Source of the DNA: Diphasiastrum complanatum
Taxonomy: Eukaryota > Streptophyta > Lycopodiopsida > Lycopodiales > Lycopodiaceae
Reading direction: 5' to 3'
NCBI GenBank assembly: GCA_029204225.1
Contig: MU831918.1
Location: 1-64,000, forward strand
DNA: 64,000 nucleotides
Shown: one piece after another, positions 1 to 64,000 of the stretch
Layout: each line of letters starts with the position of its first letter
Numbering within the stretch: the first letter of the stretch is position 1
Notes under the pieces: generated by a model
The model's database searches: none
Told to the model about the DNA's origin: nothing
Seen by the model: only the letters and a program-made list of their open reading frames with translations
Translations under genes and position numbers: made by a program

Positions 1-14
1 ATTTTAAGGAGGAG

Positions 15-749
15 TGTGAAGGTGTGAGGTAGAAAAAATTATTCTTCCTATCTCGAGTTTTGGGGCCATGTCCATGATTATTTCCATTGTAAACTATATT
101 GTACATTAAAGGTATGTGAATTGAGCACATAACCTTCTAGAATAGGTCAAGTTTGAGTTAAGTATATTCAAATTTGATGTCATATGCAAAAGTTTAGATA
201 GCATGTTAATGTCATTCAGTATGCATGGCAAGCCCACATGCAATCAGTGCATGCAACATGCAAAGTTGGGTTTCTATGATCTACACATGTTCTAAGGATA
301 TTTTATAGCTGACATGCAGTACATGCAATATCAATGCATGCAGTTACACCATGTGGAATCCTTAGTGTTGAGTTAACTGAGTTAAGTGGACTTTCCATCC
401 AACACCACTGTAGGAACGCGAGCCACTTTGATGTAGGAAAACCTTAGCATGTTTTGCCATATTGGTGAATAAATGAGATTTTGGTGTTTTGACTCATTCT
501 CTCTCTACTCGAGTATTCTAGTGGTTATTTTTCTCTCTCTACTTTGAGTGGCAGCCTGTGTTCCCCATACTGAGCACTTTAGAATTATTTTGACATTGGA
601 ATCCTCATAGTGAGAAGTTAGTTTTTTTCAGCCTGTTGTATGCCATTGTGCTCTTTGCCATTAGATTTTTCAAGTAATTGTTCTTTGATCAATCTTGTGC
701 AATCACAACACCTCAGTAAGATCCTGTAGGGTGTGTGGTGAAGTTCACA
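15..749 (+). mobile_element. Probable 3' LTR of a Copia-type element
   Basis: A purine-rich tract (AAGGAGGAG, 6-14) of the kind that primes plus-strand synthesis is followed at once by TGTGAAGG. A block ending GAAGTTCACA closes near 749, so the ends form the short TG...CA inverted termini of an LTR. An AATAAA lies near 470, suitable for an R-region poly(A) signal. The body of the element would lie upstream of the window. The right boundary is inferred from the terminus only, because no partner LTR is present for comparison. Confidence 0.4.
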
Positions 750-842
750 CGTGCTAAAAACTTCACCAGGTTGATCAAGCATTGAAGGTAAGAAAAGTGG
801 AGGAAGTGAAAGATGAAATGCCTTCTCTTTCACCTCTGCCAA

Positions 843-1117
843 CATAAGTGAGCCTTTATGGATCTTCTTGGAGTCTGTGGATCTTGAGATGGATCCTCAA
901 GTTCTTGATCACTTTGAAGCTCCTCCTCATCCTAGCATGGTCTTTGGACATCAAGATGATTAGTAGCATTATCATCCACATCTACAAGAGTGTCCATAGA
1001 AAATAACATCCCTACTCATTATGATTTTTTTAGTGATGGGATTGGAGACTCTATACGCTTTGCTATTCTCACCATATCCCACAAATATACCTTTGATAGA
1101 AGTGGCATCATCTTTCT
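843..1117 (-). pseudogene. Copia integrase C-terminal fragment
   Basis: Reverse-strand reading gives the conserved end of the Copia integrase (KGIFVGYGENSKAYRV, then TKKIIMSRDVIF), followed by the acidic linker that normally precedes reverse transcriptase (DPQTPRRS). Frames change within the piece and no RT follows. It belongs to a different Copia lineage from the element starting at 1370, whose equivalent motif is at about 2.95 kb. It is a dead fragment. Confidence 0.6.
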
Positions 1118-1369
1118 ATGAGAAATTGTCACCTAGTTGAGATTTATCATTGTCTAGTCAATGGGCAATTTTCGGCCAATATGCATTCATCTTTTTCGTC
1201 TGTCACAAATCACATGAAAAATACAGTGTCGCCTTTTTCCGCCTATTTCATGGAAAAAATTACTTGTATTTATGCAGACATTCGAGTTTTTTGTACACAG
1301 ATACAGATTAACATTTGATAGTAAATTTTTCAACCAAAACGTTCCTTAATAGATTTTTCAGGGCAGCAA

Positions 1370-2500
1370 TGTACTCCTTCTGTAGAAGAAAGTGCGATAG
1401 AGATTTGCTTATGACTGTTCGATGAGATAGGATTGCCATTGAAGAAGAATGTAAATCTAGATTGGACTTACAATTGTCTACATCTCCTCTCCCAGCTTTA
1501 CATCAAGTATCCATTGAGCTGATGAAGATTGTCGTGCTTGTCATCTCTCATGTAGATGCACTGGTCTCATGGTAAGCTCGCAATATACCTCATGACTCTT
1601 ATGAGAGCCTTCCAATGGGCAATGCCAGGATTAGCCATATATTGGCTAAGTGAGCTTACTACAGAAAGAGATATTTGATCTTGTACAGACCATTGCGTAC
1701 ATGGGAGATCCAAGTATCGATCGATAAGGATACTCTCTCATCTACGTCCTCTTCTTGCTTGGTCTGGAGACATTGGTCCTTTGACAAATGCAGGCATGGA
1801 TCCATCGGTGAGTGAGCTAATTTGCAATTCATTAGATTGTATCTATTAAGAACCATTGTGAAGATACCTTTGTTGAGTGATGTAAATTAGTCGTCTCGCT
1901 CTGTCTATGTGGATCTGAATGCCAGACAGAAGTGAGCCTCACCCAGATTAGTCATGTCGAACTCTAAAAACAGCATCTGCTTAGAATCCTTGACCAAATT
2001 GGTATTGTTGTTGAAGAGCAACGTATCATCCACGTATAAGGTGATGATAATGAAGGACTGCTGCACTGACTTGGAATAGACGTTGCAATCATAGTGCTTG
2101 GTTTGAATCCTTGTTCGATGAAGAATGTGTAATTGATCATTTGAAACCAAGATCTGGCAGACTGTTTTAAGCCGTAAAGTGCCTTGTGGAGTTTACAGAC
2201 ATGATTTTTCATACATTCTAGAATGTATCCTTGGGCTGAATCATGTAGATGTCTTCTTGTATAACTCCATTTAGATAAGCTATTTGTACATCAAGTTGAT
2301 GTACTTCGAGGTCGACAGCTGTAGCATAAGACGAGGGCTCGAATCGACGAATGCTTGATTATTGGACTGAAAGTCTTTTTGTAGTCAACATTGGAGATCA
2401 GAGTGAATCCTTGCGCTATCAATCTTGCCTTCCTTCGATCAATTGTTCCGTTGGCATTGTATTTGATCTTGTTTGCAATCAATGATATTGCAGCCAATAG
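1370..2500 (-). pseudogene. Copia reverse transcriptase and RNase H (broken)
   Basis: RT begins with the KARLIAQGF block (about 2420), continues through LHKALYGLKQSARSW (about 2180), the catalytic YVDD (about 2030) and the NLGEAHF block. RNase H follows with MANPGIAHWKALIRVMRYI (about 1630) and a SKKQSTVALSSTEAEY-type block near 1380-1420. The pieces sit in at least three frames. RT and RNase H copy the element RNA in Copia particles, but this copy cannot be expressed as one protein. Confidence 0.8.
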
Positions 2501-2689
2501 GAGCTTCGACTAGTGACCACCTCTGGTTCTTGATCAAAGAGGAGTGCTCTCTGTCCATATCTTCTCTCCAAAGATCAGAGTCTGGTTGGCTTGAGTGCCT
2601 TCTCGAATGTCGTTGATTCCTGTATCAAGAAGCATGCAGACTCAGGAGTATACCTTAGGGGCTGTGTGCGCACATCGGCTTGATCTTCT

Positions 2690-3655
2690 AAGAGGATTTG
2701 ACTGATGAACCACTCATGGGGACTTGTTGTTGGGTAGCGACAACGTCTTTGTCTGATTCGCTATCAAAAAGTGGGTCAACAATGGACACACCTAAGCCAG
2801 AAGCTCGGACAGTCGTGTCAATGGCAGGGTGATGAAGGTTCTCCTGAAGCAATATCCTTGCCTTTGATTTTGAGAAACTGATCCTCGATAAAGACTGTAT
2901 CCCAGCTATACAAGATTTCTTGGATATCAGGATCATACAGCTTGTATGTATTATCAGATGAAGTATATCCAATCAGGATGATCTTGAGACCTTGGAAGTC
3001 CAATTTCTTTCTCATGTCTTTTCGGATCTGTGCGTAGGCAACGCATCCAAATACTCTTAGGTTCCTCACAGAAGGCTTAGAGCCTGTTCACACCTCGTGG
3101 GATGTCTTGCCTGAGAGGGCCTTGGTCGAAGATCTGTTCTGAACGTAAGTTGCAATGGAGACAGCTTTGGCCCAGAATCTCTTGGGCAGCGATGCATGCG
3201 CTAATATACATTTGGCTGATTCAACCAGGGTATGGTTCTTCCTCTCGGCTAAGCCATTAGACTGAGGACTGTAAGGAGTGATGAATTGATGCTCAATGCC
3301 ATGGCTTTGGCAGTACTCCTTAAACTCGATAGAGATATATTCTCCACCATTGTTTGACCTTAGAGCCTTGATCGTCCTTCCAGTCTTCTTCTCAGCATGC
3401 TCCTTGAAGATTCTGAAGCAGTTGAAGGCTTCTGATTTTTTCTTTATAAATTACACCATAGTCCTTCTGGAGAATTCATCAATAAAAGTTATAAAATATT
3501 TTGCATCCTTCAGCGAAGGATTTTTCATCGGGCCACAAATGTGTGAATGTACAATGTCTAGCAATCCTCTAGCAATATGCTAGTGGCTTGATTTAAATGG
3601 TTTCCTAGTCTGTTTACCAACTAGACAGCCTTGACAGATAGATAACTCAACTTTA
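2690..3655 (-). pseudogene. Copia integrase (broken)
   Basis: The reverse strand encodes the end of the pre-integrase zinc region (ICQGCLVGKQTRKPF, about 3620), the integrase core with FITFIDEFS, ALRSNNGGEYIS and a PQSNGLAERKN block (about 3240), and the C-terminal RVFGCVAYAQIRKD...LIGYTS block (2818-3069). The catalytic triad region is recognisable. At 3655 the frame ends exactly where the forward-strand segment begins, so the junction is an inversion breakpoint and not a simple truncation. Confidence 0.75.
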
Positions 3656-4093
3656 TTCAAGTCCTATACACCTTATAGTACCAAGAAATATATTTACCTT
3701 TGTGACAATAGCACACAAGCTATTGGTGAAGGTACTGTCAGATTAAGCTTTGCAAATGATCAGTCTAAGCTACTTTTTAAAGTCCTATATATACCAAATT
3801 TATTTACAAATCTGCTCTCTGTTAGCAAAATCACAGATCTAGGACACAGAGTAGAATTCGAATGTGATCAGTGCAAAGTAGTTGATAGGACATGCAAGAT
3901 CCTAGCACTCGAAAATAGGCATGGATACTTGTATAAATTAAGTCATTGTTTTTTTGCCTCTAGTCAGACGCTCAGTGCTTCTATTCATACAAATAAAAGT
4001 TTACTTTGGCATTATAGACTTGGTCACTTGAATCATGTTGCTGTACAAAAAATGTCTAGACAATCTATTGTTCTTGATCTCGATTATCCTCCA
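3656..4093 (+). pseudogene. Inverted Copia protease/pre-integrase segment
   Basis: This forward-strand stretch is open from end to end. It reads FKSYTPYSTKKYIYL, GEGTVRLSF, VLYIPNLFTNLLSV and LLWHYRLGHLNHVAVQKMS, the second half of a Copia aspartic protease followed by the GAG-pre-integrase HxxxxH region. It supplies just the residues missing between the reverse-strand protease start (WFLDFGATQHMT, above 4094) and the reverse-strand zinc region (ICQGC, below 3655). The best reading is a 0.44-kb inversion inside the element. Insertion of a piece of another Copia is the alternative. Confidence 0.7.
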
Positions 4094-4830
4094 ATGAGGC
4101 TGGTCATGTGCTGAGTGGCTCCGAAATCCAGGAACCAAGAAGTGTCGCTAGATGCTCCTTGATGGTTGGTCATGAAGGCATCATGATCCACTTCTTGAAT
4201 AGGATGTGAAGCTTCTGTAGCTGCATTTGCCACTTGACTTGACTGCCCCTAGCTGTTGTTCTTTGCTTGTAGTATTTGGCAGTCTTGAATTTCATGGTTG
4301 TTTTGCTTGCAGTATCTACAGAACAACTTTTTTTTTTGTTTGAGGATTCGATTATTCCTTGTGCTATGCTGATTTCTGGTCTGACTTTGATTGCTTCGGG
4401 CCTTTCTTCTTCTGGTGCTTAGTTGTGCTCTTGTTGGTGTATAAAGCATGAGAATCAATTGACGAACTTGATGTTTCATTCCTCCGCGTGTCTTCCTGCA
4501 ACAACATAGTAATGACTCTTGAAAGAGTCAGTTCTAGATGTGTCGTGATGATCATCACCCAGCTGTCATATGAGCTTGGCAAGCTTGTAAGCAGTTGCAT
4601 CACTGCATTTTGATCGTCTATGATAGATCCAACAATGACCATTTGCCTTAGTAGGTTCTTGAATTAATTGATGTTATTCTGTAGGAAAACACCATTCGCC
4701 ATCTTGAGGGAGCAAAATTTCTTCCTAAAATGTAGCTTGGAAGCTATATCTCGCACTTCGTATAGTGTGCATTTACACATGTATGTGGTGGCTATGTTGA
4801 GCCCCAAACTCTAGCTCCTAATTTATAGAC
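4094..4830 (-). pseudogene. Copia gag, CCHC knuckle and protease start
   Basis: Reverse-strand reading gives a gag segment (LHFRKKFCSLKMANG, LLTSLPSSYDSWV), a basic linker, the zinc knuckle CRYCKQNNHEIQDC (C-x2-C-x4-H-x4-C) and the start of the protease (WFLDFGATQHMT). The usual catalytic D-S-G is D-F-G here, which would inactivate the enzyme. The gag 5' end is cut near 4830 and at least one frame change lies at about 4670. Confidence 0.7.
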
Positions 4831-7800
4831 AAACTTTGTGGATTTGGTGACTACCTCTATGACTCACCTAAATCCGACCAAGGTAGGCATGATTCCTGGA
4901 ATAGGGGTTTGGATGGTAGGGGTGGACTTAATGATGGAAATCGTTAGTTCTCATATCTAAGCTGATCCATTATCATTTTGATCATGAGGACCTATTGTAC
5001 TCACACCTTTTGGGATGCAACTTTGAGAGCTAGTGACATCGTTTTCCAAGGCCGGATCATAATGAATTTAGGAGCAATTGCCAATCTAGCAATCTTGGCA
5101 AGATTGTAGTTAAAATCTAAGGCTAGTCTTTGATGATTTGATTATTATGCAAACTCCAATGCTTGAATAATTCTAGTGATTGATTAAAGAGTCAATATTC
5201 ATAATATTTCACTTTACACACACACACACACATGTTTTGCAAAGCCAACTTATCTGGAAAAAAAATCATAAGATCATTAATACACAACAATATTAAATCT
5301 AGTTATATTTCTATCTCATACAAAATACAAAAAATAATCTAAAAGAAAAGAAAGTTTGCAAGTTAATCCATATGTGACAAATGGTTTGAAATAAGATTTG
5401 CAATGTTTTACATTTGTAAGGTTTTTGTTTATTTATGTTTTTAATTTTTATACTATAAAGTTTTAAAAATCACTACAAAGTTTTAAAAATTTATTATTTG
5501 ATGTTTTTAGGTACATTATTAAATCCATTATATGTATTTATTTGACATGTACATATTTCATAAGCACACTTTATATATCCATGACATTATCACATGTTGA
5601 TAATTTTTATGATGTATAATATTTGAACTATGTGTCATTCCATGTTCTAATAATATTTTTGTGATGTCTTTTGGTATTCCAATGCTTACATCAATGAAGT
5701 TATTTTTTCTTTGTCATGAACCAAATTATATTCTGTGTAATGGTTTGAAAAAAAAAATTACTTGCACATGTCATATTCTAACAATAGTCATAAAATTCTA
5801 TTTCGAAAAGCCAAATCTGTCTATGAATTAAGATAGATGGATGGTGAATTGATTTCAATACAATCTATTGGAATACAACATATAATATTTTTGTATAAAG
5901 CTAGCATATATTATAAAATGATGATGACTAAAATAAAAATATATCAAATACATTCAAGAATGTCTTAGCATACTTAGAACATTAATAGATGTCATGGTAA
6001 CATATATTGATAAGCTATACAAACAACATGTCAATAAGTTTGTTGATAAAAAAACTTTGCTATCAATAACTAATATTGAACTAGATAATTATTTGAATTT
6101 AAAAAACTGAAATATCATATAATAGTAGAAGAATATTCAAACTTTGCAAGAATGTAAACTTTTTTGTATTCTAATTTGATTTGCATATCAAACGTCTACT
6201 AGAAAAATTATGATCAACTTTATTTTTTCACCATTGCAACCGAACTTATATACAAGTGGTTTGTAGATGTACTTGTACGTAAACATTATTTGATCATGCA
6301 ATATGACAATTCAACTATTAAAGACTATCATATTTTATTTTTTGTCTATCTTCACATGGCAAGTTTTACATATTGCTTAAGATAACTAATTAAGTTATTT
6401 TTTTGGTCATATATTATTGGCTATGATTGTAGGAAAACAAAAGTCTCATCCACCATTATCTAGAGATTGGTTGACATTGACTATAGGAATCTCTTATGGC
6501 ATCGATTAGTCAAAAAACAACAAATTGAATTGGTTTTTTATAGATTATTTTCTTAATAAAACAACATATGGAATCATACCTTCATCTAAGCTTTTACAAC
6601 TTATTAAGATGCCTTCTTCCTCAAGAATTTATCTCCGTGCTTTATTTGATACCACAAGTAATAGGAAAAGTAAACAACTAGATATATATGATTCCTAGTA
6701 TTGAGATATATATTCCCAAAATACATGCATTGTGGCCACGATAATTTCTTTATTAAATATAAGGCTCCAGCCCTTGTTGAGGCACTAACCTATGAATTTC
6801 TTGATAGAAGCTTCTCAGGAACTTATTACAGTTACAATCGTCAAGAAAGTTTTCGTTGTATCTTTGCGCAATGCTATTTTCCTAAAATAACTAGTTTTTT
6901 TAAAAAAAAACTGAACATTATACAATCAAAATAAAAAGGTCAAACACATGAAAATGTATGAGTGCCAAAGTATATATGGTCAAACAACATAATAAAAAGT
7001 ATACACAATCATTTAAAATCTTTGACATCGTCATTTTTTTGTTATTGTAGTGTAAGCATTTGAAAGAAACAAAAACACATATATTGTAATGATAAGAAAA
7101 AAAAAGAATCATATTTGAAATGTGTGCAACAACAAACACATGTGAAGACAATAAACATACATAAGTGAAGTTCAAAAAATAATAATTTACTTACATATAT
7201 ATTTCACATGGTAGCCATAAATACATAATATAATATATATTATGAGCTAAAATATATCATCATTATCAGAATTAATACATATGCTATCCAAAGTGTTAGA
7301 GTGGACATTGAAAATAATTACAAATATTTTTTCTCTTGAATTAATACACTTTAGACTAGTTTCATATTGATGACAATGAAACATCTTTTCAAGAATTTTG
7401 AGTAGATTTTGGTATCTATAGAAGTTAAAATCACATCTGTTCATGGTATTATAGAAGTTAAAATCACATCATGTTCATGGTATTGACTTGTAAGTAGATC
7501 ACCATATTCTATTATGATATATACAACTGTAATCTCACAACATTTTTATAATTTAACTTTGTATAACATGATTAAAGATGTTAGCTTCAATTTGCTATAC
7601 ATTTTTTTTGTGAAAAATCATTGCTCAAGAATGTCATGTGCAATAAAAAAAACATGCAAAATCAATACTACGAGTCCTTTGAAGTTATAAAGTCTTTATG
7701 GGATTGTAATTTAATGTATACAATGATATTATTAGTCAATACGGTAACTCACAAATTGTCCACTCACTATGTAGCAAAAGACAATTTTCTATTCAAATCC

Positions 7801-8800
7801 TTCAAGATTGTCTTCACTTGATTAGTGTTTTTGTAGTGACTAGACTAATTTTTCATGATAAATCTCTTTTGTAAAGACTCTTTTTTTGAAAGGTCCTCCT
7901 TTATGATATCTTTTTTAATCGAATTAGTCCACTTATAGAATGTTTAATGATGACTTATTTGAAATCTCATTCTTTCATGAAATTTTCATGCAAGAAAAAA
8001 AATCTTTTTCATGAAATTTTTAACATTATCATTTTTTAATAATTCAATAGAATATATAGTTCGATTTGTAATCTATATATAAGCTTTTTGGAACTAAATA
8101 TAGTTGATTTAGTTATTGATATACTCATTAACAACTGAAATTTGGTGGAAGAGCGGTCTTTAGGATTTCAATGTATATCTTTCCTTGTATACATCACTTT
8201 TGAAAAAAAAAATAAAAGTAGTGGTGGGCATTGGATAGGAGGACCTAGCTTACAAACCACAACTACGAATATGGACAATTTTCCATGCATATTGCTACAC
8301 ACACAGGATGGGAATCAGATTTGGCCTGTCAAGGCTCGTGTGATAGTTTTTGTGCAATGGAGTGGCAATGTCCATGGGAACGATTGTGTGGCTCTGCCAT
8401 GAGTGGTTGTGCCATGTTTTTTGTGACCAATCAATTTCTTGATCACACTTTGGAGGGAGGCATATGTTCATTCAAAAAACATTCTTAGCATCAAAGAAAA
8501 ACAATGTACATTGAGAAAATAGTTTATTTTTCAATATACATCGACTGATAGCTTTAATAATGATCTTAATGAATGGCATGCCAATATTGGGGGCTGACAA
8601 ATTGCGAGTAGATATTTACTAATTTTCTTTTATTGAATTTTTAGATAGCCATGAACAATGAATAATAAAAGAAAAGAATACATTGCTAGTTTGAAAAAAT
8701 CACATAAACCACACTCCCATTCATAGTAAGATTCTTAGAAAATGTCAATCAAAAACATATTGAACATGTGAAATAGACATATTAGATTTACCCCTCTCAA
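4831..8800. other. AT-rich interval without a recognised gene
   Basis: About 4 kb of strongly AT-rich sequence. Open frames are short, lack recognisable domains and show no exon-like pattern. A short CA repeat lies at 5216-5232. I see no LTR pair, terminal repeat or RNA gene. It may be very old transposon debris or simple intergenic DNA. Confidence 0.5.
5216..5232. repeat. (CA)n microsatellite
   Basis: An uninterrupted run of about eight AC dinucleotides in AT-rich intergenic sequence. Confidence 0.9.
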
Positions 8801-8812
8801 ACTAATTATCCA

Positions 8813-9062
8813 TCAAACAATGTGTACCAAAAAGTGACTATGGAGGTTTGAACAACCAACTTTAGGATCTTCTAGGCCAAACCTTTTGAGGGAAAAAAAT
8901 ATATTAAAAAACAGATCTTGCAGGTTTAGAATGGGTTGGAGCATGAACATATTTTCATTTACATCCAACTCCTTGACATGCAAGTAAACAAAATACAAAT
9001 GCTTGTAAGGTATGTATTTTTTTCAGCATGTTCCTAGAGAAATCTGCACATGTGCATGATGG
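8813..9062 (-). pseudogene. SWIM zinc-finger fragment
   Basis: The reverse strand reads EPSCTCADFSRNM, then after a frame change YKHLYFVYLHVKELDVNENMF. This matches the SWIM module of the locus at 35.9-36.2 kb (EPSCTCPDFSQNM ... PCKHLYFVYL). SWIM fingers have the CxC...CxH pattern and are common in MULE-type transposases and related plant proteins. Here the third ligand Cys is Tyr and the frame is broken, so it is a dead copy. Nothing upstream of the finger could be recognised. Confidence 0.55.
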
Positions 9063-9099
9063 CTCATTGACAATTGTGACTTAATAAGTTACACCTATT

Positions 9100-9680
9100 C
9101 TAATGAGATTGATTTACCATTCCACTATTTTCTGATGTCTCCTGGTTTCTACTCCCTGAGAAGTTCTTCTTACAACTGTTGAGTGACAGTTGTAGGAAGC
9201 ACTTTGTAGGATTTCATTGCTTAAGTCAAGAAGTTGTTGAGTTGATGTTGATTCTCTGATTTCAATAGGGGTAGATTTAGTTTAATTCCCTATTCCTGTT
9301 TAGTTTAGTTTAGCAACAATCTGAAGTCTGTGAGCAATAATGAATCCATTTGAAACAAAACTGTAGAACTGTAGAAAACGAGCTCCTAACTGTAGAACTG
9401 TAGAAAACGAGCTCCTGACAGATCCTATTTCTAAGATGAGCTACCATTGTTAAATAAGGTTCTGAATCAGGTCATTGTTGTGCCAGTGACAGGCGGGTAT
9501 AACACTCTTATACTACAAAATTAGATTCTGAGACTGAACTGTAGCTAAAACTGATTTGTAGTCTCATGAATCCCTATCATGCTGAACCTCTGTCAGTAGA
9601 TAGAAGGAGAGTTGTCACTGAGTAGATTCTGACAGAGGACTAGAATCGTTGAGAAGTAGAACGAGTGAAGTTACATTACA
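9100..9680. other. Putative 5' LTR/leader zone of the Gypsy element
   Basis: No gene. The stretch precedes the 130-bp direct repeat that recurs at 16.21 kb and contains a 29-bp tandem duplication, so it is most easily read as the upstream part of a 5' LTR. No clear TG...CA pair could be matched, because the 3' partner retains only the 130-bp part. Confidence 0.3.
9359..9416. repeat. 29-bp perfect tandem duplication
   Basis: Two identical 29-bp units, 9359-9387 and 9388-9416. Each contains the doubled motif ctgtagaactgtagaaaacg and ends gagctcct. Confidence 0.9.
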
Positions 9681-9808
9681 GCAAACATTGAGAGAGTCGC
9701 TACTAACAGAGTTTGAATAGGCGCTGATAGATCAGTAGAGCCAGTCGCAAACATTGAGTAGTTGCTGCAGCAAACGTTGAAGTAGAACGCGAGAGAAAAC
9801 GAAAAACA
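9681..9808 (+). repeat. Upstream copy of a 130-bp direct repeat flanking the Gypsy element
   Basis: Starts gcaaacattgagagagtcgc and recurs in the same orientation at 16210-16337 with scattered substitutions. The Gypsy coding region lies between the copies, so they are probably the conserved parts of its two LTRs. Similarity stops abruptly on both sides. Confidence 0.65.
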
Positions 9809-9829
9809 TTGGAGCCGGTTGCTTTTGAC

Positions 9830-11480
9830 AATCTTCTTGGATTTTCATCCAGATTTCGTTTTTACAAGACAATTTTTCAATTCTACATCGCTTTTGGTTG
9901 CTTGTTTGTTGTCCTGCATTTCTCATTCTCCTAAGCACGTATTTTAGATTCTTGTTTGTTAGATCGTGATGGCTTCAAAACATCATTGGTGATCCTTCAG
10001 ATCTATGCGAACTGTCCCCAGACTTTTCGGAAACTCACCGCCCCACCGCTCTCCACCGCTACTCAATTCTTTTTTCGGAGGCGGACGAACTTACATCCAT
10101 CATTTACACCCGACGAACAGACTTCGGAATTGCATCCGCTCGAAAAGTTGCGTCCGTTGCCCAAAACTTTTTCACAAAATTTTCTGTCCGACGAATTTTT
10201 TCATCCGACGTTGCAGCCGCCAGTTGTATCTACGATTGTAACAAATCCTACACTGTCCTTCTCATTTCGCATCCGACACTGTCATTATAAATTTGCAGCA
10301 CCCAACGGGGTTGGCTCAACTGGTTAGCTTGGCATCCAAAGTTTCTTTGGTCCCAGGTTCGAGCCTCCCCTTGGAAACCAAGAAGCATTATAAATTTGCA
10401 TTCGACACTGTCCTTACAATTTTCCATTTTGACACTGTCCTAGAGTTGTATTTGACGAGCTCTTAGGTCTCAAGCCCACGATTTTGCATCATTTTTGTAT
10501 TCCCCACCCACTTTTACATCCGCCATACACATTTTGCATCCGCCAACAATTCCATCTGATTCTTTTGGAATTTTTCAATTTTTACGAGTTTCTCGAATTT
10601 TTGAGAATTTTCGAGTTTTGGGATTTTCGGCTCTTTTGATATTTCATTTTCGCGAATTTTCATAGTTGTTCCATCATTTTCGGATTTGCAATTTCAGAAT
10701 TTCCGGGATTTTTCGGATTTTTTCCGAGTCTATTCCCTTGAATTTTTTCCATAAAACTAGATCTGAGAATTTTATTCGACGAATTGCACAAAAAGACTTT
10801 CTTTGACGATTGCATCCGACGACCTAAAAAGAACAAAAAAACTGTCGTTGTTTCAAAAAAAAATTGGACAGTAAAACAAAAAAATTGTCCTAAATTTTTT
10901 TGTCTCATTTTTCACGAATTTTTCATCATCTTTTCAAAAAAAATTAGAACTACAACTCGTCGGTTTTTGTCGCAAAAAAAAAAAATTAATGTCGCTGTGT
11001 TGTCGCAAAATTTTTCGCATTTGTTGCATTTTTCATTATGTTTCATGGTGATGTTTTCATTATTTTTCGTGATGTTTTCATTTTTTCATAATTTTTTGTA
11101 GTTTTCGCGCGTAATTTTTCGCATTTCTGTCGTCTTTTTCGCGAAATTTCTATCGCATTTTTTGCAAAATTTTTGTGGCTTTTCGCAAAAAAAAAAATTA
11201 GCACTATTGTCGCATTTTTCGCACTGAGAAGAACAAAAAAAAGTTTGTCGCTTTCTTTGTAGTTGTTCGTGTCACAAAACAATTGTTCCAACAAAAGTAC
11301 AGCAAAACTTCTTTGACGCATTTTTTCCCAAATTGTTTGATGTTTTTTGTCGTTTTTTTTTCAAAAAAAAAAAACCATTTGTCCTAAAAAAAAATTCGTC
11401 GCCAATTTTTATTAGCACTATTATCGCTTTTATTCGCTTGATTTCACTGTTGTGTCGCAAAATTTTGTTTAGTATTTTGT
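9830..11480. other. T-rich, CpG-rich leader with no gene
   Basis: Long stretches built of T/A runs punctuated by TCG or GTCGC (for example ttttcgcatttgtcgc-like strings) fill the space between the putative 5' LTR and the RNase H domain. Open frames here are compositional artefacts. Gag, protease and almost all of RT should lie here in a complete Gypsy element but are absent. The only discrete feature is the SINE at 10298-10385. Confidence 0.5.
10298..10385 (+). mobile_element. Short tRNA-derived SINE, copy 1
   Basis: An 88-bp insertion flanked by an exact 15-bp target-site duplication, cattataaatttgca, at 10283-10297 and 10386-10400. It contains a Pol III A-box-like TTGGCTCAACTGGTTAG and a B-box-like GGTTCGAGCC, spaced as in a tRNA, and ends ccaagaag. 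Near-identical bodies occur at 45540-45625 (+) and 63765-63850 (-), each with its own 14-bp duplication. The acceptor and anticodon arms do not fold as a normal tRNA. It depends on a LINE for mobility, as SINEs do. Confidence 0.85.
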
Positions 11481-11486
11481 GTCGCA

Positions 11487-12003
11487 AAATTGCCGATAAA
11501 GCACGGTTAGTTTATCAAATCGTTACTGACCCAAGGTGGACAGAAGATAGGATTAAAGCCTATGAAGATCTTAAACAAGCTTTAGTTACCGCACCCATTC
11601 TTCGCGTGCCCGATTATACTAAGGAGTTTCATGTGCATACGGACGCTAGTAAGTATGCTATTGGTGTTGTTTTAACGCAACCCGGAGAATATGGAAAGGA
11701 TTTTCCAATCTGTTATTTGAGCCGTCAGCTTGTTCCAACTGAGGTTAACTATTTCACAATAGATCGAGAAGCACTAGCAATGGTCTATGCTGTTCAACAG
11801 TTTCAACATTATATGCTATTCTATACCGACCATCATGTCCTTCTTTACCTATTGAATAAACCTTGCAAAACTGGACGCATTGCATGATGGTTGTTGATTA
11901 TTTTAGAATTCAACTTTCGAGTTGTTATTCGAAAGGGATCACAACATTTTCTGGCTGATCATCTTTCACTATTATCTAATACTGAAGCACCTGATGAGCA
12001 ATA
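11487..12003 (+). pseudogene. Ty3/Gypsy RNase H (after RT tail)
   Basis: The frame reads the RT-RNase H connection (KARLVYQIVTDPRW), LKQALVTAPILRVPDY, then the RNase H motif FHVHTDASKYAIGVVL, YLSRQLVPTEVNYFTIDREALAMVYA and YTDHHVLLYLL, continuing past an in-frame TGA near 11885 to GSQHFLADHLSLLS. The catalytic D, E and D positions of RNase H are visible. RT itself, protease and gag are missing upstream, where the T-rich leader begins. The domain removes RNA from the hybrid during reverse transcription. Confidence 0.85.
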
Positions 12004-12012
12004 AATGTTGAG

Positions 12013-13346
12013 TTGCTAGATGCATGCCTATTTTATATAGATTCGACTCCTTTATGGGCAGATGATATCACTAGATATCTAGCCACTGGGGAGATCGATC
12101 CTCAGTTGACCAAACCGCAAAAAATCAAACTTATTATGAAATCCTTACCATATCCTCTTATTGCGGGACAACTATATAAGTTAGCTATTGATGGTATTAC
12201 ATGTCATTGTGCCCATGAGTTTGAAGTCCAACGGATTATTGCCTTGACACATGAGGGTATTAGAGGTGGACATTTCTCTTCTGATGCTACTGTTAGGGCA
12301 ATTCTTTTGGCTAGATTTTGGTGGCCAACCCTTTTCAAAGGCACTTACGGTTATGTAAAAGTTTGTGACGTTTGCCAACGTGCAAAGATTACCAAAAAAG
12401 CTGATCACAATCTCCTTACTCCAATACTTTAAAGCGAAGCCTTTCACAAATGGGATATTTATTTTGTTGGACCTATTAGTCTAGCAACACGTGGCACGAA
12501 ATCATGATATATCTTGATTGCCACCGATTATGCAACAAAGTGGATAGAGGCTAGAGCAACACGCAAAATCGACGCAAAGTCTGTAGTACGCTTCCTCTAT
12601 GAAAACATCATCACTAGATTTGGTTGTCCAATAGAGCTTGTCAGTGATCGAGGTTCTCACTTCCTTAATGAAGTAATCAATAGTTTACTGACTCATTACT
12701 TCGTTATCCACCGAAAGAGTAACCCGTACTATCCTAGATGCAATGGACTAGTTGAGTCTACAAATAAAATGATTTGTAAAATCTTAACCAAGATAGTAGA
12801 AACCAATCGATCAGACTGGGAAACAAAATTATTCTCTGCTATTTGGGCCTATCGTACAACGCCAAAGCGAGCCACAGATTGGAAAACACCTTTTGAGCTG
12901 GTATATGGCCAAGAGGTTGTTATACCAGTTGAATTTTTGATTCCATCATTATGCGTCACTTTAGTTTTTGCCAAAGACTTGTGTGATGATAATGCTTATC
13001 AACAGCAAGTTCAAAATCAACTTTTCACGTTGACAAAACTGTGTGAAACACGTCTTTTATCCTACCATGCACAGTTAGTCCACAAACGACGACAGAAGGT
13101 CTCGCATGATCGTCATGTCCGGACTAAGGATATTCACGATGGTGATAAAGTTTTACTTTACACATCTTCCAAAGTCCATCCAAGCAAATTGAAATTCCGT
13201 AGCCAAGGTCCTTATGTTGTGTAGAAGATTTTTACAAATGGTGTCGTGCAATTGGAGATGCTAGAAGGCATACCCCTTGACACATTAGTCAATGGTAGCC
13301 GTCTACGATGATACTATGAAGACATCTTTACCATAGATCCTGTTTG
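12013..13346 (+). pseudogene. Ty3/Gypsy integrase
   Basis: The integrase has its HHCC zinc region (THEGIRGGHFSSDATVRAI ... CDVCQRAK), then the DDE core: D in IATDYATKWIEA, D in LVSDRGSHF, E in GLVESTNKMI. The C-terminal domain includes LVYGQEVVIPVEF, RRQKVSHDRHV, GDKVLLY and KLKFRSQGPYVV. Stops interrupt it at 12430 (after LLTPIL), near 12505 and at 13222, and reading continues in frame or nearly so to FTIDPV at 13346. It would insert the cDNA, but this copy is inactive. Confidence 0.85.
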
Positions 13347-13419
13347 AGGTGCATTTTAGGATTTCTTCTCATTTTCTTCTATTTTTCTTTTCTTTCCTCA
13401 TGTCTAATGATTAGACTTA

Positions 13420-13490
13420 TTTTTTACAATACCCTCTATTTGATACTTTTGTATTTTCCAAAAGTATCAAATAGAGGGTATTGTAAAAAA
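13420..13490. repeat. Perfect 31-bp inverted repeat (hairpin)
   Basis: Left arm 13420-13450 and right arm 13460-13490 are exact reverse complements, separated by a 9-base loop (gtattttcc). The arm begins ttttttacaataccctctat. It lies about 75 bp after the end of integrase in the Gypsy element. It could be a foldback insertion or an RNA hairpin near the 3' end of the pol transcript. Confidence 0.9.
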
Positions 13491-13499
13491 TTTGGGTAG

Positions 13500-13990
13500 G
13501 AATTTTTTAAGCACGGGCTCGAAAGATAATTTTTGATCCTTTGTAATCTTTTCGATACTTTTTGTTTCTTTGTCCCTTGTAAATTTCTACATACTTTAAA
13601 ATTTTTCAATACTCGACTCTAATTTTTAAGAATTTTCCGAGATGAGATCGATTCAAAAAAATTTGTAGTTTTTCGAGACATCAAGATTTTTTTGAGTCAT
13701 CTCAAATTTTTCAGATTTTTTCAAGTTTGAATCGACTCGAGAAAGTCAAGCTTTCTCTGAGTTCTCACAATTTTTCGAGTCTTTATCGATTCGAAAAAAC
13801 CACAATTTTTTTCGAGTGACTCATAATTTTTCGATACTTTTCAAGTTTTCGAATCTTTGAATTTTTTTTAAAAATGTAGAATTTTGCAATCCATCATTTT
13901 TGTTCGAGTCATTTTTATTGATTTTTCGATCTCTTATACATTTTTCAGTACAATGTTTTTTTTGAGTTTATCACTTTTTTTGTAGTTAAG
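13500..13990. other. T-rich spacer between integrase and the 3' reading frames
   Basis: No gene. It consists of repeated phrases of the type tttttcgagtcatc and resembles the 9.8-11.5 kb leader in composition, so the same element seems to carry this sequence type on both sides of pol. Confidence 0.5.
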
Positions 13991-14045
13991 AGATGCAGAG
14001 TTGCTGATAGTTATGGAAGAGTTGTAGAGTGAAAGGGCCAAGAGA

Positions 14046-14706
14046 TTGGAAGAGCAGAACCAGTTTTCAAATCAACTCCAGTCTCTCCGAGAGGTGCAAG
14101 ACCATATCGAGCATCGGTTAAATCTCATGACTCAGGAAAATAAGAGACTAACCAATGTGATGACAACAGTCAAGCTACCAATCAGGCCAGAAGATATCAG
14201 GAACAACGATAAAAATGGAACAGTATATCTCTTTAATCCATAAACACAAAGCCTTGAAGAGTAACCATCAAGTTTTAGAAGACGAAAGCAACAAGAAGCT
14301 GTCAGCACTCAAAGAGAGCATTGACAAGGTCCACGAGGAACTTCTCCTGTCAAAGCAACAAATGGACCTCTTGTGGAATATGACTTGTAGACTCGACGCA
14401 GGCATATTAGTGCAGAAAAAAGATGACCATAATGATGATGCTGGAGCTCCTAAGCAAAGCCGATCCATCAACCAACGAGGTGTTGGTTTTGGCATGCCAT
14501 ATCAAGGTTCCATAGTTGGCTCTCTCTGCAAACCTGCCATGGACTCCTCCACTTATACCCAGTTGCCCCACTCGCCTTCTTGTTTTTCTGAACCATTTTC
14601 ATCCTACCAACCTTCAGCACTTCCATTCGCTTGTTCAACCATATCCACTTCTAACACCATACTCCCTACATCGTCTCTTAAAATTGAGGACCATTTTCTT
14701 AAATAG
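14046..14706 (+). pseudogene. Coiled-coil reading frame 3' of Gypsy integrase
   Basis: Two overlapping frames (14046-14243 and 14215-14706) together give a helical, Q/E/K-rich protein (QLQSLREVQDHIEHRLNLM; NKKLSALKESIDKVHEELLL) followed by a Ser/Pro-rich tail. The heptad-like spacing suggests a coiled coil. It is downstream of pol in the same orientation, where Tat/Athila-type Gypsy elements carry additional or env-position frames, but no transmembrane segment is visible. Function unknown. The join needs one frameshift. Confidence 0.45.
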
Positions 14707-14830
14707 TTCATTTCACCAACAACTCAGTATAGCCTCATAACTAACCCACTATCCTCCACTCGTAAACTGTTTTCGCCTCCATCACCACCTAATTTTAATT
14801 TTTCCAAATCAAGGTCCACTTGATGAGATT

Positions 14831-15778
14831 GTGCAGCCTACTATGGGACTTTCTTCATCTCCTCCAGAAGGAAAGAGTGACATCTTCACTGAATCAAAGT
14901 CCGAGGGTCCAACACCAAGTATTCTTGATACGAAGAGTGCCATAGCCTTGGATGACTATTTGACAAAGCCCTCAAGGAAGCTGCCTGAGAAATCCATAGA
15001 AAAGGTCAAAAGATGATACGACGATAAAAAATAATCTGACGAATTCCGAAAGACCTATAAGAAAGGAGAACGAGGAGGAGCAAATAAAGTAACTACAGAA
15101 GAATATCCAAAGCTCAGCAGCCTCGTAAACACCTTACGTCCACAACCCTCCCAAAGGATCGTGATGATGCTAAATAATGATGAGTAGCTTCAGGACTACC
15201 TAAGGGCACCAAGCTGGAAAAGGGTTGACCCCTACTATGCACCAATTAAGAGAAGAGACCCTTGGGAGAAAACAAAACCAGCTGAGTGACAGATCAATTG
15301 GTCTTTTATTCCAGGAATTGACTCAAGCTCAAATGTGGTAAAGTATTTAGATGCGCTACTAAAGTTTGGTTATGCCTATAGAGGAAGTGCAAATATTGTA
15401 GTCCAAGAAAGTGCAGATTATTGTTTATCCATAGCCTTTCTCATGGCATTGGAGTGCTACTGGGATAAGGGGCTACCACCCATAAAACTGGACGTAAATC
15501 AACCTTTGCAATCAGAAGGTGCACATCTAATGATGGCTAGACTTTATTTCCAAGCTGCATTTGCTTCCAGTTAGTACGTGCAGATGATCGAGAAGTGGTA
15601 TGGAAATAAGTTCATACTTGGAATAAGGCTGTACCTAGGACCTATTCCGTTGGGCGCAAAGACAAGATTCATCACATTTGAAGCCATCAGGAAGAAGGTT
15701 GGCTACGAGAAATCTCTTGATAGAAGAAAAGCTGAAAAGAGCAAGCAAGAGACTCTCGAATACGTAGTGCTATCCTGA
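14831..15778 (+). pseudogene. Second extra reading frame 3' of Gypsy integrase
   Basis: Continuing forward-strand coding with in-frame stops at about 15014, 15032, 15187, 15287 and 15572. Recognisable blocks include EGPTPSILDTKSAIALDDYL, RAPSWKRVDPYYAPIKRRD, ADYCLSIAFLMALECYWDKG and LGPIPLGAKTRFITF. I do not recognise the family. The steady same-frame resumption after each stop shows it was once one protein of about 300 residues, probably continuous with the coiled-coil frame upstream. Confidence 0.4.
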
Positions 15779-16209
15779 TAAGCTGCTACTGCACCTTTGA
15801 AATTTTGACAAGAAGAGCAACAACGAGGCCAATAAATTCTTGGTTTTATGTAGCCAAACGTTGATCCATGCCTTTCCAAGAATCACACGTCGAAGCTGAA
15901 GCAATGCAGTGGAACCTGCAACACCATAGAGGGAGGATAATGTTAGCTGATGCCATGCCCCGAGGCATCAATGCAAAGCCTCTCCACTCAAAAGGGCTTC
16001 TAGCAGAGATGAAGTTGAGAGCCAAGTTTGAGAGCATGAGAATTAGAGTGCTAGGCTAAAATATACAGTTGTAAGCCCCATGGTAAGTCCCAAAAGATGG
16101 ATAGCCATGTGGGAGCTAGCAAATTAGGTTATCTTAACTTGAGTTATGTTTTTTAATAAAGAGGCCTCCTATTATCAAGTAAGAGGTGGAACTCAAATCA
16201 TTATAGATT

Positions 16210-16481
<272 letters not shown>

Positions 16482-16830
16482 AAGGAAACAAGGATGTTCG
16501 AATCACATTTGGGCAGAATCTCCTCATGAAAAATAAGAGGTATCTTTTTATTCTTGGAGAAGGCCCTATCCCTGAGCTCTAATTGGCTACTTCAAATGGC
16601 AAGGATTTTAATCCAAGCCATTTAACTTAACACAAACTAAATCTAATGGTGCTAAGAAATCACAAAGGAAACTAATAGGTTTCATGTGAGTTCTAACTTT
16701 GGGCCCTTTTAGCTTTTTAATGGCAACTTGACTTAGGGCCTTTAATGTCATTTTAGAGTTTTAAGCCCCTAGTCACTTATTCCTAGAACTAACTGGCATG
16801 CTCATTGGGTTGGGCTTATACATGTAGGAA

Positions 16831-16946
16831 GCCAGTGCCCTCACACTTATTACTCTAACTATATAGTGTATTGTGGTGAGGCCCACTTGGTAAGCTTAGC
16901 CTTACAATACTTTTAGTGGTGGGACACCACTAATTTTCCAGCATTA
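16831..16946 (+). repeat. 115-bp direct repeat, copy 1
   Basis: The block gccagtgccctcacacttat...ccactaattttcca recurs at 17441-17556 with about 15-20% differences by eye. It may be an LTR remnant, with the Gypsy integrase scrap between the two copies. Confidence 0.5.
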
Positions 16947-17069
16947 TCCCCCACCTAAATAGGTGATGGTCCCATGGCACCTGCCTACGTTTGTTGTGGT
17001 AGAAGACTGTTGACACGTTTATTGCTGGTGATAGGATGCATTAGAAAAAGCATGAATAGATATCGCTTA

Positions 17070-17438
17070 TGTACAATATGAGGCTTTATTTGATGATGAG
17101 CCTATTTGGAACTCTTCAAAAAGTGTTTGGAATGGCTGGTGGTGACCAGTACTTGCATAGTGAACTTGAGTTTGCCTTTGATCGTCTCTTTTGAGATCTT
17201 TCTTGTGAAGACGACGATCATACCAAGCCTTGCGATGTGTCTTTTCTATAGCAAGGGCATGGACTACTAACAAGTTTGTTTTGAATAGCTTGTGTAGGCA
17301 CTTCATGACAAAGGTGGAGCAATCTTGTATCATCCAATCGTTGCACTATGGAAATGCAAAGGGATGGGACATCACTACATCTTGGCCATACACAACTTGG
17401 AATGATGTTTGTTTGTTGTTGTATCTTATACACGCATA
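17070..17438 (-). pseudogene. Gypsy integrase C-terminal fragment
   Basis: The reverse strand reads TSFQVVYGQDVVMSHPF (the TPFxLVYG block before the integrase C-terminal domain) and then, after a frame change, HALAIEKTHRKAWYDRRLHKK. It is a fragment of a Gypsy lineage distinct from the 11.5-13.3 kb element, where the block is LVYGQEVVIP. No core domain survives. Confidence 0.55.
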
Positions 17439-17440
17439 AA

Positions 17441-17556
17441 GCCAGGCCCTCACACTTATTACTGTAATTGTACAATGTATTGTGGTGGGGCCACTTGGTA
17501 AGATTATCCTTATAGTACTTTTAATGGCAGGACCCACTAAGTGTCCAACAATGATA
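17441..17556 (+). repeat. 115-bp direct repeat, copy 2
   Basis: Partner of 16831-16946. It begins gccaggccctcacacttatt. Confidence 0.5.
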
Positions 17557-18131
17557 TACAACTCTTCATGTTCTGAACTTGGATCACCTCCCATACAAGC
17601 CCTTCTAATGACTATCTCTTTTCCATTCTATCTCTAGCAGATTTTGACACACTAAATCTATGTCTCATCTATACGTTTAGAAATTAGATTGGTTGTGAAA
17701 TTCGGGTCAAGATTGCTGCGACTCACATTGGAAGGTGCTTGGGGGGTCTTTGGTTTTGTTTTTCTGTCATGAAACATTTTGGGAGCCTAAACTAGATGTC
17801 TCAAACATATATTTGTCTTCATTCAATGTGTCTACTTCAGATTGTAGAAGATTTGTTCCTTGTTACACATACCAAACACCATTAACAACTGGAGATGACA
17901 TAGTAACATTAGGAGTGACATTAGGAGATGTCATAGTGACATTAGGAGTGATATTTCAGGTACAGATTATATTGCTTACACAAAACCACATGAACTAATC
18001 TATGTATCCATTTTTATGGTTTCTTGTTTAAAGAAAACTAGGTGCCACTCTCAATTTGATCAACTTGTTGCAATGTCCTCTGTTGGCAGCCTTCATACAT
18101 TGACATTTGATCTAGCACCAATTCTTAGACA

Positions 18132-18320
18132 TCAAATAGCCCACCAATTATTCTTCAATTCTCTTTCAAGTACATGAACACATGATTGTAGACTAACTTG
18201 TCCCGACGCATCGGTAGGTGTATATGAAATTCTAAATTGAGTGCAACTTGGAAGATTGTATTTACTCTTTGTGGACATCGTTTGCACATATTCTATATTT
18301 ATAAAATGAGACACATTCTC
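18132..18320 (-). pseudogene. Fragment related to the SWIM locus
   Basis: The reverse strand reads INIEYVQTMSTKSKYNLPSC and ends LQSCVHVLERELKNNWWAI. The forward locus at 35.4-35.6 kb has PNIEHVQRVRAKTKGSVASC and LQLCANILERELNNSWWAI in the same order. The two therefore derive from one repeated gene family. Only this middle part is retained here. Confidence 0.5.
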
Positions 18321-18559
18321 ATGATTATCAACACTCCATTGTGCTGGCCTCTTGCGTTTGATAGTTTGAATTGGTACATTTACATCACCTTCTTAGATCA
18401 ATCTATTCAAAAAATTCATTTACTCTTTCTGAGGATGAGATACCAGCAATTGAAGATCTCCTTCTTGAACGCACTCTTGCTAGCAAATTCTTAAATGTAT
18501 TGGCTAGACAGAAAAGATTTCTCCCACGCATTCAACAAAATTGCATTAGTTAAATTTCC

Positions 18560-19067
18560 CATCATAGCAAATCATCAATTTAAAATTGTAATTGTGCACT
18601 CTTTGCAGATTCAAAATTGTGTAGCAATTGGTTTCAAATCATTTGGATCTTCCAATCAAAAGTTATAGCCAATTCAATCAAGGTGGGTAGGGCACCCAAC
18701 CTAGTCGGACACATTTAGTTTGATCTCTATCTTGCTTGATTGATCCAAAAATTCAAGATAAAGCTTGCCAATCACATCTATTTGAGATCTAGTCATCTTT
18801 TTGAGATCATAGCCATATTGTTTCTTACAATTCCACTATATTAGCGTGATTTGTGAATTCTTTGAGTGTTTTACACATGCCAAAGAGAGTTTGACCCAAA
18901 CTTTTCCTATACTCCACTTTAGAGTGAGAGGTTGATCTAGTTTGAAAGAGATTAGAAAAGCTAGTGAGCTTGATCTCACATTTCATTGCAAGATCTTACA
19001 TAGGAGTTGGTAGTACACCTTTATTGGATCCTACTGAGTGAGAGAGAAGCAACATTCACTAATTTTT
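18560..19067 (+). other. Leader of the 19-21 kb Copia element
   Basis: No gene. The last 150 bp before the gag start resemble 26440-26680 ahead of the gag at 26685 (both have cacatgcc, a cacatagga-type junction and a gag ATG shortly after). It is therefore probably LTR end plus leader of the same Copia family. A canonical PBS was not identified. Confidence 0.4.
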
Positions 19068-20112
19068 ATGGCTTCCATGGGTTCCCTCCTATTGGAATCA
19101 GGTGAAAGGCTATCTACCTCCAACTATTCTATTTAGAAGGTAAGAATGGAGTCAATCTTGATACTCCAAGATGTGATGGACATTGTACTTGGGCTTGAGG
19201 AGGAGACACAAGTCCTTCGAGAAGCACTAGGATGGCTCTACATTATATCAAGATGAATGTCTTTGATGAGATTTTGAGAGAGATTGGTGTTTGTACCTTG
19301 GCCAAGTAAGCTTGGGATGCACTCAAAGCTATCTATGAGGCCAAGAATACCTCCAGGCTCCTCACTGTTAGAAATCAAATATTTCAAAGTTCTCAAAAGA
19401 GTGAGGGAGTGCTACTAATTATGTATTGAGATTCAAAGACATTCATAGGGAGCTTGCTTGTATTGGAGATTTTATCAATCAAAGTGAGCTAGTCCAAGTC
19501 ATTCTCAATGGCTTGAGAGATGAATATGAAAATCTTGTCCAATCCTATGCTATCAAGGAGGATTTACCAAGCTTGGAGGCCTTGCAAGGAGTTCTTATAG
19601 CTGAAGAATCAAGGCATGAGAACAAGCTTTTGAGGATGGATGAATTACCCCTCAATCATAATGGTGATGGCAAAGCACTATTTGTCAAAGACAAGCACAA
19701 AGGGAGGAGCAAGAAGCATCACCAACATTTCTCTAAAGACAAAGCAAAAGACAAAGCACAAGATGGAGAGGAGGAGGATTCCTCTCAAGCTTCTACATCT
19801 AAGATGAAGAAGAAGAATATTAAATGTTTCTTTTCTAGCAAGAAAGGCCACTATGCCACTAATTATTTTGAGAAGAACAACCAATTCAAACAAGCCAACA
19901 TCTCTAATGAGAAAGAAGATTCTATTACAAGTGATGGAGAAGGATCTCTTATGGTTTCAAGCTTCTCCTCATCACCCTTCAAGAAGGATGGATCTTGGTA
20001 TATTGATAGTGGAGCATCATCTCATATGTGTAGCTCCAAAAATTCCTTCTCATCTATCTTGCCTTATGAAGGAGCCAAGAAGTCTATATACAGTGCAAAT
20101 GATCAAGAGTGA
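19068..20112 (+). pseudogene. Copia gag-protease (broken)
   Basis: The ATG at 19068 starts MASMGSLLLESGERLSTSNY, the N terminus shared by the other gags here. The next Trp codon is TAG, and further stops and frame changes follow to about 19425. From 19426 one open frame gives gag (ELVQVILNGLRDEYENLVQS), a Lys/Asp-rich linker, a damaged knuckle (CFFSSKKGHYATNYF, two ligand Cys lost) and the protease WYIDSGASSHM with its catalytic DSG. A TGA closes it at 20112. Confidence 0.8.
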
Positions 20113-20218
20113 AAAATTGAAGGAACAGAAAATATTTCCTTGAAGCTTGCATCTTCTAAAGTTCTCTCTCAAGAAGGGTCTTTTTGTCCCTAAGCATACA
20201 AAGAACCTTATAAGTGTT

Positions 20219-20310
20219 GGCCAACTTCTTGATAGTGGCCTTGATGTGAAATTCCATATTGATAGGCCAACTTCTTGATAGTGGCCTTGATGTGAAATTC
20301 CGTATTGATA
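20219..20310. repeat. 46-bp tandem duplication inside Copia pol
   Basis: Two copies (20219-20264, 20265-20310) of ggccaacttcttgatagtgg...gata, differing by one base. Because 46 is not a multiple of three, the duplication itself shifts the frame between protease and pre-integrase. Confidence 0.9.
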
Positions 20311-20419
20311 CTTGTGTGACCAAGAAGGATGATGAGATCCTTGCACATGGATCTATATTTGGAGGCATTTACAAACTGGATCCAAGAGAAAGTGCAATTT
20401 TTTGTGATTTTGCTTATGT

Positions 20420-21070
20420 GTGACCAAGCTTTCCAAGATGGAGTTATGGAATAGGAGATTGGGACATCCCAATAACAAATCCATGCTATCTATGATCAAA
20501 GAAGCCAAGGCTATTGGCTTTCCAAAGACACTTTCCAAGGAGATCAAGCCATGTGATGCTTGTGCTATTGCAAAATCACACAAGAATCTATATACAAGAT
20601 CTTCCATCAAGAGGACACATCCCTTGGAGTTGATTCGCTCGGAGGTACATTTCTCATCAAGCACAAGCAAGGGAGGAGCCACTCGTTTTCTAACTTTTAT
20701 TGATGATCACACAAGATACACATGATTATATCTTCTTTTTTCAAAATCCATGGTGTATGATTATTTCTTCTTATTCAAATCATGTTGAGAATCAATTCTC
20801 ATTGAAGATCAAAACTTTGAGGAGTGATGGAGGTGGAGAGTACATCTCCAACAAATTCCATGACTATTGTGAGCAAGAAGGCATCAAAAGGGAGTTCTCT
20901 TGTGCCTTTTGCCCTTCTCAAAATGGGGTGGCTGAGAGGAAGAATAGATTCTTGTGTGAATGTTCCAAAGCCTTAAGGCTTGAAGCATCCTTGCCAAAGA
21001 ACTTTTAGGGAGAGGCCATAAATTGTGCCAGCTATTTATGCAATAAGTTCACATTGAAAGTCACCATATG
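20420..21070 (+). pseudogene. Copia pre-integrase and integrase (broken)
   Basis: Forward frames give LWNRRLGHPNNKSMLSMIKE, the CDACAIAKSHK zinc region, FLTFIDDHTRYT, LRSDGGGEYISNKF and CPSQNGVAERKN. Several frameshifts and a TAG after LEASLPKNF break it. It runs to about 21070, where the hAT relic begins, so the rest of pol is missing from this copy. Confidence 0.75.
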
Positions 21071-21074
21071 AAGA

Positions 21075-22215
21075 AAAGCCGTATTGTGGAGAGGTGTAGG
21101 TACTTGCCCAATGTTTCTCGCTTTGCCTTGTTGAAAGGTCCACAGACTGTGGTAACTCACGTGGATCCTTTAAGCTCTCTTATATAGTTTACCAAGCGAT
21201 CCACACTTTTGATAGATTTGAGATTGACGCACACCATAAAGTACATGCATCACGACTTGATATGCTTCGTCCCAAAAATGAGAGTCTAAAAGCTTTGTAC
21301 TCAAAGCATCGACTTTCAATTTCATTCTCATCACTTGACCTTCCTCCCAAGAAGATAATGATGTACAGACAAAAGTCTCCATGATTTCGTTTTTATTTTG
21401 GAGTAGTGATTCAAGTGTGTGCAAAATATTGTTTCACCGGGTAGTTTCAGCATGCATACCATGCGTTGTCAAAAAATGTCAAGAACTCTTTGACGTTTCA
21501 TTACAAACTTGACAATTTTTTGACAATCATCTATAATACTTTTGAATCTCTGGGTATCCTCGTTTTTGTACCAATCGTGCAGCACAAGATTCAAGCTGTG
21601 TGTTGCACCCCGAGCTATAGATGTGTGGATAATGAGCCTCCAGTATTCTACAAGTAGCTCAACAGTTCTTAGCATTGTCCATCACCACCTGGACAACGTT
21701 AGGTGACCCAATCTCATCTATGACGTCACTCAACAAGTTTTATCTAAGTGCCTGTTTTGAGTTCACCGGCACTATCCACAACTTTTATGAAGCATTCACC
21801 ATGAGGACAAACCATCATGATGTTTTTTATCAACGGAGGTCGTTGCACATTTGACCATCCATCACTTATGATGGTACATCCTGATGATCCAATGTGGTTT
21901 AAAATCAATGTCTCAACTCCTTGTTTGAAATTTGCATAACATTTGTCAAGAAGTTATTTCTCATTTGATGATACGAGGGAGGGCAAAATCTAGGTCCATA
22001 TTCTGCGATTTTATGCCACGCACTTTTCCATTTGTCATGAATAACCATGTACAATGATGAACCAGTGAAAAAGATAGCTTTAGCTAAAGCGAGTTGTGCA
22101 TCATCCAGAAGAGGTGTACGAAACTTCTCTTGTAAAGTTTGTTGTTTGCTTTTGCTATTGGGAATAAATGCTAAGATCATCACTTCGATTACTTCCCTCG
22201 TCTAATGGGAAGGTG
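21075..22215 (-). pseudogene. hAT-superfamily transposase relic (DUF659 type)
   Basis: Reverse-strand reading from 22183 gives FFTGSSLYMVIHDKWKSAW and PPSYHQMRNNFLTN, then the DUF659 block GCTIISDGWSNVQRPPL, CPHGECFIKVVDSAGE, SPNVVQVVMDNAKN and ARGATHSLNLVLHDW, and finally LDSHFWDEAYQVV. These are the early catalytic Asp regions of plant hAT transposases of the cut-and-paste class. At least four frame changes and stops break it. The C-terminal dimerisation domain was not seen. It separates two forward Copia pieces. Terminal inverted repeats were not located. Confidence 0.75.
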
Positions 22216-22263
22216 TTTAGGGAAAAACCAAAGGAAGTTGTTCAAACTATATGCATGTGTTAT

Positions 22264-24660
22264 TGCTAACGAAGTGTTGCAAGAGAGCAAATACCTATTC
22301 AAGATGTTTGGCATAAAAGGATGGGACACCTCAACTTCAAGTCATTGGAGGTAATGGCTAGAAAGCAAGTTGTGACAGGTCTTCTAAGTTCCTTAAAAAG
22401 TATCAATCATGTTTGTGAGTATTGTACTTTGTCAAAGTCACATAGACTTCCTTATACTAGATCTACAAAGTCTTTTCAAGTTGTACAATTGGATATTTAT
22501 GGAATTAGCAATAGTGGAGCTAAGATGTATATAACTTTCATTGATACTTTTAGTAGATTTTGTTGGATCTATCTACTAAAGAGCAAAGATGAAGTGTATG
22601 ATGTCTTTGTTAAGTTCAAGAATGCAAGGGATGACCAATTTTTCACAAGAATCAAGTGCTTAAGGAGTCACAATGGTGGTGAGTATATATCTACCAAGTT
22701 CAAGGCCTTTTGTGATGAGCATGGGATCAAGAGGGAGTATACAACACCAAGGACCCCACAACAAAATGGAGTGGCTGAAAGGAAGAATAGGACTTTATGT
22801 GAAAGTGCCAAAGCCATGAGGTTAAGTGCTAATCTTGATAAACCATTTTGGGATCAAGCTTTGTTGTGTGCCAATTTCTTGTGCAATAGGTGGCTGAGTG
22901 CTATTTTGGATGGAAGGACACCTTTTGAGATGCTATTCTAGAGGAGGCCGAGTGTCAACTTTCTAAGAACTTTTGGATGCACATGCTATGTCAATATTAC
23001 TCTTGATGATATGACCAAGGAGGATCCATCTTCAAGGAAAGTTATTTTTGTTGTTTATAGTGAGGTGAGTAAAGTCTACAAGGTTTGCATTCCTTCTACT
23101 AACAAAGTGATTGTTGATAGAGATGTCATTTTTGATAAGGGAAACATTCCAAAAGTGCCTTCAACTACTATTGATGGTGATGTGGATGGATCTAACATTT
23201 TTTATGTTGATGTAAATGATCCTACTTTAGATGGTGATGATGATGGACCTTCATCAAGTCAAAAGCCAAGGAGAACATCAAGGGAAAGCCAAATGCCTTC
23301 AAGACTCACATATGATGAAAAGGGTAAGCAAGTAGTTTTTGGAAATTATTTTGCTTTCCTAACCTCTTTTGATGAACCTACAAGTGTAGATGAAGCAAGG
23401 AAAGAAGAGAAGTGGATCCAAGCAACGAATCTTGAGTATCAAGCTCTTATGAAGAATGGAACATGGAGATTGGTGGAGTTATCTAAGGACAAGAAAGCTT
23501 TGGATGCAAATGGATCTTCAAGGTGAAGACAAACCAAGATGGATCTATCAACAAGTACAAGGCAAGGTTAGTGGCAAAAGGATATGCTCAAGAACAAGGG
23601 ATTGACTATGATGAGACCCTTGCACTCATGGCAAAGATGGTAAGCATTCGAGTCATTATCTCACTGCTACTCTTTATGGACGGAATCTATGGCAATTGGA
23701 CATTAAAAATGCTTTTTTGAATGGTGATCTTGAGGAGGAAGTGTACATGGAGCAACCAGAGATCTACATTTCTTCTACAAAGCCAAATCATGTGTGCCTA
23801 CTACAAAAGAGTTTGTATGGCCTTAAGCAAGCACCAAGGAGTTGGTCTGCCAAGCTTAACACTTTTTTACTCTCTCAAGTCTTTGTTATAAGTGAGTATA
23901 ATCATTCACTTTATTATAGGTTTGCTAGAAATGATGTTACCATCTTGCTAATCTATGTGGATGATATCATCTTGAGTGGTGGGAACAATCAAGATGTGCA
24001 GGATATCAAGATTGATCTTAATAAGGAATTTGAGGTGCATGATCTTGGTAACTTGCGTTACATTTTTGGAATAGAAGTGATTAGATCTTCTGAATCTACT
24101 CTCATTTGTCAAGAGAAGTATGCTAATTCTATTCTAAAAAGATTATATATGGTAGATGCAAAAGCTTGTGATACACCTATGGAGTCTCATATAAAGCTAA
24201 CTATAAGAGGTAGTGAAAGATCCTTTAAGGACATTACTCACTATAAGAAGCTAGCTGATTTACTCATCTATCTAACCATTACTAGACTAGATCTAAATAT
24301 GTTGAAAATATTGAGTCAATTCATGCAAGATCCTAATGAGGAGCATTGGAAGCTAGGAAAATGAGTTTTGAGGTACATCATTGGAACTCGAGATTTTGGC
24401 ATATTGTATGAGGGATGATCACCTAGCTTGTTTGGATTTTCAGATTTGAAGTATGTTGACAGGAAATCCATAAGTGCACATTGTATTTTCATAGGTGATG
24501 GAGCTATATCATGGATGTCGATGAAACAAGCCACTATCTCATTGTCATCTAGTGAGGCCGAGTACAAAGCTCTTACACATTGCACAAAAGGAGATGGTAT
24601 GGATCAAGAGGATGATCAAGGGATCTTCACTTGCTGGATTGTTTAGAGAGCCCAATCATC
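22264..24660 (+). pseudogene. Copia integrase-RT-RNase H (second element, broken)
   Basis: Starts in pre-integrase (PIQDVWHKRMGHLNFKSL, CEYCTLSKSHRLPY). The integrase core has FITFIDTFSRF-type, CLRSHNGGEYISTKF and TPQQNGVAERKN blocks. The linker SQKPRRTSRES precedes RT, with KARLVAKGYAQEQGIDYDET, LKNAFLNGDLEEEVYMEQP, LQKSLYGLKQAPRSW and the catalytic YVDDIILSG (about 23960). RNase H ends with KQATISLSSSEAEYKAL near 24560. The integrase DD region has SHNGG where SDNGG is usual. Stops lie near 22941, 23526 and 24362, with a frame change at about 23700. Gag is absent. Confidence 0.85.
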
Positions 24661-24672
24661 ATTTGTGACAAC

Positions 24673-25473
24673 CTATTTTCCCAAATGTTGACAAGTCCAT
24701 TTTTTCCACAAAAAAAAACACTTTAGCTTCTTCTTGTTCTTCTTGCTCTTGCCTTTGGAACTTGATGCTCCATCTTTGTTCTCCATCTCCATGTCTTGAG
24801 TCTTCTTGGATGGAAACTTCTTCTTCTTGCCTTTCAAAGAAAAGTTAGCTTTTTCATCACCATCATTCAAAGATAAGGAACTCATCCTACTTTTGATATG
24901 AAGCATTCTACTCTCCTCACTAACAAGCACACTTTGAAGTTTTTCAATACTAGGAAGTGAATCTTGAATAGCAAAGGTTTGAACAAGATTGGAATAATCA
25001 TCTCCAAATCCATTCAAAATGATTTGAACTAATTCATCATCTTTGATTTTATCATCTATAGAAGACAACTCTTTATTCAAAGATTTGATCCTAAAGACAT
25101 AATTTTGGGCACTTTCACTACTTCCTTTCATGCTTTGAAGAATTTGATTCCTAAGCATGAGTATCCTTGAAGTGTTCTTGGATCCATAAATGGCTTTTAA
25201 TGAATCACATGCCTCTTTGGATGTGGTACAAGATGAGATTTCTTTGAAAAGTTCATTACTTACATTCATTTTTATGCAATGTAATGCAACTCTACATCTC
25301 TTTTTGTACTTAGCCAATTCAACTCCTCCTTGAGGTTCTACTTCCACCTCAAGTACTATGTCATAAAGATCATGAAGTACAAGCAAGGACTCCATTCGAA
25401 CTATACAAGTAGCATAATTAGTGAATGTAAGTCTTTCACTAGCTTCAAGCAAAAAACCACCCATTGATGCCAT
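24673..25473 (-). pseudogene. Copia gag, truncated at the zinc knuckle
   Basis: One open reverse-strand frame from the ATG at 25473 (MASMGGFLLEASERLTFTNY) through the gag capsid region (MNVSNELFKEISSCTTSKEA, NTSRILMLRNQILQSMKGSS, VQIILNGFGDDYSNLVQTFA) to a Lys-rich linker and the start of the knuckle (KCFF, then frame lost). At 24673 the element stops and abuts, tail to tail, the RNase H end of the forward Copia. No other pol domain survives. Gag forms the particle shell of the element. Confidence 0.8.
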
Positions 25474-25559
25474 TTTTGAATGTGAAAAAGCACTAGAAAC
25501 TCTAATGGTTTCTCTAAGAGATCTGAACCTAAAGTTTTCTAGCAATTTAGAAAGCTTAT

Positions 25560-26112
25560 AGACTCAATCCTATCACTCATGAACCAATCTAGAATGATGG
25601 AAATTTAGATTCTAGTCTCAAACTTGCAAAATCACTCCTTAATCTATGATTTTAGCAATTTCTCTCTTCAACCTCAACATACACTCAAAAAATCAGAGAA
25701 GATCAATAATGCACCTAATTCAAGCTTCTTTTGGCTGATCTAATCCAAGAACTAATCAAGGAATTAGATTTACTATAGAAAATACTTGATTTTGCACCAA
25801 AAATTACTCAAATTGGGTATGTGAGTCAAATTCTCCTTGCTTATAGATCCAAAGATAGCAGTGTTATAGCTTGATGGAAAGCTTATGATCTGTACTTTTC
25901 ATAGAGTCAAAACAGGAGATGTACGACCTCACATGTGTGAAAAGAGTTCCTACAGCCCACAAAAGATCTGGACCAAAAAATTTGAGGATAGCTATCAAAT
26001 CCAACTCGCTACACAAAATTTGACTAGTTTCCTAAAAACTGCTAATTTTGGCTTTGATTTGGATTAACCCTATCAATTTCAAAAAAACCTCTTGTACTTG
26101 GCTCTGATACCA
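25560..26112 (-). other. Leader of the reverse-strand Copia gag
   Basis: No gene. On the reverse strand the stretch runs from a primer binding site (TGGTATCAGAGCCAAGTAC, about 26094-26112, complementary to initiator tRNA-Met in the usual Copia manner) to the gag ATG at 25473. Confidence 0.6.
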
Positions 26113-26571
26113 TGTGAAAAAAATACAAAAAGGACCAAGAGTGGATCCTAATCTGATCCTCAAGAGGGATTGGTTGTCAGATTACTTGATCTATCAATCT
26201 ACTTGAGATTAAGATGAAACCAAATCAATCTGATGTGTCTAGCAAGAGTTATAAGCTTTTAAAGATGATAGGGATAGGTCCAAAATCCGAGTGACAGCAT
26301 TTTGATTTGATTCAATCTTGCTTTGTTCTGAATCCATTGTTTTGAGCATCCTACACAAGAAACTGAACATCAAGACTGAGTTTGAAGTAATGAACACCTT
26401 TTGAGCCTTCTGAGAGTCAATTGTGTTTTCTTTTGAAGCATTTCACACATGCCAAAAGTAGGATTCAAACTAGCCAAAGTGTCTCAATCCACTTTGTGTG
26501 TCTGATCTAGATAACTTGTTTTGTGGAATATTTGAGAGTCATCTCAAATATAGCTGCAAGTGTTTCACATA
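26113..26571. mobile_element. LTR-like block with TGTGAAA...TTTCACA ends
   Basis: 459 bp beginning TGTGAAAAAAAT and ending AGTGTTTCACA. On the reverse strand it is followed directly by the PBS, so it fits as the 5' LTR of the gag at 25473. On the forward strand it is followed by a leader leading to another gag at 26685. Its 3' part also resembles 18860-19010. One block thus serves two divergent Copia bodies. Confidence 0.6.
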
Positions 26572-26684
26572 GGAAGGTAGTACATCCTTGAAAATACCTA
26601 TAGTGAAAGAGAGCAGCAACTTTAAGTCTAATTGGAACAAGCTCAAACATATCTCAGTTCAATAACTAAGAAGTCTTCATTAAA

Positions 26685-27548
26685 ATGGCATCTCAGGGAG
26701 GATATCTTCTAGAAGCCAATGAAAGACTAAACACTTCTAATTACTCAATTTGGAAGTTCAAAATGGAGTCTATTTTGATACTCCAGGATGCTATGGATAT
26801 TTTGCTTGGTGTTGAGGAGGAGCCTCAAGCACAGGCTAAAATTCTTAAGTACAAGAAAAGAGCTAGAATGGCTCTACATTTCATTAAGATGAATGTATCT
26901 AATGAAATTCTGAGAGAGATAGGATCTTGCACTACAGCCAAAGAAGCTTGGGATGCACTAAAGACCATCTATGAAGCAAAGAATACTTCTAGAATACTCA
27001 CTCTTAGGAATCAGATTTTTCAAAGTTTCCAAAGAAGTGAAGAGAGTGCATCTAACTATGTTCTGAGAGTTAAAGATTTACATAGAGAGCTTTTCTATGT
27101 TGGTGTTACTATTAGCCAAGATGAGCTAGTTCAAGTCATACTGAATGTCTTGAGAGATGACTATGATAATCTTGTTCAGTCTTTTGCTATTAAGGAGGAA
27201 TTGCCTAATCTAGAAAGTCTCCAAGGAATTCTTATTTCTGAAGAATCTAGACAAAGCTATAAACTCTCCAGGATGAACAAACTCGAGCATGGTGGAAGTG
27301 ACAAAGCCCTCTTTGTCAAAGGCAAGCAGAAAGGAAGGAGTAAGAACCAATTCTCTCAAGCATCCAACAAAGACAAAGCCAAAGATCGAGACAAAGATGG
27401 TGAAGAGGATGATACATCTCATCCTTCTAACTCAAAGACCAAAAAGAAGAAAGTGAAGTGTTTCTTCTGTGGCAAGAAGAGGCACTATGCCTCTAAATGT
27501 TTCAAGAAGAAAAACCAACTTACCCCAAGAAACTTTACTCCAAACTGA
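26685..27548 (+). CDS. Copia gag, open reading frame ending after the zinc knuckle
   Basis: 287 codons from the ATG at 26685 (MASQGGYLLEANERLNTSNY). The gag capsid region includes MNVSNEILREIGSCTTAKEA, NTSRILTLRNQIFQSFQRSE and VQVILNVLRDDYDNLVQSF. A Lys/Asp-rich linker and the knuckle CFFCGKKRHYASKC (C-x2-C-x4-H-x4-C, intact ligands) follow. It ends FTPN at a stop just where protease should start, and low-complexity sequence follows. The frame is uninterrupted, so a particle-forming protein could still be made, but the element lacks pol. Confidence 0.75.
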   Translation: MASQGGYLLEANERLNTSNYSIWKFKMESILILQDAMDILLGVEEEPQAQAKILKYKKRARMALHFIKMNVSNEILREIGSCTTAKEAWDALKTIYEAKNTSRILTLRNQIFQSFQRSEESASNYVLRVKDLHRELFYVGVTISQDELVQVILNVLRDDYDNLVQSFAIKEELPNLESLQGILISEESRQSYKLSRMNKLEHGGSDKALFVKGKQKGRSKNQFSQASNKDKAKDRDKDGEEDDTSHPSNSKTKKKKVKCFFCGKKRHYASKCFKKKNQLTPRNFTPN

Positions 27549-27920
27549 GGATACTGTGATAAAAGTGAGAAAAATGAGTGTCAATGAGGGAGAGAGACAG
27601 ACAGAGACAAAGAGGGAGAGGGAGAGCATACTTTACTCCAAGCTTTACTCAAACTACTTTAACTCTAATGAAAGAGAAACAAAAGAGTGTCAATAAGAGA
27701 GATAAAAGGATAAAGAGTCATCAAAGTTTTCAAAAAACTTACTTTACTCCAAGCCCTACTCCAAGCTTTACACCCTTTTAAATAGCTTTACTCCTTTTGA
27801 GAAGCCTTCTTATGCTCTCTTCGACAAGGTTTACAAGCTTTTAAAGAGCTTTACCTCAAGCTTTTGAAAAGCTTTCACTCTGATGAAAAAAAAAAACAAA
27901 AGAGTGTCGATGAGAGAGAG
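27549..27920. other. Low-complexity purine and CTTTA-rich spacer
   Basis: No gene. GAGA-rich sequence (27580-27640), then repeated ctttactccaagc-type phrases. It is the point where the preceding Copia is truncated. Confidence 0.5.
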
Positions 27921-28221
27921 AAAAGAACATAAACAACAATAAACACAAATGTAACAAAGCAAAACAAGTAAACTTTTGAATGTTGGCTATGGTGCGTACC
28001 TTTGTGTCCAATGCTTAACTTTTTGCTCAAGCCTTGGCTATGGTAAGAAGGTAAAGAGCTTTGGCTGTGACAAAAGAACATAAACAACAATAAACACAAA
28101 TGTATCAAAGAAAAACAAGTAAACTTTTGAATGTTGGCTATGGTGCTCGCCTTTTTGTCCAATGCTCCACTTTTTTTCCAAGCCCTGACTATGGTGAAAA
28201 GGTAGAGAGCTTGGCTGTGAC
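27921..28221. repeat. About 150-bp tandem duplication
   Basis: Two units, 27921-28071 and 28072-28221, both beginning aaaagaacataaacaacaat and ending ttggctgtgac, with roughly ten differences. A third unit starts with aaaaaagcataag but fades. Confidence 0.85.
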
Positions 28222-28410
28222 AAAAAAGCATAAGAAAGATCAAGCATCATTAGAAGAGCCATAGAGAGCAGCACCATCGCTAGGCGCAAAAATATCCTCC
28301 TCTTCGCGTTCGAAAATCTAAAATCGAAATGAAAAGAAACCGCGACGCGCCAAGCAATTCGGCTTCCGATAATCGACTCTATGGTCGATGATAGCAATGT
28401 CGACCACAAC

Positions 28411-28517
28411 GTCGATTACCAGAACTTAGTAAACGCTATGGTCAATGCTACTTAGTAGATGCTATGGTCGACGCTGCTAGCGTCGACCATAACATCTGCC
28501 AAGTTCTGGTAATCGAC
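28411..28517. repeat. Nested foldback with GTCGAC palindromes
   Basis: The outer arms GTCGATTACCAGAACTT (28411-28427) and its exact reverse complement (28501-28517) enclose an inner pair (28457-28475 and 28479-28497) that differ at one position. The inner centre ATGGTCGACGCT/AGCGTCGACCAT is a perfect palindrome around a 3-base loop. Further TCGAC motifs precede it at 28372-28405. A MITE-like foldback or a hairpin RNA precursor are possible. Confidence 0.8.
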
Positions 28518-28599
28518 GCTAGCCAAAAAATTGCAGAAATTTTTTTTTGCAATTCTTGCCGTGATGGCAAAAATTGCGGAAGTTTTCCTCAATTTTGTC

Positions 28600-29247
28600 C
28601 ACAATAAAGAATGTGATTGGATGCAAGTGGCTTTTTAAGATCAAGTTAAATCAAGATGGGAGTTTTTCTAAGCACAAGGCAAGGCTTAGGGGTAAGCTCA
28701 ATCCAAGGGCATAGATTATGATGGGACCTTTGCACCTGTGGCAAAGATGGTTACCATAAGACTTATCATTGCTCTTGTTTCTCACTTTGGTTGGTTCTTG
28801 TTTCAAATGGATGTGTCAAATGCATTTCTAAATGGCTATTTGGATGAGGACATATTCATGGAGAAGTTTGAGGCTTCATCAAGCAAGGGATGGAAGACAA
28901 GGTGTGCCATCCCAAGAGGAGCTTGTATGATTAGATCTTGGAATACAATGCTCAATTCTTTTCTTATCTCTATTGAATTTACTCCTAGTGAATATGATCC
29001 CACTTTGTACATAAGATTTAGTGAAATGGACATTGTACTTTTATTGCTTTATGTTGATGATATCATACTTAGAAGGGATTGAAAAAACTAAGCTAGATTT
29101 ATCCAAAGAATTCAAGATGGTAGATCTCGGCCATTTGCACATCATTTTGTGTATGGAATTACTTAGATCTTTAGATTATGTCTTCATTGGTCAATCTAAG
29201 TATGCTCTTTTTTACTCAATAGATTTAACATGCATGGATGTAAGCAT
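28600..29247 (+). pseudogene. Copia reverse transcriptase fragment
   Basis: Forward frames give NVIGCKWLFKIKLNQDGSF, then MAKMVTIRLIIALVSHFG, FQMDVSNAFLNGYLDEDIFM, a damaged YGLKQ block, EYDPTLYIRF and the catalytic YVDDIIL (about 29050). It continues with a KTKLDLSKEFKMVDLGHL block to about 29240. At 29248 a CACTA terminus interrupts it. Frameshifts are at about 28700 and 29080. Confidence 0.75.
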
Positions 29248-29940
29248 CACTACCACAAAAAATGTTTATAGCGACAAAAGTTTACGACATTTATTTAGTC
29301 AAAATTAAACGTCGCTCCACAATTTTAATAGCGACAGATATATAATTTTTTAACTGTCACAAAAGAATGTCACTTTGCGATATCTTAATCGTCGTCGTGC
29401 GACATACAATATTTGATGCTTTGCGATACTTTTTTTAGCGACATTAGTGACGACACTTTTATGATGACCAGCGATAATTTTTCCTGAACATCGCCACGTG
29501 ACGTTCAGTCCCAAAAAAAAAGTTTTGGAAAAATGACGTTGTAGTGACGGTTACTAACCATCGCTCTGTGACGTCCAGAGCGAGCAACGTTAGGGTGACA
29601 TTTGAGTGATGCCTAAACGCCTCCTTGTCGTAACCGTCGTCGGGTGACACTGTAATAATATTGTAGATTGTAAAACCCAAGGGATGGTTTTTGACCAACG
29701 ATGGTTTGGCGACAGATATTGAATGTTGCCAGGCGACGGACAAGTTGAGCTACATTTTGGCGACGTTAGAGCGACGATTAAACATCTTGGTAACTTAATC
29801 GTCGTCGGCAAGCGATGCTATAATATTATTGCATACTGTAAAACCTGAGGGATGGTTTTTAAACAATGACGGTTTGGCGACGGATAGTATACGTCGTATG
29901 ACGACGTATAATTTAAATGCCATTGAACATCGCTGAGCGA
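29248..29940 (+). mobile_element. One end of a CACTA (En/Spm-like) DNA transposon
   Basis: Starts CACTACCACAAAAAATG, the CACTA terminal signature, directly after cat (29245-29247, possible 3-bp target duplication), inside a Copia RT. For about 700 bp it carries dense subterminal GCGAC/GTCGC motifs in both orientations and a direct repeat of about 160 bp (compare 29651-29730 with 29810-29890), as expected for CACTA subterminal regions. No matching opposite end (TTTTGTGGTAGTG type) was found downstream, so the element is truncated. Confidence 0.6.
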
Positions 29941-29959
29941 CACATAATGCAAATATTGA

Positions 29960-30400
29960 GCATGTTGTGTCCTTATATGATACGTGAAAGAAAGTTTTGT
30001 GTGCAAGAAGTTGTGGTAGTCATCTTGCCTCTTCCTCAGTGCAAACAGATTATTAGTCTTTTCTGGTGTTAACCAAATGTTACATCTGCTGAAGCCAAAT
30101 GTAGATACCTGTTCTGGAAGTTCATGATATGAGAACACTATATCATCCAGATATGTGTGTAGGAGTGCTGAGAAGTCTTTGTTAGGGATGATTTGTAATA
30201 ACATTGTGAAGTGAGATTGTGTTGAGAATCACCTTTGAGCTGCACCAAACTGTTTGAGACCATAGGGTTGAGCAGAAAGGGTGTGTGTATGTGTTGCATT
30301 TGGTAGATATGACTGTAGTTCAATATGTGAAGGTCCTTTGTTAAATTCTATGTAAAAGTGAGAAGCAAGTGAGCATTACCAAAAGCCAGACAGCTGAGCA
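29960..30400 (-). pseudogene. Gypsy-type reverse transcriptase fragment
   Basis: Reverse-strand frames contain QPYGLKQFGAAQ, comparable to the MPFGLKNAPATFQ block of Gypsy RTs, then the catalytic YLDDIVFSYHELPEQ. No other domains are adjacent. The fragment is frame-shifted at about 30220. YLDD separates it from Copia (YVDD) and LINE (YADD) enzymes. Confidence 0.45.
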
Positions 30401-33150
30401 ATACCCATCAACAAATGATCAATGACAATCAGTTACAAGGATGAAACAAGCAACCACAAATTCTGAAGTAAGATAGGTAGTGTGCCCACTCTCCACCTCT
30501 TATAATGTTACCACAGATGAAAGTGAGAATGATACTCCACATGTCCAGTTGCTAAAGCACTGTCATGTAGCCTCCATTCCATGCTAAAGGTCCAATCCAC
30601 AACAAGTAAAAGACTTATGAAGAAGCAAGAGCTAAATGTGGACTCTGCCGCACCAAAAAACAACTTCTTTATCTGCATTCGTTGACCTCCAGATTACAAT
30701 CAGAATGTAGGGAGGCGTGGAACTGTTCTAGACCTACTTCATCACTCTTAACATGTTAATGTATTCAATGCATCCTCTAAAATGTGTGTTCAAAAGTCTG
30801 AACACGTTGGCAGCACCCATATGAACTTTTTACATTCTCTGAGCAAAGTACACAGTGGGCCGTTGAGCTAGCACATCTCCACATCTCTGAGTCGTAGACA
30901 AACCTCCTACAGTATCATATCATTTGAAGCGTAGAAGCCCGTGGATCACCCTCAGGTGTGAATCAACTAGCAGGAGGGCGCGGCCGTAGGGTTTACCCTC
31001 TTCCTCCTCTTCTGAAGAGAACGAAGCAGAGGCACGTTTGGTTCTGGGCTCCAAGAACATCAGTGAGCCACAACTTGGGAAGGATCAAGCTATTGGTAAA
31101 AAGTGGGTCTTACACATGTCCATCAGAAGGTGGGTCATTTGAAGTCATTAGCGAGGCCAAAATCTGAGAAAGCCTCCCTCCCCACTGAGCGCGACCTGGA
31201 AACTAGTTGTGAAGATATGGCTTTTTTCACATCTTGGGTCGTTCTGTTTGAATACATTGTAATCATGATTTATGAATGGTTATGTATGAATACTTTCCTC
31301 ATAATACTTGGAGTTTGAATGTGCAGCTATTAAAAGGTCATGTAAATACGAATCTGCTAGTGTTGAGTCAATATGAGTGATCTCAGCATGAGTCATCTCT
31401 TGTTGTCTGAAATAGCTTCGGAAAGATTGGCCTGTTGAATGTATGTAAACCTTTCCGGTTATTAGTGATGTGGTAATGTCTTGAACACAAATGGTTATGC
31501 AATTATTTTGGGTTAGAAGTTGATTGTCAAGTTTGGCTGCCTTAATGAAAGCGTTTTCTTATGAGATGTAAAAAATGAAAAAATGAAAAACAAAAAAAAA
31601 TGAAAATCTTCAAAAAACAAGATACACCACTGTTCCAACCAAGAATACCAAACTTCCTTAGTCTGAACTCTTAAAACTGGAAGACTTTGAGAAAAAGAGA
31701 TAAAACGATGGAATGATCATCATCACCTATACTTGTAGTAATGAACGTTGATGGGAGGGCTATTTTTATGGGTTTACTTGAAAGGGGCTAATACTGTTAG
31801 GGACACACGGTGAGAAAAGTATTATCCTCAAGCATATGAAAAAATCATGCCATAATAACATGGGAATGTTTGTATGCCAACCATCAGGTAGTCATCTATA
31901 GCATGTAATACCATCCTAAGAGCCTCACACATCAACATTTCTAAAAACGTACCTTAGGATAATTGTGCTTGAAATATCAATCTTATGTGCTGTGACTGAA
32001 TCCCAAAAGAGACATGAGTTTGGATAGCCATCAATGAGTGTCATGACAACAAAAGCTACCATTAGTTGTCTCGAGATGATGAACACAAACTGTGAAAGGG
32101 GTGTTGACCTTTGTAGTCATGATACATAAACTCCCGATGAAAGGAATACACACTTTCTAAAACCATCTTCGGGAAATGAAGGACCGAGAGTAATGAGTTA
32201 TGATTTAACTACACCTACTCTATGAGTATATAGCAGTATGTGAGTATTCAAACATAAGGGGCCAGGTGATATCATCAAGGGAATTATTGGGTGTAGAGAG
32301 GACTGAATTGGAGAGTGACAACTAACTTCATCTCCTTGATGCTAGATTGATTAGATCTTGGGTTGAGTTTAGGCAAGGAAAGAAACCCACTACACCTCTA
32401 CACTTGAAGCTAACAAACGGTCTCGACAGCCATAGGTATACTCGGAGAACTACGTTATGCACGGAGTACATTTTGGTCCACGCAGATTCTGTTTGGTTTT
32501 ACGTGTTTTAGGGCCCGTCATATTATCTCGTACTCCTGGGTCAATGAAAGCTTTCCAAGCTCTCAGAGATATGACCAGCGGGAGATAGTCTTTAGTGCTC
32601 ACACAAATCCAAGGGCAGCTAGTGTACTTTAGTGAGTCTCGCACTCGAGCAAGTGGCATAGTCAAGGTCACAGCATAAGGCAAATGTGATTTTGCTGTCT
32701 CTCTAACTCTGCGACTCAATTTTATAAGACGTTGTCTGGGTACTTGTTCCTCAACCTGAATGTCTGTGTCTCTCAATCTAGTCTCTCTAATATAGCCCCC
32801 ATTTCTAACTCAACATGGGGAACCTCACTATCTATCACGGGATTAGATAAAGTACCACTAACATGCATGGCAAAGCTTTCTTTCTCGACATCAGGGCTTG
32901 TACCAACAGGAAATTCTATCCACCAAGGATTATTTGCCAACTCCTAATCACTCAAGCTAGCATGGTATTTGTCGTTGTACATGAAACTCTCTACATTGGA
33001 CCTTTGATTCCACAACCTAAAATAAGAAGAGATTTTATATAGCTTAATTGCCTTCACCAAGCAAAAAATGTATATTAAAAAAAAGACTCCATTTTAGCAA
33101 ACATGTTTGGAAATAAACTTGTGATATTCATTACAAAACATAAAGATCTT
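30401..33150. other. Interval without recognised features
   Basis: About 2.7 kb of mixed-composition sequence. Open frames are short and carry no motif I recognise. A poly-A-rich stretch lies at 31566-31615. No LTR pair, terminal repeat or RNA gene was seen. Confidence 0.45.
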
Positions 33151-34800
33151 TTACCTCCATACCACACGCTTGGCACTTCCTTTGAAATCTAGTTGCTCTT
33201 TTGTTGTCTTCGCGAGTTTCATTTTTGGCTCAATAGTTGCAACAAGTTTCTTTCTATACTGCAACTTAAAATCTGTGAAAAAGTCATCTAGTGACTCCAC
33301 ATTCTCCAGTTGCATTGGCCCTACATATGGAACACATCAACAACCACAAAATATACATGCAAATACTATGGAAACAAAAGGAATCAAGCTCAAAAAAGTA
33401 AAGTTTCCAAAAAATAGTACAATGACGATCAAACTTATGCAAAGTAATACACTCCTCCAAAACTTTGTGTGCCATTTCCAACAAATGTTACTCAAGCCAT
33501 GTCTCTTTTGCCACCCACAACCTGAAATCCTTGTCACTCCTTGGAATACCAAGTTGACCGCTCATCGGCCCCATACACCATTCAAGCCATTTACACTCTT
33601 TTTCACTTGAAACAGTTGAGCAATGTAGGTGATGTGACTTCTTCAGTCCTATGTTTATTCCCATGCTAGTCTTTTTTATGCTTGTCACCAACTCAAACCA
33701 ATCCAAACCTAATGCTGGGTTTACCATGCCCAACATTTTTTCCATTTTGTTGGTCCAACACAAGTGGACTATAGCTTCAGCATCTCTCAATGTTTTATGC
33801 GATTTGTCCAAGCCCGGTTTAAACTTGGCTCTTGCATCATCAAGCTCCTTATTTATGTCACTCTACAACAAACCACTCGAATTTGTGTAAATGATACAAA
33901 ATAGGCATAGACATGAAAAATGCCATACACATCACAAACGGATAGTTGAATACAATATAAAATCATACCAATGACAAAGTACATCAACCAATACATGAGC
34001 GAGCATGTATCTAGTGTGTGGATACCACATACTATTTCCACATTTTATTTCAATAGATCATATTCGTTCCACTTCAGCCAACTCAATTTCTGTGAACTTT
34101 TGTCTAAAGTATTCTATGGAGCACTTGATAAGATGCCTCACACTAAACAACTAATCCTCGAGCTTGGTCTTAACAATTCTTACTTCATTCAATCTACTCA
34201 CAACACAAAAAATTGTAAACAACTATTTATAGAAAAAATATTGAGTAATTGGCATGCGAGCCAAAGAAACATTACAACTTGTTCATCTGATTCATGGATG
34301 CTAGCAATTCTATGCCACTCTCAACATTGGATTGGATGAAGCTTGCTCGCAAAAGCACGTGTTTGCTCTTATCGCAAGCAAACTCCTCATTGATGGCCTC
34401 CATCCATCCAACAACACGATGGTTTCCATCCCAACATATAAACATGCGTCTTTGCAAGTCGCTCCATAATGGATTATGGGAAACTGTCTCATCAAATTCT
34501 GCACTCAAATTCTCCCATGTTGGATCCCAAAGCACTTTCACGTGATCCCTCACAAAAATATTTTGCCCAGAAGAAGTGTCCATGGATAGTACGAAGTCTC
34601 CCTTTTCCATCAAATAACCATCTTCTCTATATATCTGCTTCACACAAAGCTGCTCTTTCCCCCAATGGTTTGAATTGCTTTGTGTGACAATATCCTACAC
34701 AATGGAATCAAAGGTGGTGGTGTGTTTCTCTACAGCCTCAAATGATCCATTGTAACTAAAAGCATATCCAAAGAAAATGAGATTATGCTTGTAATGGAGA
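33150..34800 (-). pseudogene. Multi-exon locus with a DGNHR (ParB/sulfiredoxin-like) motif
   Basis: On the reverse strand, coding blocks occur in order. The first (about 34800-34272) contains YREDGYLMEKGDFVLSMDTS, HVKVLWDPTWENL and RRMFICWDGNHRVVGWMEAI. A short block lies near 34130-34060 (IEYFRQKFTEIELAEVERI). A third (about 33870-33488) has LDKSHKTLRDAEAIVHLCW and GIPRSDKDFRLWVAKETWLE. A last block (about 33330-33160) has ESLDDFFTDFKLQYRKKLVA. The DGNHR core resembles the nucleotide-binding/nuclease loop of ParB, sulfiredoxin and DGQHR proteins. An in-frame TAG near 34705 could be an exon edge or a lesion. Function is unknown. Confidence 0.45.
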
Positions 34801-35039
34801 AATGCAGTTTCTCAGGATGTTGCAGATGGGCTCTACAACAAAATATCTACGTGTTGGCAATGCTTACGATAATAGTTTGCATGAACTTAAAAGTTGGCTA
34901 GCCTAGTGGAGAAATTGAATGCATCGATGGGGAAAGTTTGTGGTTACGGTACGTCCTAAATATTGCATTGGGTGATTTCTCTGTGTTTGATGATAGGTCT
35001 AATTTATGTCACTTCTTTTTATCAATATGCTTGACACGG

Positions 35040-36165
35040 TAGTTTGTTGTAGATGATGGATGATGGGGATGAAGTGACAGTGCCAGTGACAAATTTGTCC
35101 GAGAGGTGGTCCACGACATAGGACAATTACAATCTGAAATGGACAATATATGAAGCTGCTATGGGAGATTTAGAAAATACAATCTTGCAAAGTGCAAGAA
35201 AAAAAGTCCTTTTTGTTAGGACGATATGTTGGTGATGGCCCAACATTCTAGAATCTCCTTGATAGAGTTTGTGCTAGAAGAAGAAATTCTATAGTAGGTG
35301 GTGCATTTTCTGGTAGCATTAATAGCTTCATGGAGAAAATAGACTTGACAGGAAAAGGACGAGATGTGAATGCACCAATGATAGATGTAAGACGAAAGAG
35401 ACCAGTAGATCAATGAAAAAATGTACTGCCAATGTTTCTCGTTGCCCAAACATAGAGCATGTACAAAGAGTGCGTGCAAAAACTAAGGGAAGTGTGGCAA
35501 GTTGCATCTGCTTACCACCTCCGATTGTGCCAGGGTGTGCATGCTTGCAACTATGTGCCAATATATTGGAAAGAGAACTAAACAATAGTTGGTGGGCCAT
35601 TAGGTGTCTCAGAATAGGGAGTACCATGTCTCCAACAATCAGCGGTGCGTTGAATCAGGGTAGTTATATTTTGGAGACACGTTCAACTAGGCACGATGTA
35701 CTGCAAGAAATGGATATGCCACATGATGCCAATCCAAATCACCCATGCACAAATTCTACACCAAACAAGACTTCTAGACGTAGCTAGATGAGACGCCGAT
35801 ATGGTATATCAAAAGCCACAAAAGAGAGGATGGAGAGGGGGTTGTCATTAAAATGTCTTGTTTGAGAGGTAACCAAACATCTTGAGGACAACGAGGAGTA
35901 ATTACAATGTCATTGAGAGTTTTGAAAGTTCAAATACAGGTCTTGTTTATCACATTTCAATATGCATAGAGCCTTCATGCACTTGTCCAGATTTCTCTCA
36001 AAACATGGCTTCAAATTTTTTTTTGCCATGTAAACATTTATATTTTGTTTATTTGTGTGTTAAGGGATTGGACGTGATCGAGAATATGTTCATTCACCAA
36101 CCAATTCTGGACAAGCAAGATTTTTTTCATGTGTTGGCATTGCCTTCACATAATATGGCATAACG
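35040..36165 (+). pseudogene. SWIM zinc-finger locus
   Basis: Forward-strand blocks: NLSERWSTT and LKWTIYEAAMGDLEN (about 35090-35170), then 35413-35787 with PNIEHVQRVRAKTKGSVASC and LQLCANILERELNNSWWAI, then 35882-36163 with a SWIM finger EPSCTCPDFSQNM ... PCKHLYFVYL (CxC...CxH, all four ligands present). The finger is a nucleic-acid-binding module often found at the C terminus of MULE/FAR1-type proteins, though no transposase core is visible here. Frames are broken between blocks. Related fragments at 8.8 and 18.1 kb mark it as a repeated family. It is divergent from the DGNHR locus. Confidence 0.5.
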
Positions 36166-36169
36166 ATCA

Positions 36170-37001
36170 CCAATCACTTTTGTTTTGTCAGTCAATGAGT
36201 GAAAAATATAGAAACAAAAACAGTCTGCCTAAGCCATCCTCACTTTTGGACAATGCAACTTTGTTTCTATTATATAGTAATGAAACTTTTTTTGTGCATC
36301 CTCAGATATAGTTTCACTTATATTTATTGTTGGATATTGCAATATCTCCCTTTTCGGTTTAATGTGGCATCGAATCTCATTTTATCATCTTCATTGGTGG
36401 ATAGTACAATCTTGGACTTTCACAACACCCTAAGCCGTAAGAAACTCAGATTTTTTTTTTTTAAATGATGGTTATTGCAATTCCAAATGAGTACTTGTTG
36501 CATTTGGTTCAGATTATTTACATTGAAACTCTAAATGTGGCTATTTAAGAATAAAACACTCACTAAACTCAGCAAATTGTCCAATCCCCTTATGAAGAAT
36601 GAATGACCTAATTTTTTTTTTTTTGGTTTAGATGTTGCAAGTCTCATTTACTTAATATAAATTAAAATCCCTCTTTTTTTATTCACCCTAATAATTTTTC
36701 ACTTTCTTTATAACTTGAAAATCCTGGGACAATCCATGGTATTAAAGTTTACCTGTTTTTTTTTTGGTAAGCATGTCACGTGAAACAGCTTGCATAGGGG
36801 AGCTATTTTTATGTTGTTGTATAGACACCCCTTTGTCTTGTAAGAGAGTAAAAAGAGAAAGCCTTTCTCCCAGATGTGCCATGATCCATCCCTTCAAATT
36901 TCATAGCTCTAGGCCAAGTGTGCACTTCACTTCAATAAATGACCGAATGTTGTGTTGCCGCTCGCAGCTCTATCCCAATCCCAAAATACCTCCGGGACTA
37001 T
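36170..37001. other. Gene-less T-rich interval downstream of the NPF gene
   Basis: No gene. Several poly-T runs (36451-36463, 36610-36625, 36756-36768). It contains the 3' flank of the reverse-strand NPF transporter; no confident poly(A) signal was assigned. Confidence 0.4.
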
Positions 37002-39140
37002 CTATAATCGACTAATCTGAACTTGCTCTCTCCACGATCTTCTGGATAGAAACTTCTTATATTTCTGCAATATTCTACTCCTTAACCAGAAACGAGGATT
37101 CTCAGCTGGTGCAGTGGTAAGATCAATTTGATTAATGGTTGGTACTCTCGTCAATTTCTTTGATTCCGGGACGTTTGTGGCAGGATGACTGCTGTGAGAG
37201 TTTTCTTCTTGATCTCTTTCCAGAGGTAAAATCTCCTCGAACTTTGGACTTTTGTAGTGCCATGCCCAGAACAAGTAGCTGAGCAGATTTAGGAAGTTGA
37301 GCAGTGCTTGGAGCCAGTAGAAATAGCTGAGCTTACTGCGGTTCAAGTTGTTCTGCAGCCAGCCTCCGCTTTTGCCATTGCTGGTAGTTTTGTTCACTAC
37401 TGACACAAGCCCACTGCTGAAGAAGTTCCCCAACGCGATGGAAACAAACGATAAAGACGTGGACATGCTTCGCATACTAGGTGGTGAATGGCTGTACAAA
37501 AATTCCATCAACCCAACGAATGTGAACATGTCTGCAAGCCCAAGGATGAAGTATTGCGGAGCAAGCCAGTAGATTTTGAGAGGGATTCTGGCTTTCGGAT
37601 CATCAAGAAGTGAATGATCTGTAGCGACATCCACTCGCTTCATCTCAACCAAGGCGGCCACTATCATGGAGAGCATGGATAGAGCCAAACCTGTCCCAAT
37701 CCTCTGCAGATGAGTGATTCCCTGCGTTTGTCCAGTGAGGCGGCGTGCTAATGGAATGATTAGAAGGTCGTAGACAGGAAGAAAACCTATTTGAACGATT
37801 AGAGGGAAGGATAAGAACGATGCCGGGGGGATTTCGAAATGACTCCCTATCCTGCGATCCATGGTGTTTCCCTGTCCCACGTAAAATGTCTGAATCTGTG
37901 AAAGAGCGCTATTCATGATGATCGTGCTGGCAAATATAGGCAAAATATGGACCATCGCTTTGACTTCTTCTACCTCTGTAACGGTACAGAGGCGCCAAGG
38001 CGATGCTGGCTGATTTCCATCTAATCGACTTGTGCTGGCATCTGTTATAATAGCCGCGTTGTCAAAAAACCTGCCATGAAGAATCGTATCTGGTTATCCA
38101 ATCGCAAAAACTGACTGAAAGATTTGATGAGAAATAAATTAATGCTGCTAATTTCTGCTCGCATATCTTGAGGAGCCATGAAATCACAGAATTTCTGAAA
38201 ATGCACGCATAATTAGACAGATATGAAGGCTGGTTTCTTACCTGAGATTGTGTGTGTGATGCATTTTGTATGCTCGATATCTAGACTGGTGAGCATCTTG
38301 AATTTCGTATAACTCTCTCTCAGAAGCCAAATTTTGAACTTTTCTATTTCTAAACGCTGAGACCACAACCTGAGCTATTCGTGTAAGTGGACTTCCAACG
38401 CGCTCTTTAGACTTGTAATGGCATGATCCTAAAGAGATCGTTACCAAACCTGCAAGCATGGCCACGAACGCTATACCAAAGCCCAAAGAGTGAGAAACGT
38501 TATCCTGCACGTACACCAACACAGTGACGCCGATGAGCGCGCCCATGCAGAAACTGAACCAAAACCAGTTGAAAAATGTTGAAATCATTATCTCATCTTC
38601 AGGATCGCGCTCGTTAAATTGGTCTGCACCCAGCGCTGGCAGATTGGGCTTGAGTATCCCAGTTCCAGTAGCGACCAGGTAAAGACCTAAGAAGAAGACG
38701 GCCTTCTTCAACCCTTGTTCGTGGCAAGAATGAGCAACTAGGGAGGTACATGGCAATGGCTTTAAAGAAGACAAGGCTGTAGAGAGGGTCATAACGAAAT
38801 AGCCCTGGATAGAAAAGACAAATTGTTTGATTTAGAAGTCAATTAGAATCTGGAGAAGACTGATGATAATGAAAGCTTTATACGATATCATTTCTGGGGG
38901 TGTAGTAGATAATCACAAGCATACCAGTAGCTGAATGGTCACCGCAATTAAAAGCGTGGAAAACCTGCTCAGCCATGTGTCGGAAATAAATCCTCCTACA
39001 AGGGAGATCAGGTATGCTGCTCCCATGAAGTTGGTCGCTCCATTTGCTGAGGACGTGATTGGGAAGTGCATTACTTTGAAGAGATATTCGAACAAGTTCA
39101 CAGCAACAGATAGGTACGCCATTGTTTCCATGGCCTCCAT
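37002..39140 (-). CDS. NPF (NRT1/PTR) family transporter, three exons, first exon not found
   Basis: A proton-coupled nitrate, peptide or hormone transporter of the plasma membrane or tonoplast, MFS fold. Exons on the reverse strand: 39140 (or further upstream) to 38925, 38804-38242 and 38070-37002. All internal junctions are GT-AG and keep the frame (phases 0 and 2), giving about 615 codons. Visible landmarks: EAMETMAYLSVAVNLFEYL (the ExxE[RK] region of TM1), TNFMGAAYLISLVGGFISDTW (TM2), FFLGLYLVATGTGILKPNLP (TM4), FNWFWFSFCMGALIGV, WRLCTVTEVEEVKAMVHILP (entry to TM7), PQYFILGLADMFTFVGLMEF and YFYWLQALLNFLNLLSYLFW. The N-terminal 30-50 residues should come from an earlier exon that I could not find. 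An in-frame TGA lies just upstream (about 39165), after a possible acceptor zone. The Arg of ExxER is Thr here. Substrate cannot be predicted. Confidence 0.9.
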
Positions 39141-39179
39141 GACTGTTGCATTAATAGCTAATCAGCTCCCTTGGAACAT

Positions 39180-40300
39180 CGTCCATCAATGGAAAACTTA
39201 ATTTATGATTCTACAAACTGCGAAGCATAAGCTTGATGTGCTATAGTTTGAAATAGCAATCACAGAAGCTGTGGTCTGGAGTTGATATTTACATAGAATA
39301 AAAGGGGCTGAGGTCCAGCCGGAAGAATTGGCAATGATAGCTGCCGCAGGGATCGGACACATATTGAGAGTTGCAGTGATTATCTAGATAATTGTGGACG
39401 ATTACAAGAACATAGGAGCTTCGTTGATGTTAGAGATAGAGCATAACCGCCTTGAAGATAGGAGCAAAATTCATGTTAGAGATACTATTGGGTAATTAAG
39501 TCGTTTATACTCGCTCGAGCTCATTATAAGTCAGGTGTTAAAATTCAAGGGATTTTAAAATTCAAAACGAAATTACCATTTAGTGGAACCTTGATACATG
39601 AGTAGCAAATACTAACCAACCACTCCTGCTCAATCCACAATCGAAATAAAAAACGCCTCAAGTGCAATGACCATAATGTTCCTTTTGCATAATACACAGA
39701 CATGCGACTAAGAAAATTTTGACAGCTTTCACACAACCAGGATAGCTAACCAGCTTGACTCACCATTGCGTGGTAGCAGCTGATAAGCTGCTTGCTAGTC
39801 GCCTTAAAATCTCAAAAAATAGAACACTATCTTATGGTTTTGACTGTTATAAGCTCACTGTATATCGGCACAAGTGCTGCGGGCACGAACAAGTACTCCT
39901 GCTTATCCATGATCCACATATGCCTTCCCAGTGTTAGCCCATTAAAGATCTGCAGCCGTATGACAGGGATCTGCTCCAATCCGATGCAGATGACGGCAAA
40001 AGTTGATAACGCACATATATCTGCCAGGCCGGGGAAAAAAACAAAGAGAGTCCGGACAGGAAATAGCAGCACCATTAGAAAGGAGCACTACGACATTTAG
40101 ATGACGAAGAAGATGAAGGACGGAAAGGGAAAAAGGGAAGGAAAGGAGGACATAACAAAAAGATGACAACGAGTGGACGTACAAAAGAGAAAGAAAGATA
40201 ACTAGAATGTACGAAAGTAAATGAGGAGGAGACTTAGTCCATCAATAACAAGTGATCTTCCAAGAGGATATGAAGAGCTATGAAGAAAAATATAAGGACT
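39180..40300. other. Upstream flank of the NPF gene, no gene recognised
   Basis: No convincing coding region. It should hold the promoter and missing first exon of the reverse-strand transporter. I searched for the usual D-x-x-G-x-P-A/V-x-R-x-x-x-G-G start block without finding it. Confidence 0.4.
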
Positions 40301-40427
40301 AGGTAGCGTGCGTGAGCAGGCCCGCTACCGGCTGTAGCATGCAACCTTTATGCACCGAGCCGCCCTGCGACGAGGTGCATTGAAGGCTGCTTGCTACTAG
40401 GTAGCAGGTCTGCTCAAGCCTGCTAAC
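40301..40427. repeat. GC-rich imperfect foldback, about 55-bp arms
   Basis: The left arm (about 40301-40356, aggtagcgtgcgtgagcagg...tttatgcacc) pairs with the right arm (about 40373-40427, ggtgcattgaaggctgcttg...) over most of its length around a loop of about 16 bases. The strongest paired parts are GAGCAGGCCCGCTACC with GGTAGCAGGTCTGCTC and GTAGCATGCAACCTTTATGCACC with its near complement. It stands out by GC content against AT-rich flanks. A MITE or hairpin RNA precursor are possible. Confidence 0.65.
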
Positions 40428-40708
40428 GGGCATAATTGAAGTTTGAGCCTTTCAATTGAAAGGCCCAAACTAACATGAGTTTAAACATTTGTGGTCAGAT
40501 CCAATTAAAATCTGCCACCTGTCCACTATGAGCCCAAACACCAATTATGAGCAAAAAAGCTTCACTCTTTAAATAAATATAACTGTAATACTTAATTGAC
40601 GTTCCCATATTTTTGGGATTTTTAGGCCCTATATTATTTTGCATAATATAGGCCCCAGTCATCTTTTTCTATTTTTAGATTAAAATTGTTCCCAGGTGCG
40701 ACAACGCG

Positions 40709-40710
<2 letters not shown>

Positions 40711-40778
<68 letters not shown>

Positions 40779-40938
40779 CGTGTGGAGGGAGAGAGCGGAG
40801 AGAGAGGATAGAGTGCGAAGGGAGAGAAGGAGAGGGTGGAGAGAGGATAAAGCATGGAGGGGAAGAGAGAGAGAGAGAGAGCGAGGAGAGAGAGCGTGCA
40901 GAGGGGGAGAGAGAGACCGTAGAGAGAGAGAGAGCACG

Positions 40939-40996
<58 letters not shown>
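40711..40996. repeat. Compound GA-rich microsatellite
   Basis: Two long pure GA runs (40711-40771, 40939-40996) surround a degenerate GA/GGAGAGCG-rich centre. The long open frames on both strands are artefacts. Confidence 0.95.
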
Positions 40997-40998
<2 letters not shown>

Positions 40999-40999
40999 G

Positions 41000-42110
41000 T
41001 GGCATTTCAAACTCATATTATTTTGAAGATCTTGCTCTATAAGAATTCCAAGAATAAAACTTAATAGCCAAGACAAATTCTATAGAAATATGTCTCTTTG
41101 TTGATTGTGGACTTATTTATGGATGAATTCAAATATTTGCACAATATAATGCTCTAGAATATTCTTTTGTGCAAAACCTAACTATAAGAGAAAAGCAATA
41201 ATGAAATCAAACCACTTTTGAATATAAAATAGTGAAAATCATTAGGACATTATAATTCAAATTTGTTGGAAACTTTTATATAATGCAAAAAAAATTCATC
41301 CTTAGAATTTTGGGGAAAGTTACCAAGTTGCCAAACAATGCTTCAATGTAGCATTTCCACCTACAATTTGTATTATTTTTTGAACTATAAAGTTTGGCCC
41401 AAAAAAACTAAGAGATAGAATATAAAAGTTGAAACTACATGACCTTTCATGTTGTCAAATCATCAATCTTGTGGTCCACATAAAGTTTTTTAAGCATATA
41501 ATGCACTTTAATATCTCCATAAAGAATTTAGACCTCAAAGTCAAACGTGTGGGCCAGCATAGAAAACATCAATCGTAAAGATAAAATCCTTGAGAATGGT
41601 TCATTCATTTATTTTTTCTCTCGTATGTCCTCATGTTTGCATCAATTTGCACTCAAAATAATGACCTCAAGGAGAGGAAAGAAAGTCCTTACCAACTCGT
41701 CGTCACTTAGGGAGGACATCCAATCATTTAGTTGTGAAAAATGATTTTTTTAGTAACCTTTCCACTAAGTTCAACTCTTGTTTGTTTATGGCTCAGCCTT
41801 TGCCTTCATGTTAATTTTCTGGGAGTTAAGCGTCACTAAACAATCCATTGTCGATCACATTAATATCTTTCTCTTATATACAACAATGATATTACTTTGC
41901 ACAAGCATCATTATGTACAATATTAACATTATTAGTCCACATTATAGAAACGGCCAAATTTTCACCTGTGTGGGCTCTTAGATGTCTTCTCCTTCACAAG
42001 CAAACTAGAATCAGAACTCAATTCTCTATTGCCACTTGTAGCACTTGTATCCAACTTGCCTATGGTGGGGTAACCCTGCATCTTACAAGCAGTGCCCTGG
42101 TTGGCCCCAA
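41000..42110. other. AT-rich interval without recognised gene
   Basis: No coding domain or repeat structure recognised. The forward frames at 41547-41744 and 41778-41981 resemble nothing known to me. Confidence 0.4.
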
Positions 42111-42465
42111 TGCAGCAACATTTACACATTTTGAAATATTATTTGTGGTAAACACTTGAATAGTTGCCCGTTGTGCCCAAACAATGTGGGTAGGATATGA
42201 AAACATGCATATCCAACAAAACTTGGCAATGCATTCAAAATAGACACAAAGCTACATCCATTATTTTACGACCATGTGTTGTTTCTCCAACTACAAACAT
42301 GAGCGGCAAAGCCTCGATCACATTGCAGCAACATTTACACATTTTAAAATATTATTCGTGGTAAACATTTGAATAGTTGCTCGTTGTGCCCAAACAATGT
42401 GGGCAGGATTTGAAAACTTGCATATCCAACAGAACTTGGCAATGCATTCAAAATAGACAAAAGAT
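42111..42465. repeat. 213-bp tandem repeat, second unit split by a Copia insertion
   Basis: Unit 1 is 42111-42323 and starts tgcagcaacatttacacatt. Unit 2 starts at 42324 and runs to 42465, where the Copia LTR begins. The rest of unit 2 (ctacatccattattttacaa ... gcctcgat) resumes at about 47003-47073 beyond the element. Units differ at about a dozen sites. The duplication therefore predates the Copia insertion. Confidence 0.85.
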
Positions 42466-43166
42466 TGTGAAAGTACTGTACTTTAGGACCATAAATGGAT
42501 CTACAAAAGATCCACAAGAGTGATTGGATGCTTGCTTAACAATCTATCAGAAAACTAGACACAAAAAAGTTGATCTAGATTGGCAATTTGACAAACAACA
42601 AGCATTAACAATCAAAAGCATTGATCAACATTGAAATCCGAGCCCACATGTGTGTACTACAGGCTGTAGTACGGCCTTCAACTTGAGAAACAAGTAGAAA
42701 TTGATTTGGTTTCATTTGGATCACAAAAACTCAATGTACATAGTGAACTAGCTTGAGATTGCCAATGAGCTCCAAAAATATTCTATCTTCTCACTATGGA
42801 GAGAGGGAATACATAGCAAATTCGACTTCCTTCTTGAAGTTAGGTGGATTTCCAGCATGTAATAAGGAAGTTAACTCACTCTCCTTGACCTAAAATGAAA
42901 CCCTAGTCTATTTCCTAGAGTTATGCTTGGTAGGTAGCTAGTTGGTCAAATTTTCATCTTAAACTTAGGTGTAGGTCCTATAAAGTAGGGATGACTACCA
43001 AATAGACATGACCAACTCTCTTGACTTGACCTAACCTATATTAGGAGTGGGTTGCCATGTGGAATCTTGGACTTACATGTGTGGAACCCAATTATACACA
43101 ATATTTACAATGTTCTACACGGTCTTTGATCAAGCTAGATTTGCCAATTTTTGGCAATTCTTCACA
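42466..43166 (-). mobile_element. 3' LTR of the Copia at 42.5-47.0 kb
   Basis: 701 bp. The right end (ttcaca at 43161-43166) adjoins the purine tract (gaggaggag on the reverse strand, 43167-43175) that marks a 3' LTR. Confidence 0.9.
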
Positions 43167-43367
43167 CTCCTCCTCAAATTTAGCTTGATCTATCTACAAC
43201 TCTCTTGCTAGATGAATGAATGCTTTTAGAAGTGTCTAAAAAATCCAGCTACAAACAAGGAACTTTTGAGACGAATGATGTCCATGAAGGATCTTTCACC
43301 ACCTCTTAGAGGATCCCTTACAAGATGTTCCATAAATGTGTCTATATACATGTAGCACTCTTCAAAA

Positions 43368-43877
43368 CTAAACATTATGCCCAGCCATGGATTCCAAGGC
43401 ATTTTGTGCACTTGAAGATACATCAGTAAAACTATTAAGTGCATACATATTGTTGCCAAAGACAACTTGCCTTGCTTGATCCATATGATTGAGCCTAGAT
43501 GGCTCCATCTTGATACTCATGGTTCTTCTTGGAGTCCTCAGGTCTTGAACTTGCTCCTCCACTTGACTTGACTCCAAACCATCAATGAATTGAATAAGGT
43601 GTTGATCCAAAGGTGCTTCTTCAAGTTTACAAATCTTCCACTCTTGAAAGATCACATTTCCACCATTGACAAATTCTTTGGTTGAAAACAAGTAGATTCT
43701 ACAATCTCTACTTGAAGAGCAAAACACTACCATTATTCCTATAATTGAAATAGGATAATCTTTGGTCCTTACATTGGAATGATCATGCACAAAGCATGTG
43801 GACACAAAGATTTCCAAAGCAAATGATGTTTCATCTTTTATGACTCTATTCAAACTATTACAAAAATAGTTATCCAA
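43368..43877 (-). pseudogene. Copia integrase C-terminal remnant
   Basis: The reverse strand reads DHSNVRTKDYPISIIGIMVV, then a CRIYLFSTKEFVNGGNVIF block, the counterpart of the Copia VGYSxxSKGYRLYxPxTKKFxxSRDVxF motif. The linker DLRTPRRT and KARQVVFGNN-type sequence that precede RT follow. RT is absent and the frame continues into unrelated sequence. It overlaps the end of the preceding frame out of phase, at the scar of the integrase-core deletion. Confidence 0.6.
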
Positions 43878-45396
43878 TGAAATTGCTTTATCAACAACGT
43901 CTTGTCATACAAAGTAATAAACACCATGAATCTTAAAGGTAAGAAACAAGTCACCTCATGTCTACTACTACTTTCCAAAAAGTATTCAAAGATAGTAGAC
44001 TCTCCAATGCTCACCACCCTTGCAAGATGCACACTTGAATGGACAATTTGCATGCAATTCGATGACTCGGCCTTTGTCATTGAGGACTCCCTTGGAACTC
44101 TCATGCTTTGAGGCTGATCCTCAAGATCTTCCTCCTTTTGATGCTCCTCCTCAATGCAAGCAAGATCACACTTTGCCAAGATCTCCTCTTGAGTGATCTC
44201 CTCCTTTGCCAAGCTCATTCTCTCAAAAGCAACACTAGCTTCCAACTTAAACAATCTTCCATGCTTAAATCCCTTTGCAATGCAAACATCATTCTTCAAG
44301 ATGAAACAAACACCATGATTAAAGTGGACATCCAAACCACTTTCTAAGAGTAGACCAACACTAAGCATATTCTTGGTGATTGATGGTACATAAAGGACAT
44401 TTTCTAGATCCATGCATTTTGAGGATTCTAGACACAAAGAGATGGTGCCAACACCATCTATCCTACACTCTTCATCATTTGCAGTAAAGACAAACTTTTT
44501 AGCATCATAGAAATAGTGGAAGGTTAAGAAAAAGTCCTTTTCACGAGACATGTGGGAGCTAGCCCCACTGTCGATCCACCAATTGTCTCTTGAATTGCTA
44601 TTGCTTGTTGGTGAGGATGTAGATGCCATCAAGAATACATCTACTTCATCCTCCTCCTCCTCCTTTGCAAGGTTTCCTTGTTTGTCCTCCTCTACTTGTG
44701 CTCTTAGCCTCTTGTAGCATTCAGATGCATAATGCCCCTTCTTTCCACAAAATAAGCATTTTTGCTTTGACTTGTCCTTTGAGCTTGATGCGTCATCCTC
44801 TTCTTTAGCCTCCTTTGGATGCTTCTTCTTTCCATTGGTCTTCTTTTTGCCCTTGAATGAGAAATTGGCTTTCTCATCACCATCCTGCAAAGACAAGGAA
44901 CTCATCCTAGACTTTGCATGGAGCATCCTACACTCTTCAGCCACTAATACACTATGAAGTCTTTCTATAGTTGGCAAAGTGTCTTGGATGGCAAAACTTT
45001 GGACCAAATTTGCAAAGTCATCTCCTAGACCATTAAGGACAATTTGTACAAGCTCTCCATCATGAATCTTCTCTCCAATGGAAGCCAACTCCCTATTTAC
45101 AGACTTGATTCTGAGTACATAATCTTGTGCACTCTCCTCACTTCTATGTTTTGCAAAATTTGATTTCTAAGCATAAGAACTCTAGAAGTGTTGCTAGACT
45201 CATAGGTTGATAATAAAGACTCCTTCTTGTATCTAGCTAACTCATGTGCACCTAGAGGTTCATCTTCATCTTCAATCAAGAACTCATAAAGGTCTTGGAG
45301 CACCAAGAGTGACTCCATCCTAACCTTCCAAATAGCATAATTTGTAGAATTCAACCTCTCACTAGCTTCTAGAAGGTATGCTCCAGCGGATCCCAT
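43850..45396 (-). pseudogene. Copia gag-protease-pre-integrase (deleted and frame-shifted)
   Basis: The gag ATG is at 45396 (MGSAGAYLLEASERLNSTNY). Compared with the relative at 60.8 kb, about 40 residues are missing after ELARYKK, and a frameshift follows NQILQ. From about 45088 one long frame contains IHDGELVQIVLNGLGDDF, the knuckle CLFCGKKGHYASEC, the protease WWIDSGASSHM (catalytic DSG), CRIDGVGTISLCLES and VLYVPSITKNMLSVG. It then passes into pre-integrase and a deletion scar. It would make part of a gag-protease protein at most. Confidence 0.8.
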
Positions 45397-45539
45397 CTTA
45401 CTAGTGACTTCTACAAACAAGAAATAGATTTGATTGACTTAAAACTCACAAAGGTCTCACACTTGCAGTGTTTCACTCAAATTTGATTTCTAATCCAACA
45501 AATGGACTTATAATCACAGTTCTATCACTCCCTCACAAA

Positions 45540-45625
45540 ACCCAACGGGGTTGGCTCAGTTGGTTGGCTTGGCATCCAAAGTTTCTTTGGTCCCAGGTTC
45601 GAGCCTCCCCTTGGAAACCAAGAAG
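45540..45625 (+). mobile_element. Short tRNA-derived SINE, copy 2
   Basis: 86-bp body flanked by the exact 14-bp duplication cactccctcacaaa (45526-45539 and 45626-45639). It is inserted in the Copia leader. It has the same A-box and B-box positions as the copy at 10298, from which it differs at only a few sites (gttggttggc for actggttagc). The related Copia at 60.70 kb lacks it. Confidence 0.9.
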
Positions 45626-46300
45626 CACTCCCTCACAAAGCTGGAATAAAGATAAGATGAAGCGAAAACTACTTTCAAACAAATCTTGCCAAGAAATGAA
45701 TTTGATTGTCTCTAGAAACTCACTAAGGTCTCTCTCTTGTAGTTTTTCACTCAAATTAGATTTCTAATCCAACAAATGGACTTATAATCTCAGTTCTAGC
45801 ACTCCCTCACAAAGTTGGAATGAAGATAAGATGATGTGAAATCTACTTACAATCAAATCTTGCCAATTTTGGCTATTTTTGGACAAAAAATGACTTAATC
45901 TCTTTCACACTTTTGATGTACTTTCAAGACCTATAAAAAAAGTTTAGAGGACCTTATTTCAGCCTAGATTAATTAGATCTCACGACCCTAAGTCAAATCT
46001 AATCAATGGCACTCAATCTTGGTAGCTTATCCTAAGATTTCCACCAAAAATTACATCAAAAGCTCACAAATTGAATTTCTTTGGATCAAATGAATACCAT
46101 GCATTAAATGCAAGTTCAGAGGTGCCCACAAATGTGGATAGTACGGATTTGGACCCCTACCAAGTTTGGGATTAAATCTCCTCACCAAAATCAAGATTCT
46201 AGCTTGCCCTCTCAATACTAGCTTTTTAGCACCAAAACTTGCTAAAAATGGATTTGCATTAGATCAATGGCTTATGCTCTTGTACTTGGCTCTGATATTA

Positions 46301-47001
46301 TGTGAAAGTACTGTACTTTAGGACCATAAATGGATCTACAAAAGATCCACAAGAGTGATTGGATGCTTGCTTAACAATCTATCAGAAAACTAGACACAAA
46401 AAAGTTGATCTAGATTGGCAATTTGACAAACAACAAGCATTAACAATCAAAAGCATTGATTAACATTGAAATACGAGCCCACATGTGTGTACTACAGGCT
46501 GTAGTACGGCCTTCAACCTGAGAAACAAGTAGAAATTGATTTGGTTTCATTTGGATCACAAAAACTCAATGTACATAGTGAACTAGCTTGAGATTGCCAA
46601 TGAGCTCCAAAAAAATTTTATCTTCTCACTATGGAGAGAGGGAATACATAGCAAATTCGACTTCCTTCTTGAAGTTAGGTGGATTTCCAGCATGTAATAA
46701 GGAATTTAACTCACTCTCCTTGACCTAAAATGAAACCCTAGTCTATTTCCTAGAGTTATGCTTGGTAGGTAGCTAGTTGGTCAAATTTTCACCTTAAACT
46801 TAGGTGTAGGTCCTATAAAGTAGGGATGACCACCAAATAGACATGACCAACTCTCTTGTCTTGAACTAACCTATATTAGGAGTGGGTTGCCACGTGAAAT
46901 CTTGGACTTACATGTGTGGAACCCAATTATACACAATACTTACAATGTTCTACATGGTCTTTGATCAAGCTAGATTTGCCAATTTTTGGCAATTCTTCAC
47001 A
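46301..47001 (-). mobile_element. 5' LTR of the Copia at 42.5-47.0 kb
   Basis: 701 bp, near 98% identical to 42466-43166 and, where compared, identical to the inverted copy 62389-63089. Confidence 0.9.
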
Positions 47002-47457
47002 AGCTACATCCATTATTTTACAACCTTGTGTTGTTTCTCCAACTACAAACATGAGCGGCAAAGCCTCGATATTCCAGTCATGGGTAGTTTGGTAATAAAT
47101 TAACTGTGAGGGCCTAGGGTACTCTAATAGTGATATGTGGCAACACATAGTGCACTATGATTATATCTATGTATAAGCTTGCTTGAAAAGTAAAGTCTAC
47201 TTTTATAGAGAGTGTTATTATAAAACTAGATTTACTTGGTTAATAACTATGAGGTCCAGTGGACATACTAGGGCTGGCCAATACTTGTAATAATGATTAG
47301 ACAGTTGATGGGACATGCGTCCCATTAGCGACAACCATGTTCATGCATGGGTTGCCAGAAAAAAACATATATATACATTGTTTTTGGATTTTTGATATAC
47401 AGTTTGCTACACTGCAATTTGGGCTATACTTTTGATGTGTCCATTTCCAAGTAAGCC

Positions 47458-48716
47458 AACTTTTCAGGTCTCTATGAGCTCTATATTTCATTAATACTAG
47501 CCTAGCACTTGGATTGACACTGTATGTTGATTTGAATAGTGCACTGTGAAGTTAAGCTGTCTAATTTGGCAATTTTGAGGCCAAAGTGAATTTTCAACTC
47601 AGAGAAAAATTATTTTATGTCAATAAGGCCTAAGAATAGTGTCCTTACTATTTTTAGCAAATATACAAGTTGATAAGGTTGGAATTAGACCCATTTTCAT
47701 GGCTAGTTGAGATACATTGCACCTAGGCATGAAAACCTAGGTCTTTGGAGAAGTTTCTAGAAACGACCATTTAGGGTCATTCTTGGCAAGTGGCCAATTG
47801 TGATATTCTCTACTATAAATATCAGGTCTGGCAAGCATAATGTATTCAAGAGTTCTCTCTTTACTTGGAGAACATTCATCTTCTATGATATTGTCTTCTT
47901 CTAGCTCTTCTCCTCTTGATATCTTGATTTCTAATGTGCAGAATGCTAGTTTTCTTGTTGTTCTTGAGTTCACACTTGTGAAGGACAGTGTACTACTACT
48001 GTTGCATACAAGGTCAGTAGTATATTGATTCATAGTGATTTTAATGCGATTTCTATGCATTTCCAAGTTCTAGCATGTTAAATGCATGATTTTCTACATT
48101 GTTGATGAACTAGATATGCAACCATACTTACCTCTAGATCCTGTTGATCCATTAAGCATGTCTTGGATCTGATTTTTGAAGAAACTTGAAGTTTCCACCC
48201 ACAAAGCATTGTAGCTTATGAACCACAAACCATAAACCACCGCTATTGCAACCACACTATGACACATACAAACAACGAAGATTACGAAGACCGACAAACC
48301 GCAGACCGCAATGAACCGCAGATCGCAATCTCTGAACAACAAACAGAAGCAACTGAAGGAAACCGCAAGTCAACACTTGTGGTCCCCAAATGAAGATCGA
48401 AGCTCAACCATGGCAACTTCGTCTACGGGTGCAAAGGCAGCTATGCGTCTTCACAACTTAGATAAATGAAGTTCCAACAGGATGGATGGACTCCACGGAC
48501 GAAGAAGACAACAAATTGAAAGCCGCTGGCAATGGCTTAAGCAGTTCTTGTAATCATTGATTAAATTAAAGGCCACTCCCATCCTCTGTTTCCATATATA
48601 GAGGATGAACGGGAGAAGGATGGCTAGATAGGTTGAGTGATTGGATGATGGATGTGAGGATGAAAAGCCGTCCGCTAGTAAGTGAGAATTAGATGAGTTG
48701 ATCAATCCTATAAGGA

Positions 48717-48766
<50 letters not shown>

Positions 48767-49257
48767 TAGATAGAAGTGTACACTAGTAAGCGCCACTTCT
48801 CTTTGTTTGTAAGAGATAGAGTTTCTCTTGTGGTAACGCATTGTGCGGTATACCAAACAATGCTCAAGGATCACTGTAATTGAACAGATATGTTTCTTAT
48901 CTCTTGTCTACTATGTATAATCTTTGAATGCATTATGCTTGTTGAATGCTCTTACAAAATCAGTTTTTTAATCTCATTATAGTTAAATCATTAGTAGGTC
49001 AACAGTGTACTCTATCTACAACTTGGAAGAGAATAGATCTTAATTAGAAGCAGTTGCTACAATTAAGAGTTTGACTCTATCTAGGCACATCAGAAATCTA
49101 TCAGAGAAAATCATATCCCAAATACCAAGATCACAGGTTGCTCATCGCTCACTAATTGATTACAACATCAATAGAGACTTAGAGTGTATCTCTCTCTATC
49201 CGACATCTGGATTTCTCAAGTTGAATTATAAATCCCAAAAACCTCTCTAGATTCCAA
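47458..49257. other. No gene; probably includes the 5' LTR of the next Copia
   Basis: No coding domain was recognised. Because a PBS-like site begins at 49259, the preceding several hundred bases should be an LTR, but its start could not be fixed. A CA microsatellite lies at 48718-48762. Confidence 0.4.
48718..48762. repeat. (CA)n microsatellite
   Basis: About 22 uninterrupted AC/CA dinucleotides. Confidence 0.95.
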
Positions 49258-49258
49258 C

Positions 49259-51491
49259 AATGGTATTAGAGCAACATCCTGACAAGTCAAAGCCCATAAG
49301 ATTCTCAGAACTATAGTCTGATAAGTCAGAGCACATAAGGTTCTAAGACCAGATTGATAACTACCAAAGAGTCTTATTCAAGCAAAACATTGTAAATTAC
49401 AATGGCATCTATCAACAACATTCAATCAAAGATATACACCATTCTTCAGTTAGATGGGTTGAACTACCTGGAAAGTGAAGATATCGCTTATCCTATGATA
49501 GAGGAGAAGCACTATGGCCCGAGGTGGATGGAACCGAAGAGATGCCATCTAATGCCTTAAAAAGAGTTTCATGAATGGAAGGAGAAAAATGATAAAGCAG
49601 TAGCTGTCATATCCTCCTCCATCGAAGACAACATTACTCTCGATCTCTCATCAATATCAAATGCACGAGAATTTTGGGATGTGTTGAAGTCAAGATTCGA
49701 GACCAAATCACGCAGCCAAATCATGCAGTTGGGAGATCAACTTATGTACCTATGCTGGAATGGTAAAGATCTTACTACATTTATCAGAAACATAAAGAAC
49801 CTATTTCTCTCTTTGCACGATGTTGGCACAGAGCACACAGTCTCACAAGAGAAGCAGCTGATGTACCTATTACGCGCGCTACCAAGATCATTTCAAACAA
49901 CGTGCCCTTTGGTGGCAAAGGATCCTACAATGTCTCTCGAAAAAGCAATAAGCGAGATCAAGGAAGAAGTGTAAGCAAGAGAGCACTACGATGACAGACA
50001 AGAATCTAATCAAGCTTTATACAGTGGTAAAAATCAATGCAAGAAGAAGCCTCATCCTAAGAGAGAGTCATCTCGAAGGTTAGATCACAATTAGCAAAAA
50101 GAAAAAGACAAAGAGAGAAGATCGAATGTGCACTATGGTTGAACACCAACGACATAGACCAAAGACTTGATGATGTCTTTTACGTGCCCACTTTATAGAA
50201 GGATCTTCTATCTGTAGCAAGAATAGCAGATGCAGGCATGCATGTGACATTCATAGACAAAGCATGCAATGGGATTGATGCCAACACCAGTGCCCTCATC
50301 ACACAAGACAAATGCAAAGACAATCTGTATCATATGAAAGTACGCCTATCGACAATGCAAGCTCATCAAATTCATGATTCGATGGATCTTCTATGGCATA
50401 GGAGACTATGTTACATGTGCCCAATGGCACTACACAAAGCAAGCCAGCATGGCGCATTCACAGGAGTGAGCATCAAAGGTGCAAGTCTCACACCCTATGA
50501 TGCATGCAACAAAGGCAAGACGTCACATACACCCTTCACCAGAGATTCCTTCAGAGCGACAGAGATCCTGGAATTGATACACTCCGACATTTGTGGACCT
50601 TTTGATGTGCTCTATGTGGGAGGCTCACGCTACTACATCACCTTCATCGATGATTTCAATAAGTTTGTTGTCGTCTACTTTATCCACAATAAGTCCGAAG
50701 CTCTTGATAAGTTCACAGAGTATGTAAATTGGGCTAAGAAGTGGAGAAGAAGAAAAGTCAAGCAGATTCAAACTAACAAAGGCAGAGAATACATCTCCAA
50801 CCGCTTTGTTGATTTATGCAGTAGTCGTGGTATCCTTCATAAGAAGACTACACACCACATCATAATGGTGTAGCAGAAAGAAAGAGATAGGGCTCTCATG
50901 GAAGCAGCAAGGTGCATGAGGCCTACTCAAAGATATCAAGATCACTATGGGCTAAAGTTGTAGCTACAACCACATTCCTGCAAAATAGGACAGGAAAATT
51001 AGGCAGGGCCTCACACAACTCCACATGAAGTGTGATGGGGTAACGAGCCTAATCTAGCTCATGTACGTATTTGTGGGTGTGTAGCATATACATACATTCC
51101 TGACAAGATCCGCAAAAATTTGGATGAAAAGGTCGAGCATGGATACCTTGTAGGATATGACACACACTCATCATACTATAGGATCTACCTGTCAGAGACT
51201 AATCAAATCAAAATTGTCAAAGATGTCGTTTTTGATGAAGCAAGAACAATGGCTAATGAAGATTTAGTTAGTTATGAGATTCTTTGTAAGCAGTACTACA
51301 ACTTGCTGACATCGATAGAGGGAGCGGGCCCTGAGAATCAAGATGAAGATGTTCAAATTACAGATGAACAGAGTGATAGTTCAGATGATGAACATCCCGA
51401 TATGCAGCTTGTACCTAGAACACATGTGATGCACGATAATGCCATTATCAGCAGAAGGGACAAACATTACAGCAAAATATTGTCTTTTTGA
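49259..51491 (+). pseudogene. Copia element with gag and integrase, RT missing
   Basis: PBS-like ATGGTATTAGAGC at 49259. Gag starts at 49401 (MASINNIQSKIYTILQLDGL; in-frame TAA near 49558), with FWDVLKSRFETKSRSQIMQL, LMYLLRALPRSFQTTC and MSLEKAISEIKEEV. The knuckle and protease region (49975-50240) is unreadable. Pre-integrase LLWHRRLCYMCPMALHKA and integrase DICGPFDVLYVGGSRYYITF, TNKGREYISNRF lie at 50238-50873. The integrase C-terminal region GYLVGYDTHSSYYRIYLSET is at 51120-51491. No RT or RNase H follows and no 3' LTR was found. The lineage differs from the others here. Confidence 0.8.
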
Positions 51492-51588
51492 GCACAATTG
51501 GAAGATATACGTCTAATTACATCTTCTAAACAAAGGATTCTTTGCATTGAAATGTGTTACCATATTCTTTCTAATATTTTACAATAAC

Positions 51589-51912
51589 CTAGCAAACCTT
51601 CTTTCCATGACAGACAAAATATATCAATTGAGTAGCAGAAGAAAATTTGGGATGTTGCATGGAATATGGATCTTTAGGATATAATGTTCCGTCTACCCAG
51701 AAGTCTAGATTTGCTTTCCCGTCAGCCCTATAGCGCAAACAAATTGATAAGTAAGATGCTTTGACACCTCTTCTAATCAAAGGAGCATATTCTTCAGGAA
51801 GATCTATATGGAGATGAAATTTTTTCATTATAAGAAGAAAAAATAGATAACGATCTAATATCAGTTCAACAAAAAAATAAATAAATGAAACATACTCATC
51901 GCCTTTATACAT
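51589..51912 (-). other. Unrecognised open reading frame, possible terminal exon
   Basis: The reverse frame holds DLPEEYAPLIRRGVKASYLS and YRADGKANLDFWVDGTLYPK and ends in a stop after HGKKVC. A splice-acceptor-like ctccatatag precedes the DLPEEY part, so coding may begin at about 51805. I do not recognise the family. It lies just upstream of the transposase-like block at 52.4 kb and on the opposite strand, as does the convergent gene of the second unit, so it might belong to the same mobile element. Confidence 0.3.
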
Positions 51913-52004
51913 TTCACATACCAGTTTATCATTTCACGTAGCACTTGAAGAATGAGATTGATCTTTGATTCTAATGTTGTCATGCCGCTCATTTTTTTAT
52001 TTTT

Positions 52005-52255
52005 GAGTTTTGAGTTTTCTCAATCCGTGTATTTTGGTTGCCGCTCTTCTTTTTTCAAATCTTGCCATCTCTCTTTTCTCTCGACAGATGTAGGCAATTT
52101 ATATAGCATTCAAAGATGGTGACTGCTAATTGATGCAAATGTTATAACGACGTCCATCTATTTTTCCTCTAGTTTGTTCAATCTATAGTGTAATGTAGTT
52201 GGTGCTCTTCTTTTCAATTCTTGCCCCCACTCTCTCTTCTCCCAAGAGTTTATTT
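52005..52255. repeat. Diverged direct repeat upstream of the transposase-like genes
   Basis: 52010-52080 and 52180-52250 share the phrase ttg(c/g)cgctcttctttt...aattcttgcc...ctctcttttctc with substitutions and a spacing of about 170 bp. It is possibly a duplicated promoter or terminal region. Confidence 0.45.
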
Positions 52256-52418
52256 CTCCCGAGGCATGATTTTTCCAAAAGAAACCTTAGTTAACCATGA
52301 TTGTGACCATGATTGTAACCAGAGCGGTTTTGTATTCGAACTAATGCAGGCAGGCACTTCTTACATTATAATTTTTTATTTTGACAAATTCGTCCATCCT
52401 ACGTGGCATTTCTTATAG

Positions 52419-54729
52419 GACTTTTGTACTGAGGTTCTCCAAAAAGAAAATGAAAATCTATGGAATAATAGTGAATTATTGCAAAAAATCATAGTGAGTA
52501 CAAGAAAAGAGATTGATCAAATGAAAATTGACTTGAATAATGGTCGTTTTGCATACTCACAACTATTGAAAGATGTTGACTTGATAGGTAAAAATGTAAA
52601 AACAAAAAAATGAAAGCGAGTGATCAACACAAATATTCATAATTTGTCATCAACAGGAGGCTATCGGAAAAGGAAAATGTATGCATTCAAGTAAGTTTTT
52701 GACTTTTGGCCTTTGCAATCTTTTCTTTACTTTAAGAGTTCAGACCTTATATTGTTTTAGCATGATTGTCAATTGTAACATTAATCATCTATTATTTTTT
52801 ATCTTATTTTTTTATAGATCTGCATTGGTTGGAAATCAAAATGCGAAAGACAATGCTACTATAGGCAAGTTTTTGGGGTCTGTGTTGACAACAAAATCAA
52901 CTGAGTCATTGATGACTAATAATCGAAACTGTCATGTTAAGATGAAAATTGTTGATGCTTTAATGATTGAAGTACAAAAAATACTTGACAATACTATAAT
53001 TCTAGGAGCACGTGATTTTGCTAGAATAAGTAGAGATGCTTATGGCACCATATTTAAGATAATCAAACAAGCTTTGACGCTGGTTAGCATTAAGAAATTT
53101 CCTATTCCACGACCATTTCAAATAAAATGGGAGCGTGATTCAATGAATAGAGGAATTCAAAAGATTATAGGTGTTTCATTTCATATCGAGGAAGTATATC
53201 AATCAAAGGACAAAAAATCCACGTCTTACAATCAGTCAAATAACTTGTTTGTCGATATGAATACGTTATTAAGATTTATTATACATTTCTATGATATTTC
53301 CATGGAAAAGGTAGATAGTAAGATAGTCTTGGTACTGAAGCTGGATGAATCAGAACTTATTAAAGGACAAAAAATGGAGAGAGTGAGTATAACACTCATG
53401 AATGGAGCACTTCAAAAGACTAAATATCAAGGAGATTTTAACTTCAGTGTTCAATCCGAGAATGACATCCAGTGGTTGGCAGCCTTTGACGTATGATATT
53501 TTAAAATCTAATGAGTTTTGATATTGTATGTTACTTGGGTTTTGATATTGTTATCAATTGACTGGTTTTTTTTCTATCCATTTTTTAGGTTTTAAGGGAA
53601 GATCATGACATTCTATCATGGGTGTTTAGCAAAACAACATATTCCAGAATCATCAAAGAGCATATGGATGGGAAACTTTTTAATGTACTTGGAATAAGAG
53701 ACTTCAAGGTAGAGTGGCATTTGGCTGGTGATTTAAATTCTTTAAAATGTATGTTCAATGTTTCCCATGGACCAACCTCCAAAAATCCATCTTTATATTG
53801 TTCGGAAATCATCAAATGACATTACCAAGAATAATAACAAGAGACAAAGAGAATCCAAATTGGAAACCTGTTCTGCCAATTCCTCTACAAAACGTACATA
53901 TTTGCACTCTCCATGCTGAGGTTAGAATAATCAAAAAGCTTGTGTATTGTCAAATATTATATGCTTGGAACACAAAGCCAGAATTAGAAGATGTTCTGTC
54001 TAAAGCAGGTCTCCATAAAGGACATGTTAAAATACAAAAGGATTTTAAGCTTTCGGAAAAAAAAGAAAATATAACTTGCAAGCCAAGCATTGGCGGTGTA
54101 AAGGCACGAAGATTTTTATCTAACCATTCAAGAAAGCCATCTAAGACGTGTTACTCAGTTTGGAGAGACATCATAGCTGCCACTCAAGATTTTGTTCAGG
54201 ATGGAGCAACAAGGGTAATGAAAGTTGAAGTATGAAAAAAATTAGATGATATGGTAAAATATTACGGAAGGAAATATTTTCAAACAATGATTTGCGACTG
54301 CTCCAGAAATGTTGTGTTGAGTTCGTAGATGTAGTTGAAGTGGCTTGGGGAGATGATCATATCACACATTACATGGTAAGCATTTAAAAACAGATATCAA
54401 GTTACCATTTTATTTTGTTTTTTGAAGTTTAGCTATTGATAGAAATTGTTGATATTTTGCAGCACATATTACGACACCATTCCATATCCTTAGTAGAAAA
54501 TCATGGAAGTTTGAGTATATGGTCTTCACAAGGGATGAAAAAATCTCAATGGCAAGCTAGAGCAGCATTTTATAAAAACACACAACATGGTGGCCTCAAT
54601 GGTAGACACAGATATATTCTTCAGTTATTTCAATGGTTCTATCGATTAGCACAAATACGACATCAAACAAAACCTACAAATTATATCAAGTTCAGAAAGG
54701 CATGTAAATTTATACATCAAGGGAGGTAG
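52419..54729 (+). pseudogene. RAG1/Transib-like DDE transposase relic, copy 1
   Basis: Exons inferred from GT-AG edges and from alignment with copy 2: about 52419-52690 (helical, ending GGYRKRKMYAFK), 52818-53490, 53589-54375 and 54463-54729. Candidate catalytic sites: D in VLVLKLDESELIKGQK, D in EWHLAGDLNSLKCMF, then NPSLYC (only the second Cys of the CxxC seen in copy 2), ICTLHAEVRIIKKL, and GSLSIWSSQGMKKSQW, where the expected acidic residue is Gln. Spacing and the last block resemble RAG1/Transib cores (first Asp, second Asp, WxSEG). This is recalled similarity, not a search result. Two frameshifts near 53810 and an in-frame TGA in the first exon break it. It has the fuller N-terminal region (about 150 residues missing from copy 2). 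Confidence 0.5.
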
Positions 54730-54769
54730 ATTGACAGACACAACATTGTACTATATATTTGTAATTTAT

Positions 54770-54945
54770 TTTGGAAAAAAAAATACATCTCCAACTGATT
54801 GAATATATCTATATCTCCTTGCCATCTTATTTCTCTTTTTCTAGTACCAGTTGCATTTTGTTGTCGTGGAAAGATTTTCTTCTTGCAAATGGATCCAAAA
54901 GATATGCATTTTCTTTTTCTTGACATAATTCTATGTAAGTTGCAT
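54770..54945 (-). pseudogene. Last-exon remnant of the convergent gene, unit 1
   Basis: The reverse strand reads ENAYLLDPFARRKSFHDNKM and LVLEKEK. The same place behind copy 2 reads EIHRFLDPYDRKKFLHDH and IVLRDNAKK. Similarity of protein and not just DNA at equivalent positions behind both transposase copies indicates a conserved convergent coding end. Confidence 0.45.
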
Positions 54946-55080
54946 ACAAAGCAAAATGAGCAGATCAGAGAATAGTATTCTCGGGTGCATAACCTAAAAT
55001 CTAGTTAAAAGAAGAAACTCACATACTAGATAAGAAATTAAAAAGAAACAAGTGAAAAAGAATTCTGAAGGACATTGATG

Positions 55081-56677
55081 AGCTTTCGCTAAATGGAGGC
55101 CAACGGAGAAAAAGGATTCAAGCATTCAAGTAAGGATTTGATTTGAATCATTTTATTTTCATTTTGTGAAGTAGCATGACATTTATTATGTAGCCTATTT
55201 GGGTTTGTTGATTTTCATAATCATTTGCAGATCAGCATTGATGAGCAAACTTATTTTGGTGGTCAAGCTAGATGAATCGGAAGTTATAAAAGGACAAAAG
55301 TTGGAAAGAGTAAGTATTACTCTCATGAATGGAGCACTAAACAATGCAACAAACTCAAGGGATCTCAACTTCAGTGTGCAATCAGAAAACAACATATGGT
55401 GGCTAGCATGTTTTCAGGTAAAAAAAGGTTGTTATTCATGTGCAATTTCTTTTGGTAATTGTTTTGAATATATAAAAACTTGTGATTTCATATGTTGGAT
55501 AGGTTATCAAAGAGGATCACGATGTTCTTTCTTGGATTTTTAGCAGAACAAGTTATCCAGATATCATAAAGGATCATATGAATGGCAAAGTACTTAGTGT
55601 TCTTGATAGAAGTGAATTTTTGTGGAATGGCATTTAGCTGCAGACTTAAAATCATTGAAATGTATGTTCAATGTATCTCATGGGGCAAATTCAAAACATC
55701 CATGTCTATATTGTATGAAATCATCAAATGACATTTCAAGGATCACAAGAGTTTCAAGAGATATTGAAGATCCCAACTGGAAACCAGTACTACCAATTTC
55801 TTTACAGAATGTTAATATTTGCACACTTCATGGAGAGGTGAGGATCATAGAGAAATTAATATATATTGTTCATATTTTGTTTGCATGGAATACTAGGCCA
55901 GAGTCAGCATCAAAACAAGCAATAGCTCGATTAGAGGAAGTGTTGTCAAAAGCGGGCCTTCATAAAGGACATATTAAAATACAAAAAGATGAAAAGCTTT
56001 CGGGAAAAACATGAAACGTACCCAGTAAACCTAGCATAGGAGGAGTCAAAGCTCGTCGATTTTTATCAAATCATTCTAAAGAGTCGTCTAAGATCCAATA
56101 CTCGGTTTGGAAAGATATTATTTCTGCAACATAAGACTTTGAAGATAAAAGAACAACAAGGGCAAAGAAGGTTGAAGTTTGGAAAAAGCTCGATAATATG
56201 GTTGAAGTGCTTAGAAAAGACACAATTTCATATGCAGATGCACTCCTATTGGAGAAAACAGCAATAGAGTTTGTAGATGCAGTTCGGGTGGCTTGGGGCT
56301 CAGATCACATAACCCACTACATGGTAGGATACATTTGAACAATGTCTTACAGTTTTATAATTTTAGTATAACTTGCTTGATAGATTCTAAAATGAGGCAT
56401 ATTTTTCTAACAAATGCATAAATATTTGATATTGCAGCACATACTAAGGCGTCATGCATCATTTTTTGCAAAAAAGTATGGCAATTTGAGTATATGGTCC
56501 TCAGAAGGAATGGAGAAATCACATTGGCAGGCAAGAGCAACATTTCATCAAAATACACAACATGGTGGAACATCCTCAAAAAATAGTTACATCATTCAAC
56601 TATTCCACTGGTTTTATAGACGGGCTCAAGAAGATCAACTAAATATCAAAGATTCAAAAAAGCATGTAAATTTATAA
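55081..56677 (+). pseudogene. RAG1/Transib-like DDE transposase relic, copy 2
   Basis: Tandem to copy 1 at a spacing of about 2.44 kb with the same introns. Exons: (about 55060)-55129 ending GGQRRKRIQAFK, 55231-55417, 55503-56323 and 56438-56677. It keeps D in LVVKLDESEVIKGQK, D in WHLAADLKSLKCMF, CxxC in HPCLYCMKSS, ICTLHGEVRIIEKL, VAWGSDHITHYM and the acidic block GNLSIWSSEGMEKSHW followed by NTQHGG. About 150 residues present in copy 1 between SAL and SK are deleted. One frameshift near 55618 and in-frame TGA (56012) and TAA (56132) codons inactivate it. The TAA lies where copy 1 has CAA. The RAG1/Transib assignment is motif-level inference. Confidence 0.5.
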
Positions 56678-56739
56678 GCCAAAATTGATGGCATTCAATA
56701 AAGATCAAACGCGTGTGATAAAAAATTCTCAAATTTCAC

Positions 56740-58286
56740 ATACATTAAATGGAAAAGAGTACAATCATTTTTTTGCATTGTCTCTAAGGACAATTTTTGC
56801 TGTGTGGTCATGAAGGAACTTTTTCCTATCATACGGATCCAAAAATCGGTGGATCTCCTTTTGTTCAGATCTATATATCCTGATAGAATTGCTAGGGCAG
56901 ATGATCTCATAGGAACATTTTCTAGCACATAATTGAACACTTTAAGAGCAACATCTCTTTTGACAAAAATAATTTTATATGTATTGTTTTGGATATTTAT
57001 GCCCTTGGGCAAAAAAAGATAGGGCCTTAATGGCCATGATTAAGGTTCTCGCATTTACAAAAAACCTATCATGAAGAATACAAATTTTGTTATTTACAAA
57101 AGATTTCAAATATTGCCAATGAGACATCCTTCTGTCTCACGCCTTGTCTCTCTCTCAATCCTCCATGCTTGCTAGCAAAGGCATCAACTTCAACGATTTC
57201 CTACAACACATAATCAAGTGTTAGTCAAACTAGCAAATCAATCATCAGTTATACGTTAAATAGTAAATGATTTTTTGTGAAATAATTTACTTACCGAATC
57301 CTCCTCGTCAGCCTGGATCACACCAGTAGCTTCTAAATTGTGACCAACAATAATGGTCGATTGTTGGTCAGCTGGAATAGGAGATGGCGGATACTTTTTC
57401 TAAAAAGCCAAAAACTCCTCGTCACTTGGCATATTAGCCTCATATGCCATGCTCTCAGATAGCATCCTTTGAAGGGCATCTGTGCCACTTGCTCATTCTT
57501 CTTGGTCCTCATAGTTGATGCCATCTATGAGGTCGTCATCATCAAAGTCAATAAAATCACTAAATTCAGAAATCATTCTTGACATAAGAGATAATATCTC
57601 ATCTTCTCTGAGATCTATTACGTCTCTGATATCACTAATGGAAAAGAATGGAATATTGTCCATATGGTACATATGGATGTCCATCAGGGTTCTGCTCTGG
57701 TCAATCTTGCTTACGGTAGATAAGGGAGAGATAGACAAAGAACAGGCCTTGGCAGGATCATACTGCTGTGCTTGTCTGACCTCCTCTACATCTTCTAAAA
57801 CCTCATCATTAGTAGAAACCTCCGAAGCTACAAAAGTGGTAGGGGCAGGCAAACCAATCATGCAAGACCTAGAAGATTGTGCCTCATCAGAGATAAGAGC
57901 AGATATGAAAAACACAAAGGCCATACCTCCTGAACGAAGTGACATACACGATTGTGTTCCTCACAGAATATGACACATTTAAACAGATCGATAAGTTTGG
58001 TAAACTTACGATCATGCCTTTGCTTGGCACTAGGCTGAGCATGAATCAAATCTGTGAAATGCACAAATCTTAGGCCATCCATCAGAAGGGTATCCTATTG
58101 CAAGCAGTCATAAAAATCCTTGTACGTTTTGGAAAAAACTTCCCTGTGCTCAGTGACAAATCTCTCTATGTCAAACTGAAAATCGAAATAGGACAAAAAA
58201 TGACAATGTCTGTCGCTAACCCCAACATCAACAAGGAAAGAACTAAGTGCCCATTCATAGATTGAACTAGTAGACGAGGAAGCCAT
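56740..58286 (-). pseudogene. Convergent second gene of the transposase-like unit
   Basis: The ATG at 58286 starts MASSSTSSIYEWALSSFLVD. The frame runs through FDFQFDIERFVTEHREVFSK, an in-frame TAG (58095), then FVHFTDLIHAQPSAKQRHDR and CEEHNRVCHFVQE to a GT at 57926. A frame change, then an acidic region (MISEFSDFIDFDDDDLIDG), stops at 57493 and near 57400, and a GTAAGT donor near 57293. Further blocks CILHDRFFVNARTLIMAIKA, FVKRDVALKVFNYVLENVPM and RFLDPYDRKKFLHDH reach 56740. I do not recognise the protein. Position, orientation and the repeat of its end behind copy 1 suggest an accessory gene of the same mobile element. Confidence 0.4.
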
Positions 58287-58292
58287 ATCAAT

Positions 58293-58496
58293 ATGAGACG
58301 TCGATTAGCAAGGGGACCTAAAGGGTATAGTCCACGGCGTGTGATGGCGATATATAGACTACAGAATTTCGGATACCAAAACTACGCGCCAGGAGAGCAG
58401 TGGTACTGTAGGGATGTTTGTTGGGCACGTGGTAGCGATATAGTGTGCTTTGATTTTGGAGCAGGTCAATTTGCTGGACTCAATATGCGAAACTGA
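58293..58496 (+). other. Small intact ORF, 67 residues
   Basis: Starts 6 bp from the start codon of the reverse gene, divergently. It encodes a basic, aromatic protein (MRRRLARGPKGYSPRRVMAI; QWYCRDVCWARGSDIVCFDF) in sequence richer in CpG than its surroundings. There is no recognised family. It could be an extra small protein of the unit or chance. Confidence 0.25.
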
Positions 58497-58629
58497 ATTC
58501 CAAAAATGATGCTCTTATATATACTCTAATTCAAAGGATTTGAACCGTACACATGTTTTGGAAACCTGCGATCAAAATAGTCGCACATGTGGAAAACGAT
58601 GGCCAAATCATTGCATGACACATGTATGG

Positions 58630-59330
58630 ACCAAATTATGACACATGTCCTTTTGAAGAGCAAGCACACTTTGAACTCATCCTTGATAAATCCTTGAGGT
58701 TGTTCCATATAGATCTCCTCCTCAAGACAACCATTTAGAAAAGCATTGGATATATCTAATTGGAACACCTTCCACTTAAAGAAACAAGCAAGAGAAATAA
58801 GAATTCTTATTGTCACCATCTTTGCAACGGGTGCAAAGGTCTCCTCATAATCAAGGCCATGGATTTGAGCAAATCCTTTGGCACATACTCTTGCTTTATA
58901 CATGTTGATGGTGCCATCATGATTGTACTTGATCCGAAATACCCACTTGCAACCAATCACATGCTTGTTGGATGGAGGATTCACAAGCTCCCAAGTATTG
59001 TTGGTGATCAATGCATCATACTCTTGCTTCATGGCATCATACCACTCCTTGGTATTGAGTGCCTCTTGTACATTCTTTGGCTCTTCATGAGAGACATAAA
59101 AAACATAATTGATGGAATCAAGATCCACTTGTTTGCGTTTGTCAACATATGAGAGCCTCTTAAGCTCGGATCTATCTCTCATGGATCTTCTTGGTGAGAA
59201 AATCCGAGGAGAGTATTCTTCAATTTTCGACCCCATCACATCATATTTGTCTTCAAAATCAATAATAGGTGATGCATCCATAGACTTCTTGATCTCGGCC
59301 TCTTTAAAAGATGAATGTTGATCTTCATGA
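58630..59330 (-). pseudogene. Copia reverse transcriptase fragment
   Basis: The reverse frame is open and contains the pre-RT linker PRIFSPRRSMRDRSELKRLS, NVQEALNTKEWYDAMKQEYD, CKWVFRIKYNHDGTINMYKA, FAPVAKMVTIRILISLACFF, FQLDISNAFLNGCLEEEIYM and EQPQGFIKDEFK, then leaves the family near 58650 before the YVDD catalytic block. The right edge is the start of a Copia LTR at 59331, so a forward Copia inserted in or against it. Confidence 0.8.
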
Positions 59331-60031
59331 TGTGAAGAATTGCCAAAAATTGGCAAATCTAGCTTGATCAAAAACCATGTAGAATAGTGTAAATTGTGTA
59401 CACAAGTGGGTCCCACACATGTGAGGCCATGATGCCACATGGGAAACCCATCCTAATGTAGGTTAGGTCAAGTCAAGAGAGTTGGTCATGTCTATTTGGT
59501 GGTCATCCCTACTTTATAGGACCTACACCTAAGTTTAAGGTGAAAATTTGACCAACTAGCTACCTACCAAGCATAACTCTAGGAAATAGACTAGGGTTTC
59601 ATTTTAGGTCAAGGAGAGTGAGTTAACTTCCTTATTACATGCTAGAAATCCACCTAACTTCAAGAAGGAAGTCGAATTTGCTATGTATTCCCTCTCTCCA
59701 CAGTGAGAAGATAAAATTTTTTTGGAGCTCATTGGCAATCTCAAGCTAGTTCACTATGTCCATTGAGTTTTTGTGATCCAAATGAAACCAAATCAATTTC
59801 TACTTGTTTCTCAGGTTTAAGGCCGTACTACAGCCTGTAGTACACACGTGTGGTCTCGGATTTCAATTTTTATCAATGCTTTTGATTGTTAATGCTTGTT
59901 GTTTGTCAAATCGCCAATCTAGATCAACTTTTTTGTGTCTAGTTTTTTGATAGATTGTTAAGCAAGCATCCAATCACTCTTGTGGATCTTTTGTAGATCC
60001 ATTTATGGTCCTAAAGTACAGTACTTTCACA
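59331..60031 (+). mobile_element. 5' LTR of the 59.3-kb Copia
   Basis: 701 bp, the same length and termini as 46301-47001, with more differences from it than the two LTRs of that element show between themselves. It is followed directly by the PBS. Confidence 0.9.
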
Positions 60032-60836
60032 TGGTATCAGATCCAAGTACAAGAGCATAAGCCATTGATCTAATGCAAATCCATTTTTAGCAAGTTTTGG
60101 TGCTAAAAACTAGTATTGAGAGGGCAAGCTAGAATCTTGATTTTGGTGAGGAGATTTGATCCCAAACTTGGTAGGGGTCCAAATCCGTACTATACACATG
60201 TGTGGGCACCTCTGAACCTGCATTTAATGCATGGTATTCATTTGATCCAAAAAAATTCAATTTGTGAGCTATTGGTGTAATTTTTGGTGGAGATCCTAGG
60301 ATAATCTACCAAGATCATTTGCCATTGGTTAGATTTGAATTTGTTTCATGGAATATAATTAATCTAGGCTGAGATAAAGTCCTATTAAGGTTAAAAACAG
60401 GTCTTGAAAGTACACCAAGAAGGAAGAAAGAGATTAAGTCATTTTTTTGTCCAAAAATAGCCAAATTTGGCAAGATTTGATTGTAAGTAGATTTCACATC
60501 ATCTTATCTTCATTCCAACTTTGTGAGGGAGTGCTAGAACTGAGATTATAAGTCCATTTTTTGGATTAGAAAATTAATTTGAGTGAAAAAATACAAGAGA
60601 GAGACCTTAGTGAGTTTCTAGAGACAATCAAATCCATTTCTTGGCAAGATTTGTTTGAAAGTAGTTTTCACTTCATCTTATGTTCATTCCAGCTTTGTCA
60701 GGGAGTGATAGAATTGTGATTATAAGTCCATTTGTTGGATTAGAAATCAAATTTGAGTGAAACACTACAAGTGTGAGACCTTTGTGAGTTTCAAGTCAAT
60801 CAAATTTATTTCTTGTTTGTAGAAGTCACTAGTAAG

Positions 60837-62093
60837 ATGGCATCTGCTGGAGCATACCTTCTAGAAGCTAGTGAGAGGTTGAATTCTACAAATTATGCTA
60901 TTTGGAAGGTTAGAATGGAGTCACTCTTAGTGCTCCAAGACCTTTATGAGTTCTTGATTGAAGATGAAGATGAACCTCTAGGTGCACAAGAGTTAGCTAG
61001 ATACAAGAAGAGATCTAGGCTTGCACTTCATTGTGTGAAGATGAATGTGAGCAATGATTTGTTGAGAGAAGTATCAGCTTGTACTAATGCTAAAGAGGCT
61101 TGGGAGTCTTTAAAATCAATCTATGAGTCTAGCAACACTTCTAGAGTTCTTATGCTTAGAAATCAAATTTTGCAAAGCATGAGGAGAAGTGAGGAGAGTG
61201 CACAGGATTATGTACTCAGAATCAAGTCTCTAAATAGGGAATTGGCTTCCATTGGAGAGAAGATTCATGATGGAGAGCTTGTACAAATTGTCCTTAATGG
61301 TCTAGGAGATGACTTTGCAAATTTGGTCCAAAGTTTTGCCATCCAAGACGCTTTGCCAACTATAGAAAAACTTCACAGTGTATTAGTGGCTGAAGAGTGT
61401 AGGATGCTCCATGCAAAATGTAGGATGAGTTCCTTGTCTTTGCAGGATGGTGATGAGAAAACCAATTTCTCATTCAAGGGCAAAAAGAAGACCAATGGAA
61501 AGAAGAAGCATTTAAAGGAGGCCAAAGAAGAGGATGATGCATCAAGCTCAAAGGACAAGTCAAAGCAAAAATGCTTCTTTTGTGGAAAGAAGGGGCATTA
61601 TGCATCTAAATGCTACAAGAGGCTAAGAGCACAAGTGGAGGAGGACAAACAAGGAAACCTTGCAAAGGAGGAGGAGGAGGATGAAGTAGATGTATTCTTG
61701 ATGGCATCTACATCCTCACCAACAAGCAATAGCAATTCAAGAGACAATTGGTGGATTGACAGTGGGGCTAGCTCCCACATATCTTGTGAAAAGGAATTTT
61801 TCTCAACCTTACACTCATTCAATGATGCTAAAAAGTTTGTCTTTACTGCAAATGATGAAGAGTGTAGGATAGATGGTGTTGGCACCATCTCTTTGTGTCT
61901 AGAATCCTCAAAATGCATGGATCTAGAAAATGTCCTTACTTGGAAATGGACACATCAAAAGTATAGCCCAAATTGCAGTGTAGCAAACTGTATATCAAAA
62001 ATCCAAAAACAATGTATATATATGTTTTTTTCTGGCAACCCATGCATGAACATGGTTGTCGCTAATGGGACGCATGTCCCATCAACTGTCTAA
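60837..62093 (+). CDS. Copia gag-protease with a chimeric C terminus
   Basis: The first ATG is at 60837 (MASAGAYLLEASERLNSTNY); the frame is open upstream only to a TTG at 60813. The capsid region has MNVSNDLLREVSACTNAKEA, NTSRVLMLRNQILQSMRRSE and VQIVLNGLGDDFANLVQSFA. Lys-rich linker, the knuckle CFFCGKKGHYASKC (all ligands) and the protease WWIDSGASSHISCEKEF with the catalytic DSG follow. After CMDLENVL the frame crosses a junction (about 61936) and adds roughly 50 residues (TWKWTHQKYSPNCSVANCIS...) read from flanking host DNA. About 418 codons with no lesion. Gag assembles the particle; protease would be truncated. Confidence 0.8.
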   Translation: MASAGAYLLEASERLNSTNYAIWKVRMESLLVLQDLYEFLIEDEDEPLGAQELARYKKRSRLALHCVKMNVSNDLLREVSACTNAKEAWESLKSIYESSNTSRVLMLRNQILQSMRRSEESAQDYVLRIKSLNRELASIGEKIHDGELVQIVLNGLGDDFANLVQSFAIQDALPTIEKLHSVLVAEECRMLHAKCRMSSLSLQDGDEKTNFSFKGKKKTNGKKKHLKEAKEEDDASSSKDKSKQKCFFCGKKGHYASKCYKRLRAQVEEDKQGNLAKEEEEDEVDVFLMASTSSPTSNSNSRDNWWIDSGASSHISCEKEFFSTLHSFNDAKKFVFTANDEECRIDGVGTISLCLESSKCMDLENVLTWKWTHQKYSPNCSVANCISKIQKQCIYMFFSGNPCMNMVVANGTHVPSTV

Positions 62094-62388
62094 TCATTAT
62101 TACAAGTATTGGCCAGCCCTAGTATGTCCACTGGACCTCATAGTTATTAACCAAGTAAATCTAGTTTTATAATAACACTCTCTATAAAAGTAGACTTTAC
62201 TTTTCAAGCAAGCTTATACATAGATATAATCATAGTGCACTATGTGTTGCCACATATCACTATTAGAGTACCCTAGGCCCTCACAGTTAATTTATTACCA
62301 AACTACCCATGACTGGAATATCGAGGCTTTGCCGCTCATGTTTGTAGTTGGAGAAACAACACAAGGTTGTAAAATAATGGATGTAGCT

Positions 62389-63089
62389 TGTGAAGAATTG
62401 CCAAAAATTGGCAAATCTAGCTTGATCAAAGACCATGTAGAACATTGTAAGTATTGTGTATAATTGGGTTCCACACATGTAAGTCCAAGATTTCACGTGG
62501 CAACCCACTCCTAATATAGGTTAGTTCAAGACAAGAGAGTTGGTCATGTCTATTTGGTGGTCATCCCTACTTTATAGGACCTACACCTAAGTTTAAGGTG
62601 AAAATTTGACCAACTAGCTACCTACCAAGCATAACTCTAGGAAATAGACTAGGGTTTCATTTTAGGTCAAGGAGAGTGAGTTAAATTCCTTATTACATGC
62701 TGGAAATCCACCTAACTTCAAGAAGGAAGTCGAATTTGCTATGTATTCCCTCTCTCCATAGTGAGAAGATAAAATTTTTTTGGAGCTCATTGGCAATCTC
62801 AAGCTAGTTCACTATGTACATTGAGTTTTTGTGATCCAAATGAAACCAAATCAATTTCTACTTGTTTCTCAGGTTGAAGGCCGTACTACAGCCTGTAGTA
62901 CACACATGTGGGCTCGTATTTCAATGTTAATCAATGCTTTTGATTGTTAATGCTTGTTGTTTGTCAAATTGCCAATCTAGATCAACTTTTTTGTGTCTAG
63001 TTTTCTGATAGATTGTTAAGCAAGCATCCAATCACTCTTGTGGATCTTTTGTAGATCCATTTATGGTCCTAAAGTACAGTACTTTCACA
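62389..63089 (+). mobile_element. Copia LTR inside the inverted-repeat arm
   Basis: 701 bp, the inverted counterpart of 46301-47001. The element it begins runs out of the window. Confidence 0.9.
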
Positions 63090-63764
63090 TAATATCAGAG
63101 CCAAGTACAAGAGCATAAGCCATTGATCTAATGCAAATCCATTTTTAGCAAGTTTTGGTGCTAAAAAGCTAGTATTGAGAGGGCAAGCTAGAATCTTGAT
63201 TTTGGTGAGGAGATTTAATCCCAAACTTGGTAGGGGTCCAAATCCGTACTATCCACATTTGTGGGCACCTCTGAACTTGCATTTAATGCATGGTATTCAT
63301 TTGATCCAAAGAAATTCAATTTGTGAGCTTTTGATGTAATTTTTGGTGGAAATCTTAGGATAAGCTACCAAGATTGAGTGCCATTGATTAGATTTGACTT
63401 AGGGTCGTGAGATCTAATTAATCTAGGCTGAAATAAGATCCTCTAAACTTTTTTTATAGGTCTTGAAAGTACATCAAAAGTGTGAAAGAGATTAAGTCAT
63501 TTTTTGTCCAAAAATAGCCAAAATTGGCAAGATTTGATTGTAAGTAGATTTCACATCATCTTATCTTCATTCCAACTTTGTGAGGGAGTGCTAGAACTGA
63601 GATTATAAGTCCATTTGTTGGATTAGAAATCTAATTTGAGTGAAAAACTACAAGAGAGAGACCTTAGTGAGTTTCTAGAGACAATCAAATTCATTTCTTG
63701 GCAAGATTTGTTTGAAAGTAGTTTTCGCTTCATCTTATCTTTATTCCAGCTTTGTGAGGGAGTG

Positions 63765-63850
63765 CTTCTTGGTTTCCAAGGGGAGGCTCGAACCTGGGAC
63801 CAAAGAAACTTTGGATGCCAAGCCAACCAACTGAGCCAACCCCGTTGGGT
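63765..63850 (-). mobile_element. Short tRNA-derived SINE, copy 3 (duplicate of copy 2)
   Basis: 86-bp body in reverse orientation between two copies of tttgtgagggagtg (63751-63764 and 63851-63864). It is the inverted-repeat counterpart of 45540-45625 and not an independent insertion. Confidence 0.9.
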
Positions 63851-64000
63851 TTTGTGAGGGAGTGATAGAACTGTGATTATAAGTCCATTTGTTGGATTAG
63901 AAATCAAATTTGAGTGAAACACTGCAAGTGTGAGACCTTTGTGAGTTTTAAGTCAATCAAATCTATTTCTTGTTTGTAGAAGTCACTAGTAAGATGGGAT

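Follow-up and report, generated by a model that had tools for sequence, protein, structure and literature searches.

The clubmoss Diphasiastrum complanatum is a lycophyte (class Lycopodiopsida), and 64,000 nucleotides of its genome form the window analysed here. Between positions 52,430 and 56,677, the window carries two gene copies, both on the forward strand and ~340 bases apart, which an initial annotation made from the sequence alone placed with the RAG1/Transib transposases. As RAG1 is the enzyme that rearranges vertebrate antibody genes, the locus raises the question of whether a plant genome has housed enzymes of this class and how two of them came to lie side by side.

Exon organization of the two copies

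Copy 1 comprises four exons on the forward strand. Exon 1 (52430–52690) encodes a coiled-coil-like part and a GGYRKRK basic motif; it has a stop, its 5' limit is uncertain and it seems to extend upstream as coiled coil. Exon 2 (52818–53490) encodes the pre-RNase H part, with the first Asp within KLDESE. Exon 3 (53589–54375) contains the second Asp, S-x-x-C in place of C-x-x-C, CTLH and GGVKARRFL, together with frameshifts and an in-frame stop, and exon 4 (54463–54729) contains H-x4-H and W-S-S-Q-G-M-K, with Lys at the position of the catalytic Glu. Copy 2, on the same strand, begins with an exon 1 remnant (55068–55129) encoding GGQRRKRIQAF. It continues with exon 2 (55231–55417), which has an internal deletion relative to copy 1 and the first Asp codon at 55271–55273, exon 3 (55503–56323), with the second Asp at 55643–55645, the Cys pair at 55703 and 55712 and the CTLH His at 55829, and exon 4 (56438–56677), with the zinc His residues at 56438 and 56453 and the catalytic Glu at 56513–56515.

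Three GT..AG introns, read from the sequence with their end bases checked, lie at matching places in the two copies (52691–52817, 53491–53588 and 54376–54462 in copy 1; 55130–55230, 55418–55502 and 56324–56437 in copy 2). At the DNA level the copies share six blocks of 73–80% identity with a start-to-start spacing of 1.91–1.98 kb. The initial description of two diverged, spliced copies with corresponding introns is therefore borne out, and the motifs that it listed (LDESE, HLA(G/A)DL, the C-x-x-C pair, ICTLH and WSS(E/Q)GM) all lie where it placed them. Both copies present the motifs in the order KLDESE, WHLA(G/A)DL, Cys pair (PCLYC in copy 2; PSLYC, with Ser and Cys, in copy 1), CTLH, GGVKARRFL, THYM-HIL-x-x-H and WSS(Q/E)GM. 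The final W-S-S-E-G block, on which the family assignment had leaned most heavily, is present; its acidic residue, however, is the E of G-M-E, found in 9/9 covered relatives, and not the E of W-S-S-E in copy 2, which is Q in 8 of the 10 relatives covered there.

An exon of the family's N-terminal domain was located at 51569–51891 on the reverse strand by tblastn of 95 family proteins against the window and by reading of the sequence (15 alignments; best match to residues 2–91 of P0014, E 3e-14). It lies ~540 bases upstream of copy 1, beside the broken end of a Copia reading, and represents either an inverted piece or a third, divergent copy. The regions immediately 3' of the copies (54700–55060 and 56660–57000) show weak similarity in a low-scoring local alignment made without a chance control.

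A family of mostly unnamed relatives

Searching 5.8 billion proteins with joined copy 1 returned 34 relatives with E-values from 7e-96 to 3e-26, so the gene reading is not a product of chance. An alignment of 14 of these found at least 77 relatives (weakest E 4e-51, threshold 0.1) in a second search whose scoring was confined to the 7983 candidates sharing most words. Together the searches yielded 95 proteins, nearly all without a name; the sole relative named with an organism among the matches listed is a chimeric Adiantum nelumboides protein that lacks the catalytic core. Two members, P0005 (898 aa) and P0007 (900 aa), have uninterrupted reading frames, contain every motif and could be tested in the laboratory; in P0005 the three acids are D411, D508 and E785. 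Prokaryote genome contigs gave no match to the family. In viral contigs the single query matched two segments, 13 and 16 residues long, which were taken as chance; the alignment query matched none.

The relatives also bear on the age of the introns. Of the 64 whose sequence extends to T-H-Y-M, 61 have V next, the residue expected from a read-through of the intron 3 donor in the window, and three continue directly with H; moreover, 12 of 70 start 48–53 residues before the second Asp, near the start of exon 3 in the window. From these counts and protein starts, the introns appear to be old and intron 3 appears to be absent from some members.

A tree that took in 83 of 97 rows resolved several deep clades and grouped the two copies with P0075 and P0069 (support 100/99). 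The branch length of the Adiantum row (P0034) is meaningless, given its missing core, and P0077 is also long. P0080, P0062, P0063, P0074, P0084, P0088 and P0077 appear long-branched or basal in this tree, and such members may link to other RAG1/Transib or CMC lineages.

Decay of the two copies

The initial annotation called the copies relics, and both are indeed broken. The reading frame of copy 1 shifts beyond the Cys pair and near 54270 and is interrupted by a stop at 54233; in addition, Ser replaces a zinc Cys and Lys replaces the catalytic Glu. Copy 2 has lost ~160 residues of exon 2 relative to copy 1, its frame shifts near 55615, and stop codons interrupt it at 56012 and 56132. Copy 1 retains the D-D-E and zinc residues minus the Glu and one Cys; copy 2, as read from its exons, keeps the complete D-D-E and all four zinc residues, yet is disabled by its deletion, frameshift and stops.

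These residues are conserved across the family. The first Asp is conserved in 57/59 covered relatives, and the zinc ligands C-x2-C and H-x4-H, situated between the second Asp and the Glu, are conserved in 86/88, 85/88, 10/12 and 9/11. Damage at family-conserved columns affects 7/36 and 5/35 positions in the two copies, compared with zero as the median of 67 relatives (P0034 and P0077 left out).

Predicted fold and profile comparison with RAG1

Two AlphaFold models of the open relative P0005 (mean pLDDT 69 and 77) were compared with known structures, as the initial annotation had suggested. For both models, Foldseek and VIA-align placed RAG1, RAG1L and HzTransib well ahead of all other structures, with controls far below. 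Around the last Glu both models are poor; the second has the higher overall confidence and the worse end, a defect that probably stems from intron read-through tails carried into its alignment by relatives. On these models the family is predicted to have the RAG1-type core fold, with a pre-RNase H part and an RNase H domain bearing a zinc insertion. The GG-basic motif, GGQRRKRIQAF in copy 2, perhaps marks a nonamer-like basic region in the family; a few structure alignments reach RAG1 401–415, and hhalign does not.

The profile comparison points in the same direction. An hhalign comparison of 43 relatives with mouse RAG1 389–1010 produced one collinear alignment of 310 columns at 21% identity, which pairs (P0005 with RAG1) D508 with D708, E785 with E962, C528/C531 with C727/C730 and H761/H766 with H937/H942, and the family's H591 and GGAKAR with H795 and NGNFAR of RAG1; in this numbering, RAG1 chains with Q for that Glu match E962Q entries. 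The D-D-E triad thus occurs in order at RAG1-equivalent positions, the second Asp and the Glu by alignment and the first Asp by its conservation just upstream of the 310-column block, hence outside it. The score of 37.5 exceeds 60 shuffles (≤28.6) and 36 real proteins (≤24.4), a set that combines 16 readings from the window with 20 members of a single transporter family and so is not fully independent. With the core only, the score was 35.5, limited to a 33-column HxxxxH-W-E stretch (200 shuffles, ≤25.4). Probabilities were 20–24% in both fuller comparisons, which we attribute to the single-sequence RAG1 template. An earlier run with 23 relatives followed the identical path at a probability of 1.4% (E 0.037, score 24.7), no better than shuffles. 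Similarity to RAG1 is accordingly detectable by profile only, single-sequence and HMM searches finding no RAG1 or Transib chain.

The predicted fold, the collinear residues and the profile scores support the family originally proposed, and the nearest alternative concerns its name. The family could represent another EnSpm/Mirage/Chapaev/Transib lineage, for instance Chapaev- or ESTA-like, that is no closer to RAG1 and Transib than to these. To our knowledge, no structure has been solved for any lineage of the EnSpm/Mirage/Chapaev type, which leaves a PDB search blind to Chapaev- and ESTA-like lineages; the VIA-align lists contained no CACTA or Chapaev structure, which is evidence neither way. 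The identity to RAG1 is only ~14–21%, and a C(2)C plus H(3-4)H insertion is described as common to those lineages in the accessible part of PMC12730594. Against this, the family shares with RAG1 details beyond the common motifs, namely I-T-x-Y-x-H-x4-H, W-x3-G-x-E (G in 7/10), the G-x2-A-R motif and a RAG1-sized core. In addition, Transposase_21 (CACTA; PF02992) was absent at E <0.05 from the Pfam families listed (25 of 64) for 34 members and gave no match up to E 5 for either copy. We consider such an assignment rather unlikely, and it would overlap with a RAG1/Transib affiliation, changing the name and not the kind of enzyme.

Divergence and arrival of the two copies

Protein identity between the copies is 65% over 399 aligned positions. 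Over 332 codons, third positions agree at 51%, second at 88% and first at 80%, with 72% protein identity, a value raised because the blocks were picked for clean alignment. Fourfold sites drawn from the same kind of blocks agree at 26 of 78 shared positions, against ~29% expected at random third positions (322 codons). This near-random agreement rules out a recent tandem duplication; since synonymous sites are close to random and the protein is conserved, the copies separated very long ago and both were mostly under selection thereafter. Copy 1 is 79% identical to P0075 over 227 positions, and their intron 3 read-throughs align with a score of 65 (500 shuffles, ≤23); the corresponding score for copy 2 is −8 (shuffles ≤8). 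The best explanation is that copy 1 is a defunct member of a lineage in which P0075 still has an open exon 3, and that copy 2 belongs to a separate lineage. We infer two insertions from two old subfamilies rather than a recent tandem duplication.

Our preferred reading, which we hold to be highly likely, is that the copies are broken transposases with a RAG1/Transib core, drawn from two old subfamilies of one family; each copy would have arrived here by transposition and later degenerated. The grounds for this reading are the fold predicted for the open member P0005, active-site and zinc residues that line up with those of RAG1, introns common to both copies, the existence of relatives and the disruptions described above. 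The core would consist of a dimerization and pre-RNase H part, an RNase H fold with D-D-E and a two-Cys/two-His zinc insertion. RAG1 and Transib pair the ends of the transposon, nick at the end, form a hairpin on the flanking DNA and insert by strand transfer. Because of the active site, the zinc insertion and the conserved residues at the H795 and W956 positions, an intact enzyme of this family would be expected to cut in a RAG1-like manner: by analogy, it would pair the transposon ends, nick at the transposon end, make a hairpin on the flanking DNA and insert by strand transfer.

The pair might instead go back to a domesticated host gene of RAG1 origin that was duplicated in tandem long ago, was long kept in clubmosses and was lost only recently in this species. 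The shared orientation, the ~340-base spacing and the identical exon structure would fit such a history, as would saturated synonymous sites under strong protein constraint, and the intron match to P0075 is equally what an orthologue in a related species would give. However, the only named plant protein among the 34 and 77 listed relatives is the chimeric Adiantum one, with no intact named plant orthologue among them, even if annotation often omits transposon-like genes. The many deep clades of the family also argue against a host gene, as do the several Copia readings around the copies. These lie at 43850–45166 (−; gag and pol parts, Pfam support), 49400–51491 (+; our own reading, breaking off beside the inverted N-terminal exon), 58526–59452 (−; reverse transcriptase, Pfam support) and 60777–62093 (+; our own reading). 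A domesticated origin is, on balance, improbable.

Returning to transposition as the source of both copies, we searched the window for element ends, whose first bases are given as CAC in the accessible text of PMC7204232. No CAC-starting terminal inverted repeat with a 5-bp duplication was found above chance in the window, and the ends may be gone because both copies are truncated. CAC..GTG pairs with exact 5-bp duplications numbered three in the window against 2.03 expected. Two of them span both copies, against 0.19 expected under a first-order Markov model, and share the left end 49510. The pair 49510/59705, with ends CACTATGG and CACTGTGG and AGAAG duplications, had no counterpart in 50 simple shuffles; it was dropped in view of its left end, which lies in a Copia gag reading and is reused by a third site, and of the expectation of 0.19. 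A looser pair, 50300/56806 (11/14, 4/5; 0.04 expected), was dropped because it starts inside a Copia reading. A (CA)n simple repeat occupies 48718–48764. Downstream of copy 2, a gene-like reading on the reverse strand (57040–57960) has an acidic stretch, a splice-like donor and acceptor and no credible Pfam match; it could be an accessory gene of the same element or of another transposon.

That the copies have some other fold and carry the motifs by coincidence is very improbable. When the copies and the family were searched against PDB and Pfam by sequence alone, only weak matches or coiled-coil noise appeared, none of them credible, and the first profile comparison was weak; nevertheless, two models, two structure programs and the fuller profiles agree. 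Animal or microbial contamination of the assembly, to which one might be led by relatives that sit nearly all on unnamed contigs, has a negligible probability because the window also contains, alongside the Copia elements, a two-exon NRT1/PTR-type transporter gene (37002–38831, −; PTR2, E 1.7e-48 and 7.1e-39 in Pfam) whose joined exons match D. complanatum O6H91_Y003300, encoded on a 91.9-kb contig, at 100% identity over 98% of the query, and both copies have spliceosomal-type introns.

Comparison with known RAG1- and Transib-type systems

RAG1-type transposases are known mainly from animals and also from an alga, fungi, bacteria and plants (PMC9435367). Tao et al. 2022 described an active RAGL transposon from a pelagophyte alga along with 39 plant proteins that are Transib-like (PMC9435367), so the mere presence of RAG1-type proteins in photosynthetic organisms has precedent. 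The present family resembles those plant proteins in being of RAG1/Transib type and in occurring in plant assemblies. The plants named in the figure legend of Tao et al. are angiosperms, the full host list being given in the supplement, which may include a lycophyte or fern. Among titles and opening lines of abstracts of the papers listed, with subscription journals thinly covered, we found no report of RAG1- or Transib-type elements in lycophytes or ferns. It is conceivable, and we propose it tentatively, that seedless vascular plants, and probably other eukaryotes too, host a deep and still active RAG1-type clade outside known Transib and RAG1, spliced and with its own N-terminal domain. If so, RAG-type DNA cutting would be an old resident of plant genomes as well, and the origin of V(D)J recombination and the ancestral parts of RAG1 could be studied with this clade as an outgroup. 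A diverse, intron-bearing clade in clubmoss and fern that ordinary sequence searches miss would also extend the distribution known so far for the class of enzymes underlying antibody diversity.

Like the mouse RAG1 core (PDB 4wwx, 6cim, 6xny), the family combines the core fold with the D-D-E order and a Cys pair after the second Asp, the distance from that Asp to the first Cys being 20 residues in copy 2 and 19 in RAG1. Copy 2 further matches RAG1 in the identical spacing of H-x4-H, W956 and E962 and in an LH motif at H795. Unlike RAG1, with which identity in structure alignments is 14–16%, the family has a different N-terminal domain with a coiled coil, three introns and, in the two copies, damage; no RING finger was found among the Pfam matches listed. 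RAGL/ProtoRAG elements (BbRAG1L, PDB 6b40) carry a RAG2-like gene, whereas no RAG2-like partner was recognized beside the copies, which are incomplete, and Pfam found no RAG2-like kelch in three reverse-strand readings downstream of copy 2. HzTransib (PDB 6pqn, 6pqx) shares 12–14% identity and has a shorter core, and Transib-type ends were not found in the window. Transib proteins average 34% identity to each other (PMC9435367), in contrast to a family whose single-sequence and HMM searches retrieve neither RAG1 nor Transib chains.

The zinc motifs are common to a wide assemblage that the accessible part of PMC12730594 calls CMCT. The family resembles its ESTA, EnSpm and Chapaev members, with which it was compared by description only, in the C(2)C and H(3-4)H insertion; ESTA is itself likened there to RAG1 by HHpred, and Kapitonov and Koonin 2015, in the text accessible (PMC4411706), count Chapaev within the Transib superfamily. 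From these systems the family differs in its depth, its N-terminal domain, its coiled coil, its introns and its hosts.
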